Notes under the pieces: generated by a model
Seen by the model: the letters and a program-made list of their open reading frames with translations, nothing else
Told to the model about the DNA's origin: nothing
Database searches by the model: none
Translations under genes and position numbers: made by a program
Assembly: GCF_900108105.1 (NCBI RefSeq)
Contig: NZ_FNUR01000001.1
Span: forward strand, 434,001 to 498,000
Origin: Butyrivibrio sp. Su6
GTDB lineage: Bacteria > Bacillota > Clostridia > Lachnospirales > Lachnospiraceae
Length of the DNA: 64,000 nucleotides
Direction: 5' to 3'
Shown here: positions 1 through 64,000 of the stretch, one piece after another
How the letters are laid out: the number at the start of each line of letters is the position of its first letter
Position numbering within the stretch: the first letter of the stretch is position 1

Positions 1-2917
1 TAACTGCGATGCTACCTGAAACCAATGACAATCCATTAGTTCCAAGGTCATCAGTTACTACAATATGGGACATAGCCATTTTATTGGCATTTACAGTTAT
101 TGTGTAATCAATAGCATGAGTATCATAGTTATAACTTCCGGCTGTTTTATCAAGCACAGTACTTACGTAATTGGCATAAGCCGTATCAGATGACGCAGTT
201 GCCTGATCAGCAAAAGTAAGTTTTACTGTATCCTTGTAATAACTTTTTTTAGTGACATTGTTTGACCAAACTTCAGCCTCTTCATCAGTAAGTTTCGTCA
301 CTATAGTAAATGAGGCGCTGGCACCATTAAGTTCATCGTCAAAACTAATCACCTTATTACCAGCTTCGTTTTCGCTAAGTGTTTTGCTGCCTTCATCAAT
401 AGTATAATTCTCAGATGTATCTTCTGTTGAAATCACAGCATTACTGACACTTACAAATTCCTGGCCATTTCCTACTATTTCTTCTACAACTGCATCTGTA
501 ATATTCTGCTTATTCTTATTTACTAAAACATTCCATGTAAGCTCATGTGTAGCAGCATTGTATTCCTCAAACTCTATATCAATTGCAGCATTTGTGGCAA
601 CGCTGGTACCTGTTACAGATATTTTACTCAGTGTTGGTCCTTTTAAAGGTTTGTAATTACCATTTCCTGTATAGTCATACTCATATTCCAGAAAAGCATA
701 ATTGTTAGGAAGCGTTGAATGGTTAGTCTGAAGAAATTCTGTATAGTTTTCTATTATCGTATTATATGTAATAGTGTATGTATGATCCTTTATTATCTGC
801 TTGCTTCCATCTTCAAGAAATACCAATTTCCAGGTATAGGCCGTCTGACCAATATCAGAACTTCCCGAAGTTGTACCTATCTCATAATCTGTTCCAGCTA
901 CAAGGTCTGTTCCATTTTCAGTCACTTTAACAGAAGATTCATCAAGCTTCATAGTATAGTCATCATAGGAAGATATAACATCATACAGAGTAAGGTTCTG
1001 ATAAGAATATCCGTTTGAATTGACCGTTATTGTCCATGAAGCAACACCTGTATTATTGCTGCTGTCATATTTAAGCTCTCCACCATTTTTTGTTATGAAC
1101 TGTTTAAGTTCAGCAGATGATACAGAATCTTCTACTGTTGCTGATGTTATAGGATTGTCTAAATTATTCTTATCATAAAGACTTGCAGTATTTTCTATTG
1201 AAAGTGTTATGGCTCCACTATTTTGAGTGGATCCTGATGAAAGAAAATCAATATGAGTCTTGTAAGTAATAATAGTCTTCGATTCGGAGTCAAAAGAATA
1301 AGTAATAGTATTAGTATTGTCATTGATATTCAGATTTTCATTTTCATCTGAAACTGCACTTCCATTACATTCAAATGAACCTTTTACATAGCTCTGATTA
1401 GAATCGAAAGTATCAATAACTGTATACCCATTCTCATAGCTAACCGGATTTTCGGCTTCTGTAACAGTAATTGTCCATAATATATTGCTATCTTCATCAA
1501 GTTTGCTTTTTGTCTTAGTAATTGCAGGCTCAGAAGGCTGATTCTCTGAAATCTTAACAGTTAAAGCCTGAGCATCGCTGCCGCCCGGTAATGTAATAGC
1601 AAATTCTTCCTTACTTCCGACAGATTCGGCGTTTAATGTAAACGCCACGCCGAAAACCACATCATAAACCAGTTTCAAATTTTCGTAAGTAACATATAAT
1701 TTTACATTACCATCAGTATCAATTGTTACATCACCAAATTTCGTGGTCTGATCTGAAAAATAAACCGGAAAAGTGAGGTCATTCTGAATAGCAAAAATGT
1801 CTGTATCAATTGAAGGTAAAGCATATGTGTTACCTGCTGACAAATATACTGCATTTTCATCATTCATGGCATCTTCAGAATAGTTTAAACTCAAAGGACT
1901 TTTGAATATATATTTTATAGTTAGTTCATCATTTAAAGAAACTGTAGTATCTGACGTAACCTCGTCACCATTAAGGAGTAATTTTACAGAGTCAATAAGA
2001 GCTGTCTCATCTACTGAATTTTCCTCTGTTGCAGTCTCATATGAAACTATGGCGTAGGAGGAAAAATGAGTGGTATAAATATAAATCCAATCATCCGTAG
2101 TTTTACATCCAACTTCCTCATAACCATCGTCTGATATATAAAAAGCCTTCAGATTACTTACATCGTCAAAGATATCCTTGCTGATCCTAACGGCGATCTC
2201 TTCTCCAAAATCGCTAATAAGCTGTTCGTCGCAAGTCAAAGTAAAATCATAAATCTTTACATCTTTTATTGCTTTAAGCTTAATAGATTCATTACCATTC
2301 TTTATTGACTCACTAACAGCACTCTCTAGTTCATCTGATCCTAAATAGTTTTCAGAGTCTTTTTCTTCAACAGCAAAGCTGGCATTTTCCGGCAAGGAAT
2401 AATCATTTGGTTCAAAAACAAACTCAATATCATTTTCCTTGATTGAAATAAAATTGGTAGTTTCGTCATCGTCGTTTATTTCTTCTGTAGATTCTTCTGT
2501 TGACTCATCTTTTATTTCTTCTGTAGATTCTTCTGTTGACTCATCTTTTATTTCTTCTGTGGATCCTTCTGTTGACTCATCTTTTATTTCTTCTGTGGAT
2601 CCTTCTGTTGACTCGTCTTTTATTTCTTCTGTAGATCCTTCTGTTGACTCATCTTTTATTTTTTCCGTGGATCCTTCTGTTGATTCGTCTTTTATTTCTT
2701 CTGTAGATCCTTCTGTTGACTCATCTTTTATTTCTTCCGTAGACTCTTCAGTTTCCTCATCAGATCCATCGGATACTTTTTTTGACGCAGCATCATCTTC
2801 AATATCTTCAATTTTTAATACTTCATTTGTTTCCTCTGCATAAGTAACTACATTACTTCCAAGTAAACTAAAACTCAAAAAAAGACATAAAAATGCCTTC
2901 ATCACTCTATTCTTCAT
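1..2917 (-). CDS. Large secreted adhesin-like protein, 5' part only
   Basis: The frame is open from an ATG at 2917 down to base 1, giving at least 972 residues; the 3' end lies outside the window. The ATG follows a strong AAGGGGAG ribosome binding site. The first 28 or so residues form a signal peptide (MKNRVMKAFLCLFLSFSLLG, then a cleavage-like TYA-EE). An acidic Ser/Thr/Glu repeat follows (see the repeat entry). The rest is a series of beta-rich, Thr/Ser/Asn-rich segments with 'W(T/N)ITV' and 'ITYNT' strands, like the isopeptide or collagen-binding-type domains of Gram-positive adhesins; the family is inferred by eye. The last visible segment has a VTDDLGTNGL strand typical of such repeats. 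Any cell-wall sorting signal would lie beyond base 1. The early KIEDIEDD stretch resembles KIEELDEE in the giant surface protein at 39767-51862, suggesting related architecture. The ligand is unknown. Confidence 0.82.
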   Translation of the reverse strand, partial: MKNRVMKAFLCLFLSFSLLGSNVVTYAEETNEVLKIEDIEDDAASKKVSDGSDEETEESTEEIKDESTEGSTEEIKDESTEGSTEKIKDESTEGSTEEIKDESTEGSTEEIKDESTEGSTEEIKDESTEESTEEIKDESTEESTEEINDDDETTNFISIKENDIEFVFEPNDYSLPENASFAVEEKDSENYLGSDELESAVSESIKNGNESIKLKAIKDVKIYDFTLTCDEQLISDFGEEIAVRISKDIFDDVSNLKAFYISDDGYEEVGCKTTDDWIYIYTTHFSSYAIVSYETATEENSVDETALIDSVKLLLNGDEVTSDTTVSLNDELTIKYIFKSPLSLNYSEDAMNDENAVYLSAGNTYALPSIDTDIFAIQNDLTFPVYFSDQTTKFGDVTIDTDGNVKLYVTYENLKLVYDVVFGVAFTLNAESVGSKEEFAITLPGGSDAQALTVKISENQPSEPAITKTKSKLDEDSNILWTITVTEAENPVSYENGYTVIDTFDSNQSYVKGSFECNGSAVSDENENLNINDNTNTITYSFDSESKTIITYKTHIDFLSSGSTQNSGAITLSIENTASLYDKNNLDNPITSATVEDSVSSAELKQFITKNGGELKYDSSNNTGVASWTITVNSNGYSYQNLTLYDVISSYDDYTMKLDESSVKVTENGTDLVAGTDYEIGTTSGSSDIGQTAYTWKLVFLEDGSKQIIKDHTYTITYNTIIENYTEFLQTNHSTLPNNYAFLEYEYDYTGNGNYKPLKGPTLSKISVTGTSVATNAAIDIEFEEYNAATHELTWNVLVNKNKQNITDAVVEEIVGNGQEFVSVSNAVISTEDTSENYTIDEGSKTLSENEAGNKVISFDDELNGASASFTIVTKLTDEEAEVWSNNVTKKSYYKDTVKLTFADQATASSDTAYANYVSTVLDKTAGSYNYDTHAIDYTITVNANKMAMSHIVVTDDLGTNGLSLVSGSIAV
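2475..2762 (-). repeat. 36-bp in-frame tandem repeat, about 8 copies
   Basis: On the plus strand the landmark TTTATTTCTTC (or close variants) starts at 2475, 2511, 2547, 2583, 2619, 2655, 2691 and 2727, an exact 36-bp period. On the coding minus strand it encodes the 12-residue unit STEGSTEEIKDE. The copies differ by a few bases, mostly silent or Gly/Glu changes (STEGS or STEES). This is probably a flexible acidic spacer just after the signal peptide. The copy number can be expected to vary between strains. Confidence 0.93.
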
Positions 2918-3237
2918 AAAACAGTGCTCCCCTTTATTTATCACTCATCAATCAGATGAATTAAATTGCATACTATTTATTAATATTATGGAAACTTATG
3001 TTGAAGAATTAGTGTTTGAATTGTGTAAATTGTGTGAAACAATTCGTTGTATCGTCCACAATTTGGCATTCAAAGTCTTATGCAACGCTTTAAAAATGTT
3101 ATTTTTAAAGCCCATATACATCCCTCAAGCACAAAATGATAGAAAATGAGCAAGAATAAGACATTTTTATAAAATAAATCGTGATAGAATAGTTTAGGTG
3201 TATAAAAACTATTTTATTTATTGAAGGAGTTACAGAT
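2918..3237. other. Intergenic region between divergent adhesin and transaldolase genes
   Basis: This 320-bp gap must hold promoters for both flanking genes. A perfect 11-bp inverted repeat with a 3-base loop (arms GCTTTAAAAAT and ATTTTTAAAGC) lies at 3087-3111. It has no following T-run, so it is more likely a protein site or structured leader element than a terminator. Two AATTGTGT direct repeats lie near 3019-3035. A TAGAAT -10-like box lies near 3186. GAAGGAG at about 3225-3231 is the ribosome binding site of the transaldolase gene. No small gene was recognised. Confidence 0.45.
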
Positions 3238-3891
3238 ATGAAATTCTTTATTGACACAGCAAACATTGAAGAAATCAAAAAAGCTAATGACATGGGGGTT
3301 ATCTGCGGAGTTACAACTAACCCTTCACTTATAGCAAAAGAAGGTCGTGATGTATACGAAGTTGTAAAAGAGATTGCTTCTATCGTTGACGGCCCTATTA
3401 GCGGAGAAGTTAAGGCAACAACTACAGATGCTGAAGGCATGATCGCAGAAGGCAGAGAAATTGCAAAGCTTCACAAAAACATGGTTGTTAAGATTCCTAT
3501 GACTGTTGAAGGTCTTAAGGCATGCAAGGTTCTTTCAAGCGAAGGAATCAAGGTAAATATGACACTTATCTTCACAGCTAACCAGGCTCTTCTTTGCGCA
3601 AGAGCAGGCGCTGCATTCGTAAGCCCATTCCTCGGAAGACTTGATGACATCAGCGTTCGTGGAACAGACCTCATTTCAGAAGTTGCAGAGATTTTCAACA
3701 TCCACAACATTCAGACAGAGATCATTGCTGCTTCTATCCGTCATCCTATGCATGTAACAGACTGTGCTCTTGCAGGTGCTGACATTGCAACAGTTCCTTA
3801 CAAGGTTATCGAACAGATGACTCATCATCCTCTTACAGATGCAGGAATTGAGAAGTTCCAGAAAGACTACCTTGCAGTATTTGGCGAGTGA
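3238..3891 (+). CDS. fsa: Transaldolase / fructose-6-phosphate aldolase (FSA/TalC family)
   Basis: 217 residues, the usual length of the short transaldolase subfamily (TIGR00875-type). In the non-oxidative pentose phosphate pathway such enzymes transfer dihydroxyacetone units between sugar phosphates; some act as fructose-6-phosphate aldolases, and sequence alone does not separate the two. Visible marks are the N-terminal [13 protein letters not shown] strand, [13 protein letters not shown], and the Schiff-base lysine in MVVKIPMT (Lys85), followed by [24 protein letters not shown] and the SIRHPMHV and TVPYKV segments. The ATG follows GAAGGAG by 8 bases. The gene stands alone on the plus strand and ends at a bidirectional terminator. 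Codon use is more biased than in its neighbours, consistent with high expression. Confidence 0.95.
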
Positions 3892-3923
3892 TCATTTAAA
3901 ATAAAACTTTGCATTCAAAAAGA

Positions 3924-3963
3924 AAAAGTCCGCACACTGGCATTATGGTGTGAGGACTTTTTT
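3924..3963. terminator. Bidirectional intrinsic terminator between convergent genes
   Basis: A stem pairs AAAGTCCgCACAC (from 3925) with GTGTGaGGACTTT (to 3960) around a short loop, flanked by T-runs on the plus strand and A-runs on the other side. It ends both the transaldolase mRNA and the minus-strand mRNA whose last gene stops at 4006. Confidence 0.88.
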
Positions 3964-4005
3964 ATATTCTCCAAAGCACTTAATATAAGAATTTAAAATT
4001 CAAAA

Positions 4006-5199
4006 TTACCATTTATATAAATTTAAAGTATACCCTGCATCATTTGAAAACATTGTATCTTTTTTGGATTGCAGGTGGCCCTCTTCATGAATTCCCTTCT
4101 CTCTTTGCGAAGATGTTATCAGCTTTGTCCAATTATCATCATACTTTTTTGTCTCATATTTTGCAGAGTAAACAGCGCCATTAGTCAAAATCTTCTTTAC
4201 TTTCACCTTTTTATAAGGCGCATCGGCCAGATATATATCATAGGACTCATCACCGTTTACATGTATGGAACATATCTGTCCCGGATCAGTATTCGAAAAG
4301 ATTACTCTGAAATCTCTATTAGCCGGATAGTAATCAGATTCCAAAAGCTCATAATCGTCAACTGATCGAACATAGGAATAATGCTGAGAAAACTCATTAA
4401 AAAACTCAATTTTCACCTTATCATCGAAAACAATTGATTCCTTTTTATATATTTCCGCAGAAATATCCATGTACCCATCATCACCGAAACCTAAAACATT
4501 CACCTTCATATATCCATCAGGACAATAGATCATCGAATTATCACTATCTTTAAAATTCGTTGCATATTCCTTAAGAGATACGATCTCCGGCAGATCTTCA
4601 CAAGATTTTTCAGTAATGATGTAACATCCATCAATTTCTCCACAATAAGGATATTCTGAATAAATGTAATTATCTACATTTGCCTTTGTATATTCAGTAG
4701 GAAATGCCTTTACATGATAATCTGTACTACCTGAATTTTTCTTGGAAAAAGAGCCACTATTTCTAAGATAGCTTGTAGTCTGAATTTCATAGTACGGATC
4801 ATAGTCTACGACAAGCTTTTCAGAGTCAGACAGCTCAAGACTATTTCTAAACAGATCTTCAAAACAGCTGTTTGCGTAAGGCAAGAGCTCATCTGTATAT
4901 ACTTTTCCATCATCATTATTTACATATAAGTTGTGAGACTTAAACTTATAAAAGTACTTCCCTCTGCAAACATTAAGCAGAGGGTTCTTTGATGTAAAAC
5001 TAAAGACTGATATATGATCGATATCATAAAGAAAAGCAAAAGCCTTATGAGTAATAAGGTAGCTCGCCCCATTTACCCAGGCTTTTGCATCAACTATCAA
5101 AACATCTGCGGAATTATATCCCGGCAGACAACCTGTAAGACAACACACTATAGCAAAAGAAGCTATAATGCAGTTAAATTTGTTTCTCCCCTTTTTCAT
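4006..5199 (-). CDS. Uncharacterised lipoprotein, 397 aa
   Basis: No family recognised. The N-terminus is a lipoprotein signal: basic MKKGRNKFN, a hydrophobic stretch, then the lipobox CLTGC (Cys24), so the protein should be anchored to the outer face of the membrane. The mature part is hydrophilic and rich in Tyr, Asp and Ser, with many YYxIxT-like strands, and has no recognised catalytic motif. Its start overlaps the end of the upstream phosphoesterase gene by 26 bp, so the two are translationally linked. It is the last gene of a minus-strand run that includes rnhA and the MutS-like gene. The intracellular neighbours give little hint of function. Confidence 0.72.
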   Translation of the reverse strand: MKKGRNKFNCIIASFAIVCCLTGCLPGYNSADVLIVDAKAWVNGASYLITHKAFAFLYDIDHISVFSFTSKNPLLNVCRGKYFYKFKSHNLYVNNDDGKVYTDELLPYANSCFEDLFRNSLELSDSEKLVVDYDPYYEIQTTSYLRNSGSFSKKNSGSTDYHVKAFPTEYTKANVDNYIYSEYPYCGEIDGCYIITEKSCEDLPEIVSLKEYATNFKDSDNSMIYCPDGYMKVNVLGFGDDGYMDISAEIYKKESIVFDDKVKIEFFNEFSQHYSYVRSVDDYELLESDYYPANRDFRVIFSNTDPGQICSIHVNGDESYDIYLADAPYKKVKVKKILTNGAVYSAKYETKKYDDNWTKLITSSQREKGIHEEGHLQSKKDTMFSNDAGYTLNLYKW

Positions 5200-5791
5200 A
5201 CCTGATCCATTCTGTCAAAGTTAGTGGTGTGTAATCGGATCTTTTGCAAAAACAATTGATCATGTTACAGGGAATGAACCCTTCTGTTTCACTCCCAATA
5301 GGAACATATGATGTATTTCTGATCATCTCTATGATCCTCTGCATGAGCATTTCATCTCTCGTCTCATGCACATGGCCATACAACATATACGTCTTAGGAT
5401 CCCCATTATGACGCTTTCTGTACTGGCCTTCATAAAATGGCATTGGATAATGACAACAGATTACTTTCTTTTGAGAATCTGTAATCTCTCTGTAATTATC
5501 TATCCATTCAAATCTCCCCAAGTCAAAGTCAGGTTTTCCAATGTACTTGTCATGGTTCCCAACAATAAGGCTAAGCTTTCCTTTTAGTCTGTGAATCAGT
5601 TCATTGGTCTCCTGAACATTTCCAAGTGACAGATCGCCTAAAATCACAACAGTGTCAGCATTTGTAACCTTGTCATTCCACTTCTTTATCATGTATTCAT
5701 TCATTTCGGTTACATCTGCAAAGCCTCGCTTATCCATCTTGGTATTAAGCGCAGCGTGATAAAAATGGCAATCTGCAATATAGTAAATCAT
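5174..5791 (-). CDS. Calcineurin-like metallophosphoesterase, 205 aa
   Basis: A small cytoplasmic phosphoesterase of the calcineurin-like superfamily. The metal ligands are visible in order: DCHFYH near the N-terminus (D8, H10), GDLSLGN, GNHD, a CCHYPMPF block and YGHVH. These bind a two-metal centre in this superfamily and hydrolyse phosphomono- or diesters. The substrate cannot be inferred; short relatives annotated as YfcE-like or 'phosphoesterase or phosphohydrolase' are the nearest type. Its ATG overlaps the stop of rnhA by 4 bp and its 3' end overlaps the lipoprotein gene by 26 bp, so the three are one operon. The pairing with RNase HI hints at nucleic acid or nucleotide turnover, but this is only context. 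Confidence 0.88.
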
Positions 5792-6276
5792 CTAAGGTCA
5801 CCACCATCATCATGTTTCAAAAGCTCTTTGGGCTGGTCTGCAGCTGTGGTTGCAAGCTCATCACATCTCTCATTCTCCGGATGTCCATTATGCCCTTTAA
5901 CCCAGTTCCAGGTTATATTGTGAGGCTTTGTTGCCTCAAGAAGCCTCTTCCAAAGTTCCACATTTTTAACCGGTTTATTGCCGGAGGTTTTCCAGCCTTT
6001 TTTAATCCAGTTATCAAGCCAATGATCAGTAAAGGGCTTAAGTACGTACTGTGAATCCGAAGTAACAACTACATCACAGGGTCTGTTAAGGCATTCAAGC
6101 CCTGATATTACGCCCAAAAGTTCCATTCGATTATTTGTGGTCTTGTCAAATCCGGCGCTGAGCTCTTTTACATGGATAGCGCCTTTGGTATCCACGTACC
6201 TTAGTATTGTTCCAAATCCTCCGGGTCCATCCGGGTTTCCTCTGGCTGACCCGTCTGAATATAATTCAACTTTCAA
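5788..6276 (-). CDS. rnhA: Ribonuclease HI
   Basis: 162 residues, normal for bacterial RNase HI, which cuts the RNA strand of RNA:DNA hybrids. The four catalytic acids are visible: D8 in [16 protein letters not shown]52 in [12 protein letters not shown]74 in VVTSDSQYV and D139 in RCDELA, together with the substrate-handling [12 protein letters not shown] loop before the last one. It overlaps the phosphoesterase gene by 4 bp and lies 30 bp after the MutS-like gene, within one minus-strand run. Confidence 0.96.
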
Positions 6277-6306
6277 TTTATTACCTCTAAATTCAAAAAA
6301 ATAAAA

Positions 6307-7980
6307 TCAGTTCCAGTTTCCTGTAGCTAAAAACTTATCTGCAAGAGTCTGCGCATTATCAACGATTTTCTCATCGTATCCTAATACTCCAAGAAGTTTA
6401 ATGGCATTTCTGTTTGTGGCAGGTCCTGACTTTATCTTGTAATCAAAATGAACATCATTGTCAGTTACATCGCCCTCAAAATGATAAATACCAAGGCTGT
6501 CTTTTAATAAGGCTGTAAGCTCAATATCATGGGTAGCTGCAAAGCATGTTACATTCCGGTTTACAAAAGTCTTCAGAATCTCGGTTGATGCTGCAATTCT
6601 TTCAATTGTATTAGTACCTCTAAGCACCTCATCTACAAAACAAAGAACTCTGTTGCCTGATTTTGCCGCAGCATCAAGAATTCTCTTGATTGACTTAATT
6701 TCTACGATATAGTAGCTGTCGCCTTCAAAAATATTGTCATTAAGCGCCATGGATGAATAAACCTCAAAAAGAGGAGCCTTATACTCTTTTCCGAGAACCG
6801 TATGAATGGACTGAGCCAAAACAGTGTTTATTGCACAGGTTTTAAGAAAAGTGGACTTACCGGATGCATTTGATCCCGTAATAAGTATTCCTTCTTTTGT
6901 GCTTATATCATTGGCTACAGCATTCTGAATAAGCGGATGAATCAGTTCTTTTGCATCATAGCGATCACCCTCAAATTCAGGAATACAAAAGCTGCCTTTA
7001 AAAGACTCTCTAAAGCAGGCAATTGATATGTATGCCTCAATCCTTCCTGTAATAGTAAGTATCGTATCAAGATCGTCTCTGTGAAGACTTATCTCTTTAT
7101 ACATCTGATTGAACTTAATAAGATCAATATGTGTAGCGATCCTGATATAATCAAGAATAAGTTCAGCCGGATTGCCGCCTGAATTCATCCTGCTCTGTGA
7201 CATAAGAATATATGAGCCTTTTGAAAAACCCTTTAATTCTGAAGCTGCTTTTTTGAGCGCTGAAATGTCATCTTCAAGTTCCGGAATATTCACCTTTTCA
7301 AAAAATGATACTGATCTGATAACTCTTAAAATATACCTGTAAGAAGCAAGATATGGCTCAATATCACCCTTTACGGCAAAATATCTAATTAGATTTATAA
7401 CTACAAGTATCACAAAAGCTACAAATCCAATAGAAAAATTGAAAAAACAGACACATATAGAGAGTGCCATGAGAGCAAGCATCAAATAGTGCTCTCTATT
7501 GCTGAATTTACCGGCATCTTTGAGATAATCAATGTAATCATAAATTGAATACCTTATGTTTCTGCCAATCTTAGAAAAAATAAGCTGCAGGCTGATCCTT
7601 GCATCTTCATTTTTCTGTAAAAAAGAAACCTTTTTTTCCAAAGAATCAAAATCATCATCAAGAAGAGGTGTCCTTAGCATATGGTAAAGGTACTCCTCTC
7701 CTGTAGCGCTAAGGCAGTAATTCATCCTGGCAAATACGCCATCCATATTGAGGTCATTCCAGGTGGTGTCATCAATCTGATAATCTGCTGAATGATTTTT
7801 ATAATACCCTTGCAGATGATCAAGGTCATCTTGTTTGTAGTTTCGTTTTGGTGCATCTCCAAAGTTCTTTTTTAATTTGGTTAAAAGAATTTTTTCAGAC
7901 CTTCTACTGTCTCTAAGTCCTAGTATATAAGCGATCAGTGATATGCCTACAAGGACAGATAAAAAAATTATGCTCTCCAT
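6307..7980 (-). CDS. Membrane-attached MutS-family ATPase
   Basis: 557 residues of the MutS C-terminal type (core plus ABC ATPase), without the mismatch-recognition and connector domains. An N-terminal hydrophobic segment (about residues 3-20) and a hydrophobic pair (about 165-195) predict membrane anchoring. The ATPase part has Walker A GSNASGKST (369-377), the Walker B-like VLCFVDEVLRGTNT and the following ATHDIEL switch. It resembles the short 'MutS-related / DNA mismatch repair protein MutS' proteins common in Firmicutes and Bacteroidetes, whose role is not established. It lies 23 bp after the PNP gene and 30 bp before rnhA. It is not expected to replace MutS or MutS2. Confidence 0.82.
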   Translation of the reverse strand: MESIIFLSVLVGISLIAYILGLRDSRRSEKILLTKLKKNFGDAPKRNYKQDDLDHLQGYYKNHSADYQIDDTTWNDLNMDGVFARMNYCLSATGEEYLYHMLRTPLLDDDFDSLEKKVSFLQKNEDARISLQLIFSKIGRNIRYSIYDYIDYLKDAGKFSNREHYLMLALMALSICVCFFNFSIGFVAFVILVVINLIRYFAVKGDIEPYLASYRYILRVIRSVSFFEKVNIPELEDDISALKKAASELKGFSKGSYILMSQSRMNSGGNPAELILDYIRIATHIDLIKFNQMYKEISLHRDDLDTILTITGRIEAYISIACFRESFKGSFCIPEFEGDRYDAKELIHPLIQNAVANDISTKEGILITGSNASGKSTFLKTCAINTVLAQSIHTVLGKEYKAPLFEVYSSMALNDNIFEGDSYYIVEIKSIKRILDAAAKSGNRVLCFVDEVLRGTNTIERIAASTEILKTFVNRNVTCFAATHDIELTALLKDSLGIYHFEGDVTDNDVHFDYKIKSGPATNRNAIKLLGVLGYDEKIVDNAQTLADKFLATGNWN

Positions 7981-8003
7981 AGATGTATGTTTTTTCCTTT
8001 ATA

Positions 8004-8822
8004 TTACTTGAATTTTTTGATTGATTCTGTAACTAGCTTTGTAAATAAAGGAGCTGCCTTGTCAGCTGCTTCCTGAACTTCCTTGTGTGAAAGAGGAGTC
8101 TCTGAAAGACCTGCAGCAAGATTGCTGATGCAGGATACACCACATACCTTAAGGCCCATATGATTAGCTGCGATTGCTTCATTGACGGTACTCATACCAA
8201 CTGCGGAAACTCCAAGTTTCTGTAGGAGTCTGATCTCTGCAGGAGATTCATATGAAGGACCTGTAAGCTGACAGTAAACACCCTCTTTAAGCTCTATGCC
8301 ATTTTCTTTTGCTGTATTTCTGATGATTTCCTGAAGGTCCTTTTTGTAAACTTCAGACATATCAGGGAATCTTGCTCCAAGCTCATCAAGATTAGGTCCG
8401 ATAAGCGGATTAGGAGCAAACATAGAAACATGATCTGTAATAAGCATCAGATCACCGGCGCCAAAGCCTTCTCCAAGACCACCAGCAGCATTTGTAAGAA
8501 ACAGGATCTTGGCACCAAGAAGTCCCATAAGTCTTGCAGGAAGTACAACATCATGGACATCGTATCCTTCATAATAATGAACACGTCCCTTCATGCATAC
8601 GATCTTTACGTCCCCAAGATAGCCAAAAATAAACTTTCCTGCATGTCCCGGAACTGTAGAAACAGGGAATCCCGGAATATCTTTATATTCAATTTCAGTC
8701 TCAATCTTTATATTATCTGCAAATCCGCCAAGTCCTGAGCCAAGTACAAGTGCTACGTCAGGAACAAAATCTGTCTTCTTTCTAACTGCTTCTTTGCAGG
8801 CAAGTAATTTTTCATAACTCAT
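8004..8822 (-). CDS. punA: Purine nucleoside phosphorylase
   Basis: 272 residues of the trimeric PNP family, which splits guanosine and inosine with phosphate into base plus (deoxy)ribose 1-phosphate in purine salvage. Visible marks are VLGSGLGGFAD, STVPGHAGKF (phosphate-binding His), GRVHYYEGYD, LTNAAGGLGEGF, the base-pocket GPSYESPAEIR and VGMSTVNEA. The length and motif order are complete. It lies 24 bp upstream of the MutS-like gene and 61 bp downstream of the serine hydrolase gene, all on the minus strand. Confidence 0.95.
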   Translation of the reverse strand: MSYEKLLACKEAVRKKTDFVPDVALVLGSGLGGFADNIKIETEIEYKDIPGFPVSTVPGHAGKFIFGYLGDVKIVCMKGRVHYYEGYDVHDVVLPARLMGLLGAKILFLTNAAGGLGEGFGAGDLMLITDHVSMFAPNPLIGPNLDELGARFPDMSEVYKKDLQEIIRNTAKENGIELKEGVYCQLTGPSYESPAEIRLLQKLGVSAVGMSTVNEAIAANHMGLKVCGVSCISNLAAGLSETPLSHKEVQEAADKAAPLFTKLVTESIKKFK

Positions 8823-8883
8823 ATTTTTGTCACCTCTTACTTTCTTTTTTCAAACACTAGATAAAGTATAGCATATAACGCCT

Positions 8884-10833
8884 TTAATCGGTATCAGGTA
8901 AAAAACTGCTAAGTGTCCCCTTAACAACAGGCTGCATAGTTGTCTTTACTGCCTCGTTAAGGATCCCCTTCATACCACCCTTTAAAAATCTGCTGTAGAT
9001 CATGCCTGTCATACCACCAAAGGTATCAGGCGCAAGATTATCAAGGGTTGTCATAAGCATATCTGTACCCGGAATCTCATGAAATCTTATCTCAATAGAG
9101 CCCGGAACTGATGGATGTATAAAGGTTCCCTTCCTGTCCACTCTGTCCACAGCATCATCTTCAAAGTAAATATTCATTACTCTGGTGCAGGCTTCTTCAA
9201 GAAAATATATCTCATTCCTAAGAACCAGCCTGTTATATTCATCTCTTTTACATGCCGAAGAAAGAGATACGATATACTTCTCGCCGTGCATGTTTATTAT
9301 ACTTTTATATCTTCGACCACCAAATCCGCACCTGAGACTGAATATTGTTTCGCCTTCATATATTTCAATATAAAAAGAATTATTGTTTCCCTTCCTGAAA
9401 CCAATCTTTTGGATGCCATCAGTAAAATTGTTGTGAACTATCTGCATCATCAAAGGAAACAGACCAATACCTTTAATATCAAGATCATAGGTCTTTCCAT
9501 CAAGCTTTGACAGCCATCTGTCTATCAGGATATTTTCGCTGACATTGTTATAGGAATAAAGTGATGGCTTAAATGCTCCCCTCTTTGAACTCACCACAAC
9601 TTCAGTCTTTCTAGGCCGCCCCTTGGTCATAGCGATACTTTTTCTCTTGTAGCCACCATTTAAGATCTGTGGAAAATCTACTGTCCTACCACTTACTGAT
9701 TTACAAATTGCCTTAAGTTCAGACAATGCTGCAAAGTCTTCCGGAAGTGGATGATCAAATACATCCGTAAGCTCTTTCATATGATTCCTGATAGTAACAG
9801 CCATGAGACTTGTCTGGAAAACATCGCTGTTTCCTGCATTGGTCACAACAACCATATCAAGATCAGGATATACGAAAACGTTTTGCCCAAGCATTCCGTT
9901 AAAAGCATAAGAGCCTGGTCTGTCATCATTTACCCAAAGCTGATATCCATAGTGTTCATTGTCATCTTTGCCTGTTTCGATCTGCCAGGCTGTGGACCTT
10001 TCCACCCACTTTTCAGGAATTATCTGCTGGCCGTTCCACTTACCCTTTTGAAGATACATAACTCCGAGTTTTGCCATATCTTCAGTACGCATAAAAAGGC
10101 CCCATCCGCCTTTTGTTATACTCTGGGGACAGCTTTCCCAATAAACTCTCTTTATGCCCATTGGCTCAAATATTCTTTCCTTACAGAACTCAAAAAGTGA
10201 TTTCCCTGTAATCTCGGTTACAATAGCCGACAGCATATAGGTATTCATGCTATTGTATTCAAAAGCTGTTCCGGGCTCAAATTTAAAGCCTGAACTCAGA
10301 AACTCTTTTCTCCAGTCATTGCCACTAATTGAACCAGCCTCATTAAATTCAACTCCACTGGACATGTTAAGGAGATTCTCTACCGTTACATTCTTTTTAA
10401 GAAATCCAAGAGGCCCCATTCTTGTGCTGAATATATCATTGAGCTTGGTATCTGTACTTAACTTTCCTTCCTCAACCAAAAGACCTATAGCCATTCCAAC
10501 AATACTTTTGCACATGGAATAAGAAACATGCCAGATATCCATCTCATAGGGTTCAAAGGCACATTCTGCCACAACAAAGCCGTGCCTTACGAACATGAGC
10601 TTATGCATATTACACTCTTTGTTCTCGGATAAGAATCTTATAAGTTCCGTAAAAAAAGCAGAACTCAACCCTTGAGATTCTGGTGTTTTTCTTACAAGGA
10701 ACTGTTCACCCAAAACCGAAGTATTTATGAATTCCGGTTTTTGAGGAGCATAGTCAACCTTGCTGATTTCCCCGGTTTCCCTGGTCATCAGCTTCACTAG
10801 AAGTTCTCCAACGTCAAGTCCTGCTCTTGCCAT
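8884..10833 (-). CDS. Serine hydrolase of the beta-lactamase / penicillin-binding-protein C family
   Basis: 649 residues. The first 370 or so form a beta-lactamase-family fold: the nucleophile motif S106-M-C-K109 in WHVSYSMCKSIVG, the YNSMNTY tyrosine motif, and an HYGYQLW segment in the region of the third motif. There is no signal peptide, so it is probably cytoplasmic, as for many esterase-like members of this family. The C-terminal 270 or so residues form an extra beta-rich domain without a recognised name. Its substrate (ester, amide or peptide) cannot be told. It begins only 13 bp after the metal ATPase stop, so it is probably co-transcribed, although no link to metals is visible. Confidence 0.83.
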   Translation of the reverse strand: MARAGLDVGELLVKLMTRETGEISKVDYAPQKPEFINTSVLGEQFLVRKTPESQGLSSAFFTELIRFLSENKECNMHKLMFVRHGFVVAECAFEPYEMDIWHVSYSMCKSIVGMAIGLLVEEGKLSTDTKLNDIFSTRMGPLGFLKKNVTVENLLNMSSGVEFNEAGSISGNDWRKEFLSSGFKFEPGTAFEYNSMNTYMLSAIVTEITGKSLFEFCKERIFEPMGIKRVYWESCPQSITKGGWGLFMRTEDMAKLGVMYLQKGKWNGQQIIPEKWVERSTAWQIETGKDDNEHYGYQLWVNDDRPGSYAFNGMLGQNVFVYPDLDMVVVTNAGNSDVFQTSLMAVTIRNHMKELTDVFDHPLPEDFAALSELKAICKSVSGRTVDFPQILNGGYKRKSIAMTKGRPRKTEVVVSSKRGAFKPSLYSYNNVSENILIDRWLSKLDGKTYDLDIKGIGLFPLMMQIVHNNFTDGIQKIGFRKGNNNSFYIEIYEGETIFSLRCGFGGRRYKSIINMHGEKYIVSLSSACKRDEYNRLVLRNEIYFLEEACTRVMNIYFEDDAVDRVDRKGTFIHPSVPGSIEIRFHEIPGTDMLMTTLDNLAPDTFGGMTGMIYSRFLKGGMKGILNEAVKTTMQPVVKGTLSSFLPDTD

Positions 10834-10846
10834 ATATTTAATTACC

Positions 10847-12733
10847 TCACTTATCTATTTTCATAGCCCTCATAGAGTTAAGGATTGCAAGTACTGCAAC
10901 ACCTACATCTCCAAAAACAGCCAGCCACATAGAAGCAATTCCAAGGGCTCCAAGGATAAGTATCAATACCTTTACAAACAAAGCAAAAACAATGTTTTCT
11001 TTTACAATTCTGATGGTCTTGCGTGCAATCTTAATGATTGATGAGATCTTACGGATATCATCATCCATAATAACAATATCAGCCGCTTCAATCGCTGCAT
11101 CACTTCCAAGAGAGCCCATGGCAATTCCTACATCTGCTCTCATCAGAACCGGAGCGTCATTGATACCATCTCCAACGAAGGCTAAATTACTTTTATTATC
11201 CGCTTCATCAAGCATTTTTTCAACCCTGTCGACCTTGTCAGCAGGCAAAAGCTCTGAGTATATCTCATCAATTCCAACCTGAGCAGCAACATAATCAGCA
11301 GTATACTTTCTATCTCCGGTAAGCATGATCGTTTTCTTAACTCCGACCTTCTTCATGGCCAGAATAGCTTCTTTTGCCTCAGGCTTAATTACATCAGATA
11401 TTACAATAGAGCCAATAAACTTTCCGCCGAGAGATGCGTATACAACAGTTCCATACTCATTTGGAGCCATAAACGGTATTTTTTTATCTTCTAAAAGCTT
11501 TGCATTTCCAAGAAGCAGTTCCTTTCCTTCATAAACTGCTGATATTCCATGTCCTGCAATTTCTTTTGCATTGGCATTTGATGCGTCAACTGTAGCACCT
11601 GAAAATTTCTCTTTATATGCGGCAAGGATTGACTTGGCGATTGGATGATTAGAAACGCTCTCACCAATTGCAGCTATCTTTAAAAGTTCATCAGCGGTAA
11701 CACCGTTAAATGGATTAATGCTGGAAACTTTAAATTCACCAAGTGTCAAAGTTCCTGTTTTATCAAAAACAACTCTGTCTATGAGAGAAGCAGCTTCCAG
11801 GAAATTGCTTCCCTTAACAAGTACACCAATCTTAGATGCTGCACCAATTCCTCCAAAAAAGCCAAGAGGCACAGAAATAACAAGGGCACAGGGACATGAA
11901 ACAATAAGGAATACGCAGGCTCTTCTTATGCTGTCTGAAAAAGCCATCTGTCCAAGAATAGGAGGAAGAATTGCAAGAATCACTGCACCTATTGTTACTA
12001 CAGGCGTATAATAGCGGGCAAATCTTGTTATAAAGTTCTCCATTCTGGACTTTTTATTGCTCGCATTCTCAACAAGCTCCAGGATTTTGGCAACGGTTGA
12101 ATCTTCGTAAGCCTTTGTTGCCTGAACTTTAAGTACACCCTCACCGTTAACGCAGCCGCTTATGATCTCGTCACCCACTACGACTTTTCTCGGTACTGAT
12201 TCACCTGTAAGTGCTGCGGTGTCAATGAAGGACTCTCCCTCTAAGACAATGGCATCAACAGGGATCTTTTCACCTGCTTTAATAAGGAGTGTATCTCCAA
12301 CACTAACTTCTTCCGGATCAACTTCATCAGTCTGTCCATCTTCCCTGACGATCACAGCATACTCAGGTGCAATGCTCATCATATCAGAGATAGACTGTCT
12401 TGACTTGCCAACAGCAACACTCTGGAAAAGCTCACCTACCTGGTAAAAGAGCATAACTGCCAAAGCTTCTGAATACTCTCTTATTCCAAATGCACCAAAT
12501 GTTGCTATCATCATAAGGAAATTCTCATCAAAAACCTGACCATGACTGATATTTATACATGCTTTTCTGATAACATCATATCCGATGATTATATATGGAA
12601 TCAGATAAACAAAAAATATGATGATTTCAGGAATACTGCTTAATAGTCCTGTTTTATCAAAAATAAGTAATATAATAAAAAGTGCAAGCACAATAAGTAT
12701 TCTGTTTCTGGTCTTCTTTTGTTTTTTTGTCAT
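10847..12733 (-). CDS. cadA: P1B-type heavy-metal ATPase (Zn/Cd/Pb export)
   Basis: About 628 residues from the ATG at 12733; a GTG three codons earlier is the alternative start. It exports soft divalent metals, probably Cd, Zn or Pb. Seen by residue of the 631-aa reading: an N-terminal membrane pair (17-56), the actuator TGES (179-182), the metal-binding membrane motif CPC (283-285), the phosphorylation motif D327KTGT, an HP motif in SNHPIAKS, GDGINDAP in the hinge, and C-terminal helices. CPC with a downstream membrane Lys/Asp pattern fits the Zn/Cd/Pb subgroup rather than copper. There is no N-terminal HMA domain; a separate HMA protein is encoded just upstream. A hairpin terminator lies between that gene and this one. 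Confidence 0.93.
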   Translation of the reverse strand: MTKKQKKTRNRILIVLALFIILLIFDKTGLLSSIPEIIIFFVYLIPYIIIGYDVIRKACINISHGQVFDENFLMMIATFGAFGIREYSEALAVMLFYQVGELFQSVAVGKSRQSISDMMSIAPEYAVIVREDGQTDEVDPEEVSVGDTLLIKAGEKIPVDAIVLEGESFIDTAALTGESVPRKVVVGDEIISGCVNGEGVLKVQATKAYEDSTVAKILELVENASNKKSRMENFITRFARYYTPVVTIGAVILAILPPILGQMAFSDSIRRACVFLIVSCPCALVISVPLGFFGGIGAASKIGVLVKGSNFLEAASLIDRVVFDKTGTLTLGEFKVSSINPFNGVTADELLKIAAIGESVSNHPIAKSILAAYKEKFSGATVDASNANAKEIAGHGISAVYEGKELLLGNAKLLEDKKIPFMAPNEYGTVVYASLGGKFIGSIVISDVIKPEAKEAILAMKKVGVKKTIMLTGDRKYTADYVAAQVGIDEIYSELLPADKVDRVEKMLDEADNKSNLAFVGDGINDAPVLMRADVGIAMGSLGSDAAIEAADIVIMDDDIRKISSIIKIARKTIRIVKENIVFALFVKVLILILGALGIASMWLAVFGDVGVAVLAILNSMRAMKIDK

Positions 12734-12769
12734 AATCAACACCTGCCATTTCTAAAGAAAAACTCTTTT

Positions 12770-12800
12770 AAAAAAAATGGAGCCATATCACTATGACTCC
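12770..12800 (-). terminator. Intrinsic terminator between HMA gene and metal ATPase gene
   Basis: On the minus strand GGAGTCATA pairs with TATGGCTCC (one G-U pair) around GTGA, followed by an A and then eight T. It lies inside the operon, 9 bp after the HMA stop, and should let only part of the transcripts reach the ATPase gene. Confidence 0.8.
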
Positions 12801-12808
12801 TTATACCC

Positions 12809-13027
12809 TTAGGCAATCTCAATCTCGCAATCAGGCTCTACTTTCTTACAAGCCTTAACTGCTTCATCAAGAACCTTTTCATATACATCATCTGCAGCTT
12901 CAAGCATAAACTTCTGAGTCATAAAATTTACTCTTGCATTTACAACTCCATCAATCTTTTTAACTGCATCTTCCATTTTTGCTGCACAGTTTGCGCAATC
13001 AACTTCACATTTGTATGTTTTCTTCAT
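12809..13027 (-). CDS. Small heavy-metal-associated (HMA) domain protein, 72 aa
   Basis: A stand-alone HMA domain with a ferredoxin-like fold. The metal-binding loop is DCANCAAKM, with the CxxC pair C11 and C14 and an extra C7, which fits Zn/Cd-type HMA domains (DCxxC) rather than copper chaperones (MxCxxC). It ends in an acidic DCEIEIA tail. It probably supplies the function of the N-terminal domain missing from the ATPase encoded downstream, as a detached domain or a metallochaperone. It lies between the ArsR regulator and the ATPase, so regulator, HMA and pump form one cassette. Confidence 0.92.
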   Translation of the reverse strand: MKKTYKCEVDCANCAAKMEDAVKKIDGVVNARVNFMTQKFMLEAADDVYEKVLDEAVKACKKVEPDCEIEIA

Positions 13028-13066
13028 AATTTAACCCCTTTCGCCATTTGGCTTTTAATATTTCGA

Positions 13067-13426
13067 TCATTCCTCTATATGATTAAGACCTTGATCGATA
13101 ATAGTCCTCACATGATCATCGGCAAGAAAATATATAACTGACTTGCCTTCACGTCTGTTACCTACGAGCTTACTCTGCTTAAGGATCTTAAGCTGATGAG
13201 ATATTGCTGATTGTGTCATATTAAGAGTATCCGCAATATCACAAACACACATTTCTTCTTCAAACAGAGCAAACAAGATCTTTATTCTGGTTGAATCGCC
13301 AAAAACTTTAAAAAGCTCAGCCAGATCGTATAATTCATCCTCATCCGGCATTTCTCTTTTAGCTTTTTTAGTAACCTGAATATGTACATGGTGTTCTTCA
13401 CAACACTCTACATCTGTAACTGCCAC
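13067..13426 (-). CDS. ArsR/SmtB-family metal-responsive repressor (CadC/ZiaR-like)
   Basis: 119 residues with a winged helix: FGDSTRIKILFAL, then the recognition helix in MTQSAISHQLKILKQ and the wing NRREGKSVIYFL. Two metal sites typical of the family are visible. The alpha3N-type site has C60-V-C62 in EMCVCDIA plus C8/C9 and a His cluster (HHVH) at the N-terminus, as in CadC. The alpha5 site has D104, H105, H116 and a following Glu, as in SmtB/CzrA. The start is GTG at 13426, preceded by AAAGGAGG. It should repress its own cassette and release DNA on binding Zn, Cd or Pb. A near-ideal operator lies 54 bp upstream. Confidence 0.95.
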   Translation of the reverse strand: MAVTDVECCEEHHVHIQVTKKAKREMPDEDELYDLAELFKVFGDSTRIKILFALFEEEMCVCDIADTLNMTQSAISHQLKILKQSKLVGNRREGKSVIYFLADDHVRTIIDQGLNHIEE

Positions 13427-13479
13427 AAAGCGCCTCCTTTCGAGTATCTATAAAAATAAATGATTTTTATAAGCTAATG

Positions 13480-13505
13480 AACATATGAATAATTGTTCAT
13501 ATGTT
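13480..13505 (-). promoter_or_regulatory. ArsR/SmtB-type operator
   Basis: A perfect 10-bp inverted repeat, AACATATGAA and TTCATATGTT, separated by 6 bp. The core ATATGAA...TTCATAT matches the known 12-2-12 SmtB/CzrA/CadC operator pattern. It lies upstream of a -10-like TATAAA (13466-13471) and the regulator gene. Binding here would explain metal-responsive autoregulation of the cassette. Confidence 0.88.
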
Positions 13506-13556
13506 TAATATAAAACCTGACTACCAATTTGTCAACACCAATAGGCTGTCTTTAAA

Positions 13557-13590
13557 GAAAAAAACTCCGCCAGCTTTTTGCTGACGGAGT
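13557..13590 (-). terminator. Intrinsic terminator after the 5'-nucleotidase gene
   Basis: ACTCCGcCAGC (13564-13574) pairs with GCTGaCGGAGT (13580-13590), with a T-run on the minus strand. It lies just after the nucleotidase stop and separates that gene from the metal cassette. Confidence 0.88.
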
Positions 13591-13609
13591 CCTGATCTTT
13601 TTAACAATC

Positions 13610-15265
13610 TTATTTAATTATTGTTATATCGCCTCTTGGAGAAGCATATGTGCTTCCGATAACTCCGTGAAGCTCTGTCTTAATATAATCTATAAGAGCC
13701 TCATCAAGCGGAATTCCAGTATCAAAGCTTGTTCCTGAACTAGCGAAGCAATAATATGTATCTCCACCTACAGAAATAAAGTTATTTGTTACAACAGCAT
13801 ATGTATCTGTCTTAGAGAATGGCTGTCCATTTATGCTCTCAATTGTTACTCTGTTTATGCTGCTTGGCTTATGATAAGTTGAGTTGGGATAAATAGGTCC
13901 TGCTGCAAAGGACTTGGTTGTATTAATCGTAAATTTAATTCCGCTAGTCTGCGGGAAGCCTCCAACAGGCTCTGGTGTGCAGAAGGTTGAAGCTTCTAAT
14001 GCTTCAAGGAGCTGTTCTCCTGTAACATACACTACAGTAACTGTATTTCCAAAAGGAAGAACTGTATTTACATCCTTCTTGGAAACATTTCCAGCACTTA
14101 TAGGAGCTCTTAAACCACCACCATTTGTAAGTGCAATAACATGTGAAGGATCAACAGATACTGATCCTGCATCCTTAAGAATTGTCCAAAGAATAGCATC
14201 TGATACAAGATTTCCCATGTTTGTTTCTTCTGTTCTGTTTCCAGGAGCCTTATTACCATTGAGGTCAACTTCGCTCTTTGCAAATGCTACACTATACTCA
14301 TTATCAATTCTCTTAATGATACCTGTTGCCACTGCATTCGTAGTTACTTCCGGCTGTAACTTGTCATAATTAAGAAGATAGCTATCTTCAACTGACTTAC
14401 TCGCATTGTCGATCACAACAACACCAATAGTCTGGAGTTTTGTACCTGTTGAAGTAACAGGATCAACAATATCTTCTGCTGACATAACAGTATGTGAGTG
14501 TCCATCGATAATAATATCTATGCCTTTTGTCTTTTCATAAAAAATATCACTGCTGTTGCCTTCTCTTGCAGCTTCAAGGTCAACACCCAAATGTGTAAGA
14601 CACACAACAAGATCTGCCCCCTGTGCCTTAAGCTGACTCGCCTGCTGATTACCGCAAGCATAGAGCGCATCCTTTGAAAGGAATGTAAGTCCCTTTACAT
14701 AAACAGGATTTGACTTAGTCTGTGTCTCAGGAGTAACTACTCCAAAGAAGCCAAGTTTCATACCTGACTTAGTAGTATACATTGCATTTGGTACGAAGAT
14801 TGAATTGCCATTTTCATCCAATACATTGGCACATATAGTCTTAAACTTAGCAATCTTTATATCTGCCTTAAGCTGGTCTAAGCCATAGTCAAACTCGTGG
14901 TTTCCTATTGTAGCAAAATCATAACCGGCAGCATTCATAACAGTAATAGCGTCTGCGCCTTTTGACATATTGACATAAGGCGTTCCCTGTATATAATCTC
15001 CGGCATCAACAAGGAGAACTTCTGCTCCTCTTTTCTGGAAATTTTCCTTAACAGATGCAATGTAAGGATAACGTCCAACAGCTCCATGTACATCATTAGT
15101 GTGGAGAATAACTGTTTTGCCGGAAAGATCGGCAGGAACATCAGCAATTGATTTTACCTCTGCAACCACATTTGTTGCTTTTGAAGTAATTGCGGTTACA
15201 TTAGCTGTAAGCACCAGTGCTAATGCGAGTAGAACTGAAATAGAACCTTTTAGAATACGTCTCAT
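13610..15265 (-). CDS. Secreted 5'-nucleotidase / metallophosphoesterase (UshA type)
   Basis: 551 residues. A signal peptide (MRRILKGSISVLLALALVLT, cleavage after about residue 30) sends it outside the cell. The catalytic domain has the two-metal ligands: HTND58VHG, D90 in VDAGDYIQGT, GN122HE, CLTHLGVD and GHSHT. The C-terminal nucleotidase domain has the NGGGLRAPI and TSGIKF segments that in this family bind the substrate. It probably hydrolyses extracellular nucleotides or 2',3'-cyclic nucleotides to nucleosides, which PNP and other salvage enzymes could then use. No wall anchor or SLH domain is seen, so it is probably released. The length is normal for the family. It is a single-gene unit with its own terminator. 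Confidence 0.92.
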   Translation of the reverse strand: MRRILKGSISVLLALALVLTANVTAITSKATNVVAEVKSIADVPADLSGKTVILHTNDVHGAVGRYPYIASVKENFQKRGAEVLLVDAGDYIQGTPYVNMSKGADAITVMNAAGYDFATIGNHEFDYGLDQLKADIKIAKFKTICANVLDENGNSIFVPNAMYTTKSGMKLGFFGVVTPETQTKSNPVYVKGLTFLSKDALYACGNQQASQLKAQGADLVVCLTHLGVDLEAAREGNSSDIFYEKTKGIDIIIDGHSHTVMSAEDIVDPVTSTGTKLQTIGVVVIDNASKSVEDSYLLNYDKLQPEVTTNAVATGIIKRIDNEYSVAFAKSEVDLNGNKAPGNRTEETNMGNLVSDAILWTILKDAGSVSVDPSHVIALTNGGGLRAPISAGNVSKKDVNTVLPFGNTVTVVYVTGEQLLEALEASTFCTPEPVGGFPQTSGIKFTINTTKSFAAGPIYPNSTYHKPSSINRVTIESINGQPFSKTDTYAVVTNNFISVGGDTYYCFASSGTSFDTGIPLDEALIDYIKTELHGVIGSTYASPRGDITIIK

Positions 15266-15610
15266 ACATAACCTCCCTTGTATAATATTAAAGCAATTAA
15301 TATTATACTATTTTTTGTTGGGTAACGTATGCTTTTTGTGTGTTAAATCGTAAAAAATAAAAACGCTCCTTGGGGATTATTGGAAAGTTCTTTGGATTTT
15401 CTGTTTATGATGGGAAAAATTAAAAATTGAAGGATTATTATATACACTAGTTATATTCCTCAAGGAAGCGTCCTTATTAAGCAACCATAGTCTATATTAC
15501 ATCATTAAAAAAAGACCCGATCAGTTACACTGATTTGGGTCTTTTTTACACTTATTTATATTTTTATGAGGCTCCAGATACTTTGGGCTCCATCTGATGG
15601 CAGCCTTAAG
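15266..15610. other. Intergenic region with a long-range inverted repeat
   Basis: A 345-bp gap without a convincing gene. Besides the terminator at 15507-15547, it has two complementary arms at 15363-15375 (ACGCTCCTTGGGG) and 15458-15471 (CCTCAAGGAAGCGT) that enclose about 80 AT-rich bases. On the minus strand the second-transcribed arm is followed by a T-rich tail, so the whole could be a small RNA ending in a terminator. No clear promoter was found for it. Confidence 0.35.
15507..15547. terminator. Bidirectional intrinsic terminator
   Basis: AAAAAAGACCC and ATCAGT pair with ACTGAT and GGGTCTTTTTT around a 3-base loop, with one internal mismatch region. It should terminate the minus-strand lipoprotein transcript that ends at 15611. 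Confidence 0.85.
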
Positions 15611-16111
15611 TTATATTTCATCTATACTGTCAACAACATATGCCTCATCAACAGTTGCAAACTTTCCATTTTCAACGGTAAGTGAAAATACTGCATATGC
15701 AAAAGCTTCACCATTTTCTTCGTCATACTGAGCTACAAAGATCTTTGTAGTACCGTCCTGCATGATTGGAAGATTTGATGCGTAATAAACGCCATCTTCA
15801 GCATCTGTATCACATATCTCTACATCGTCAACATAAACGATCTCTTCACACCAGAGGTCTGTCCTGTATGGAGCAGATATATAGGCAACACCATCTACTA
15901 TATTGCAGTTAATATCATTGTTGTATTCTGTGTATTCTTCTGCTGATGAAAATTCACCATTTGCATATTCAGATGAATAATTGTATTCCGTTGTACCCTC
16001 ATCTGTAGTTGTTGTTACATTAAAGCTTGTTGTTGATGTTGACTCACTTGCACAAGCTGTAAGAGATACTGCTAAAACAACACCTGCCATTAACAATCCG
16101 ATTTTCTTCAT
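15611..16111 (-). CDS. Small uncharacterised lipoprotein, 166 aa
   Basis: The ATG at 16111 is preferred because GGAGG lies 9 bases upstream; a longer in-frame start at 16135 lacks a site. The protein begins MKKIGLLMAGVVLAVSLTAC, a lipoprotein signal with the lipobox LTAC. A Ser/Thr/Tyr/Glu-rich linker follows, then a compact beta-type domain. No family or catalytic motif was recognised. It is transcribed alone, between the terminator downstream and the GH27 pair upstream. Confidence 0.75.
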   Translation of the reverse strand: MKKIGLLMAGVVLAVSLTACASESTSTTSFNVTTTTDEGTTEYNYSSEYANGEFSSAEEYTEYNNDINCNIVDGVAYISAPYRTDLWCEEIVYVDDVEICDTDAEDGVYYASNLPIMQDGTTKIFVAQYDEENGEAFAYAVFSLTVENGKFATVDEAYVVDSIDEI

Positions 16112-16188
16112 AATTATTTTCCTCCAAAATGTCATATTTTTGATTACAAATATTTATACGAAGGAAAAAAATATGTGGCAGAATTTTT

Positions 16189-16572
16189 TTAAATTAAAGA
16201 AAAAATATAAGAAATTTCATCTTCTGAAACGATGTCATCTGCTCCCAAAATTAACGCTTTGCCTGATTTTCTGGGTTTTATCAGGCCTCTTACATAGCAC
16301 TGGGCAAGCGGATTGGCACAAACTTTGCAGTCATAAATATCAGGAAAAGTCCCTGCGTCTCCCCAGTCAAGATCCTTTTCTTTCAGAACATTTTTATAAA
16401 ACTCATGGAGTACTCTGGCCATGGTATTCCTGCGAAGTGGCATTTTATATACATCTCCACTACTTTCTATTATTTCACATAAAAACGGACCAAGAGCCTC
16501 ATAAGAAAGCTCCTGGTTGTTTTTATTCTGATATAAATCTATGAGTTTATTTGTAAAATCCTTACAATTCAT
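16189..16572 (-). CDS. Uncharacterised 127-aa protein
   Basis: No family recognised. The protein is soluble, with no signal or membrane segment. It has a helical N-terminal half and a Cys-containing segment CKVCANPLAQCYVRG that could bind a metal, though a spaced second pair is not obvious. It starts 2 bp after the stop of the GH27 gene, so it is co-transcribed with the galactosidase. Nothing else links it to sugar metabolism. Confidence 0.65.
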   Translation of the reverse strand: MNCKDFTNKLIDLYQNKNNQELSYEALGPFLCEIIESSGDVYKMPLRRNTMARVLHEFYKNVLKEKDLDWGDAGTFPDIYDCKVCANPLAQCYVRGLIKPRKSGKALILGADDIVSEDEISYIFSLI

Positions 16573-16574
16573 AA

Positions 16575-18398
16575 TTATTGCTCATCAGGAAGAGAAACTA
16601 TAAATGTCATATTATCAAAGGCCTTAAGACTTGAAACTTCAATGCATCCATCCAAAACTGTAAATATTTCATCAGTGTAAACATCAAGAGTTTCCAATTT
16701 CTTTGCATTTTCAAATACTTTGAAATATTCGCCCTTTTCGCTACCACTAAAAACCTTAATTATATCTTTTACAGTAATCTTATAGGTATCTTCCTTATCT
16801 TTTTCGCTTACATTTATAAAGCTAACAGCAAATCTGTCTCCCAAAAGAGGCTTAACAAGAATATCTACTCTATCATTGTCTCTTATGTACTCTTTTGAAG
16901 GATCTTCCGCTGCAAGGCTCGAATAAACTCTCTTTGCCTGAATTCCAAGCTTATCCTGATTTAAAGAAATAAGCTTTTCATTAGAGATAATGCTATAGAT
17001 CCAATCTCCTTTACTTACTCTTCTAAGGTCAAGTCCCAGCATCAATGGAGAATTCATCATACACCACATAGCCATATGAGTCCTGCACTGAGTTTCATTA
17101 AGACCATCCATACCGATCATGAGCATATCAGGGTCATTCCAACCCTTTGAAAGGCCTGAAAATTCATCCATGATGACAGCCTTATTGTACTGCACAGCTA
17201 CACCAGGTGTATAATCGGAAGTCCAGTCGCCGTGCCCCGGATCGCCATCACTTCCGACTCTGAAAGTGATATCATTTAATATTCTCCAGGAATCGCAAAC
17301 CTTACTGCCCCAATTTTGAGGCTGTGTCTTTCCCCACTCGCAGGCTGAATAATAGATATCCTTATCAGGTGCTAACTTCTTAAGCTCTTTCAACAGACGT
17401 CCATAAGAATTTAGGGTATTCTCCTGCCTTCTGTGGTTCATTATTCTTATTTTGTTTATGCCCTCGTGTAAACTGCAGCCAAATCCGCTTTCTTTATCGG
17501 AAGATGCAGTTGACCAGGCAAAAGAAGCAGGGCTTTCAGTTTCTTTAAGAAAGCCGTCAAATATCATTTCTCCTTCGGTCATTATCTGGAGCCATTCTCC
17601 GACGCCTTCCTCTTTTCCGGTTGCATATTCCACAAAGATATAATATTCTCCATCAACTGGAACATTTACATCAAATACAAGTTCACTGCTCTGAAGTCCC
17701 ACCGGTGTATTGTCAGGTCCTGTTCCATCAAAGGTACCTATTCTTGTAACATAGTCACCATCTGCCTTCTCGGCTAGCCTTCCTGTTACAGCTCCATCTT
17801 TGACTGCAGAGTACAGCTTTTCAAAAGAGCCATCAGCTGAACAAAGCTTTATAGCTCTAATATTTGGAGCAAAGGTGTATCTCGCATTTTCAGCATTTGA
17901 AAAAGTTGCATTGTCAAAAGGATAATAACAGTTATCTACCTTCAAAAAGTCAACTCCCCACTCTATATAGCTTGCAGCATCCAAAGCTTCATGACCACAG
18001 GTTCCAACCTGTGCACCTGCGCAAAGATTGGTTCCTATGTCATTGTACATTCCAAATTTAAGACCTTTTTCATGGATATAATCAGACAGTGCCTTAAACC
18101 CGCTTGGAAACTTGACTTCTTCATTAGAAAGCTTATCTTCAACTCTTTCAGTTTTATAGCACCCATCATCTAAAATAATGTACTCATAGCCAAGTTTATC
18201 AAGACCAAGCTCTATAAACTTATCAGCCATTATTTTAGTAAGAGCCTCCGTATTGCCACTTCCAAAAGCATTCCAGCTGTTCCACCCCATTGCCGGAAGC
18301 TTATTTTTTTGTTTACCAAACATTACTTTGCCGTCATCAAAAGAGTCATACCTTCCAGCTGACTCTATCGTATCCGGTCTTAAGTTTTCATACCCCAT
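16575..18398 (-). CDS. GH27 alpha-galactosidase-like glycosidase with inserted beta domain
   Basis: 607 residues. The GH27 marks are PAMGWNSWNAFG (36-47), IILDDGCY, GLKFGMYND, the nucleophile D155 in FLKVDNCYYP, YYSACEWGK (349-357), the SDYTPGV region and WNDPDMLMIG, followed by a C-terminal beta domain. The probable reaction is removal of alpha-galactose from oligosaccharides. Between the nucleophile strand and the next barrel strand (about residues 172-330) lies an extra block with YYIFVEYATG and GINKIRIMNHRR, like CBM6/35-type carbohydrate-binding or PA14-like beta domains. GH27 enzymes usually have only a short loop there. There is no signal peptide, so it acts inside the cell on imported oligosaccharides. 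A 127-aa gene follows 2 bp later. Confidence 0.9.
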   Translation of the reverse strand: MGYENLRPDTIESAGRYDSFDDGKVMFGKQKNKLPAMGWNSWNAFGSGNTEALTKIMADKFIELGLDKLGYEYIILDDGCYKTERVEDKLSNEEVKFPSGFKALSDYIHEKGLKFGMYNDIGTNLCAGAQVGTCGHEALDAASYIEWGVDFLKVDNCYYPFDNATFSNAENARYTFAPNIRAIKLCSADGSFEKLYSAVKDGAVTGRLAEKADGDYVTRIGTFDGTGPDNTPVGLQSSELVFDVNVPVDGEYYIFVEYATGKEEGVGEWLQIMTEGEMIFDGFLKETESPASFAWSTASSDKESGFGCSLHEGINKIRIMNHRRQENTLNSYGRLLKELKKLAPDKDIYYSACEWGKTQPQNWGSKVCDSWRILNDITFRVGSDGDPGHGDWTSDYTPGVAVQYNKAVIMDEFSGLSKGWNDPDMLMIGMDGLNETQCRTHMAMWCMMNSPLMLGLDLRRVSKGDWIYSIISNEKLISLNQDKLGIQAKRVYSSLAAEDPSKEYIRDNDRVDILVKPLLGDRFAVSFINVSEKDKEDTYKITVKDIIKVFSGSEKGEYFKVFENAKKLETLDVYTDEIFTVLDGCIEVSSLKAFDNMTFIVSLPDEQ

Positions 18399-18412
18399 TT
18401 TTTACCTCTCCT

Positions 18413-18446
18413 AAAAAAGCCGTAGTTTTTAATACTACGGCTTTTT
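18413..18446 (-). terminator. Intrinsic terminator after tyrS
   Basis: AAAAAAGCCGTAGT pairs with ACTACGGCTTTTT around a small AT loop. On the minus strand it follows the tyrS stop at 18458; the T-rich flank on both strands suggests it could act in both directions. Confidence 0.88.
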
Positions 18447-18457
18447 GCTAGTTTATT

Positions 18458-19678
18458 TTAGAATGAAACCTTTTTAAATGATTTCTTTCCTTTTCTTACC
18501 ATAACTCCATCTGCAAAGAATGCCTTGTCATAAGTTGTCTTTACATCTGTAACCTTTTCATCTGCCACAGTCACGCCGCCCTGCTCAACAGCGCGTCTTG
18601 CCTCACTTCTTGTAGCACAAAGGCCTGCAGAAACAAGAACCTGGAGAACATCGATGTTTCCATCTCTGAAGTCCTCTTCCTTAAGACTTGTAGCAGGAAC
18701 ATTTGCAGCATCTCCGCCGCCTGCGAAAAGAGCTCTTGCTCCATCCTGTGCCTTCTGAGCTTCCTCTTTTCCATGTACAAGTGCTGTAAGCTCAAATGCA
18801 AGGATTTCTTTCTTTTCATTGACTCTGCTGGGATCCCACTTCTCCATTTCAAGGATTTCCTCGATAGGAATAAATGTGAGCATCTTAATGCACTTATCAA
18901 CATCAGCATCATCAACGTTTCTCCAGTACTGGTAGAAATCAAATGGTGATGTCTTGTTAGGATCAAGCCATACAGCGTTTCCGGCTGTCTTACCCATCTT
19001 TTTACCCTGAGAATCAGTTAAAAGAGTGATTGTCATAGCGTGAGCATCCTGACCAAGCTTTCTGCGGATAAGCTCTGTACCACCAAGCATATTGCTCCAC
19101 TGATCGTCTCCACCAAATTCCAGATTACAGTTGTATTTCTGGAACATGTAGTAGAAGTCGTATGACTGCATGATCATGTAGTTGAATTCAAGGAAGCTGA
19201 GTCCCTTTTCCATACGCTGCTTGTAGCACTCTGCACGAAGCATGTTGTTTACTGAAAAGCAAGCTCCAACCTCTCTTAAAAGCTCGATGTAGTTAAGATT
19301 CATGAGCCAGTCAGCATTGTTTACCATTAAAGCCTTGCCATCTGAGAAATCGATGAATTTCTCCATCTGACGCTTAAAGCAGGCAGCATTGTGGTCAATA
19401 TCCTCTCTTGTAAGCATCTTTCTCATATCAGTTCTTCCTGATGGATCACCGATCATTGTTGTTCCGCCACCGATAAGAGCAATTGGCTTATTGCCTGCTT
19501 CCTGAAGTCTCTTCATAAGTGTAAGAGCCATGAAATGACCTGCTGTAAGTGAATCAGCTGTACAGTCAAAGCCAATATAGAATGTTGCCTTACCATTGTT
19601 TACAAGGTCTCTGATATGCTCTTCATCTGTAACCTGAGCAATAAGACCTCTTGCCTTAAGTTCCTCAAAAATCTGCAT
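18458..19678 (-). CDS. tyrS: Tyrosyl-tRNA synthetase
   Basis: 406 residues from the ATG at 19678, which has GGAGG 6 bases upstream. The open frame extends 111 bases further, but that part is T-box leader and is not expected to be translated. It charges tRNA-Tyr with tyrosine. Class I marks are GFDCTADSLTAGHFMAL (HIGH-like), the tyrosine pocket segments YDFYYMFQKYNC and GGDDQWSNMLGG, and KMGKT as the KMSKS-like loop. The C-terminal S4 RNA-binding domain covers about the last 65 residues (VLVSAGLCATRSEARR...). Expression is controlled by the tyrosine T-box in front of it. Confidence 0.97.
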   Translation of the reverse strand: MQIFEELKARGLIAQVTDEEHIRDLVNNGKATFYIGFDCTADSLTAGHFMALTLMKRLQEAGNKPIALIGGGTTMIGDPSGRTDMRKMLTREDIDHNAACFKRQMEKFIDFSDGKALMVNNADWLMNLNYIELLREVGACFSVNNMLRAECYKQRMEKGLSFLEFNYMIMQSYDFYYMFQKYNCNLEFGGDDQWSNMLGGTELIRRKLGQDAHAMTITLLTDSQGKKMGKTAGNAVWLDPNKTSPFDFYQYWRNVDDADVDKCIKMLTFIPIEEILEMEKWDPSRVNEKKEILAFELTALVHGKEEAQKAQDGARALFAGGGDAANVPATSLKEEDFRDGNIDVLQVLVSAGLCATRSEARRAVEQGGVTVADEKVTDVKTTYDKAFFADGVMVRKGKKSFKKVSF

Positions 19679-19684
19679 AATGCA

Positions 19685-19990
19685 CCTCCAATTGATAGTC
19701 GTTGCAAAGAAAAATCCTTCGCAACATAATTTGTTGCGAAGGACGAAATAATCCGTGTTACCACCTTCATTCACGCTATGCTCACGCAATGCGCCTCAAT
19801 AAGTACGATTCAAAAATAATCTGAATGATACTCTACTGATGTAACGGTCAGTCCCCGTCTGAAACTAATATCTCACGGTAAAAAGAATTCGTTCCAGCAG
19901 CTCACGGAGGTATTCATCATCGCTCTTAACTTACGCTTCTCACCAACCAGCAATTCTCTGTTGTCAGATTTCGATTCTTACTTATTCCGG
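19685..19990 (-). promoter_or_regulatory. T-box riboswitch for tyrosine upstream of tyrS
   Basis: Reading on the minus strand from about 19990: a stem I with GGTTGGTGAGAAG, then a specifier loop with GAATACCTCC, in which TAC (19910-19912) is a tyrosine codon and fits the downstream gene. After a long stem region comes the T-box sequence GGTGGTAACACGG (19753-19765), whose bulge pairs with the tRNA acceptor end. The terminator follows (CCTTCGCAACA and TGTTGCGAAGG, 19716-19742) with T-run ATTTTTCTTT. Uncharged tRNA-Tyr should stabilise the antiterminator and turn on tyrS. Confidence 0.95.
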
Positions 19991-20021
19991 TCACAGCCTT
20001 TAATATTTAATTTCTTAACAA

Positions 20022-20050
20022 ATTTTAATAATTTAAAAATATTATGTCAA
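20022..20050 (-). promoter_or_regulatory. Sigma-A promoter of the tyrS T-box leader
   Basis: On the minus strand there is a perfect -35 TTGACA (20045-20050), a 17-bp spacer and a -10 TAAAAT (20022-20027). It lies about 30 bp before the first T-box structure, as expected. Confidence 0.85.
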
Positions 20051-20124
20051 GCGTTTATTTGTAGTTTTAAAAATAGATTTGTAGTAAAATAAGACCACAT
20101 AATAAATTAGAATCATTGGGAGTA

Positions 20125-21864
20125 ATGCAATTGAAACTATTTCAAACAACATTTAATCCAAGATTTATACCTAATATCAGAGAATGGGCACAAAATGTCG
20201 ATTTACGTGAAGGCAATGCAATCATTCACATATATGCACCCTATACTGATAAGTCTGTTTACTACAAATTGGACAGGATTCAAAAGATTCTCAATATAGA
20301 GCTTCCCGGTGTACCTATTGTCGGCTGTAGTGCTATTGGTGAGATAATCAATGGAAGCATAGATTACAACGAATGCGTGATAACGCTCACTGTATTTGAT
20401 GATCCATCTACCAAAGTTAAGGTCCTCCCTTTTTATGATCTCCATAAAGACTGTTCACAGGTTTTCTTTGATACCATAAAAGAAATTCCTGACTTAAAGG
20501 GACTTGAGATGGTATGTGCCAATTCTGACGTGATGTTTGAAAAAGCAAGTCATACAGCCGATTCTCTTCCTGACAACATTGAGGTATTTGGTGCCATTGC
20601 AGTAGGTGATGATGATAACAAGCCCTTTATCTTTACTGATGACAACGACTACCATACAGAGGGTGTTTTCCTTGTTTTATATAGTGGAAAAGAGCTTCAT
20701 ATCCAGACAAACAGAATGTTTGGCTGGAAAGCTATTGGCTACCCCCTTCATGTAACAAAGGCAGAGGGAAACGTTGTTTATGAGCTTGACGGAAAGCCTG
20801 CTTATGATGTTTACAGCCATTATCTCAACATAAAAAAAGGTCCAAACTTCTTCTATGACGCTTTGGAATTCCCATGGGAAGTTCAGGTCAATGACGAAAC
20901 TGTATACATCCGCCATGCCAAATCTGTAAATCCTGACGGATCAATCGTGATGTCTACTAATGTTCCTGTTGGAAGCAATATCCGTCTTACTTATGGAGAC
21001 CCATTAAGAATAATGGAGCACACCAAACAGGCAGGCCAGCTTATACGAGACTTTGCACCACAGGCAATTACTATATATAACTGTTTTGGTCGTAAGCTCT
21101 TTTGGGGCGAACAGGACAATATTGAAATCGTTGAAATCTCAAAGCATATGGAAGCTGCCGGATTTAGTGCTCTCGGCGAGATAATGCGTTTTAAAGGCAA
21201 GACCATCCTTAATAATCTGTCAATAGTCACTGCTTCCATGCGCGAAGGAGAAAAACAGGAAATAGACCATATCGAAGAAGGTCCGAATATGGCATCTTCA
21301 AGCATGCCGATAACTGCAAGGCTTGCAGTATTTATCAACACGATTACTGAAGAGCTCATGGAGAAAAACAACCAGCTAAATGATATGCTCTATAAGGCTT
21401 CCCATGATGCTCTTACAGGTCTTTTAAACAGAGGAGCCATTGAAAGAATCATCTATGAAACAGATAACTCTTCAGATTGGTTTCTTATAATGTTTGACAT
21501 AGATAACTTCAAGAATATAAACGATACTTATGGTCATATTGAAGGCGATAACGCCCTAAAGACTATTGCTTCATATATAAAAGAAAAGATCATCTGCAAT
21601 GAAGGTTTCGAATGTGGTCGTTGGGGTGGCGAAGAATTTGTAATGCTAGTATCAGACCGCACTGCAGAATATGTAAAAACAAATGCTGAAGAAATGATCA
21701 AAAATGTTGACCAGCTCCTTGGCATAGACTATACCCTTACAATAAGTGCAGGTGCAACAAAGCATAAAGAGGACGAAACCATTCTTCAGACCATAGGCCG
21801 CGTTGATGAACTTCTTTATAAAGCCAAAAACAATGGTAAGAATCAGCTTTGCAGCGATTTATAA
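20125..21864 (+). CDS. FIST-domain sensor with C-terminal GGDEF domain (diguanylate cyclase)
   Basis: About 579 residues. The N-terminal 390 or so form FIST_N and FIST_C sensor domains, with marks such as GCSAIGEI, DNIEVFGAIAVGDD and a C-terminal GFSALGEIMRFKG. A short coiled-coil-like linker (EELMEKNNQLNDMLYKASHD) leads to a GGDEF domain with DALTGLLNRGA, DIDNFKNINDTYGH and the active GGEEF (near residue 504). It should make c-di-GMP in response to a small ligand, perhaps an amino acid. There is no transmembrane part. The start is uncertain: ATG at 20125 has GGGAG only 2 bases upstream, while a TTG at 20131 is 8 bases from it. It is single-gene, with a terminator at 21872. Confidence 0.92.
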   Translation: MQLKLFQTTFNPRFIPNIREWAQNVDLREGNAIIHIYAPYTDKSVYYKLDRIQKILNIELPGVPIVGCSAIGEIINGSIDYNECVITLTVFDDPSTKVKVLPFYDLHKDCSQVFFDTIKEIPDLKGLEMVCANSDVMFEKASHTADSLPDNIEVFGAIAVGDDDNKPFIFTDDNDYHTEGVFLVLYSGKELHIQTNRMFGWKAIGYPLHVTKAEGNVVYELDGKPAYDVYSHYLNIKKGPNFFYDALEFPWEVQVNDETVYIRHAKSVNPDGSIVMSTNVPVGSNIRLTYGDPLRIMEHTKQAGQLIRDFAPQAITIYNCFGRKLFWGEQDNIEIVEISKHMEAAGFSALGEIMRFKGKTILNNLSIVTASMREGEKQEIDHIEEGPNMASSSMPITARLAVFINTITEELMEKNNQLNDMLYKASHDALTGLLNRGAIERIIYETDNSSDWFLIMFDIDNFKNINDTYGHIEGDNALKTIASYIKEKIICNEGFECGRWGGEEFVMLVSDRTAEYVKTNAEEMIKNVDQLLGIDYTLTISAGATKHKEDETILQTIGRVDELLYKAKNNGKNQLCSDL

Positions 21865-21871
21865 TTCAAAT

Positions 21872-21906
21872 AAAAAAGAATGCCTGAATTACGGCATTCT
21901 TTTTTT
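21872..21906. terminator. Bidirectional intrinsic terminator between convergent genes
   Basis: AAAAAAGAATGCC pairs with GGCATTCTTTTTTT around TGAATTAC. It ends both the FIST-GGDEF mRNA and the minus-strand PHP gene stopping at 21914. Confidence 0.9.
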
Positions 21907-21913
21907 ATCCAAT

Positions 21914-22768
21914 TTAACGTTCTCTTGCATTTTTTATATCTGGCAGTAATTCCTCCGGAATGAACATCTTTCCATATCCAACTCCAAGATCGATCTTAGG
22001 TTTATTGGCGCCATGAAAATCTGATCCTCCACTTATCAAAAGATCATGCTTTAATGCAAGATTTCTTATCTGCCTCTCTTCTGCCGGTTCATAAGTAGAA
22101 TAAATAGCTTCTATTCCCTTAAGGCCGGCATCTATCAGCCTTACTACCAAAGCTTCAAGCTTTTCATCACTCATATGATACAAAATAGGATGGGCTAAAA
22201 TTGGCACTCCGCCCGCTAAAAGAATAAGCTCAATCGCATCCTCAGGAGTGATATTTTCCCTCGGAACATAGTATTTACAATGATCTCCTATATATTTATC
22301 AAAAACCTCCTGCCTTGAATTAACATAACCTTTATCAAGCATGAGTTTTGCATAATGTGCTCTTGTTATAACAGCATTGGGAAAAGCCTCAAGAAGTTCA
22401 TCATAGCTTATGGGGAGTCCTGCTTCTTCAGTCAGTTTCCTGCACATTTTTTCATTGCGTTCACGCCTTGAATCAGCAAAAGCCTGAAGCCTTTTTTGAA
22501 ATTCCTCATTGTGATGATCGATGTAAAGTCCAACTACATGAACGTCTTTTCCTTCATTAACAGTAGAGAACTCAATTCCCGGAATAAATTCAATATCACT
22601 GTATGTTTTACCTGTGTAATCAATAGCTTCGTCAAGACCAATGACCGTGTCATGATCAGTAAGAGCAATTGCAGCAAGATTCTTTTCATGAGCATAATCT
22701 ATCAGTTCTTTTACGCTATATGTACCATCTGAACAATTTGAATGAGTATGAAGATCAATTCCTCTCAT
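21914..22768 (-). CDS. PHP-domain phosphoesterase (YciV/TrpH family)
   Basis: 284 residues from the ATG at 22768; the longer frame starts with a TTG overlapping the upstream stop and is less likely. Visible marks are DLHTHSNCSDGT with the first metal ligands, ALTDHDT, GIEFST, an ITRAHYAKLML segment, ILAHPIL and the final GSDFHG. This order matches the PHP family that includes the E. coli 3',5'-nucleoside bisphosphate phosphatase / RNase AM (YciV); the exact substrate is not certain here. It lies directly behind folT and overlaps it if the TTG start is used. The pairing with a folate transporter is probably incidental. Confidence 0.9.
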   Translation of the reverse strand: MRGIDLHTHSNCSDGTYSVKELIDYAHEKNLAAIALTDHDTVIGLDEAIDYTGKTYSDIEFIPGIEFSTVNEGKDVHVVGLYIDHHNEEFQKRLQAFADSRRERNEKMCRKLTEEAGLPISYDELLEAFPNAVITRAHYAKLMLDKGYVNSRQEVFDKYIGDHCKYYVPRENITPEDAIELILLAGGVPILAHPILYHMSDEKLEALVVRLIDAGLKGIEAIYSTYEPAEERQIRNLALKHDLLISGGSDFHGANKPKIDLGVGYGKMFIPEELLPDIKNARER

Positions 22769-22800
22769 TTGCCTGAAGTTCCGCCTTTCAAAACTAAATA

Positions 22801-23370
22801 TCAATCAAAATATGGCTTGATCACCTTTTTTACAACCTGGAGCATCAGATACATGATGATGGTATCAACGGGAAGCATCACAGCATTGGAAATAAGTCTG
22901 CCCGGAAGTATCACAGCAATTGCCTTGCCATAAAGCATATTGAGCCATATTGTATTCAGGATAATGTTACATACTACCTTAACACAAGCCTGTGCCGCAA
23001 TGACTCTCCAGAGCTTAAGAGGCTTGTTATAGATAAAAAGTCCATAAATGATAGCGCCGATCATTGCTGTTATAGTGAAGCCTATAAAGAAGTCTCCATC
23101 TCCTGAAGCAAACCACTTGATAATATCCATGGCTCCACCAAAGATTGCTCCTATCCATGGTCCAAAAAGATAGTCAACTATCTGATTTGGAAGTCCTGAA
23201 AAGCCAATCCTTATGTACTGTCCGAATTTGATGGTGGCCACATAGCCCAAAATAACCGAAAGGGCGCCCATCATACCGCAAAAAGTAAGGACTTTTGTTT
23301 CTTTAAGCCTTGAAACTGATGAAAAATAAGATTTGCCTGATACTGTCTGTTTAGCTGTTTGATTTAACAT
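22801..23370 (-). CDS. folT: Folate-specific ECF transporter S component (FolT)
   Basis: 189 residues with about five to six hydrophobic helices. The visible pattern GMMGALSVILGYVATIKFG, IGFSGLPNQIVDYLFGPWIGA and GDGDFFIGFTITAMIGA is that of FolT-type S components, which bind folate and dock on a shared ECF energising module (EcfAA'T) encoded elsewhere. A THF riboswitch in the leader supports the folate assignment independently. It has its own AAAGGAGG site and an ATG at 23370. Confidence 0.92.
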   Translation of the reverse strand: MLNQTAKQTVSGKSYFSSVSRLKETKVLTFCGMMGALSVILGYVATIKFGQYIRIGFSGLPNQIVDYLFGPWIGAIFGGAMDIIKWFASGDGDFFIGFTITAMIGAIIYGLFIYNKPLKLWRVIAAQACVKVVCNIILNTIWLNMLYGKAIAVILPGRLISNAVMLPVDTIIMYLMLQVVKKVIKPYFD

Positions 23371-23444
23371 AAAAATATCCTCCTTTGCAGTTTTCCATTA
23401 CCACATCGGGGGATATTCAAAGTTTCAGATATTCCATTGATGTA

Positions 23445-23539
23445 GCAGCGGGATGCGAAACTTAAACCGCGGAAAAATCCTTCGTCCTGATGACAACTCC
23501 CTGTTCACCCGGCACTTAACGCTTAAATTTCTACTCTGC
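23445..23539 (-). promoter_or_regulatory. Tetrahydrofolate (THF-I) riboswitch upstream of folT
   Basis: On the minus strand the element begins GCAGAGTAG (23531-23539), then CGTTAAGTG, GGGTGAACAGGGAG, a hairpin with GACGAAGGA, CCGCGG, and GCATCCCGCTGC at the end (23445 onward). These are the conserved blocks of the THF riboswitch family in the right order, and the outer GCAG and CTGC can pair. It lies 75 bp before folT. The mode of expression control (terminator or site sequestration) was not resolved. Confidence 0.92.
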
Positions 23540-23593
23540 ATTTATTATTTGCCATTCATAATACATCATAACCTCAGTAAGGTCAAAGGTTTT

Positions 23594-26500
23594 TTAACGT
23601 TTCATCTTAAATGCATTATAAAGCTGCTCAACAGCTCCCGGCGAAGTATTACCTATCAGATGACTAAGTCCCATTACACTCATAACAGTGATTGCCATCA
23701 CTTTTGACTGTCCCATAGGATTAAACTCACTGGCACTGAATATGATTGATTGAGCCATTGACATGCCGGTATTTGCTACAAGCTCTGATGTATCTTCATA
23801 TCCCTTGGCTTGGGATATCATACTGATAAGATCTGTTGAAGCAGTCTTTGGATCAGTTTCTTTATTAAACTCATTTAAGAGTTTTGTTTTTCCCACATTT
23901 ATATATCCGTTCCTGATCTTCTCAACTTCTCTCTTTCCTGCATCGGTCTGAGTGTAATATTCCTTAAGCGCATTTTTATCAGTAAGTACTCGTATTGCAA
24001 ACATAGCAAAGGCAAGTCCACAATTGACCGCTTTGGAAATCATGCCATCTGTAAATCCGGATATATCAACAGCAGCACTGATAATCCTTGTCGCAACTTT
24101 TATGGTAGTCATTCCAAGTCCCATTTTCTGCATAGTCTTACTAATATTCATGGAAAGATCCGCCATTCCCTGGTTTTTATCTGCAGCGTTCCTGGCTTTC
24201 TTCAGCTGGCCTTCATCAAGTCTTCCATTTGTTTTAGCATTCTCAAGTTTGCCTTTATCAATAGTCTTAAAGCTTTCACTTTGCTTTTTTGTCTGATCAA
24301 TAGCACTGATATTAGAGGCATAGCTTGCAATGTTCATAACATCATCAGCCGCCTTTTTTACAAGGTTTACACTTCTCATAGCACTATCGATTCGAAGCTG
24401 TGTACTCTTTTTGAAAGCATTTACAACCTTCGTGTATTTAGTTATTTTTTTTGCACTTACTCCAACTCTCCCTGCTATTTTATCGAAGGTTTCAGTCACA
24501 TAGTTATCAACTGCATCTTTCAGCGTTTTAAGCTTATCAGTAGCATTAGGGTCTAACTTACCTTTAAACAGCTTGTCATTGGCAAACTTGTATGCAGCTT
24601 TTTCAACTGAGTATTCCATAAGATAGACAAACTCTCGTACCTTTTTGATAGGTATCTTATTTAGTGCCATATTATGAATTTTTTTAACACTCTCGTAGGT
24701 ATTTTTTACACTATCATAAGTCTCGTACGCGTTTTTAATATCGTCTCTTATATCTCCCTTATTTGAATCCAATACAACGCCCTTTGCGTTTTTCTCGACA
24801 ATATTTTTCATGTCAGGATTCACATGTTTCTTATCTGTCAAAGGTTTCGATTCACCAAAGACTTTATCCAGCAGTAAATACTCATTTGTAAAACTCTTGA
24901 GTTTATCTACTATCGCAGTTACTGAGTTATTTTCAAAAATAATTGAATCGATTTGTTCCTGCAGTTTTATGTAGCACTCAGTGCTATTTTTTTCAAGAGT
25001 TTTGACGTCGTGCCTGACTTCATTCAAATTCTTGCCAAGTTTATTTACTCCGCTTACAACGTAACCTGAATCAGCAAAGCCTATAGCTTTAGATAAACTT
25101 CCCACAGTCTTTATGGTTTTACAAAGATTATCTAATTGCTTGCCGGTAGAATTAATTGGCGAAATGCCTACAGTTTTAGCCGTGGATATACCATTGAAAG
25201 AAATAAGCCTTACCCATTGATTACCTGTCCTATGGAAGTTTCGACGCAAAAATCCATAGTTCATTTTTATTCGGCCATTTTTATAAAGCTCTCCTGCGCC
25301 TCGATAAAGAAGGGCATTTCCTTCAGTAATCTCAAGCTCCTCTGTTGCTCTGTTCACAAAGTTCAGTGCCCTCTTAAAAAGCTTCCAGTCTATGGCAGTA
25401 GATCTTTTCATAAAAAGATTTCGCTCAAAAGAAAAAATATCATTTATATTTTTTTGTTTTGTAAGCCTTACCCTGTCTGAAATCTGCGTTGTGTAAAGAG
25501 CTTCCATAGCCCTGTAGTATTCATCATCATCAAGGGACAAACCAATGTTATCTTCAAGATTTGCTTCAATATACTGATCAATCAGCTTGTCACGGGCAGC
25601 AGGATTCACATAATTCCTGTCTTTTAAATTAAACAGGTTACTTTTGTAATTCTTTTTGGAGATATCGAGAATTCCTCTGTTACAAAGAGCCTTAAAGAAC
25701 AAGACCTTTTGCTGCTCTGTAAGAGAATAATATCCTGCAAGAGCATTATCAATATCTCTTCTGTTTCCATCGCTGTTGTCTTTTTCAGCATGTTCTTTTA
25801 CAAGGTCTTCAAAATTCTGAAGCTTAAAATCGGCTTTATTTGTATATTTTTGCTTTAATTCCTCATTTCTTTCAAATGCCTTTTTATTACCTGCATACTT
25901 TATAAGCTCGCCTTGGTTCTCAAGGGCCTGGATAGCGGTCTTCTTTTCCATGATCTCATCAATAAATTTAAAAGCATTCTCAATGAGCTCCCAGTCCACT
26001 GTTGTATCTCTATTCAAAGACTGTTTCTTAAAGCAGTCTTTTGTCAGGTCTTTTCCACTAAAATTCTTATCATCTCTTAGCTGAAAACTTAGCACAGTTG
26101 TAAAAGCCTTAAAGCAGGATTCACTGTCATCAAAGCCTGCCAGAACATCAGCACTGATATCAGGATCTCCTGATAAAGTTTCCAAAAGAGCATCTCTTTT
26201 ATTTTGATTTACGTATAAAGGCTCCCCATCAGCCTTAATGCAGCTTTTATCAACAGCAGTTCTGTCCTGAAGGATTCGAACAAATATCTTTAGATCACCA
26301 TCACTCATTTCTTTAAAGCGCTTTATGATCTTGTTCATCCTTCTGTTTAGGGCAATTGATTCATCTATAGCGCCTGCCTGCGCAAATCCCACTAATGGAC
26401 CAAGATAAAACTTATCTTTAGAAGCTTTTAATGCTTTTTGCAAAATAGCTGTTTTACTAAGTTTATCCTTTACTGCAAAATCAATAAGCCTTCTCTTTAA

Positions 26501-29500
26501 ATCAGTGACAGTCAAAGTCCTGCCTCTTAAGGCATCAATATAAGTAAGCTGTTTTTTACCAAACTTCGTATATGCACTAAAAACAGAAGCGTAGCTGTCT
26601 GATATACGCTCAACATCCTTTTCGCCATAAATACTCTTTTGTTTTGATATTTTCATAGCAAATTTCATGGCTCTATCATATGCAGCCTCTGAAATCTTCA
26701 AGTCTGATAAACCTACACCTGAAATACCAAAGTCCAAAAGCTTATTCAAAGCATCTCTGTAGTTGATATCAAAATGATATTCCTGTCCGCTTACATATTT
26801 TTCCAGCTCCGCCTGAATTGCGGTAAGCTTTTTGTTCTTTTGCTCCGGTGCCTCAGTAAGAGCCATAGTTCCTTCTGTTCCGAGGCCTATTGCACTACTA
26901 TCAAGGAACATAAGACCAATAGCAAAAAGCTTTTTTTGCTCATCATCAAGAGCATCATACTTATTTGCCTTGCCTTTGAAAAGATAAAGATTTGCTCTGA
27001 TAAGACTTGCAATAGCTTTCTCATCAGCAGTGTCATTTGTAAGGGCTGTCTGCTCCTTCTGTATGAAATCAGAACCAGAGACTGCTTTTGACTGTGAATA
27101 GAGATTATTTCTGTATTCTTTTTTTCTGAATAATTCCAGTTTGTTTTTCCAAAATTCAGCACTGAACTCGTGATTACTGCTTAGTTCACCTACAACATCT
27201 TCCATGAAATACTGTCGAAGCGAGAACATAAGCCTGTCAACATAGCTCTGTGGCAGACTAAAATTATTATTTTGCATAGCCGGATCAGAGCTCTCTTTAT
27301 ATATGTCAATAAAACCAGGCCGAATAACCTCCATTACTTTCTTCCAATAATCAATGTAGGCTGCGCTCTTATCAATGATTTCTCCAATATGCTTCGAATT
27401 CTCTTCAAGATCAGCATCTGTTCCTTTTACTGTCTTGTTATTCTCATCACGCCCACCAATTCCTGTAATGAGCATAGTTCTGAGATTCTTTCGAATCTCA
27501 TCTATTTCCTGCTGCAATGATGGATCTTCAGATTCTTTTTCCTCAAGTTTTATGAGTTTTTTGTAATTATCCCTGAAAATCTTTAATTCCTTACTCTTTC
27601 TTATTTCCTGAGTTTTAAGATTTTCCGGCTTATCAAACCATTTATTTATAAGATCCGAGTTACCATAACATTTTACGATAAACATCAGAACTTCTTCTTC
27701 GCCCATTCCCTTATCATTCACCTGATCAGTCTTTAGCAGATCATACAATCTTTTCATAACAAGGGCATGGTTAAAAAGAACTTCTGAATTTCCATAGGTA
27801 TCTGTAATACCAGGAATAATCCCGCCTGCAGCACCTCTCTCTATAAGCGCGTCCTTAAGAACCTGTGGGAGGTCAAGCTCATCACAGTACTTGTCCACTC
27901 TTCCGCGCATTTTATCAATACGAGACTCATCAATAGTAATTGCCTTTTGTCCCTTACCGGTAACTCTTACAAGAGTCTTTCCCTGTCTTATCTCATTCAA
28001 TACGTAATCATTGATCTTTAGGAATTTCAGTCTCTCAAGTCTTCCATTTTCTTTCTTGGTACTGATATCTTCTATAGCTTCTTGATCGTTATCAACTACT
28101 TCATAATCCATGAAAGTCTTGATGTTATTTAAAATTTCAGCTTCGTTTGGTGTACTTTGTAATCTGTTTTTCAGCTCATCAAATTTTCTGCTCACAAAGT
28201 CCTTACAGGATTTTTTATTTGTAATTTCCTGAAAATCCTCGATTCTTTCGACCTTAGCATATAATTCCTGTATGACAGAAAGTTTTAAAATTCTTGCTTC
28301 ATCGCTCTTTAGTTTTTCTTTTTTAAGCTTTTTATCTATCTGCTTTGAAGTCAGCTTAATTGCACCATTTACGCTGATGCCGCCTTTTGCAGAAAGCTTA
28401 AATAATTTACTCTGAAAATCATCAAGCTGTTTTGCATAAAAATCAGAGTCTCCTTTCAGAGTCCCTTCATAAATTCCTCTTATAAACATGTGGGCATATA
28501 TTTGCCTTGCAGCCCCGGATATTACATATTTTGTTTTTCCTTTATACGCGGAATCGTGTTTACCGGCCTTATTGCATCCCATTAGAAAATCAGACAGCTT
28601 CCCATCCAGAGTATCTTCAATAAAGCTTTTAAAAGATTCCTCTCCTTTCAATAACTCCGCATAAACTTCAGGAATATTGATGATAAAAGGCACAAATTCC
28701 TTATACTTTTCGCCATCATAATTCTCAAGGGCCTTCACACCCTTCTCATATATATCTCTTGCTTCTTTTATCTCTTTTTGATTATCAATATCCTTAATGC
28801 CTGCACCTAGAGCTTTTATCTGTAAAAGAGCTTCTTCAAAACTTATTACTCCAAATCTCTCAATATTTCTTCTTTTAGCTACAAGTCTCGTATCAGGGCT
28901 CATATCATCAGTAATATCTGTAAGACCTGACATGAACCACTTAAATTTTTGATAATATGACTCTAATTCGTTTTCATTAACGCCACCAGACAAAAGAACT
29001 TCTCTTAACTGGTCTTTTCGTTTTTCAAACCTGCTGTTTTCCAGTTTTTCCTGCTCTATCAGATCATCATTTTTGTTCTTGTAGGCCATACTATAGGGGC
29101 GGTATGGAAGATAAGTATTTTTCCCATCTCCCGATAGATGAACCAGAAATTTTTTATCCAGCTTATCTCCCAGATCATCTAAGCGCTTCTGCTCAATATT
29201 TATCTTCTTTAGCATATAAGGAAGCTTGCTCTCATCATCCCAACACTTATTTTCTCTGTATTCTCTAAGAGAATACTTTTTTCCATTATCTTTGCGTGAA
29301 ATAATAGCATATAGCTCAAGCTTAAAATCACCACTTGCAAAAGCGGAATTACTGATTGCCTTTTCTTCGATTTCCGACCATTGACTTTTAGTAAGAAGCC
29401 GCCCTTTTTTCTCCATAAGATTTCTGGCTGCTTCTCTGTTCTTATGTATCCTTTCAGCAATCTTTTTTCCTTCAGTCTTCCAATCAGTATCATCCGCATT

Positions 29501-30937
29501 TAAGAAACTATTTGGTTTATGCTGAGTCAGCGCACCAAGCAAAACATCTCTATAGCTTTCCTCAAGTCCAAAGTCGTCCAAGAGCTTTCGAAGGCGCCTT
29601 TCAACTCTGTACTCATCCGGAGAAACATATTGCAGCATCTCCAAAAAAATGTCTGTCTGGGCAAGGACCTGATCCCTTGTTCCAAACACCCGTAAAGATC
29701 CAAGATGCTCATAGAGTTTTTCTCTCACCCTATCCCTTGTAGCATCAGAGCACCTCTTTTTAAGTTGCTGCTCTATATAATCATCAGTATCTTTCGTATG
29801 ATCTTTAAAAGTGTCAAGCAAGTCCTTAAACTGCTCATCACTTTCTGCCGTTATCATCATCTCCATCGCTGAGTAGCGATAAGCATTTGCTGACTCTTTT
29901 GATATCTTTAGCGCTCCAAATATCACCTCACGTCTTTTATCGTATTTTTCAATAATCTCACTGCTCACTGTCTTATACTTGTCACATATCTCATCAACTT
30001 TTTTTATAAATTCCTGAGGCTTTAAGAAAAAATCCTCTTCATTTGTTTCCATCTCTATATGATCACTTAACTCTTCTCTAACCCAAGGCATACCAAGGGT
30101 AATATCTTTCCTCTTATCAAGGATCAGCGGAAAAGCAATCTTATTTGCAAGAAGACGATTATTTTTATCCTCCAAAAATGCGATTAAATTGTTCTTATCA
30201 TCTTCAGTAGTAAGTTTTTTTCCTTCCACAAGTTTTGAAATATATGCAGTGTAATCATTCAGAGCCCAGTTTTCCAAAGATTTATCAAGTTGCTCCTTAG
30301 GAAGGTTTGAGTCAAGTAATCCTGTTTCTATTAGTTTATTGACATCTGCCGCCAAAGCATTGACTCCATAAGCTTTTTCAGCATCCTCCATTTCTTGCTG
30401 TGTATAGCCATTGCTCTTGTATTCGATCATACGTGCTTCTTTTTCATTGAGAGCACTTGCCTTTTCCTCAACAAGCCTTTCCATCTCATTGAAAATACTC
30501 TTTATTCTGAGGGCAATCTGATACCTTCGATCTCCCTTATCAAACATGTGATATCCGGAATGTGAAAATAAATATCTGTTGACAGCCTCTTTTGATCTAT
30601 AAAACGTGTCAAAGAAAGACGCCCTGGTCTGACCAAGCTCTCTGTCATCATAAACTCCCTTTGAAGCAGCCAGTTTGATCAATTTATCAACTTCATTAGC
30701 CATCAGAGAAAAAGTCTCTGTCTTACTGCCTTTTTCATTTAGCAGTTGATCTCGCAGTTCTGACAGATTCATAAGATCATATTTAGCCTTCTTGGATCCC
30801 TGCTTATTTTTTACAGATGTTGTCTTATTAAAAGAATTAACTACATCCCAGGCCTCATCCTGATGCCTGTTATACAATTCCTCTGTAAGTTCTATATTAA
30901 AAACTTTTCGCTGATCATTTATATATTCGTTAGGCAT
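23594..30937 (-). CDS. Giant uncharacterised intracellular protein, 2447 aa
   Basis: No family recognised. The protein is rich in Lys, Glu, Asp and Leu, mostly helical by eye, and has no signal peptide and no lipobox. Two related blocks of about 200 residues lie in the second half: one ends near residue 1641 with LNRDTTVDWELIENAFKF and the other near 1843 with MKRSTAIDWKLFKRALNF. Their beginnings (DRTAVD near 1551 and NRGILD near 1749) are also alike. The last 200 or so residues change character: hydrophobic helices such as TTIKVATRIISAAVDISG and GLAFAMFAIRVL, and a final region with ITVMSVMGLSHLIG, suggest membrane contact or insertion. The gene lies 58 bp after a GNAT-like gene and ends 55 bp before the folT riboswitch. 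A toxin, effector or scaffold role is possible but not shown. Confidence 0.8.
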   Translation of the reverse strand: MPNEYINDQRKVFNIELTEELYNRHQDEAWDVVNSFNKTTSVKNKQGSKKAKYDLMNLSELRDQLLNEKGSKTETFSLMANEVDKLIKLAASKGVYDDRELGQTRASFFDTFYRSKEAVNRYLFSHSGYHMFDKGDRRYQIALRIKSIFNEMERLVEEKASALNEKEARMIEYKSNGYTQQEMEDAEKAYGVNALAADVNKLIETGLLDSNLPKEQLDKSLENWALNDYTAYISKLVEGKKLTTEDDKNNLIAFLEDKNNRLLANKIAFPLILDKRKDITLGMPWVREELSDHIEMETNEEDFFLKPQEFIKKVDEICDKYKTVSSEIIEKYDKRREVIFGALKISKESANAYRYSAMEMMITAESDEQFKDLLDTFKDHTKDTDDYIEQQLKKRCSDATRDRVREKLYEHLGSLRVFGTRDQVLAQTDIFLEMLQYVSPDEYRVERRLRKLLDDFGLEESYRDVLLGALTQHKPNSFLNADDTDWKTEGKKIAERIHKNREAARNLMEKKGRLLTKSQWSEIEEKAISNSAFASGDFKLELYAIISRKDNGKKYSLREYRENKCWDDESKLPYMLKKINIEQKRLDDLGDKLDKKFLVHLSGDGKNTYLPYRPYSMAYKNKNDDLIEQEKLENSRFEKRKDQLREVLLSGGVNENELESYYQKFKWFMSGLTDITDDMSPDTRLVAKRRNIERFGVISFEEALLQIKALGAGIKDIDNQKEIKEARDIYEKGVKALENYDGEKYKEFVPFIINIPEVYAELLKGEESFKSFIEDTLDGKLSDFLMGCNKAGKHDSAYKGKTKYVISGAARQIYAHMFIRGIYEGTLKGDSDFYAKQLDDFQSKLFKLSAKGGISVNGAIKLTSKQIDKKLKKEKLKSDEARILKLSVIQELYAKVERIEDFQEITNKKSCKDFVSRKFDELKNRLQSTPNEAEILNNIKTFMDYEVVDNDQEAIEDISTKKENGRLERLKFLKINDYVLNEIRQGKTLVRVTGKGQKAITIDESRIDKMRGRVDKYCDELDLPQVLKDALIERGAAGGIIPGITDTYGNSEVLFNHALVMKRLYDLLKTDQVNDKGMGEEEVLMFIVKCYGNSDLINKWFDKPENLKTQEIRKSKELKIFRDNYKKLIKLEEKESEDPSLQQEIDEIRKNLRTMLITGIGGRDENNKTVKGTDADLEENSKHIGEIIDKSAAYIDYWKKVMEVIRPGFIDIYKESSDPAMQNNNFSLPQSYVDRLMFSLRQYFMEDVVGELSSNHEFSAEFWKNKLELFRKKEYRNNLYSQSKAVSGSDFIQKEQTALTNDTADEKAIASLIRANLYLFKGKANKYDALDDEQKKLFAIGLMFLDSSAIGLGTEGTMALTEAPEQKNKKLTAIQAELEKYVSGQEYHFDINYRDALNKLLDFGISGVGLSDLKISEAAYDRAMKFAMKISKQKSIYGEKDVERISDSYASVFSAYTKFGKKQLTYIDALRGRTLTVTDLKRRLIDFAVKDKLSKTAILQKALKASKDKFYLGPLVGFAQAGAIDESIALNRRMNKIIKRFKEMSDGDLKIFVRILQDRTAVDKSCIKADGEPLYVNQNKRDALLETLSGDPDISADVLAGFDDSESCFKAFTTVLSFQLRDDKNFSGKDLTKDCFKKQSLNRDTTVDWELIENAFKFIDEIMEKKTAIQALENQGELIKYAGNKKAFERNEELKQKYTNKADFKLQNFEDLVKEHAEKDNSDGNRRDIDNALAGYYSLTEQQKVLFFKALCNRGILDISKKNYKSNLFNLKDRNYVNPAARDKLIDQYIEANLEDNIGLSLDDDEYYRAMEALYTTQISDRVRLTKQKNINDIFSFERNLFMKRSTAIDWKLFKRALNFVNRATEELEITEGNALLYRGAGELYKNGRIKMNYGFLRRNFHRTGNQWVRLISFNGISTAKTVGISPINSTGKQLDNLCKTIKTVGSLSKAIGFADSGYVVSGVNKLGKNLNEVRHDVKTLEKNSTECYIKLQEQIDSIIFENNSVTAIVDKLKSFTNEYLLLDKVFGESKPLTDKKHVNPDMKNIVEKNAKGVVLDSNKGDIRDDIKNAYETYDSVKNTYESVKKIHNMALNKIPIKKVREFVYLMEYSVEKAAYKFANDKLFKGKLDPNATDKLKTLKDAVDNYVTETFDKIAGRVGVSAKKITKYTKVVNAFKKSTQLRIDSAMRSVNLVKKAADDVMNIASYASNISAIDQTKKQSESFKTIDKGKLENAKTNGRLDEGQLKKARNAADKNQGMADLSMNISKTMQKMGLGMTTIKVATRIISAAVDISGFTDGMISKAVNCGLAFAMFAIRVLTDKNALKEYYTQTDAGKREVEKIRNGYINVGKTKLLNEFNKETDPKTASTDLISMISQAKGYEDTSELVANTGMSMAQSIIFSASEFNPMGQSKVMAITVMSVMGLSHLIGNTSPGAVEQLYNAFKMKR

Positions 30938-30995
30938 TTTTATGTCTCCAAAATTTATATATCCAAAATTATCAAAAAGTTCTTACAGATGCAGA

Positions 30996-31919
30996 TCAAT
31001 ATTCTTCAAAATCTTCATCCCATTCTTCTTCGTTATAAAATCTTGTATCAATCTCTTTGTTTTCCGGAAGCTGCTCTTTTCTCATTCCCTCATATACTTT
31101 TTCGCCTGTTTTTTTAGGAAACAATATCTGACATAAAGAAAGTGATCGGTCATCATGACGATCAATTAGAAACTCCGTTGAAAGATCATATTTAGCCTCT
31201 GCCAATAGAACAGTTTTTTTCATAATATGAATAAGTGTGTTCGGATCCTTATCATGACTGTGAAGAAGGTCCAGCTCTATTTTTCCTGATGGTTTTTCAT
31301 GAACCAGAACTATTGCATATACTTCTTCATCATCCTCGTAATAACAGGAAACATCATTATCAAAATATTCTCTTGGCAGGAATGAAAGGTCATCACATAT
31401 TCCGTGGCTCCCCTCAAATTCAAGTTCTGCGATCATGCTGCAAAAAAATCTGTCTTCTGCCTGAGAAAGAGGTTTTATATTATCGTATTGACCATCGCCG
31501 TGCTTTAAAAGCCTCTTTATGACTTCTGAAAGAGACACACTGATAACAGAACTTTCCTTTTCTTCCAAGGAAAACCCTGCCTTTTTAAGCGCATTTATTT
31601 CAATACCTTCAAGTGTGTTTGGAAGAGAATAATATGAATAGCCACACTCTGCTAAAAGAGCAGATTCCGTATATTCATCCATAAGAACATTAGCGCTTTC
31701 TTCATCCAACGCTTTCATAAATAAAATATGGCTCTTTATATCAAGTTCATCATCACCTTGCTTAAGCTCCCATACTATTCCAGCAGACGGGGCATCTTCC
31801 CACTCTTTAACACAAACAAAACCGCAGGTAAACTCTCTTTCAATGCATTCAGCAATATCAACTGGAATAAAATCCAAATAATCATATACATTTTCCTTAG
31901 TAAGGCCCGTTATCTGCAT
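30996..31919 (-). CDS. Putative GNAT-like protein, 307 aa
   Basis: Family assignment is weak. The first half has an order resembling GNAT acetyltransferases: a helix-strand start (LTKENVYDYLDFIP), FVCVKEWEDAPSAGIVWEL, then a helix and a YYSLPNTLEGIEINALKKAGF segment like the end of a GNAT fold. The second half may be a degenerate second copy (EVYAIVLVHEKPSGKIELDLLHS). No clear acetyl-CoA loop (Q/RxxGxG/A) was found, so it may not be catalytic. The tail is very acidic. The gene lies directly upstream of the giant gene in the same direction, so the two are probably an operon. The gene-free region with the inverted-repeat element lies just upstream. Confidence 0.55.
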   Translation of the reverse strand: MQITGLTKENVYDYLDFIPVDIAECIEREFTCGFVCVKEWEDAPSAGIVWELKQGDDELDIKSHILFMKALDEESANVLMDEYTESALLAECGYSYYSLPNTLEGIEINALKKAGFSLEEKESSVISVSLSEVIKRLLKHGDGQYDNIKPLSQAEDRFFCSMIAELEFEGSHGICDDLSFLPREYFDNDVSCYYEDDEEVYAIVLVHEKPSGKIELDLLHSHDKDPNTLIHIMKKTVLLAEAKYDLSTEFLIDRHDDRSLSLCQILFPKKTGEKVYEGMRKEQLPENKEIDTRFYNEEEWDEDFEEY

Positions 31920-32376
31920 GAATACTCTCCTTTTTCCATTTCATTATCAAAAAAATATGCCGACTACTGGAACAAGTAATAATACGCATAGTAACTCATA
32001 ATCATTATACTTTGTAATGCGATTATACATCACCGCTATATGGTTAATTTTTTCTTAATAAAGAATAAAGAAACGAAGTGATACTTTCTATATGCGTAAG
32101 TAATTGACTACGTACGCCACCATTGACTGAGCCTGAGGAGAACGCCCTGACCAAAGAGCCGACGGTGAGGATGATGGGAACAGTAGATATCTCGCACCGT
32201 CGGATTCAGCATTGTAGCGTTTTCCTCAGCCCCCGTCAACGGCAAGCACCTTCGGTGTGGCTAGTTTAAAGTGCCTCGCGCTCTGAATCCAGGAACAGTA
32301 GGGGTGGCTACTTTCAAGGATGTGCATGGCTATATGCTTGCCGCTCCCTATGTAATGAGAGCAGGGATGCTGTTTT

Positions 32377-32513
32377 GGGCATATAGTGCTTTTGAAAGCT
32401 TCCAGCCACCTCTGATTTTTACTATTTTGGGCATATAGCAGCTTTTTGCGAGGACAGCCACCCCTCATGAAGTTCAAATGGGCATATAGGCCGATTTCAA
32501 GACTCGGGCCACC
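32377..32513 (+). repeat. Three forward copies of a 34-base module
   Basis: Each copy is GGGCATATAG, exactly 18 variable bases, GCCACC: 32377-32410, 32429-32462 and 32480-32513. Spacing between copies is 18 and 17 bases. The variable part has little sequence in common between copies, but two of the three hold a short inverted repeat. The conserved ends TGGGC and GCCA can pair with one bulge. Confidence 0.85.
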
Positions 32514-32522
32514 CGTTAAAAA

Positions 32523-32670
32523 GGTGGCTGTGGCGGATAATTACCGTATATGCCCAATCGCCTGTGATAAAAAACATGGTGAGGGGTGGCTGCAAGCCTG
32601 GAATCAGGCTATGAGCCCAAAAAAGATTTTATTACGGGTGGCCAATCTAGTGAAAACTAGCTATATGCCC
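32523..32670 (-). repeat. Three reverse copies of the same module
   Basis: On the minus strand: 32523-32555 (17 variable bases, end GGGCATATAC), 32585-32618 (18, GGGCTCATAG) and 32637-32670 (18, GGGCATATAG). All end in GCCACC. Their variable parts form small hairpins such as CCTG-ATTC-CAGG and CTAG...CTAG. A looser seventh copy with 21 variable bases lies at 32303-32339. Confidence 0.82.
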
Positions 32671-32807
32671 AAAGTAATACAGTTTAGAAATCGACGGTGC
32701 GAGATATCTACCGTTCCCATCATCCTCACCGTCGGCAGGGCTGGTAGAGCGTTTTCCTCAGGTTCAGTCAATGGTGGCGTACCCAGCCAATATATTTCTT
32801 TTACATA

Positions 32808-32860
32808 TAAAAACCGCCAAGATAGACAGGCAAATACACCTGTCTATTTTGACGGTTATC
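32808..32860 (-). terminator. Terminator after the Nudix gene, copy 1 of a duplicated hairpin
   Basis: An 18-base arm, ACCGCCAAGATAGACAGG (32813-32830), pairs with 32839-32856 around a 9-base region; minus-strand transcription then meets a T-run. The hairpin and its flank ATAAGAGATGGATA recur almost identically at 38689-38752. Confidence 0.82.
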
Positions 32861-32920
32861 CATCTCTTATTATAATTGTTTTTTATTGTATCTCTCTTAC
32901 ATACTTATTTTTCTCTGATT

Positions 32921-33403
32921 TCAACGCTCATCCGTCAAAAAATGCTTAACCACATTTACAGGATGCAGCAATTCTGTTCTGAAAAACTCCGGATAAAACT
33001 TAACCTGATCATCAGGTGCAATCCACTTAAGAAACTCTTCATGATCATCCTCGGTAAAACTGTTACACTCTGGCTCAAAGTCCTCAGGTACTTTCATGTA
33101 AAAAAAGAAAGATATCTCATATATCAGCTTTCCGAGATTATACTCTGCATCCCCATAAAAATAGTTTTCATTTATGAATCCAAGCCTGTCCACTTCCATG
33201 CGGACACCGGTCTCTTCATATACTTCTCGGATTACCGCTTCCTCAGCAGTTTCTCCGAACTTAATTCTGCCGCCTACAGAATACAAATACTCCGGTCTGA
33301 TATTATTCCCGACCATTAGGAATTTTCCATCCTTCAGAATAATTGCTCCTACTCTGATATTTATAAGGCCATTATCACATGGCACTGTCATGTCCATACT
33401 CAT
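32921..33403 (-). CDS. Nudix hydrolase, 160 aa
   Basis: The start at 33403 is preferred because GGAGGGAG lies just upstream; the longer frame to 33436 would read through that site. The Nudix box is visible as GRIKFGETAEEAVIREVYEETG, with the metal-binding REVYEETG and a preceding GG. Nudix enzymes split a nucleoside diphosphate linked to another group; the exact substrate cannot be told. It follows the AAA ATPase by 58 bp in the same direction and ends at a strong terminator, so the two may be co-transcribed. Confidence 0.9.
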   Translation of the reverse strand: MSMDMTVPCDNGLINIRVGAIILKDGKFLMVGNNIRPEYLYSVGGRIKFGETAEEAVIREVYEETGVRMEVDRLGFINENYFYGDAEYNLGKLIYEISFFFYMKVPEDFEPECNSFTEDDHEEFLKWIAPDDQVKFYPEFFRTELLHPVNVVKHFLTDER

Positions 33404-33461
33404 ATCCAAACACTCCCTCCAACAAACATATTTCAACTATATCTATCTTTATCATCTACTG

Positions 33462-34805
33462 TCAAAGAGAAAACTGCCTGAACACAGGAATAGCACCATA
33501 TCTTCCTTCAAGATAAGCTTTGCTAAGCTTCTTGTCATATCTTTCCTTGAATCTGTCCAGAGAATAAATCTTGCTGGCATTGTCAGCATTTCTTTCAACG
33601 AACCATATCTCATCCCTACGGAAAAGACTCTGATCCATTATTGTATCTTCATGTGTAGTAAATACAAGTTGCATTCTTACACCATCATGAGCTTCCATGA
33701 AAAGTTTAAGAAAATGTTCTGTCAGCTTCGGATGCAAACTGCGCTCCAACTCATCAACAACAAATACAGTATCAGGTCTTTCTGTAAGGAGCATATCAAT
33801 CAGATCAAACAATCTCTTTGTTCCATCTGATTCCTCAGAAAAATTAAAGTCAAAAACAGATTTGCCATGCTTAAGAACAAGAGTAGAAATCTCAGGTTCT
33901 TCTCCCTCCTTAATGCGAATATTAAAGAAACCGCCTTCAACTCTCCAGGTCATCTGAATGCTTGGAAGGTTACTCATCTGAAGCTGAGCTTTCAACTGCG
34001 AAAAGATTCCCTGAACAACCTCTGCGGGGATCATCTTGCCCATCTCATCTATGGTAATCTGCCTTGTTTTTATCTCGGTAATACCGGTATCAAAAGTCTG
34101 AATCAGTTTGCTTATGTTCTCCAATGATTCATCATTATAGTATGCTTCAGTATTTGAAATACCAATGTTTGGATTGATGACGATGATATTAGTCATGATC
34201 CAGCTGAAGGCTTCTACAAAAAATATCAGCTTGGAATTCTCAGGATATTTCTTTCCTCGGTTCATTTCAGTCAGGAATAATTGTGTATCCTGGCCTGCAA
34301 AGTCTTCTGAATAAACACTGAATCTACTCTTCTCAGCTGAAGAAAGCTTTACTTTTTCGCCAAGAATCGGTGCATTTCCTCCTTCTCTTAAGAACAATTG
34401 ATGCGCACTGCCATCCTGCATCAATTCATACAGCCACTCCTCAGTAATCTTTCTTTGACTGAGTATTGCAGAAAAACCATAGGCATAAAAAGTATCACCC
34501 ACAGTAAATTGAATTTCAAATACACTTTCACGATTTTTATTTTCCTGTCTGTTCCTGCAAAAATCATTTGCTGAACCAACAGGTAGTCCTTCCATCAAAG
34601 CAGCTTTAATAAAATTAAATACAACAACAAGATTAGATTTACCAGAAGCATTTGCTCCATATACAATTGCATTCTTCAACAATTGCGTCTGCTTGATTTT
34701 CACACGATGGCTCTTATTTCCCTGCATCTTACTGGAAGAAATCATTGATAATTCTTCCTTTTGATCAAACGATTTAAAGTTCTCTACAGATAATTTGATC
34801 AACAT
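33462..34805 (-). CDS. AAA15-type ATPase, AbiLii/RloA-like
   Basis: 447 residues from the ATG at 34805, which has AAAGGAGG upstream; the frame is open 60 bases further but has no site there. It is an ABC/SMC-like ATPase: the N-terminal MLIKLSVENFKSF strand, Walker A GANASGKS (50-57), a long helical insertion, the signature-like FSEESDGTKRLFDL, Walker B VFVVDELERSLHP and the TTHED switch. COG1106 proteins of this kind form half of the AbiL/RloAB phage-defence pairs. The usual partner RloB (AbiLi) is not next to it; a Nudix hydrolase follows instead. It may be a solitary member or a two-gene unit with the Nudix gene. A defence role is inference. Confidence 0.85.
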   Translation of the reverse strand: MLIKLSVENFKSFDQKEELSMISSSKMQGNKSHRVKIKQTQLLKNAIVYGANASGKSNLVVVFNFIKAALMEGLPVGSANDFCRNRQENKNRESVFEIQFTVGDTFYAYGFSAILSQRKITEEWLYELMQDGSAHQLFLREGGNAPILGEKVKLSSAEKSRFSVYSEDFAGQDTQLFLTEMNRGKKYPENSKLIFFVEAFSWIMTNIIVINPNIGISNTEAYYNDESLENISKLIQTFDTGITEIKTRQITIDEMGKMIPAEVVQGIFSQLKAQLQMSNLPSIQMTWRVEGGFFNIRIKEGEEPEISTLVLKHGKSVFDFNFSEESDGTKRLFDLIDMLLTERPDTVFVVDELERSLHPKLTEHFLKLFMEAHDGVRMQLVFTTHEDTIMDQSLFRRDEIWFVERNADNASKIYSLDRFKERYDKKLSKAYLEGRYGAIPVFRQFSL

Positions 34806-34961
34806 AATAAGCGCCTCCTTTCCAGGGTGTTCTTTAATTATAGGCTTTCTATTATAAAAATTCAATATTCAATTTGCTTATTCGGTGAATTTTTCTCTAT
34901 ATAGCCATGCAGAATACTAAAGAACGCCATTTCAGTCGCATTTTCACCCCTTCAGAAGATT

Positions 34962-34999
34962 AAAAAAGTGCTTGCTTACCTTTATTGGTAAGCAAGCAC
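34962..34999 (-). terminator. Intrinsic terminator after the Ig-like secreted protein gene
   Basis: GTGCTTGCTTACC and GGTAAGCAAGCAC form a perfect 13-bp stem with a 6-base loop. The minus strand then has TTTTTT. It lies 43 bp after the stop at 35043. Confidence 0.92.
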
Positions 35000-35042
35000 C
35001 TTCATCATAAAATTCATTATTATCTACTAATGTAAAAAATAA

Positions 35043-38000
35043 TTATTTCTCTTCAGCCTTTAATCCGTACTTGTTGCCAAGATACATAAATCCGGCAAAA
35101 TTGTTCTCGGTAAAGAGATCACTTGAATCTGCTCCTGCCGGGATGGTAAAGGATACGCGATTTCCTTTATATTCTCCATCAAGGAAGCTTACTTCAAGGC
35201 TTACATCAGGTCTTGCTGCAAGGGCATCAAATACCATCTTGTGGAAAGAGATCCATCTGTCGGTGGTTATCTTAACTGTCTCGCCTTGTTTTGCCTTTGT
35301 AATCTTGTCTACTGTGTTGGCATTGAATACGTAATATGCAGATAGTGGAACTCTCACAAGAATATCGTAGCACTCTGTACATTGATATCTAAGTTCACCA
35401 TTTCTGTCTTCTGTAGCTTCAACTTTGTCCCACGCATATGTATGGGTATGAGGTCTTACAACCTTCTTTTCACTATCTTCTGCTGGTGCAGCGCCGTCCT
35501 CATATGCTATTGCATACATTGAGAACTTATTTGTATCTACATCCACAGCATCCCCTGAGCCTGTTCCTATTATTTCTGCTCCTGAGTCATGGAATCTGAA
35601 AATAGAAAACAGTCTTCCGGATTTTCGAAGTCCAGGTGGTATCGGGAACTTAACTTTTATTGGCGTTGATGTCTCTTTTATCTGATCTCTTGCCTTCTGG
35701 GCACCGTTTGCATCTGTAACTTCATATATAAGAGTAAGGTCAACAAAACTTCCGACTGTAAGGCCATTTGCTTCAGCCATTCCTTTAATGGTATCAACAG
35801 CTTCTTTTTCATCGTCTGATAAGTTTCCCTCGTCCTTACTGTCAGTATTAAGTATAAGTCTTACCGTATCACTTTCATCAACAGGAGTAACCCCTGATAC
35901 TAATGCACGCACCTCAGCAGGATCATTCTCTACAGAAGTCTTTTCATCATAAGGCGCTGTACCCTCTTTATCAACAATTGTGTTTCCTGCCTGAACTGTA
36001 ATTGATAATTCTTTTGACACACTGCCATATGAATTACTTGCTGTTACAGTAAATACGCTTGTTCCTGTGCTTGTCGGAGTTCCACTTATGACACCCGTAT
36101 CTGATCCAAGTGCCAGACCATCAGGAAGTGATCCCGCTGTGATTGCCCAGGTAATAGGCTGCGCTCCATTTGCAGTAAGTGTCTGGTTATAGGCCTCTCC
36201 TTCTGTTGCTTCTGAAAGATCTGAAATAGATATCTCCGGAACAGTTTCACTTGGAGCTGAGCCCGTAACTGTTACCGTGCACTCTGCCTTATACTCAGTT
36301 GTTCCTACGGTAATAGTTGCTGTGATCTTGGCAGTTCCGGCTCCAACTGCAGTTACCTTACCTGTACTATCAACTTTTGCAACAGATTCACTATCTGATT
36401 TCCAGGTAATTGTTGCATCAGATGGTACTACAGTTGCTGTAATTGTTCCTGTTCCGCCCTCAGAAAGTTCCATTGTTGTTACGTCAAACTTAACTTCAGG
36501 CTTATCCGATATAGTAACATCTATAACTCCGGGTTCTGAATCAAGATGATCAGCATCAGCTATTGCCTTATACCATACGTGATATGTTCCTGCATCGGCC
36601 TTCTTAGGAATTGATGTACTCCAGCCAGAGGTAGGTGCTATAGTTGCACTGTCACTAATCGCATAGTTCATCGTTCCTCCGGTTACAGCTCTTTCAGGTT
36701 CATTTAAAAGAGTCTGCTCACTACCTGTAGCAATAAGCCCTGTTATAGCTGTTGGCTTCTGATCATCTGCTAAAATTATCTGCTTACTATCAACTGTTAT
36801 TTCAACTGTTTTTCCTGCAGGAGCATCAGTTGTTGCCTTAATTCTTACAAGATATGTCCCGGCTTTCACAGGAGTAGCCGTATCCGAAGCAGTTACCCAT
36901 GTAGCGCCATTATCTTCTGAGTATTCCATTGCAGAAGTTGTTCCATTTATCTTACCATCAGTTGTAGTTGCTGTACTTGCACCATCTGCTGAAAGACCTG
37001 TAGGAGCATCCGGTCTGGCTACAAGTGATACTGCAACCCAGTCACCTGCTGCAACATCATCTGTCTCTGCCCTTCTTACATAGATCTTTGGTGCATCACC
37101 ATTTAACTGCTCAGTAATGCTTGCTGGAAGAGTAGTCTCTTTATCTGTACCATTTAATGAAATATCAAATCCGGTACCTGGGGTTACCTTTTCAGCAGTA
37201 TAGTCAATAGTTATCCCTGCCTTTGCCTCATCTTCTGTTAAAGAATCTGCTGCTTTTTTGACTATTGTATATCCCACAGATGCAGTCACTGTTCCACTTT
37301 CGCTTGTAGATGTCTTTACACCTGTAAGTTCAAGCTCAGCAACATAATCACCTGCATTTGTAGGAGCTGCTGCAAGGGCATCTCCTGTTTTAGTATAAGT
37401 TGTTTCACTCTTTGTTGCTTTGTAGTACTTAATACCATTTTCACTAACAGACTTTCCTGTCGCAGAATTGAAATCGCTAAGCCCGGTTAAAGTAGCTGCT
37501 GCACTCTCAGTTCCACCATAGGTTGTCCTTGCAGGTTTAACGATGGTCAGGTCAACCTTATTACCTGTAAGATCGCATTCTTCATCAGTATTAGCACAAG
37601 TTGCTGTAATGACTGCGCTGCTTGCTGAATAGGTTAAACTATGGTCATGTCCTGGGAATTTTACCTTTTTTAGACTCGAATCCAATTCCCTTGCAGTTTC
37701 AGATATATCAATAGGTGTTTTGCCTGTTGTTCCTTCCGTGTCAGTCCAGCCGACACCTTTAATTGTGTTCTTAACCGGGCGATAAACTGCTTGTGTATGA
37801 CCTGATGCAACTAAACTACCTCTACTTATTTCGAACAAGGTTGTGCCAAGACTATACGTCGCAGTATCAGCCGTCGCTATGATTGTTGATGAATCTGAAA
37901 TACTATAAGAGTTAGGAGATGTTATGCCATAACTTTCATTACCTCTATTACCATGAGACTCTATTATAGAGTTCTCAACAATTAACTTGGTACAATCAAT

Positions 38001-38663
38001 TCCACTACTAGAAGAATTGGTTGATTCACCGGCAGTACTTTTAATTGTGCTATTTTGTATTGTTAATGTATTACCAGAAAGGATACCAGTACTACCATTA
38101 GGCGCATCTCCTACATTAACAGTTATAGTGACACCACTAATTGTAGCCCCGCTCAAATATAAACCTTTATTGTTATATGAGGCTCCGTTTTTTATTTCCA
38201 AACTACCTGTTCCACTAATTGTTGTAGAATTATTAAAGTAAACGCCATAATTTGCTGTTTCACTACCTGTATTATCATTTAATTCCAGTTTGTTATTACC
38301 AGTTAATTCAATATCTATATTTACAGACTGAGCAAGCAACGCGTAATGTTGTAGTAGTAAATTGCCACTTGCGCCGGGCTTACTGCAACCATTGCCCTTA
38401 TATTGAAAATTATTAAGCTTTAAAACTGGTCTAGTTCCAGACTCATCAAGGATAGCTGTGCCGCTAGTTACACCAGTCGTACCGGTCGTAATAGTCTTTT
38501 TAGTTTGTGTTGTAATATCTACGCCAGCAACAAATAGCTTACCTGCTGGAATTACTGCTGCCTTTACTTTAACGCTCATACTTGGCATCAGTGTTACCAC
38601 AAGTATCACAGAAAGAAATATGCCCAGTACTTTTCTGAACAGATTTGAGCTTTTTGGATTCAT
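35043..38663 (-). CDS. Secreted multi-domain protein with Ig-like repeats, 1206 aa
   Basis: It begins with a signal peptide (FRKVLGIFLSVILVVTLMPS, cleavage near VKA-AV). The N-terminal 300 or so residues are Ser/Thr/Asn-rich with short strand repeats (TISGTGSLEIKNG, TIQNSTIKST), as in a beta-helix. Middle parts carry YDY-like and Ig-like units. One Big_2 (BIG2) domain is clear (MELSEGGTGTITATVVPSDA ... GKVTAVGAGTAKITATI), followed by a putative-Ig He_PIG unit (SLPDGLALGSDTGVISGTPT). The C-terminal 100 or so residues (AYYVFNANTVDKITKAKQGE ...) form a separate small domain. No sorting signal, SLH or LysM domain is seen, so release or non-covalent binding is likely. The ATG follows AAAGGGG. The gene is downstream of the sortase. 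Confidence 0.85.
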   Translation of the reverse strand: MNPKSSNLFRKVLGIFLSVILVVTLMPSMSVKVKAAVIPAGKLFVAGVDITTQTKKTITTGTTGVTSGTAILDESGTRPVLKLNNFQYKGNGCSKPGASGNLLLQHYALLAQSVNIDIELTGNNKLELNDNTGSETANYGVYFNNSTTISGTGSLEIKNGASYNNKGLYLSGATISGVTITVNVGDAPNGSTGILSGNTLTIQNSTIKSTAGESTNSSSSGIDCTKLIVENSIIESHGNRGNESYGITSPNSYSISDSSTIIATADTATYSLGTTLFEISRGSLVASGHTQAVYRPVKNTIKGVGWTDTEGTTGKTPIDISETARELDSSLKKVKFPGHDHSLTYSASSAVITATCANTDEECDLTGNKVDLTIVKPARTTYGGTESAAATLTGLSDFNSATGKSVSENGIKYYKATKSETTYTKTGDALAAAPTNAGDYVAELELTGVKTSTSESGTVTASVGYTIVKKAADSLTEDEAKAGITIDYTAEKVTPGTGFDISLNGTDKETTLPASITEQLNGDAPKIYVRRAETDDVAAGDWVAVSLVARPDAPTGLSADGASTATTTDGKINGTTSAMEYSEDNGATWVTASDTATPVKAGTYLVRIKATTDAPAGKTVEITVDSKQIILADDQKPTAITGLIATGSEQTLLNEPERAVTGGTMNYAISDSATIAPTSGWSTSIPKKADAGTYHVWYKAIADADHLDSEPGVIDVTISDKPEVKFDVTTMELSEGGTGTITATVVPSDATITWKSDSESVAKVDSTGKVTAVGAGTAKITATITVGTTEYKAECTVTVTGSAPSETVPEISISDLSEATEGEAYNQTLTANGAQPITWAITAGSLPDGLALGSDTGVISGTPTSTGTSVFTVTASNSYGSVSKELSITVQAGNTIVDKEGTAPYDEKTSVENDPAEVRALVSGVTPVDESDTVRLILNTDSKDEGNLSDDEKEAVDTIKGMAEANGLTVGSFVDLTLIYEVTDANGAQKARDQIKETSTPIKVKFPIPPGLRKSGRLFSIFRFHDSGAEIIGTGSGDAVDVDTNKFSMYAIAYEDGAAPAEDSEKKVVRPHTHTYAWDKVEATEDRNGELRYQCTECYDILVRVPLSAYYVFNANTVDKITKAKQGETVKITTDRWISFHKMVFDALAARPDVSLEVSFLDGEYKGNRVSFTIPAGADSSDLFTENNFAGFMYLGNKYGLKAEEK

Positions 38664-38694
38664 AAAATACCCCTTTCATTTTTTATAATAAAAA

Positions 38695-38738
38695 ACCGCC
38701 AAAACAGACAGGCTATTACACCTGTCTATTTTGACGGT
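38695..38738 (-). terminator. Hairpin terminator or attenuator, copy 2 of a duplicated hairpin
   Basis: Arms at 38695-38712 and 38721-38738 pair (ACCGTCAAAATAGACAGG with CCTGTCTGTTTTGGCGGT on the minus strand), followed by a T-run that ends about 10 bases before the ribosome binding site of the Ig-like protein gene. It can end sortase transcripts; if the Ig-like gene is transcribed from upstream of it, it is an attenuator. Confidence 0.78.
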
Positions 38739-38785
38739 TATCCATCTCTTATCTTTTCAATTAAATCATAAAGTGTGCTGTACCG

Positions 38786-38820
38786 TACTGTACTGTACTG
38801 TACTGTACTGTACTGTACTG
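38786..38820. repeat. Pentanucleotide microsatellite (TACTG)7
   Basis: Seven exact TACTG units lie in the 293-bp gap between the sortase stop and the Ig-like protein start, with one degenerate unit (TACCG) beside them. The number of copies is prone to change by slippage. On the minus strand the array is preceded directly by TTGACA, a perfect -35 box, but no -10 lies at the right distance. Confidence 0.95.
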
Positions 38821-38956
38821 TCAACGATTGTATTTCTTTGCATCATCTGGTGCAACCCCCTAAAATACATTCCATTACATGCGACATATTTATTTTATCA
38901 CATTATAACGTTCTTTGCGATTATATAATATCGTTATCACGTTCTTTTTTATTGAT

Positions 38957-39766
38957 TTAGTATGTGTTTCTTTCTTTTACCCCATATACAACCATCCTGT
39001 TATTACTGCCTGAATATTCGCAGGTACTTAGTATGATAATATCGCTTGTATCAGGAATATACATAATATCGTACATAGACTTTTCCATTGCTTTTGTATA
39101 CATTTCTTTTATTTTTTCCATGGTGATGCCGCTTAATGCTGCCTCTTCATAGTCTCCTCCGAAAACCTCATCATTATCAGCAAAATAAGCAGAAAAAACA
39201 TAATAGGTAATAACTTCTTTTTCTGTATATACAACAAACTCCTGATGTTCTTTGTAGTAATCTTCACTCTTATACTGAAGAAGGGGATGGAACATGCTAC
39301 CATCTTTTCTGTTGTGCCCATATACTACTGTGAGCAGATTATCAAATGCAGGGGTAAAAGAACTATCAGCAAATAAAGTACCAACACTTCCCACAGATTT
39401 ATCAAATCTATGATTCAGATAAAAACTGTTATCTGTCCCCTGCACAATGGGACCATCTATCTCACCATCGCAGGCGCTTATCCAGCCTACAATATCGGGA
39501 TTAATTTCCTTTAGTGCAGCAAAATCAATCGGGTTAAAAGCTTTATCATCACCCGATATTTCAACTGTGCTTATTGAGGCAGCACCTGATGATGGTGCTG
39601 CCCTATAAGCTACTTTCTTTATAGCTTCATTTTGAGTTCTGTCATTCTTATAACCGATAGCATATCTGATAAGCATACTACCGGTTACAAGCATTCCTGC
39701 AAGCAGCAAAAACAATACTACTTTCAGAATCTTTTCCAGACTGTTACTTTTCATAGGATTATCCAT
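38957..39766 (-). CDS. srtB: Class B sortase
   Basis: 269 residues with one N-terminal membrane helix (about 15-35) and an extracellular catalytic domain. The catalytic triad is visible: H151 in VVYGHNRKDG, C249 in LSTCEYS and R257 in NNRMVVYG. The INPDIVGWI and GPIVQGTDNSFYLNH segments are typical of class B enzymes. It should join the giant surface protein to the cell wall or polymerise it. The ATG follows directly on the stop codon of the giant gene, so the two are translationally coupled; it is probably dedicated to that substrate. Confidence 0.94.
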   Translation of the reverse strand: MDNPMKSNSLEKILKVVLFLLLAGMLVTGSMLIRYAIGYKNDRTQNEAIKKVAYRAAPSSGAASISTVEISGDDKAFNPIDFAALKEINPDIVGWISACDGEIDGPIVQGTDNSFYLNHRFDKSVGSVGTLFADSSFTPAFDNLLTVVYGHNRKDGSMFHPLLQYKSEDYYKEHQEFVVYTEKEVITYYVFSAYFADNDEVFGGDYEEAALSGITMEKIKEMYTKAMEKSMYDIMYIPDTSDIIILSTCEYSGSNNRMVVYGVKERNTY

Positions 39767-42700
39767 TTAATATTTCTTCTTTCGGATTCTTAGATAAGTC
39801 GCAAGTACAGCTGCAAATGCCAGCATAAACAAAAGGAACATCGCTGATAAGGTTCCAACAGGAGTGTCATCAGCTGTTCTGACTCCTGCCTTTTGACTGC
39901 CATCTATATGATTGTTCTGATCATCATCAACTATCTGTGCATCTGTATTTATCTTCTTCGCAGTAGATACAGGCGTGCTCTTATTATCCGATGATTCTTC
40001 CTTCCTGCTGTCGGAACTGTTATCCTCATCCTTATTGCTATCTTCAGACGAATTGGAAGAAGGCGCAGGTGTAGGATTTGGCGGAGTTGGCACAGGCAGT
40101 GGTGATGGTGTAGGCTCCGGCACAGGCGTCGGTGTTGGCATTGGTCCGGGAGTTGGCTCCGGAGTTGGTGTAGGTGTCGGTGCAGGAGTAGGCGTTGGGG
40201 TTGGATCTTGTTCAGGATCCGGTGTAGGCTCTGGATCCGGTTCAGGCTCTGGTGCCACGAATGAAACCTGAATAAGAGTCTGAACAGGCATCTCATCAAT
40301 GCTGCTTGCAAGAGTCACTACAACTGAACCGCTAAGAACAGTCACATGCTTAAAGGGACTGTTTTCATCTTCCAATAGAGGACTCCATGCATTAAACAGA
40401 TTCTCAGAATCTGCAGTAATATTGCCATCATCGTCCTTTGTTACAGCACCGGTATAAGGTACCTGATTTCCATTTTCATCTTCATATACATATCCGGAAA
40501 TCTCAACACTATGAGCGGGATTACTTAACATATCCTCATCAGTAAGCCACCAGCTGACAGTAAGAGAATCGGAATACGTGTAGCCATTATCCTCGTCTGG
40601 TCTGAACTCAACAGACATGGCTTCTTCAATATATGGTGTTTCATCATTAACATAATCGTAGGACTTGTCACCATCTTCTATAGCTGATTCATGTTCTTTA
40701 TCAACTACTACGAGCTTTTTGTATGTCTTAACTTCACCGCCGGTTACAGTGTTTCCGGAATCATCTGTAGAAGTTTCTGTCACGTTCTCAACCTTCAGAT
40801 AATGTGATCCACTGTCAAAAAGACTGTTCGTAAATATTACATGGCATGGAGCAGAATCTTTATCTGCAATTATTCCTGATGCAAATCCATAATATCCGCC
40901 CTTACCCGTATCTTCTTCAATATATGTAGCTTCGGTTGAACCAGTGATAGTAACACTTCTTCCTGTAGGACTATCAGAAACAGAATATATTACTTCATCA
41001 CTTCCATTATTAACCTTAGTTACTTCATACCCTACATATGATGGATTTTCAGTAACTTCAAAGGTGTATCTGGAATTGATTCCAACCAAAACTGCTACCT
41101 GTCCTGCTGCCACTCTCACAATTCCATCTGTAGATTCAAGGGCTGAGCTTCGTGTATAGGCACTCGTATCTGCAAAAGCATCATTCCTAAGCTCTGAGTC
41201 TGTAATTCCGGCCACATCAGATGCACTATACAGATAGTATTTACCATTAAACGGCACCTTATTTCCATCCGGCCTTACCAGAGACACTTCAAACTTAAAG
41301 CCGTAAGTTGTAGGATTTTCAGAAATGATCTTCTCAATAATGAGACTTCCGTCATTTTCCATTGCAGTATTGGTAATGTCTGTTGTATCACCTGTTCTTA
41401 CTGCAGTTGTCTCATAATAGTTTTTAAGTATGAAGCCATCACCGTAATCATAATCTGTATCTTCAGAGACTTTATAGACAATTTCCGTAGCACTTTGCGG
41501 CGCTCCGTTTCCATAAACATATCTTGGAAGTCCCTCAAATACATAGACCCAGGTATTGTCATCATCCCTTTGCTTTGGCGTATCAAGCATTATAGGATTT
41601 TCGCCATAGGGCTTAACGACTGAAACACCGCCTAAAACTTCGCTGTTAAAAGCACCAGAGTTAGTAACCACTTCCGTATCTTCAGTTACAAAGAGCCTTA
41701 TCATGGATGGTCTTATGCCGTGAGAATCAGACTCGTCTTCCCAGTGCTTTATAGCAGTAACATCTTTTGTAATAAGAGTATTTGTTATTACAGTTTTATA
41801 GGTATCTGTAGTCTCATCAAAAGAAGTTACATATCCGCTCTCATCTCCTGTTGTCTCTTGAATATACTCAGATGCTGCGGATACAAGGCTGTAACCAAGC
41901 GGAACATACGGTGTTCCAGTGGAATCAGTCTCTATAAACCTGTATTCATATTTAACAGGTGAACTGCCATTATAATCTTTGTAGAGAACAAGATCATCTA
42001 CAGAGCCCTTCCAGCTATTGCCTTCATTTAATTCAACTAAAGGCGCAGTATTTACATCTGCCCATGTAGTTTCATCAGCTGCTTTCCTCTGAAGCTTTGC
42101 AAATATGCTATCAGGCCTTGTCTTATACTTATTGTTGCCATCACTCCATTTCTTTTCAACAGATGCACTTCCATGAGGAGTGTTGATAATCTGCGTCTTA
42201 AGTTCCTCTGCGCCGCTGCTCTTTACATTTATCTTATCTACCTTGTCAAAAGAGCTGCCATTATAAACATAGTATTCTGTTGTAAACGAACTACCCTCTG
42301 TCTCAGAAATGTAGTAAACAATTGTCTTTCCATCTTTATTTACAAGTGGAAGATCTTCAAATGTGCTCTTCCAGTCAGGAGTACCTGTAAGAACCCTCTG
42401 CATAGCAACTGTTCCATGCTTAACAGGTAAAAGCGCATCCGGATTATCATCACCACTTGCAAAATTACCGGAATACAGATTTACAGTCACATTATTTTTA
42501 TCAGCTGTATTATTCGTGTTCCAGATTTTCTCAACAGTAAGCGGATTAGTTCTTGTAATAAGGAAGTTTGTTACACTACTTGTCTGCGCTGTGTCACTTC
42601 CACCATATACATAGCTGATGTTATCAGTAGCAGTAAATTCAGATGCCTCCTTACTCTTATCCCTTGTATAGGCATTAGGAGTCACAAGCTCAGCCAGTCT

Positions 42701-45700
42701 GTACTGGTATTTAACAGGACTGCTGCCATCTGAAAGTTCATACAGAGGAAGATTACTTACAGTTGCCTTCCAGCTTCCAGCCTGATTAACTACTTTCGCA
42801 CTCTGTCCCTCTACATTTTCCCAAGTGCCTCCTGCTCTTCTTTGAAGTGTCAGGCTTACGCTAGCAGGGCGAAGTCCATAAGCATTATTATCATCAGACC
42901 ATATCTTTGTTCCTGTGATACTTGTAAGAGGAGTATTTACAATCTTATAGGCAAAAGAGCTTGTTCCACTGCTCTTTGCTGCTGCCTTTGAAACCTTTGT
43001 AAAGCCTTCCTGAGACTCTATATAATAGGCAGTATCAAATGCAGAATTTGCTGTTTCCTCTACATAGTAAACAATCTCATTTCCGGTCTTATTGTATTTA
43101 GGAAGTCCATTAAATACATGTGTGTCATTACCGAAAATTGTAACTTCACATCCCGGAACCACAGAAAGTGTGCCCGTTGTCGAATCCGCACCTGTACTTA
43201 AATTCCTTGATAAAAGCTTTACTGTTACCTCTTCTATGTCAGAAGTGCTGTTTGTATTCCAGACCTTCTGAACTGTTAATGCCTCTGCATCAGTTCTTTT
43301 TATAAGATGGTTTGTTACAGAGCTCTTTTGCTGTGAATCAGAACTTCCATCATAGCTGTATCCGTAGTCATCTGTATCAGAAAATGCTGAAACCGATGTA
43401 TCTCTTGTATATGCATTAGGAGTAGATAGCTCAGCAAGTCTATACTGATACTTAACTGGACTTGTGCCATCTGATAGTGCATACAAAGGAAGACTGGCTA
43501 TACTTCCTGTCCAGCTATTTGCAGCATTTAATGTTACAGTTTTCCCGGTAATAGTAGTCCAGTCACCGCTCTCTGTTTTACTCTGAAGAGTCAGAACAAG
43601 ACTTGCAGGCCTTATTCCATATTTATTATTTTCATCATCCCAGACTTTGCTTCCTGTAACATTAGTAAGAGGAGTATTAACTACAACAACTCTGAAATCA
43701 TCTGTGATATCGCTTGATGTATATTTAAGCGCATCTGTTGCTGTTCCTGTAGGCCAGGTTTCTCCGGTGCCTGACAGGTATTGAGTTTTGAAATTGCCGG
43801 TTGTTGTCTCTTTTACATAGTATCTTATAAGCTTACCGTCTTTATTAAACTTAGGAAGATCAGCATACTCGTACTCTGCGCCGTTACTTAATGTTATCTC
43901 TGCGATATTTGATATCTGCGTAGGTGCAGCCGTGGACGGGTCACCTCCCGTATAGTTATTACTAAAAAGAGCTACCTTTACATTACTTATTGTTGCATCT
44001 GAAGGGGCTGCATTCCAACGCTTCAATACCCTGATCGACTTATCCATAGGTACAAGTGTATTAGTCACTGTAGTAGTAAAGTTTCCATTTGTATCTTTAC
44101 TTCTAGAATGAACTATAGAATATGACCCGCCGCTTGATTCCGGAAATGTGCCGGCAGTATCGGTACTACCTATTTTTGTTTCTACAACACGGTAGAGATA
44201 AGTATCACTCTCTCCAGTTCCATGGAATTTAGGAAGATTATTAAAGGTCTTACTCCATGTATCAGTGCCGGAAACAAGTTCCGAATTTGTTATTTCCTTT
44301 GTTGTTACATCTTCCCAAGTCGTTCCATTATCCTTTGAATTCTGGATTTTCACATAAATACGTGTTGGTCTAAGACCATATTTATCACTATCATCATCCC
44401 ACTCTTTATTAACAGTAAGACTGACAACAGCCCTTGATGTATCAAGCTGATTAACAAGCTTCTTAGTTGGGGATGTTCCCTTGATGCTTGTTATATCTGA
44501 TGGGTTGTATACCTGATAGTTACCTGCTGTTACAGTTGTACAATACCTATCACTATCTGTTTCTGTTGTGCCGTTTTTAGTCCATGTGGTAGTTTGAGCT
44601 TCATCAGCAGGCGAACTTACCTCAATAATTTTACCTGCCTTATCTACTATTCCAACTTCACGGATCCTGTACTCATAGTTTGCCCCACACGATCCATTGC
44701 TATTGGCAGTAACAGGCAGGCCGGTTAATGTTTTGGCCCACTTTGAAGATGAGCTAAGTGAATATGGACTATTATTATCATTATTATTGTACTTAGTCCA
44801 GTTTGAACTACCAGCAAGGCGATAATATACATCAAAAGTAATGGAACCTTCTCTCATTCCATAGTCGTTGCTGTAATCATCCCACATCTTTTGAATGCTA
44901 AAGGAACCCTTTAAAGAGTTCTTTAGACTACCAAGTGTAAGAATACTATCCGAGGCATTGTTACTATCCGAGGCATTGTTAGCCTTTGAATAAACTAAAT
45001 CCTTGACCGTTTTATAATTTGCCTTAACAAAATCTGAATTAAGTGTCTCTTTTACGTAATATGTATAAAGATTACCATTGACAGAGTAAATCGGAGCAAC
45101 GATAGGGTTACCATATTTATCCTTAAAGCTAATAGTATAAGTCCAGGTTGTTCCATCCTCTGAGGCAGTCTTTTTTATATTGTAATCAGAAGCTGTAAAA
45201 TTAATTGTATCCGGATTTTCCTTTCCTGACTGTGTATTTGCAATGGCATATACTTCAAAAGAAAGTGCATCCTGAGTATCTGATACTTTAGGAAGCATTT
45301 CTTTCCATGTTGTTCCATCAAAGTTTTTAGCTTCCCATACTTTTGTAAACTGTATCTTATCAAAGCCTGTTGGATTATAGGTATTCTTAAATGTCTCTGT
45401 CTTTAAATTAGCTTCAGATGTACTTGCAAGGCTGACTCCGGAATTAGCAAATGCAACTCCCACGTATCCATTTCCGCTTATGGCAGTATTTCCAGTGGTG
45501 GCTATTCCATCTCCACCGCCTATTAATGTTACCGCATATCCCGGCATATCATCAGTAAGCTCCACTGCATAATATGCATAGAGCTTTCCGCTCGGGGCAA
45601 AAATAGGATAGTTTTCCCAGGTGATTGTTTCCTGTTCAGAGGCATCTGCATTATATGCAATCTGCTTGGTATCAAGAAGTTCAAGTGCGTCGCTATCAAG

Positions 45701-48700
45701 ACCTGCAAAGCCAGCAGCTGCTGCTTTTGAAGATCCTTTATCTGCCTCATTAGCATCATCTGCATAGCTTCCGCTTGCATCTGTATGTCCATATCCATGG
45801 CCATCGGATTCCAGCTCTTTTCTATAGAGCCTGAAGGTTGCCTTTGCAACAACTTTCTGGTAAGTCTGCTTTTGTATATCCCAGTCTTTTATGATCTTAA
45901 ATGTACGCTTGTTTGTAGCTGCATTAAGTTTGTACTGATTGGTCAGATCCGTCGTATTATCAGAATAATGCGGAATCATGATCTCAGCCGGAAGTTCATT
46001 ATTTTCTCCCAAGGTGTTGTAAATAACTTCCCTTACCTTGTAGGTATACAGATACCCCAATTTGTCATACTTAGGGAACTCTGCATAAGTATCTACAGTA
46101 TCATCAGTCTTATAAGTACCAAATACATACATGGACTTAAGCTTATTCAAATTCTGTGGAGACTTAGATCCATCACCACTACTGATCTCAGCGACTGCAC
46201 CATTCCTATATGTTTCCATCTTTGCTTCCTGGTCCATTCCCGTAACATCAGGAACATTTTTGGAAGTATCATAGTCACTTACTCTGAATAGATAAATATA
46301 AGCCAGAGGAAGATTATCTACGAGAATTCCGTCCGGAACACCTACCCAAAGTTTTCTTCCTTCGACCTTTACGGTATCTGAAATACTTGTAAGGGTAAAA
46401 CTATCCTCCTTTGTAAAGTATTTACCATCAACTACTTTTTCATCCTTTGCAATGCCGTCTTTAACAAGGAGCTGCTTTTCACTGCCAACTGTAGCGATTT
46501 CTATAACCGCGTCATTATAGTCGTTATTAGCATCATTTCTTAATGGTACCTCATAATGTTCTGTTGTATATTTGGATGTGGCATTGTTAAAGGTTTCTGT
46601 TACATAGTAAGTGTATACATTACCATTGTCATCGGCAGCAGGAAGGCCGCTAAATATAGCTTTCTGGATAAACTTATTTCCAGCTTCAACATCTTCCCAT
46701 CTCTCTGTATAAGAACCTGTGTATGGAATAAGTGCACCATTTTCACCGCCGTCATAATACAGCGTATAATAAATATCAGGTCTTTCATTGCTCTTTGCAT
46801 GATCATGCCAGATAACATAGAAAGAAACATCGCCTCTTTCACCTGCAGCTTTATTTTTATATTCATAGCTCTCAGACATGAGCATGGTTTTCACATCACT
46901 GTATCCAAGATCATATGTGCCATCAATAAGCCCATAGGTTGGTGTGCTGCTGTCTTTTTCTACAACATATCCCGTAGTTGTAGTATCTTTTGTGGCATTT
47001 ATATTTAGCTCTGTCTTTACAACGCTTGCTGAATCAGGCTCATTCCCGTCTTCATCACATAAAGTTTCACTTGCCTGAGGATTTCCCGTGCATATGAACT
47101 CTTTTACGCTGTATATATAGTTATTTCCATTCTCATCATATGCAGGATAATACTTGTCGCTATTTTTAAATGAAACAGTAAGTGCATCACCGCTTGTAAG
47201 AGTTGTCTTTCCATCATCTGAATATGTAGGAATATCTATAAATGCGACTTCCTTTTCGGTATCATTAACTTCTCTGAAAAGAGCAACTCTAAGGAAATCA
47301 CCTCTTTTTCCAAGAACATTTGCAGAATCTTCCCATGTCTTCTTAAATGTAAAAGTTCTGCTTCCTACTCTTGTATTGGTGATCGTAAAGTTTGTACCTG
47401 TATCATTTCTGACAATACCGACTTTATAACCTGGTTTTACTGTATTACCGGCATCTTCAATAGCAGTTATGACTCCGCCTGTTATGGAATTATTTGAATA
47501 TGTAGGCTTTTCTACAGTTCTGCTATAACCGTCAATAAGGCTTATACTAAGGTGATTTTTAATAGCCTGAGCTGCATTTTCATCTGACCCTTCAGCCTTA
47601 AAATCATTGCCATCAACCCAGATGTAATTTTCATAGTCTCTGGCAGCTGACAAAGTCAGTTTATAAGGCTTTGAAGTATCTCCACCTTCATAAACCTGTG
47701 TAAATTCTCCGGCATCATCATAAGTACCAAAATAAACTGTGATATTTGATCTCTGTGATGTATCTGAATCATCCTTCCAGATCTTGCTAACGTCTATTCT
47801 TGTTTTGGACGTCTGGGAACCGGTATAGTTTCTAACTGACAGATCTATTCTCTTACCGGTAACAGTCTTGTCATATTCTTTTCCGTAATGGAAGCCTTCT
47901 TCTGTCGCTATATTCCCTTCAGTCATTGTATATACATACTGCTGTCCGTCTTCTGTGTAGGCAGGAACTATCAGGTCCTCTGTCTTCCAGGTCCAGTATG
48001 CACTTCCACTTGTTGGTGTGATTTTATTTATAGCAAAGCTATGTTCTTCATCAGTATCAGTTTCGTTATAATGAATTGTGAAAGTTCCGGAAGTTGCACT
48101 GGTTGAGTCAGGCTTTTGTAATATGACTGTGGCATAAACTGAGGCACTGCCACCATCTACTGCTCTATAAAGTGTTAAAGGCACATTTCCTGTCTTATCA
48201 TCTTCTGTTTCAATTCCCCAGCTGCCGCTCCAGGATTTAGTCATGGAAAGCTTTTTTGTTCCATAAAGCTTATTTACAATTGTTGCCTGGGCCGACTCGA
48301 CTCCATCTTCTACAGTTGCTTCATAGGTTGAGACCGCTTTATAGGTATAATCTCCAAGTGTATAGATTGCACTGTATTTGCCGGATGTATTATCATCAGC
48401 TTCCCAATCAGAGGTAAACTGCGCGTCCACGCTGCTTCCGGAAGTAACTGAGGACTCAACAACTCTGTATTCATATTTTTTACCTAGCTTGTCATATAAT
48501 TCCTGGGCAGCAAAAGATCCCGACACTTTCTTCTTGCTTGAAGAAAATCCCGAAAGAGTTTTGGTATCAACATCTACCCATCCTGTGCTTTCTTTTCTCT
48601 GAAGAGTAAATGTACAGTTAGAGCCCACATAGTCACTTATTGCTGATACATTCCAATGCTTGGTGACAGCAGGAGAAATCTTGGCATTTCTGACATTACA

Positions 48701-51700
48701 TACGCTTCCATTATTTAGGGCAACAGTATCAGAAGACTCTCCCGCAAAAGAGCCTTGTCCATTGTAATAAACTGTTTTATAAAGCTCCGACTTTGAAACT
48801 TCTGTCACATAATAATTATAGGTGTAACCCATTTCATCAAATTTGGGGAACTTTATGGCACTGCCTGCAAAGTCTTCAAATGAAAACGTTATCTCACTTG
48901 AATTTGCATGTTCCTGACCTAATGAAAATGAATACTGTTTTGCATTGTAAGTAACAGGAGCGCCATCTGAAAGGCTTCCGTTACTTGGATATCTCCACAA
49001 ATAGAATGTTATGCCTTTTGAAATTGCAAGTGCTCTTCTATCTATGCTGTCCTGATCGCTGTCACCATCGTCGCACCATATCTTCTTAAAGGTGAATGTG
49101 GCATCGCCTATGGCTGTGGCATATATCTTTTGACCCGGAAGGCACTTGTCAGTTTCAGTACTGTCAACGCCATTGTCATAAGTATATTTAAAGGCAGCAT
49201 CTGAAGTTGTCGTCATAACAGTATAGTAAAGGATCGCATCACCGCTGCTATAAAGCGGAAGCCCTGTAATACTGTAAGACCACACTGTCTTTCCTTCTGA
49301 ATCAGTAGTCTTTGTCCATTCAATTGAAAAACCTGATGTAACTTCTTCTACAGCATTGCTTCCCACTACTCTATATAGATGCATAGTTGTAGTAGCGTCA
49401 CTAAAAAGCGTATTTTGAGGAAGTGTTGGAACAGCGGCCTCTCCTGCTTCTCCAACACGCCAGGTTATTGTTCCTGTTATGCTGTTAGTAAATACAAGAC
49501 TTACTTTATCTTCGCCACTTTCAGATATGTTTAGATATCCGTCAGAATTTAAACCGCTTATCTGATAGTAAGCCTTCTTTCCATCATAAAATTCATCTGA
49601 AAGCTTGATGTACCAGTCATATTTGGTCGTTCCATCTGACATGTACATAGGAAGCTTGGAATAAGATATGCTCCAGCTAAATGGGCCACCAACTACCGTT
49701 GGAACATTTGATCCCGGTGATACTAAAATAGGGGAAGAGGCTGTTACTTTTTCATATGTATCACCATTTTTGTAATACAGCTCCACGGCAGCAGCTATTG
49801 TAGCCTCATTTCCATCAATTGATGTACTCGTTGTGAAAGGTCTTAGATCCGCATAGTTTCTGTTATCCTGCCAGTCCACGGTAAATAACGGATTTACAAG
49901 AGCCAAAATCTTATTTTCAATACTTATGGTTGACGTTGACCATGTAGCGTCATTTATATCCCTTTCAGGAGTAAGCACAAAATATGTGTCACTTCCTATA
50001 AGGCCTTTAGAAACAGAATATCCATCAGCGGTTTCAATCTGAATACCATAAAAGCCTGAAGGTATGGAATACTGTCCATTACCTTCAGGTGCTGCACCGC
50101 TTCCTTTATCTACATAAACAGGGATATCGGTAAAAGAAAAGTCAACAGAAGCTGTTGTATTGCCGCTTCCATCATCAATAATTCCATTTACAGTCTGCTC
50201 CTTGGAGGATATCAAAATAACTTCAGAAGACAGTTCAGAATCTTCCTTTTTTATATCTTTCCCTTCAATATTTCCGTAGAGCTTTAATGTGACCTTTGAC
50301 TCATTTCCAACTATAAGCGAAGCATCAGAAAAGACTACGTGAACATTCTGAGAAAATGTCTTTCCAGGTGCAAATTCAACATCATAGGTGGTCGGAGCTG
50401 CTTTTAAAACAGTAAATCCATATGGAGAAAAGCTGTCAGTTTCAAATTGTACATTTCCCTCAGTATCCACTTCCGTATCAATTATTTCTTTTTCATTTTC
50501 TTCTTTTACATGTATAAGCCTAAAATCGTCTGCTTTAAGACTATCTGTATCAACATTCTCAGGAGGCGTAATAGTAACCTTTACAGTATCATCTAGTTCA
50601 ATCTCTTCTCCGTCCAAAACTACAGAAATATCAACCGCATAAACAACTTCTCTCTCATTTTCTGCAAAGAGATCTTTTGCTTCATCCATTGATATTTCGG
50701 ATACTACAAGTTCTGCTCCTACAGGAAGAGTTCCTTCAACCTTAACTCCGCCATTTTCCAGAACCATGTACTCAAAGACTATCTCTTTCTCATTTATAAT
50801 AACTGAGATAACAGGAGCATCTGTATCTAAGATGTACTCATCAGGAAATACAGGTACATATTTATATTCTGCGCCTGCTTTTTCAGAATCGAACCTATCA
50901 AAAGAACTGTTTTCTTTATCCAGTTCCCATGTAATGCCTTCTATAGTTACGTCTTCCTCTACAGTAAGTGTTTGTTTTACAAGTTTATAAAAGCCTTCCT
51001 CGTCTTCAAATATTTCTTCTTCAGCTTCTATTTCAGTAAGGTCATTATCATCTATGGTGCTATCTAATGAGCTCTCATCACTATTTTCTAAATCTGAAAT
51101 ATCAGAAGCTGCATAGACTTTTAGAACAGGAAAAAGCCTGTTAAGCATTGCAGAATCCTGTCCTTCATCTGTGCCACTTGATTCATCGCCTTCATTGTTT
51201 ACATCTTCATTACTTTCTTCGTTCTCATCATTCTGAGACTCATCTATATCCTCATTGCTTAAATCACTTGCTTCTTCATCATCTGTCTGACCAGGTTCAA
51301 TTGCCTCATCCTTATTACCTTCAGTATCATCATTTGGATCCTCAGATGTATTCTCAGTTTCTGGATCTATTTCAGGAACGCTGTCTGTATTTACATCTTC
51401 AGTCTGCTGACTCTTTTCTTCACTATTTCCGTCATCTCCTGCAACGCTTCCTTCAGATGCACTGTCTGTGCTGGCTTCAGTACTTGCACTGTTTGCTGAT
51501 TCTTCATCCTCGATTTCTGAAGATGAAGCCGATGCACTCTCATCTACAGACATACCGCTGCTTGCAGCTGAAGATGCCTCAGTTGCTGACTTTTCCGTCT
51601 TTTCAACTCTTACCTTTATTTCCTGCTCTTCTTCATAAGACACAGTGACATTTAGTGCATCCGGGAAAGATAATTCATTTTCTTCAGCACCAAATTTAAG

Positions 51701-51862
51701 AGTCTGATGTAATACCTCTTCATCAAGCTCTTCAATCTTTATGATTTTCTTTTTTTCTTCTTTTGCTTCACCTTCAGCAAAAACCCTAAGGTCCACGCTG
51801 CTAAGAAAAAGCACTGCACTAAGCGTAATAGCAATTCCTCTTGATAATAGATTTCTTCTCAT
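39767..51862 (-). CDS. Giant Cna-B repeat surface protein, 4031 aa
   Basis: The start at 51862 has GAGGAAG upstream; an in-frame start 14 codons earlier has none. Order: signal peptide (MRRNLLSRGIAITLSAVLFL), an acidic Ser/Glu/Asp-rich stretch (about 110-250), N-terminal beta domains, then about 20 Cna-B-like units, each opening with a 'xVxKxWxDDxNxxGxRPxxI' type strand. A late unit (SLIIEKIISENPTTYGFKFE) resembles a different pilin-type domain. Then comes a Pro-Thr-Glu stalk (PTPTPAPTPTP and similar), a Ser/Asp/Asn linker, and a sorting signal: TADDTPVGTL, a hydrophobic helix and the tail RIRKKKY. The motif is not LPxTG but fits targets of class B sortases. It probably forms a long adhesive rod stabilised by isopeptide bonds. 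Confidence 0.93.
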   Translation of the reverse strand: MRRNLLSRGIAITLSAVLFLSSVDLRVFAEGEAKEEKKKIIKIEELDEEVLHQTLKFGAEENELSFPDALNVTVSYEEEQEIKVRVEKTEKSATEASSAASSGMSVDESASASSSEIEDEESANSASTEASTDSASEGSVAGDDGNSEEKSQQTEDVNTDSVPEIDPETENTSEDPNDDTEGNKDEAIEPGQTDDEEASDLSNEDIDESQNDENEESNEDVNNEGDESSGTDEGQDSAMLNRLFPVLKVYAASDISDLENSDESSLDSTIDDNDLTEIEAEEEIFEDEEGFYKLVKQTLTVEEDVTIEGITWELDKENSSFDRFDSEKAGAEYKYVPVFPDEYILDTDAPVISVIINEKEIVFEYMVLENGGVKVEGTLPVGAELVVSEISMDEAKDLFAENEREVVYAVDISVVLDGEEIELDDTVKVTITPPENVDTDSLKADDFRLIHVKEENEKEIIDTEVDTEGNVQFETDSFSPYGFTVLKAAPTTYDVEFAPGKTFSQNVHVVFSDASLIVGNESKVTLKLYGNIEGKDIKKEDSELSSEVILISSKEQTVNGIIDDGSGNTTASVDFSFTDIPVYVDKGSGAAPEGNGQYSIPSGFYGIQIETADGYSVSKGLIGSDTYFVLTPERDINDATWSTSTISIENKILALVNPLFTVDWQDNRNYADLRPFTTSTSIDGNEATIAAAVELYYKNGDTYEKVTASSPILVSPGSNVPTVVGGPFSWSISYSKLPMYMSDGTTKYDWYIKLSDEFYDGKKAYYQISGLNSDGYLNISESGEDKVSLVFTNSITGTITWRVGEAGEAAVPTLPQNTLFSDATTTMHLYRVVGSNAVEEVTSGFSIEWTKTTDSEGKTVWSYSITGLPLYSSGDAILYYTVMTTTSDAAFKYTYDNGVDSTETDKCLPGQKIYATAIGDATFTFKKIWCDDGDSDQDSIDRRALAISKGITFYLWRYPSNGSLSDGAPVTYNAKQYSFSLGQEHANSSEITFSFEDFAGSAIKFPKFDEMGYTYNYYVTEVSKSELYKTVYYNGQGSFAGESSDTVALNNGSVCNVRNAKISPAVTKHWNVSAISDYVGSNCTFTLQRKESTGWVDVDTKTLSGFSSSKKKVSGSFAAQELYDKLGKKYEYRVVESSVTSGSSVDAQFTSDWEADDNTSGKYSAIYTLGDYTYKAVSTYEATVEDGVESAQATIVNKLYGTKKLSMTKSWSGSWGIETEDDKTGNVPLTLYRAVDGGSASVYATVILQKPDSTSATSGTFTIHYNETDTDEEHSFAINKITPTSGSAYWTWKTEDLIVPAYTEDGQQYVYTMTEGNIATEEGFHYGKEYDKTVTGKRIDLSVRNYTGSQTSKTRIDVSKIWKDDSDTSQRSNITVYFGTYDDAGEFTQVYEGGDTSKPYKLTLSAARDYENYIWVDGNDFKAEGSDENAAQAIKNHLSISLIDGYSRTVEKPTYSNNSITGGVITAIEDAGNTVKPGYKVGIVRNDTGTNFTITNTRVGSRTFTFKKTWEDSANVLGKRGDFLRVALFREVNDTEKEVAFIDIPTYSDDGKTTLTSGDALTVSFKNSDKYYPAYDENGNNYIYSVKEFICTGNPQASETLCDEDGNEPDSASVVKTELNINATKDTTTTGYVVEKDSSTPTYGLIDGTYDLGYSDVKTMLMSESYEYKNKAAGERGDVSFYVIWHDHAKSNERPDIYYTLYYDGGENGALIPYTGSYTERWEDVEAGNKFIQKAIFSGLPAADDNGNVYTYYVTETFNNATSKYTTEHYEVPLRNDANNDYNDAVIEIATVGSEKQLLVKDGIAKDEKVVDGKYFTKEDSFTLTSISDTVKVEGRKLWVGVPDGILVDNLPLAYIYLFRVSDYDTSKNVPDVTGMDQEAKMETYRNGAVAEISSGDGSKSPQNLNKLKSMYVFGTYKTDDTVDTYAEFPKYDKLGYLYTYKVREVIYNTLGENNELPAEIMIPHYSDNTTDLTNQYKLNAATNKRTFKIIKDWDIQKQTYQKVVAKATFRLYRKELESDGHGYGHTDASGSYADDANEADKGSSKAAAAGFAGLDSDALELLDTKQIAYNADASEQETITWENYPIFAPSGKLYAYYAVELTDDMPGYAVTLIGGGDGIATTGNTAISGNGYVGVAFANSGVSLASTSEANLKTETFKNTYNPTGFDKIQFTKVWEAKNFDGTTWKEMLPKVSDTQDALSFEVYAIANTQSGKENPDTINFTASDYNIKKTASEDGTTWTYTISFKDKYGNPIVAPIYSVNGNLYTYYVKETLNSDFVKANYKTVKDLVYSKANNASDSNNASDSILTLGSLKNSLKGSFSIQKMWDDYSNDYGMREGSITFDVYYRLAGSSNWTKYNNNDNNSPYSLSSSSKWAKTLTGLPVTANSNGSCGANYEYRIREVGIVDKAGKIIEVSSPADEAQTTTWTKNGTTETDSDRYCTTVTAGNYQVYNPSDITSIKGTSPTKKLVNQLDTSRAVVSLTVNKEWDDDSDKYGLRPTRIYVKIQNSKDNGTTWEDVTTKEITNSELVSGTDTWSKTFNNLPKFHGTGESDTYLYRVVETKIGSTDTAGTFPESSGGSYSIVHSRSKDTNGNFTTTVTNTLVPMDKSIRVLKRWNAAPSDATISNVKVALFSNNYTGGDPSTAAPTQISNIAEITLSNGAEYEYADLPKFNKDGKLIRYYVKETTTGNFKTQYLSGTGETWPTGTATDALKYTSSDITDDFRVVVVNTPLTNVTGSKVWDDENNKYGIRPASLVLTLQSKTESGDWTTITGKTVTLNAANSWTGSIASLPLYALSDGTSPVKYQYRLAELSTPNAYTRDTSVSAFSDTDDYGYSYDGSSDSQQKSSVTNHLIKRTDAEALTVQKVWNTNSTSDIEEVTVKLLSRNLSTGADSTTGTLSVVPGCEVTIFGNDTHVFNGLPKYNKTGNEIVYYVEETANSAFDTAYYIESQEGFTKVSKAAAKSSGTSSFAYKIVNTPLTSITGTKIWSDDNNAYGLRPASVSLTLQRRAGGTWENVEGQSAKVVNQAGSWKATVSNLPLYELSDGSSPVKYQYRLAELVTPNAYTRDKSKEASEFTATDNISYVYGGSDTAQTSSVTNFLITRTNPLTVEKIWNTNNTADKNNVTVNLYSGNFASGDDNPDALLPVKHGTVAMQRVLTGTPDWKSTFEDLPLVNKDGKTIVYYISETEGSSFTTEYYVYNGSSFDKVDKINVKSSGAEELKTQIINTPHGSASVEKKWSDGNNKYKTRPDSIFAKLQRKAADETTWADVNTAPLVELNEGNSWKGSVDDLVLYKDYNGSSPVKYEYRFIETDSTGTPYVPLGYSLVSAASEYIQETTGDESGYVTSFDETTDTYKTVITNTLITKDVTAIKHWEDESDSHGIRPSMIRLFVTEDTEVVTNSGAFNSEVLGGVSVVKPYGENPIMLDTPKQRDDDNTWVYVFEGLPRYVYGNGAPQSATEIVYKVSEDTDYDYGDGFILKNYYETTAVRTGDTTDITNTAMENDGSLIIEKIISENPTTYGFKFEVSLVRPDGNKVPFNGKYYLYSASDVAGITDSELRNDAFADTSAYTRSSALESTDGIVRVAAGQVAVLVGINSRYTFEVTENPSYVGYEVTKVNNGSDEVIYSVSDSPTGRSVTITGSTEATYIEEDTGKGGYYGFASGIIADKDSAPCHVIFTNSLFDSGSHYLKVENVTETSTDDSGNTVTGGEVKTYKKLVVVDKEHESAIEDGDKSYDYVNDETPYIEEAMSVEFRPDEDNGYTYSDSLTVSWWLTDEDMLSNPAHSVEISGYVYEDENGNQVPYTGAVTKDDDGNITADSENLFNAWSPLLEDENSPFKHVTVLSGSVVVTLASSIDEMPVQTLIQVSFVAPEPEPDPEPTPDPEQDPTPTPTPAPTPTPTPEPTPGPMPTPTPVPEPTPSPLPVPTPPNPTPAPSSNSSEDSNKDEDNSSDSRKEESSDNKSTPVSTAKKINTDAQIVDDDQNNHIDGSQKAGVRTADDTPVGTLSAMFLLFMLAFAAVLATYLRIRKKKY
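40075..40256 (-). repeat. Proline-rich stalk of the giant surface protein
   Basis: Low-complexity coding repeat of Pro-Thr, Pro-Glu and Pro-Asp pairs (for example PTPTPAPTPTPTPEPTPGP) just before the sorting signal. It is a typical wall-spanning stalk that keeps the adhesive part away from the peptidoglycan. The DNA repeat is imperfect GGTGTAGG/GGAGTTGG-like on the plus strand. Confidence 0.9.
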
Positions 51863-51961
51863 AAGCACTTCCTCATAAAAAACAAAAAGCCATAGAAAAC
51901 ACACCTACTCCCGTATGCTTTCTATGAGCAATAAAAATCTTGTAAAATAAGCGCGACTGCG

Positions 51962-52022
51962 CTATATATATAGTTTTCCCCTCACCAATATGTTATCAAC
52001 TCAACTGTCACTCAAATGTCAC
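51962..52022 (-). promoter_or_regulatory. Candidate regulated promoter of the giant surface gene
   Basis: On the minus strand three hexamers start at 52022, 52011 and 52000: GTGACA, GTGACA and GTTGAT, an exact 11-bp period. The third overlaps a -35-like TTGATA. A TATATA stretch lies near 51966-51971, a longer spacing than ideal. SARP-type activators bind such tandem repeats on one DNA face. Confidence 0.55.
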
Positions 52023-52062
52023 AAAACAGGAACAAAATATCACGAATCTCTAAAATTACAAT

Positions 52063-52089
52063 AAAAAAAGCCTGAAAAATTCAGGCTTT
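52063..52089 (-). terminator. Intrinsic terminator after the response regulator gene
   Basis: AAAGCCTGAA pairs with TTCAGGCTTT around a short AT loop, with TTTTTTT following on the minus strand. It separates the two-component genes from the giant surface gene, so that gene needs its own promoter. Confidence 0.9.
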
Positions 52090-52108
52090 AATGTGTTATA
52101 TTTGCGCT

Positions 52109-52903
52109 CTATGCCTTAAATACTAGGGTTGCAAGAGTTTTTTCTGCCCAGGAATATTGGGACATATATTCGCCACGAAAGGCGTTGATAGCTGCCGGGT
52201 TGCCTTGGATATAGGCGTAATAATCGCAGTCAATCTTGCTGGAGTCGATACCAATGACGCCGTATTTTCTAAGTACTATGTCGTTGCAGCCCAGATCCGT
52301 GAGGGTTTTGTTAAGATCACTTATCATGTTTTGGAGATAGGATTTGTGTTCTGATGCCTTATGATCATCTTCCCATAACTTATCCTGTAATTCTCCTATA
52401 GAACACATTCCTCCATGGTCTATTAGATAAGCGCACATCTCTTTTGTCTTGTTGTAATGAAACATCACAGGAAGCTCGTCCACATAGAGTTCAAAGGATC
52501 CAAAGCACCGTGCTTTTATTCTGCCTTCCCACTTTAGTTCCTGAGGATAACGCAGATTATCAATTTCAGTCAGGATCATATCTTTTGTGATTGGTTTCAT
52601 CAGGTAACCGCTTACCCTTAGTTTTGTAAACGCTTCCTGGATGTATTCATTGTATCCGGTTGTAAAAATAATATTGATCCTTGGGTTTACTTCCTTCTTG
52701 AGCTGTTTTGCCAGTTCTAACCCATTTACCTTAGGCATTTCAATATCCAGAAACGCAACTGCAGGATTGCAATGCAGTGCCATACTTAAAGCCTCACTGC
52801 TATTTTGTGTAGAGAATATCTCCGCGTCAGGAAGTGCTTGCTTTATTGCTTTGCATAGCCCTCTAAGGGCGATTTCCTCATTGTCTACTGCCAGTATTTT
52901 CAT
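52109..52903 (-). CDS. Response regulator with SARP/OmpR-like DNA-binding domain
   Basis: 264 residues. The receiver domain has VDNEE (acid pocket), the phospho-acceptor Asp in AVAFLDIEMPKVNG, TTGYNEY and the MKPI lysine. The second half is not LytTR: it resembles a winged-helix trans_reg_C/BTAD-start domain (IKARCFGSFELYVDELPV and MCAYLIDHGGMCSIGELQDKLW), as in SARP-like regulators. The partner kinase is encoded upstream and overlaps by 4 bp. The gene lies directly before the surface locus, whose promoter region has direct repeats of SARP spacing. Confidence 0.9.
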   Translation of the reverse strand: MKILAVDNEEIALRGLCKAIKQALPDAEIFSTQNSSEALSMALHCNPAVAFLDIEMPKVNGLELAKQLKKEVNPRINIIFTTGYNEYIQEAFTKLRVSGYLMKPITKDMILTEIDNLRYPQELKWEGRIKARCFGSFELYVDELPVMFHYNKTKEMCAYLIDHGGMCSIGELQDKLWEDDHKASEHKSYLQNMISDLNKTLTDLGCNDIVLRKYGVIGIDSSKIDCDYYAYIQGNPAAINAFRGEYMSQYSWAEKTLATLVFKA

Positions 52904-54198
52904 TTCCCTTCCCCCTCAATTGGAATAATAATGGTAGCAGTTGTTCCTTCACCTAATTTACTATCTATCAACAGTTTTCCGTTGCAAAGGCTTTTTAATC
53001 TGTAGGAAGCACTGTATACTCCTACATGTTTTCTCGTATCATTTTTTCTCTCAGTCTTTAGTTCTAATGATGGCTCAAAACCTACACCATTGTCAGCAAC
53101 TATTATATTTATGTTTTTTAGATCTTTTTTTACAAATATACTGATTGTCCCACCGTCAGGATTCTTTTCAATGCCATGTCGCACTGCATTTTCGACAAGT
53201 GCCTGAAGTGCAAGTGGCGGAATCATAAAATCTTTTGTCTCTACCTCCAATATTGTTTCAAGCTTATCTCCAAAACGGATTTTTTCTATTGCAAGGTAAT
53301 TTTTTACATGCTCCAGCTCATCTTCAAAAGGAATAAGTCTGTGACTATCTAAATCCACCATGCTTGTCCTTAGATAACTTGAAAACATAGCTATTGCCTT
53401 TTGCGCTTCTTCAGCAGAACTGTCACAAAGTACATAGATAGTATTTAAAACGTTGTAGATAAAATGAGGTTTCATCCTGCTCATAAGAAGATCTGTCCTG
53501 ATCTCAGACAGCTCAATTTCCTGCTGTTTAATTAGCAGTTCTTTTTCCAGCTGAACAAATATCTGAATTACCACTAAAGTAAGTGTTACCATTAGAGGCA
53601 TAAGGATTATATCTTTAAAAAAGCCTCTTAATAATGAACCAAAAAGAGGTCCCGCAATAAAAACAGCAAAAGCAAAAATTTCACCTTTATTAAAGGTCTT
53701 TATCCTGCTAATAAATATTCCGATCATGATAGCCGTAATGAGATATCCTCCAAACTGGCCTATATAGTACAAAGGTCCCGGAGTCAGGGAATCTGCATTT
53801 TGCGTATATATACCACCTGTAAATCCTGTAATAAACCAAAATTCACCCATCACAATGCCTATCATGACAGCTGCTTTAGCCCATACACTTGCCTTATAAA
53901 CGGCCGGTCTGTCATAAAGATCAAGATATAAAGTAAAGTGACCTATTATCATGAAGTATGAAAAATCACTAATGCCTGAAACCAACGCTTCAAGCATAAA
54001 CTTATCTTCTGAATATGACAAAAGCAGGTAGTTATCCAAACTACCTGCCACTAACATCAAAACATCAAAAGAAAGCATAAGGTAAAAGACCTTCACGCTC
54101 CTTTCAACATTACGAAAACCATGCATAAGATTACCGACCAAAACCAGTGACATGATAATCGCTGTATAAAACTGAAGATAAGCATTTATATATGCCAT
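52900..54198 (-). CDS. LytS-type sensor histidine kinase
   Basis: 432 residues. The N-terminal 220 or so carry about six or seven hydrophobic segments. A helix (EKELLIKQQEIELSEIRTDL) leads to the phospho-acceptor region SRMKPHFIYNVLNTIYVL of the His_kinase (LytS/YehU) family, with ATP-binding LVENAVRHGIEK, VADNGVGF and GTTATIIIP. It should phosphorylate the regulator encoded next. The signal is unknown. The gene is 24 bp downstream of gpsA. Confidence 0.93.
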   Translation of the reverse strand: MAYINAYLQFYTAIIMSLVLVGNLMHGFRNVERSVKVFYLMLSFDVLMLVAGSLDNYLLLSYSEDKFMLEALVSGISDFSYFMIIGHFTLYLDLYDRPAVYKASVWAKAAVMIGIVMGEFWFITGFTGGIYTQNADSLTPGPLYYIGQFGGYLITAIMIGIFISRIKTFNKGEIFAFAVFIAGPLFGSLLRGFFKDIILMPLMVTLTLVVIQIFVQLEKELLIKQQEIELSEIRTDLLMSRMKPHFIYNVLNTIYVLCDSSAEEAQKAIAMFSSYLRTSMVDLDSHRLIPFEDELEHVKNYLAIEKIRFGDKLETILEVETKDFMIPPLALQALVENAVRHGIEKNPDGGTISIFVKKDLKNINIIVADNGVGFEPSLELKTERKNDTRKHVGVYSASYRLKSLCNGKLLIDSKLGEGTTATIIIPIEGEGK

Positions 54199-54222
54199 AA
54201 AAAGCCCCCAGATACTTAAATG

Positions 54223-55248
54223 CTACCAATCCAGTGAATTGTTCTCTATCTTCTTATCTCTAAGCATCAGGTCATTAAGGGCATCCCCCGGTGCTTTATT
54301 GTTAAACAATATGTCATTTACTGCCTGTACGATAGGCATCTCCACTTCATACTTCTGAGCCAGCTTAAGAGCAGCTCTGGCGCTATATACTCCCTCTACA
54401 ACCATATGAACTTCGTCCATGGCTTCCTGATAGGATTTCCCCTGTCCAATAAGAATTCCTGCTCTTCTGTTTCTGGAATGCATTGAAGCACAGGTAACAA
54501 CCAGGTCACCAATTCCTGAAAGTCCGCTAAAGGTCTCAAACTTTCCGCCCATGGCCATTCCAAGACGCCCAATCTCGGCAATTCCTCTTGTGATAAGGGC
54601 AGCCTTGGCATTGTCACCAAGTCCATATCCATCAGCCATTCCTGCAGCAAGGGCAATAACATTTTTGAGAGCTGCACCAATTTCTATTCCCAGCATATCA
54701 GGGCTTATATATACCCTGAAAACATTATTCATAAATACGTTCTGTACATATCTTGCAATATCTTTTTCAAAAGCTCCAACAACAATTGATGTTGGAAGTC
54801 CCTTTCCAACTTCTTCTGCATGAGAAGGACCTGATAAAACACATACATCACATCCCGGGATTTCATCAAGGATAACATCTGACATGACCATAAGTGTGTC
54901 ATCCTCAATTCCCTTTGTACAGTTGACTATTATCTGCTTATGCTCATCGTCACCTGTTATAAAAGGCTTCATAAGCTTTACTGTCTCACGTAAATGTGCA
55001 GATGGAACAACTAAAACTAAAAGATCTTTATTCTCTACTGCTGTCTTTATGTCTGAAGTATAAACAACGCTTTCAGGGAGTTTGACTCCAGGAAGTTTGT
55101 CTTCATTACCATGATAATTCTTAAGTTTTTCTACTGTAGCCTCACTTCGCGACCATACAGTAACACTATGTCCATTATTTGCTAAAAGATACGCAAGTGC
55201 TATTCCCCAGCTACCTGCTCCTATGACACCAATTTGCCTATTGTCCAA
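54223..55248 (-). CDS. gpsA: Glycerol-3-phosphate dehydrogenase (NAD(P)+)
   Basis: 341 residues. It reduces dihydroxyacetone phosphate to sn-glycerol 3-phosphate for phospholipid synthesis. Visible marks are the GAGSWGIALA nucleotide-binding loop, VVPSAHLRE, NCTKGIE, SGPSHAEE, the catalytic Lys in GAALKNVIALAAGM and a GLSGIGDLVVTC segment. It follows plsY by 25 bp; PlsY uses its product, so the pair is a metabolic unit. Confidence 0.97.
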   Translation of the reverse strand: MDNRQIGVIGAGSWGIALAYLLANNGHSVTVWSRSEATVEKLKNYHGNEDKLPGVKLPESVVYTSDIKTAVENKDLLVLVVPSAHLRETVKLMKPFITGDDEHKQIIVNCTKGIEDDTLMVMSDVILDEIPGCDVCVLSGPSHAEEVGKGLPTSIVVGAFEKDIARYVQNVFMNNVFRVYISPDMLGIEIGAALKNVIALAAGMADGYGLGDNAKAALITRGIAEIGRLGMAMGGKFETFSGLSGIGDLVVTCASMHSRNRRAGILIGQGKSYQEAMDEVHMVVEGVYSARAALKLAQKYEVEMPIVQAVNDILFNNKAPGDALNDLMLRDKKIENNSLDW

Positions 55249-55273
55249 GTCTTATCTCCCATTAAGTCTTAAA

Positions 55274-55957
55274 TTAGTCCACTTTATTCTTTTTAAATAC
55301 ATATGTTTTGCGCTCCTGACCATTTATGAGCTTTTTAATATTTCCTCTGTGCTGATAAAAAGCAAGCAATGTCAAAAGAGCAACTATAATATAAACTTCA
55401 ATAAGAGCACCCTGTGGTGCAAAAAACAGCCCCATCTGTCCATAGATGATCGTTGTAACAAGAAGTGCAGAATAATAGAACAAACTGCAGACTGAAACAA
55501 TATGGAACAGATTAAACGGCAGGAAGAATGAAATAAGTCCCATTATAAGGAAAAGAATATTGAACTGAATGCTGAGATAAACAGTAAATCCTGCAGTACA
55601 TGCGATTCCCTTGCCGCCCTTAAATTTAAGGAAAAATGGAAAATCATGTCCAAGTACAGTTCCTGCAGCAGTATAAGCCATAAATAATATTATATATTCA
55701 GGATTGGATCTTCCAAAAATAAGATAAGTAATTAATATGGCTGCCATACATTTGAGCATGTCACCTAAAAGAACTACAGCACCTGCCTTTGGTCCAAGTA
55801 CTCTTAATGTATTGGTGGTTCCGGCGTTACCCGAACCAACTTTTCTAATATCTACGCCTTTAAGTCTTCCATAAAAAACAGCTGTCTGTATCATTCCAAA
55901 AACATATCCAATGATAATGCAGACGATTCTCGCCCCAACTAAACCTGCTGTGGTCAT
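55274..55957 (-). CDS. plsY: Glycerol-3-phosphate acyltransferase PlsY
   Basis: 227 residues, membrane protein with about five helices. It acylates glycerol 3-phosphate from acyl phosphate. Conserved segments are GSGNAGTTNTLRVLG, GHDFPFFLKFKGGKGIACTAG and a late VTTIIYGQMG region. It is placed between der and gpsA and abuts the stop of der. Confidence 0.96.
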   Translation of the reverse strand: MTTAGLVGARIVCIIIGYVFGMIQTAVFYGRLKGVDIRKVGSGNAGTTNTLRVLGPKAGAVVLLGDMLKCMAAILITYLIFGRSNPEYIILFMAYTAAGTVLGHDFPFFLKFKGGKGIACTAGFTVYLSIQFNILFLIMGLISFFLPFNLFHIVSVCSLFYYSALLVTTIIYGQMGLFFAPQGALIEVYIIVALLTLLAFYQHRGNIKKLINGQERKTYVFKKNKVD

Positions 55958-57286
55958 TTATTTATCCTCTTTTCTCTCCCTTATAATAAATCTCAAAGGA
56001 GTTCCCTTGAATCCAAAGGCTTCTCTGATCTGGTTTTCAATATATCTGGTATAACTAAAATGCATAAGCTTTTTGTCATTAACAAATATAACAAATGTTG
56101 GTGGCTTTACAGAAGCCTGTGTGATGTAGTAAAGCTTTAATATCTTACCCTTGTCACTCGGTGGCTGCTGCATTACAACTGCCTGAGTCATGATCTCATT
56201 GAGAACACCAGTTGCAACTCTGAGTGAATGATTCTCACTTACGATATCAATAAGATCATAGAGCTTTACAAGTCGCTGACCGGTCTCTGCAGAAATAAAG
56301 ATGATCTCTGCATAGTTCATAAATGATAGAGTATTTCTGATATCCTTTGTGAACTCTTTTACAGAGTGGTTATCCTTTTCAATAAGATCCCACTTATTAA
56401 CCGCAATGATTACAGCCTTACCACTTTCATGAGCTATTCCGGCGATCTTGGCATCCTGCTCTGTTACGCCTTCCTCTGCATTAATAACAAGGATTGCTAT
56501 ATCAGCTCTTTCAACGGCTCCGACAGTTCTGACGATCATATAATGCTCAAGCTCGTCTTTTACCTTATTTTTCCTGCGCAATCCCGCTGTATCAATAAAT
56601 GTATATTTTTTGCCGTTATATTTAACTTCTGTATCGATAGCATCACGCGTTGTTCCTGCAATATCAGATACAATAAGTCTGTTCTCGCCTATGAGTTTGT
56701 TGATAATAGATGACTTACCAACGTTAGGCTTACCAATGATCGCTATCTTGGTTGTGTCATCATCTTCATCATTTGTTGAGTCCTTGCTGAAATGACTTAC
56801 AACTTCTTCAAGAAGATCACCTATTCCCTGCTTATTAACCGCTGAAATAGGGAAAGGTTCTCCGATTCCAAGATTGTAAAACTCATAAACATCAAGGGAA
56901 TCCCTGTTGAAGTTATCTACCTTATTTACACACAAAACTACAGGCTTTGCCGATCTTCTGAGCATATCTGCTACTTTTGAATCAGAGTCAGTAAGTCCCT
57001 GCTTAACATCTACCATAAAAATGATAACATCTGCTGTATCAATGGCAATCTGTGCCTGATCTCTCATCTGTGAGAGAATGATGTCCTTGGAATCAGGCTC
57101 GATACCACCTGTATCAATAAGTGTGAAGCTGTGATTAAGCCATTCAACATCCTGATATATTCTGTCTCTGGTAACGCCGGGTGTATCCTGAACAATAGCA
57201 ATCCTGCTACCTGCCAGAGCGTTAAAAAGTGTTGATTTTCCAACGTTTGGGCGGCCAACTACCGCAACAATATTTTTCTTACTCAT
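55958..57286 (-). CDS. der: GTPase Der (EngA), ribosome assembly
   Basis: 442 residues with two tandem G domains and a C-terminal KH-like domain. The first has [21 protein letters not shown] and NKVD; the second [21 protein letters not shown] and NKWD. Der acts in assembly of the 50S subunit. The order is that of a normal full-length protein. It is followed directly by plsY. Confidence 0.97.
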
Positions 57287-57295
57287 AATTATCCT

Positions 57296-58654
57296 TTATA
57301 AAAGTTCATCTTCCGGAATATCAAATAATATTGAAACAAGGTCGTGACCATCGCACTTTGATATTCCAACTTTAGTGTTTAGTTTTTCCTCAATGTCGCA
57401 GATTCTCACGTCATCAAGAAGATAGTCCTCTCCGCTTCTAAGAAGGTTTTCAGGAAGAAAAAGCTCGCTTCCAAGCTCTTTTCCCTTGAGCTGATTTATG
57501 ATGTCTGTTCCGGTAAGAAGACCTGAAACGGTAATCCTCTCGCCAAAAAACTCGTTAATTATCTCATAAACATGCACTTTAAGTCCAGTACAAATGCTCA
57601 TTGCCTTTTCTGCCATGTCCCTGATGCATGGATATACCAGTCTTCCTGTGGCAATCGATATCTCTCTGTTTAGGCCATCAAGGTGCGTCTTATGTTCTGA
57701 AACAGCCTTTTCAAGCGCCTCTTCATACTCATCTATAAGAAGCCTCATCATTCCAACGCCATTTTCAAGCTGAATATAGCCGTCATATCTTTCTGCTTCA
57801 GGGAAATCTCTTCCTGCAAGGAAGTACCACTCATCGCTTGCATGAATAAAATGCATCCCATATTCATTATAAATCTTCTTTTGCCAGCTTTCTATAAGAT
57901 CAATGACCTCTCCGGCATCCTGACTGTTAAAGGGTTCAAGCGGATAAAGCCCGTCTCTGTATTTGGAAAGTCCAACCGGAACTACTGATACACTTTGAAG
58001 GTTCGGTATATATTTGGACATGTCAGAAATGGATCTCTCAAGTTCTTTTCCATCATTGACACCCTTACAAAGAACTATCTGACCATTTATCTCTATTCCT
58101 GTACCCGGAGCGCATAATCTGTCTACTTTCTTAAGTGCTTCACCGGCGAATCTGTTGCCAAGCATCTTGCATCTAAGTTCAGGATTAGTAGTCTGAAAAG
58201 AAATGTTGATAGGAGAAAGATGATATTTTAATATTCTGTCAATATCTGCATCAGACATGTTGGTAAGTGTTACGTAATTGCCCTGAAGGAAAGACAGTCT
58301 TGAGTCATCATCCTTGAAATATAATGTTTTCCTCATGCCCTTTGGCATCTGATCAATAAAGCAAAAAATACACTTATTACTACAGGACCTGTAATCATCC
58401 ATGAGTCCATTTTCAAACTCAATTCCAAGGTCTTCATCAAAATCCTTATCAATATCTAAAAGCCACTGCTCGCCATTTGGTTTCTCAATAAGTACATCCA
58501 GATGTTCATCCTGAACAAGGTACTGAAAATCAAAAATATCCTCAATTACCTGATCATTAATTTTCAAGAGCTTATCGCCCGGTTCAATATTTAATTCCTG
58601 TGCTATGCTTCCCTCATCGACGCTGCCGATAAGGTGTCCTATATTCTTCTTCAT
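57296..58654 (-). CDS. DUF512-family radical-SAM-like protein with PDZ-like N-terminus
   Basis: 452 residues from the ATG at 58654; the frame is open 204 bases further, but that part lies over promoters and over the start of prs on the other strand. The protein begins with a PDZ-like unit (GHLIGSVDEGSIAQELNIEP). Next come a CSNKCIFCFIDQMPKGMR segment, a CxxxCxxC cluster as in radical SAM enzymes, and the DUF512 C-terminal part. The function is unknown; the family is conserved in Clostridia and often neighbours der, as here (9 bp apart). The start shows no ribosome binding site and a promoter sits directly upstream, so the mRNA may be leaderless. Confidence 0.9.
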   Translation of the reverse strand: MKKNIGHLIGSVDEGSIAQELNIEPGDKLLKINDQVIEDIFDFQYLVQDEHLDVLIEKPNGEQWLLDIDKDFDEDLGIEFENGLMDDYRSCSNKCIFCFIDQMPKGMRKTLYFKDDDSRLSFLQGNYVTLTNMSDADIDRILKYHLSPINISFQTTNPELRCKMLGNRFAGEALKKVDRLCAPGTGIEINGQIVLCKGVNDGKELERSISDMSKYIPNLQSVSVVPVGLSKYRDGLYPLEPFNSQDAGEVIDLIESWQKKIYNEYGMHFIHASDEWYFLAGRDFPEAERYDGYIQLENGVGMMRLLIDEYEEALEKAVSEHKTHLDGLNREISIATGRLVYPCIRDMAEKAMSICTGLKVHVYEIINEFFGERITVSGLLTGTDIINQLKGKELGSELFLPENLLRSGEDYLLDDVRICDIEEKLNTKVGISKCDGHDLVSILFDIPEDELL

Positions 58655-58661
58655 GCCCTGT

Positions 58662-58690
58662 ATTATACCATCTTGTCCTTGACGTGTCAG
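58662..58690 (-). promoter_or_regulatory. Promoter of the DUF512 gene (very short or no leader)
   Basis: On the minus strand CTGACA (58685-58690), 17 bp and TATAAT (58662-58667). Transcription should start 6-8 bases later, at or next to the ATG (58654). Confidence 0.75.
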
Positions 58691-58716
58691 CACCATAGAT
58701 GTTAAAACAGTAAATG

Positions 58717-58731
58717 TAGAACTATGTTCTA
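58717..58731. repeat. Perfect 15-bp palindrome upstream of prs
   Basis: TAGAAC-TAT-GTTCTA, between the divergent DUF512 and prs genes and directly before a -10-like TATAAA. It could be an operator. The 3-base centre differs from the 4-base centre of clostridial LexA boxes. Confidence 0.5.
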
Positions 58732-58763
58732 ATATAAATATTTCAAAGAAGGAAGCGAAAAAT

Positions 58764-59963
58764 ATGCCAGATTTTAGAAAACTGGAAGGTACTATTCCGG
58801 TTGCACCTCTTAATCTAATTGTAATGGATTCAGCCAAAGAACTTGGTGACAGCGTCAATCGTTATATCTCAGAGTTCAGACATGAACTTTACAAAATGCC
58901 TGAGAACGATCCCGCTTTTCACGGCTATGTAAAAGACAATTACAAAATCGATATCAACCTTGACAGATTCAACAGTGGTGAAGCTAAGGCTACTATCAAG
59001 GAAAGTGTTCGAGGAAATGACGTTTACATTCTTACTGATGTATGCAATTACAGCATAACTTATAAAATGTACAATTACGTCAACCACAAATCTCCTGATG
59101 ATCATTATCAGGATCTTAAACGTGTTATTGGTGCAATTACTGGCAAAGCAAAAAGAATAAATGTTATCATGCCATTCCTTTATGAAGGACGTCAGCACAA
59201 AAGAAACGGTATGGAATCATTAGATGCTGCTCAGATGTTTGCTGAGCTCCATGATATGGGTATCTCAAACTTTATTACCTTTGATGCCCATGACCCAAGA
59301 ATATCAAACGCCAAGCCTCTTGGTGGATTTGATAACTTCCTTGCTTCATATCAGTTTATGAAGGCTCTTTTATCTCACATCGATGACCTTGTTGTTGATA
59401 AGGATCACCTCACTGTCATAAGCCCTGATGAGGGAGCTCTTGACAGAGCCGTTTATTTTGCAAACGTAATCGGCGCTGATACAGGTATGTTCTATAAGAG
59501 ACGTGATTATGCTCACGTTGTTAACGGAACTAACCCAATTGTTGCTCACGAATTCCTTGGTTCTGATATTTCAGGCCGCGATGTTATCATCATCGATGAC
59601 ATGATATCTTCAGGATCAAGTATGATAGATACTGCCAAGCAGCTTAAGAACATGGGAGCTAAAAGGGTATTCATCTGCACCACTTTCGGTCTTTTCACAG
59701 ACGGAATGAGCAAGTTTGATGACGGCTACGAAAAAGGATACTTTGACGCAGTTATTACTACAAATCTCACTTACATGAATGAGGAAGTTACCTCCAGAGA
59801 ATATATATTCATCGCAGATATGGGTAAATTCCTTGCAACTATCATTGATTTCCTTAATCACGACGCATCTATGGCTACAGTTAATATGCCAACAGACAAG
59901 ATCCATGAGATTGTCGGCAAATACAACTCAGGATGCAAAACTCCAACTGAGCTTTTCGACTAA
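58764..59963 (+). CDS. prs: Ribose-phosphate pyrophosphokinase (PRPP synthetase)
   Basis: 399 residues, longer than the usual 310-320. It makes PRPP from ribose 5-phosphate and ATP. Conserved parts are ESVRGNDVYIL, the YEGRQHKRNGMESLDAAQMF region in place of the usual flexible loop, DAHDPRISN, VISPDEGALDRA (with its Lys/Arg variants), and the PRPP-binding DVIIIDDMISSGSSM. The extra length is mainly an N-terminal segment of about 30 residues (PENDPAFHGYVKDNYKIDIN) before the ESVRG strand and some C-terminal residues. This long form is expected in Clostridia. It follows AAGGAAG, and a terminator follows it. Confidence 0.93.
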   Translation: MPDFRKLEGTIPVAPLNLIVMDSAKELGDSVNRYISEFRHELYKMPENDPAFHGYVKDNYKIDINLDRFNSGEAKATIKESVRGNDVYILTDVCNYSITYKMYNYVNHKSPDDHYQDLKRVIGAITGKAKRINVIMPFLYEGRQHKRNGMESLDAAQMFAELHDMGISNFITFDAHDPRISNAKPLGGFDNFLASYQFMKALLSHIDDLVVDKDHLTVISPDEGALDRAVYFANVIGADTGMFYKRRDYAHVVNGTNPIVAHEFLGSDISGRDVIIIDDMISSGSSMIDTAKQLKNMGAKRVFICTTFGLFTDGMSKFDDGYEKGYFDAVITTNLTYMNEEVTSREYIFIADMGKFLATIIDFLNHDASMATVNMPTDKIHEIVGKYNSGCKTPTELFD

Positions 59964-59976
59964 ATATATAAAAATT

Positions 59977-60004
59977 GTGCCCATAACTTAAATGTTATGG
60001 GCAC
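59977..60004. terminator. Terminator after prs
   Basis: GTGCCCATAAC and GTTATGGGCAC form a perfect 11-bp stem with a 6-base loop and a T-rich tail on the plus strand (TTATTTTTT). It also has an A/T-rich flank on the other side for the convergent kinase gene. Confidence 0.92.
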
Positions 60005-60011
60005 TTATTTT

Positions 60012-62465
60012 TTATTCTGCTATATCAAATCCAATTATTACTTTAAAAAGGTCTCCGTCAAGCCTTATATCAAAGGTTCCTCCCTGAGCAATAGTAAGGT
60101 TCTTGGCAATTGAAAGTCCAAGTCCGCTTCCTTCAGTTGTCCTTGACTCATCCCCTCTTATAAACTTCTTGGTAAGTTCATCAGCACTTACATTAAGCTC
60201 TTTGGCAGAGATGTTCTTGATTGAGAAGAAAGCTTTCTTTTTGCCATCCTCATCCTCTGAGGTGTACATCTCCAGATATACTCTGGTTCCTGACAGGGCA
60301 TACTTACAGGTATTGTTAAAGAGATTCTCCAAAACCCTCCAAAGGTGCCTTGCGTCAGCAACTATTGATATGTTTTTCTCCTGTGCTTTAAAAATAGGGG
60401 TGAGACCACTCTTTTCAAACTTCTCGAAGAATTCGCCTATCGTCTGATTTATCAGTTCAACAAAATCTATCTTCGAGAGCTCAATGCTTATATTTCCCGA
60501 ACTGATCTTTGAAGCCTCAACCAGATCTTCTGTAAGTTTTTTTAGTTTTTGAGATTTCTGATCCAGTATATTTACGTACTCGATCACTCTCTCATTGCCT
60601 ATATCTTCCCTCTTTATAAGATCCACATAGTTGATTATGGAAGTCAGCGGAGTCTTGATGTCGTGTGATACGTTTGTTATAAGATCTGCTTTTAGCTTTT
60701 CATCCTTCATACTGGTGTCTACAGCTTTTTCAATTCCTTCACCGATGGAATTAACTGCATCTGCCAGAGCTATGTTATCTGAATGAAGTGCTGAAACATC
60801 GACCTTTGACTTAACGTCGCCATTTTTAATCTTCTCTATTACCTTGATGATACGGTCTCTGTCAAGGTTTTGTCTGTACAGGTAAATACCAATAAGTATG
60901 TCTAAAAATGCTGCAATAACTATTCCTGCAAGGCCTATCTTAAACAGACACAGATTAATAACCACAAAGAATATATATGGAATCCAGGTTCTTATGATCA
61001 CATTTCCGTTATCAGTAGTTGTGAGAATCAGATTCTTTGCCCCAATAATGATCATTCTTAGGATAGAATCCTTCCAAAGAGACTTCTCTTTTACCTTATC
61101 CGCAATACCATAAATAAGTCCCAGAAAACCAACATTAAATACAAATGCACCAAGGGCCGCATATACAGGGAAGTTCTCAAGCCGAACCATCTTCATGTAA
61201 CTCATCTGTGTTATGACAGAGGCCAGTACAAAAGCACCAAAAGGAGCCACCATTATTATAATATTCTTAAGACAGGCTATCTCTGTCTTTATTGTCTTTC
61301 CATTTACAACTACAGGTGTCTTAAGAGTTATTATAAACAGAAGTATATACATAAATGCCGCAACAAAGCACAATATCAAGATTTGTGTCCTATAAGGCAT
61401 ATATTTTGCAAAGCTGCTCTTTCCCTGATAAAAATCATCGCTGCATGGGTAGCCTAAAGTATCTACAGCCACGTAAACCTTTATCTGATCAGGATACGCA
61501 TAGCTATATGTTTTAAGAAGGCTTCTTACCACGTTTTCTTTTATAAGAGTGTTGGTCTCGTACTTAAGCTCATATGGGCAGTAATATATGTATCTGCCAT
61601 AGCCTTCAAATACACTCTTTATATCTATTCCGGTTGTCTCTCCAGAAAGCTCGGAAACATTGGTAAACACAGATGTACTGCCACTTACTGTTCTGGAAAT
61701 ATAGTACCTTAAGTTACTTGACTGATATCCATAATATGAAAGGAGCTTTCCATATTCCTCGAAGTTAGATAAAAGCGTTCCCGCAGCCTCCTCGACATTG
61801 CTGCACAAAAGGCTGTACTCTTCCCAGTTTGATACAAGGTCCTCGATATTTTTCCCATCTACAGTCTGATACCTTGAAACAAGGATATTGTGGGTTCCTC
61901 CTGAAGGGACAGAATTGCCTGAAACTGTAAATTCAACACTGTTATCAGAAAGGCCTGAACTAAGATAGGAATTCATACCACCTGACATAAGATTATTCTT
62001 AAGGTGTGTGTATGTAGTTGTGGCGCTTAAAAATGAGCTGCTCTCTTCTTCTGTGAAATTCCTTGTTTCATAAGTAAAGCCGCTCTGGGCCCACTTTAAA
62101 AGATCTGATACTGTATAAACAGCAGTGACGTAGTCTCCCGGAAGCGTAGTTCCTCTGTTCACATAGGCAGTTACATCAATTGTCTTTTCACTGTCATACT
62201 CCCCTGCTGTTTCTAACTGGCTTCTGATAGCTATGAGCCTTATGACATCAGCAAGGTTATTGCCAAGGATGTTGTTAAAAAGGTATGAATCCTCATAAGC
62301 TCTGTTTCTGTCTGATTCATACAAGGTATAGGAATAATCTCCCCTGGCACCTGTAATGATTATGCTGGTTCCTGCAAATATAAAAACAAGCGAAAAGGCT
62401 ATAAATGCCGCAAGAACATGCTGGATCAATGTAAGAATTTTAAAATTAATTGGCTTTTTTAACAT
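60012..62465 (-). CDS. Sensor histidine kinase, 817 aa
   Basis: An N-terminal helix (IQHVLAAFIAFSLVFIFAG) is followed by about 330 extracellular residues and then several more membrane helices (from about 365 to 530). A HAMP-like link leads to a HisKA domain (phospho-acceptor near residue 601 in LITNVSHDIKTPLTS), then the N box NLFNNTCKYAL, a G1 loop near FSIKNISAKELNVSA and GSGLGLSIAKNL. The large extracytoplasmic part is unusual in size and resembles no sensor domain I know. It overlaps the regulator gene by 7 bp (ATG within its end). Confidence 0.93.
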   Translation of the reverse strand: MLKKPINFKILTLIQHVLAAFIAFSLVFIFAGTSIIITGARGDYSYTLYESDRNRAYEDSYLFNNILGNNLADVIRLIAIRSQLETAGEYDSEKTIDVTAYVNRGTTLPGDYVTAVYTVSDLLKWAQSGFTYETRNFTEEESSSFLSATTTYTHLKNNLMSGGMNSYLSSGLSDNSVEFTVSGNSVPSGGTHNILVSRYQTVDGKNIEDLVSNWEEYSLLCSNVEEAAGTLLSNFEEYGKLLSYYGYQSSNLRYYISRTVSGSTSVFTNVSELSGETTGIDIKSVFEGYGRYIYYCPYELKYETNTLIKENVVRSLLKTYSYAYPDQIKVYVAVDTLGYPCSDDFYQGKSSFAKYMPYRTQILILCFVAAFMYILLFIITLKTPVVVNGKTIKTEIACLKNIIIMVAPFGAFVLASVITQMSYMKMVRLENFPVYAALGAFVFNVGFLGLIYGIADKVKEKSLWKDSILRMIIIGAKNLILTTTDNGNVIIRTWIPYIFFVVINLCLFKIGLAGIVIAAFLDILIGIYLYRQNLDRDRIIKVIEKIKNGDVKSKVDVSALHSDNIALADAVNSIGEGIEKAVDTSMKDEKLKADLITNVSHDIKTPLTSIINYVDLIKREDIGNERVIEYVNILDQKSQKLKKLTEDLVEASKISSGNISIELSKIDFVELINQTIGEFFEKFEKSGLTPIFKAQEKNISIVADARHLWRVLENLFNNTCKYALSGTRVYLEMYTSEDEDGKKKAFFSIKNISAKELNVSADELTKKFIRGDESRTTEGSGLGLSIAKNLTIAQGGTFDIRLDGDLFKVIIGFDIAE

Positions 62466-63160
62466 GGTTCCTCATCTTCAATCTTGTATCCCACACCCCA
62501 CACAACCTTGAGGTACCTTGGATCTCTTGGATTGATCTCTATTTTTTCTCTGATATGTCTGATATGGACAGCTATTGTATTGTCTGCAGCAAAAGAACCG
62601 GTATCCTGCCAGATGCTCTGGTAGATCTGATTGATAGAATATACTTTGCCCTTATTTTTCACAAGGAACTCTAAAATGTTATATTCGATAGGCGTAAGTC
62701 TTATCCTTTCGCCATCAACAAAACATTCCTTGGAGTTGTCGTCAATGACAAGGCCACCGGTCTTATAGATGTTTTCTTTATCTTCCATGCTTCCAAGAGT
62801 TGTGTATCGTCTTAAGTTGGACTTGACTCTTGCAACCAGCTCCAGAGGATTAAAGGGCTTTGTGACATAATCATCGGCGCCGATGTTAAGACCCAATATC
62901 TTATCAGAATCCTCTGACTTGGCAGACAGGAATATCACAGGAATAGAGCTGAATTTTCTAAGCTCCATCACCATTCTCATCCCATCCATTTTGGGCATCA
63001 TTATGTCTACAATTGCCAGTGATATCTTTGTTTTCCTAATGATATCAAGTGCCTCTACCCCATCATAGGCCTTATATATTCTGAAGTCCTCCTGTGAAAG
63101 ATAGATCTCGATCGCATCAACTATTTCTTTGTCATCATCGCAAACTAAAATGTTTTCCAT
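62459..63160 (-). CDS. OmpR-family response regulator
   Basis: 233 residues from the ATG at 63160, with GGAG 6 bases upstream; a further in-frame ATG at 63172 lacks a site. The receiver domain has VCDDD, the acceptor Asp in LAIVDIMMPK, SAKSED and the KPF lysine. The C-terminal winged helix has the VDGERIRLTPIEYNILEFLV and HIRHIREKIE segments typical of OmpR/PhoB. It pairs with the kinase encoded next. Direct repeats before its start are candidates for autoregulation. Confidence 0.96.
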   Translation of the reverse strand: MENILVCDDDKEIVDAIEIYLSQEDFRIYKAYDGVEALDIIRKTKISLAIVDIMMPKMDGMRMVMELRKFSSIPVIFLSAKSEDSDKILGLNIGADDYVTKPFNPLELVARVKSNLRRYTTLGSMEDKENIYKTGGLVIDDNSKECFVDGERIRLTPIEYNILEFLVKNKGKVYSINQIYQSIWQDTGSFAADNTIAVHIRHIREKIEINPRDPRYLKVVWGVGYKIEDEEPC

Positions 63161-63194
63161 GCTCTGCTCCATATCTTATAATTCTATTAAATCA

Positions 63195-63242
63195 GAAAAT
63201 TCTTAAGATTTACCTACGAAAATTCTTAAGATTTCTTAAGAA
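63195..63242 (-). promoter_or_regulatory. Repeated TTCTTAAGA motifs upstream of the OmpR-type regulator
   Basis: GAAAATTCTTAAGATTT occurs at 63195-63211 and 63218-63234; a third TTCTTAAGAA lies at 63233-63242. The shared core recurs at 23 and 10 bp. The motif is partly palindromic. It lies between the pgeF stop and the regulator start and is a candidate regulator binding region. Confidence 0.5.
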
Positions 63243-63250
63243 TTTAACGG

Positions 63251-64000
63251 TTAATCGTTAATAGTTAAAAAAGCCATGAGATTTCCGCGCTTTTCGCCAT
63301 GTACCCTGTGTGAAAATAAAAGCTCAGGATTACACTTTGTACATATATCTGTGACAATTATATTTTTATCCGGCACTCCTGCCTTTAACAGAGAAAGCTT
63401 TATGGCATTCCACAGATATAATCTGTATTTGTTATTGGGATAAGGCACTAAAATCTTATTATCCTCAAGTTCTTTTTCCGTATAAGCCTTGGCAAATTCC
63501 AAAGCCACGTCTTCACCTATCTCATAACATTCACCGCATATTGACGGCCCTATTGCACATACACAGTCACAAGGCTCAGTTCCATATGTAGCACTCATTT
63601 TCTCAATTGCTTTTTTGCCAATTTCTCCCTGTGTCCCCTTCCAACCTGAATGGACAAGACCGATAGCTCTTTTTACAGGGTCAACAATATAAATTGGCGG
63701 ACAGTCTGCATGAAACGTACCAAGAATTATACCCGGGACATTTGTGATCAGTCCGTCTATATCAGTGTAGTCTCTGACTCTTGCAGGTCCTTTTCCCCTG
63801 TCGCCTTCTGTGACAACTCTTATATTGGTAGTGTGTGTCTGGAAAGTACACACGAAGTCATCTAAGGTTTTGCCATGCCCTAAAACTTCCGCTATCCTTC
63901 TATAATTCTCATCCACGCATTCCTTGTCATCACCACGTGTATAGCTCAAGTTCATGGTAGCGTAGTCGCCTTTTGAGACTCCGCCTATCCTGGTAGAAAA
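63251..64000 (-). CDS. pgeF: Multicopper polyphenol oxidase / purine nucleoside phosphorylase (YfiH/LACC1 family), 5' end outside window
   Basis: The frame continues to the right edge (FSTRIGGVSKGDYATMN), so the true start lies beyond 64000; about 249 residues are present. Conserved marks are GTFHADCPPIYIVD and GLVHSGWKGT (the His/Cys metal-binding set), CAIGPSICGECYEIG and the ending FSHRVHGEKRGNLMA. The family acts on purine nucleosides or on peptidoglycan-related substrates in different bacteria; the substrate cannot be told here. Confidence 0.92.
   Translation of the reverse strand, partial: FSTRIGGVSKGDYATMNLSYTRGDDKECVDENYRRIAEVLGHGKTLDDFVCTFQTHTTNIRVVTEGDRGKGPARVRDYTDIDGLITNVPGIILGTFHADCPPIYIVDPVKRAIGLVHSGWKGTQGEIGKKAIEKMSATYGTEPCDCVCAIGPSICGECYEIGEDVALEFAKAYTEKELEDNKILVPYPNNKYRLYLWNAIKLSLLKAGVPDKNIIVTDICTKCNPELLFSHRVHGEKRGNLMAFLTIND

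Follow-up and report, generated by a model that had tools for sequence, protein, structure and literature searches.

We observed that a palindrome-built element occupies positions 32103-32791 of the window, by which we mean the whole 64,000-nucleotide stretch of DNA analysed here (G000:C19:434001-498000, G000 being the 3.70-Mb source genome, that of Butyrivibrio sp. Su6). This is probably a non-autonomous foldback-type (MITE-like) insertion element, with a ~190-nt module, which we call T, forming its ends. T could not be matched to any described family. An initial annotation, made from the sequence alone, had raised the possibility of an undescribed non-autonomous element, and this was upheld: there are ~40 dispersed non-coding copies, sites are empty in sister genomes, T has no match in Rfam at gathering or loose thresholds, and no published description of T or of the element was found in the open-access literature (titles and abstracts).

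The element is enclosed by imperfect inverted arms with their own hairpins, as the initial annotation had described. The arm pair 32158-32216 / 32678-32736 is 88% complementary over 59 nt and the pair 32103-32148 / 32746-32791 is 87% complementary over 46 nt, and either arm contains an internal hairpin (CGACGGTG...CACCGTCG). Folding was far better than in shuffles on either strand, with z-scores of -19.6 and -16.4. The element contains no long ORF, in agreement with the earlier view that no protein is encoded, and a decayed gene was rejected because no ORF of note lies within it. Between the arms are seven ~34-nt modules, and their coordinates bear out the reported three rightward and four leftward orientations. 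From left to right, these are AAGCATATAG-N21-GCCACC at 32303-32339 (-), M6 (GGGCATATAG-N18-GCCACC) at 32377-32410 (+), M5 (N18) at 32429-32462 (+), M4 (N18) at 32480-32513 (+), M3 (GGGCATATAC-N17-GCCACC) at 32523-32555 (-), M2 (GGGCTCATAG-N18-GCCACC) at 32585-32618 (-) and M1 (N18) at 32637-32670 (-), of which types M6, M5, M4 and M1 are also present in other copies. The proposed module motif, GGGCATATAG-N-GCCACC, is thus exact in four modules and carries one to three changes in the remaining three (AAGCATATAG, GGGCATATAC, GGGCTCATAG); the exact pattern occurs four times in the window, compared to 0.00 expected from shuffled windows. The variable part was rightly called constant in length, at 18 nt in five modules, 17 in M3 and 21 in the leftmost module. 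Where two modules meet head to head the sequence is GCCACC-N9-GGTGGC, which corrects the reported spacing of eight.

The two ends of the element are unequal. At the left is a full T module (32115-32301, +; covariance model match of 147.5 bits, E 1.5e-35, with covariation assessed on 39 T's), made up of the modelled part at 32115-32262 and a further stretch that reaches the border GAACAGTAG (32293-32301). The right end (32691-32779, -) is the inverted repeat of T without its inner half, with a weak model match of 57.7 bits over 32640-32779. Beyond T, the outer left border (TATATGCGTAAGTAATTGACTACG, 32090-32114, no strand assigned) is a recurrent outer module, and the same outer types are found at many copies; the outer right border (GTACCCAGCCAATATATT, 32780-32797, likewise unstranded) is common to a T border of Butyrivibrio sp. 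AE2015 in L092. Elsewhere in the window there is a T-box leader at 19736-20003 (-) and a THF riboswitch at 23444-23540 (-), both exceeding Rfam gathering scores, and a gene for a 4045-aa repetitive surface protein at 39767-51904 (-) that adjoins a sortase-like gene at 38957-39766 (-).

In G000 the window element matches ~36-40 places, non-coding copies of 0.5-1.5 kb that are 80-90% identical to each other. Nineteen copies are bounded at both ends (0.69-1.54 kb), and none of these contains a long ORF. The search for further occurrences with preserved spacing, whose absence the initial annotation would have taken as refutation, gave 74 exact module patterns in the genome and none for the reversed control pattern; although 10-30 variable bases were permitted, the number is 18 in 73 of these patterns. 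From copy to copy, types M1-M6 keep both their order and their variable part, so the variable parts are type-specific rather than free: they are unlike in sequence between module types, as first noted, and conserved across copies within each type. Reduced copies are often one module short in each arm (e.g. L057, L058, L067), which suggests that the balance between arms is maintained. Other copies hold further array classes (GTAGGATAA-N20-TTATCCTAC, CATGACCTA-N20-TAGGTCATG and GGGTAAA-N18-TTTACCC). Three relatives of G000 have comparable element loads. Many G000 contigs end inside T-elements (C2, C3, C6, C7, C12, C13, C19, C22, C23), so that the true copy number is uncertain, and such ends help to explain the fragmented assemblies in the genus. 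No autonomous copy was found in G000. IS30 fragments within elements of B. proteoclasticus P18 and AE2015 (L121, L031, L161) seem to have entered the arrays at a later time.

We mapped G000 flank pairs in three relatives: AE2015 (G061, to which locus L073 belongs), P18 (G012) and the MAG RGIG9232 (G062). This strain comparison, also advised at the outset, demonstrated insertion: at six sites, sister genomes are without the element. L041, L045, L063, L067 and L062 are unoccupied in at least one of AE2015, P18 and RGIG9232, and the flanks of unoccupied sites are ~92-96% identical in the nearest genomes. In AE2015 and P18 the outer flank of L061 adjoins that of L050, so a 10.9-kb segment of G000 (G000:C11:24470-35370; L174:1470-12370) with T at either end is one insertion. 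Its cargo is presumably a sugar-use gene cluster, with a two-component system, two ABC permeases, a solute-binding protein and sugar-acting enzymes, functions that we judged from the sequences. Of 56 element ends, 41 are located at gene 3' ends. No target-site duplication was seen at the six unoccupied sites, where borders are blurred by turnover of the flanking terminators, and this counts against an insertion element. One site has a clean junction, in a terminator T-tract (L174 versus L175), and in other copies the inserted DNA overshoots the T borders by ~25-240 bp, taking in terminator-like outer hairpins. At the window's own site AE2015 has a scar, in which the outer left border TATATGCGTAAGTAATTGACTACG is kept and ...ATTGACTACGCACGCCACCA, on the left, runs directly into GCCAAT...; the element's right border is found on a separate contig, together with a T module and next to a sortase gene. 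The 307-aa gene, tried as a route to the window's unoccupied allele, was not found in P18. A gene segment between two T modules is apparently inverted between L119 (AE2015) and L059 (G000).

The 80-90% identity among copies does not demonstrate recent activity and we count it against a mobile element. Together with the lack of internal genes and the occurrence of truncated and half-T forms, it would also suit relics of dead T-bearing ISs, whose genes were lost long ago and whose inert repeats are kept alike by recombination. We consider this very improbable, given six unoccupied alleles despite the high flank identity in the nearest genomes, and given how strongly structure, promoter sequence and loop-border identity are maintained. 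A BIME/REP-like intergenic palindrome mosaic, spread by gene conversion or recombination rather than transposition and with T as a shared palindrome also captured by ISs, would account for the modular mosaic structure, the nested outer hairpins, the position of most ends at gene 3' ends, the T-linked rearrangement of L119 versus L059 and, again, the identity of the copies. It is nevertheless a decidedly unlikely explanation: the order T, modules, inverted T is fixed in the copies, entire units are present or absent between genomes, REPs are much shorter, and genes for Y1 transposases, the RAYT-like candidates, show no enrichment, G000 having one and genomes without T matches having them too. 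This sole Y1 (IS200-like) gene of G000 is at C12:174284-174652, and P18 has a dozen matches.

Next to its role at element ends, T has a wide distribution of its own. We scanned named genomes with a 26-bp T pattern and separately searched with a covariance model for T. The pattern scan placed T in Butyrivibrio, Ruminococcus, Eubacterium and other Clostridia among the matches listed; matches in Amycolatopsis, Nocardiopsis, Prevotella, Nitrospirota and similar were dropped as chance matches. By the covariance model, T is present in 26 of the 79 Butyrivibrio genomes (39 matches in G000, 38 in G067, 36 in G012 and 27 in G091) and in 18 of 393 genomes of the class, equal to 18 of 219 sampled genera with our own genome counted. 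Blastn of T against plasmids and phages gave no match, and a scan of viral contigs gave eight matches, with a real T in only two (L165, L166).

T is also associated with several ISs. In G074, a 1.93-kb IS that encodes an IS30 transposase (NF033563 above cut-off) contains T in identical copies. Numerous other genomes have T in antisense orientation directly at the stop codon of a transposase gene, which is IS6/IS240-like (Pfam DDE_Tnp_IS240 above cut-off, IS6 equivalog below cut-off) or, in G264, of the IS3 family. Within these ISs T is internal and not part of their terminal repeats. G000 has no IS30 gene and its single IS6-like element is without T, so that no mobilising enzyme was found there, a point against the insertion element that we favour; IS6-like relatives without T, including the G000 copy, have a different folded sequence at T's place. 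In L235, L237, L245 and L248, an unrelated folded sequence (GGAGCGGAACCGTTGTCAAGG..., fold z -4.6) lies just 3' of the transposase stop codon. IS21, IS110, IS200 and IS256 genes near T may be chance neighbours and were left uncounted because they do not share the stop-codon geometry. A conserved folded module that is absent from Rfam rides on several unrelated transposon families.

The branched fold of T was assessed on 39 diverse T's, over two outer helices and the main stem. In these helices 93.7% of cells are paired, compared to 76.1% in shuffles and 32-46% when the helices are slid; double-change cells number 151, as against a shuffled value of 39.5, and changes on both sides are seen in 19 of 24 pairs. 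By our own count, only 7 of ~874 paired cells are wobble (G-U) pairs. Structured RNAs usually have far more of these, and the near-absence of G-U looks more like DNA than RNA. The pattern looks like the product of DNA pairing or arm-to-arm correction more than of selection on an RNA. The T stem also contains a predicted outward sigma-A-like promoter, whose -35/-10 spacing is exactly 17 bp in 42 of 56 T's. The window's candidate is at 32211-32239 (-), with -10 TACAAT (complement of 32211-32216) and -35 TTGACG (complement of 32234-32239) at the same spacing of 17 bp. Lastly, the 12-mer of the P3 loop is on average identical to its own T 3' border at 10.95 of 12 positions, compared to 8.90 ± 0.14 for permuted borders, and loop and border form direct repeats. 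The window's loop copy of the border sequence (GGGAACAGTAG) is at 32177-32187 (+). Half-T copies stop at the first of the two repeats, consistent with ends generated by recombination between loop and border.

These features could alternatively mean that T is a functional non-coding RNA gene. A short RNA would then start just before the P3 hairpin, the P3 loop would be complementary to one strand at the T 3' border and guide a transposase or nuclease in the manner of bridge or seek RNAs, and the window element would be the carrier of two outward RNA genes. The conserved promoter inside T, the covarying fold, the loop-border identity held while both vary between T's, and the position of T at the ends of transposase genes all speak for this. 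We still find it fairly unlikely, in view of the scarcity of wobble pairs. Furthermore, only part of the T fold would be included in the promoter's RNA, since its -35 and -10 elements are both inside the stem, and the window copy's right end has no promoter -35 region because its inner half is lost. The transposases associated with T are of DDE types, which are not known to be RNA-guided.

The interior arrays are regularly spaced. Across genomes, the modules are 51-53, 63-64 or 72-75 bp apart, though the motif differs by genome, and in the class 1 array the distances are 52 (23 times), 63 (10 times), 51 (6 times), 53 (once) and 41 bp (once). Spacings of ~52, 63 and 74 bp correspond to five, six and seven whole turns of B-DNA. 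The Rayleigh test gives p ~1e-5 at 10.5 bp, with data that are partly dependent, motifs picked by eye and an equally good fit at 11 bp; repeats of Ruminococcus and RUI321 fit the helical period less well. The pattern suggests a helical-turn ruler, with proteins that may sit on one face of the duplex DNA. RNA processing of the modules is disfavoured because their periods follow whole helical turns, and a common RNA fold was rejected, with mini-hairpins at different positions in each module type. The structured RNA array suggested in the initial annotation is therefore not favoured, given these periods and an end structure that covaries almost without G-U. Its other suggestion, a likeness to integron attC arrays, is not supported. 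Conserved outer bases around a variable centre do recall attC, yet we regard such an array as scarcely credible: no gene cassettes lie between the modules, which form opposed arms in both orientations and are spaced in helical turns, and the ends are T, a different conserved structure.

For the foldback-type insertion element that we favour, we propose that a transposase or recombinase supplied in trans would recognise T, perhaps in hairpin form where the DNA is single-stranded or extruded. It would move whatever DNA is flanked by two inverted T's, with most landings downstream of genes. A protein of the host or of the element may bind the phased modules along one DNA face, which would help to keep the palindrome arms paired or protected, or would shield the long palindrome. 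Losses would result from recombination or slippage, either between the arms or between modules, and the outer terminators and outward promoters might insulate the element. Going further, and tentatively, T could represent a class of clostridial transposon accessory modules that is new: a hairpin with its own promoter, carried by unrelated ISs, with loop and border matched through mutual recognition (as DNA or RNA), where an inverted pair suffices for mobility and phased arrays are a protein scaffold. Much of the intergenic mosaic in some rumen Butyrivibrio genomes is probably one mobile palindrome family capable of carrying genes. The helical phasing of arrays that differ in sequence by genome leads to the testable prediction of a DNA-binding protein.

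Among known systems, the element resembles eukaryotic foldback elements and bacterial MITEs in the way it works. The likeness to attC is in the conserved outer bases and variable centre; here orientations are opposed, R and L boxes with cassettes between sites were not found, the module and end sequences differ, and there are no genes between. IS110/IS1111 elements encode a seekRNA or bridge RNA, a structured non-coding part of the IS whose loop matches a DNA border (PMC11187229); in contrast, the enzymes associated with T are DDE types, its loop and border are direct repeats, and its covariation is DNA-like. REP/BIME sequences are likewise intergenic palindrome mosaics at gene 3' ends. The combination of 20-40 nt palindromes and a Y1/RAYT transposase was not found here: T is ~190 nt long and its fold is fixed, gain or loss concerns complete units, T is present inside ISs, and Y1 genes are no commoner in the T-rich G000 than in T-free genomes.

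Bacterial MITEs such as MITEAba12 are short, non-coding, multicopy intergenic elements with inverted ends (PMC6382973). The window element shares terminal inverted repeats and a short, non-coding, multicopy, intergenic nature with them, but it is larger, its inverted ends are at least 200 bp with internal structure, no target duplication was seen, and no cognate IS with the same termini was found, T being internal in ISs. Eukaryotic foldback elements (FB/TU, e.g. Tetris of Drosophila virilis) have inverted ends of tandem sub-repeats, little or no coding capacity and a link to rearrangement (PMC4079207). The window element has the same long inverted ends made of sub-repeats, folding back on themselves, with scant coding, and one apparently inverted segment between T's and one scar may reflect rearrangement. 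It differs from foldback elements in being bacterial, in having sub-repeats phased to helical turns, and in carrying a promoter-bearing end module that is common to unrelated ISs.
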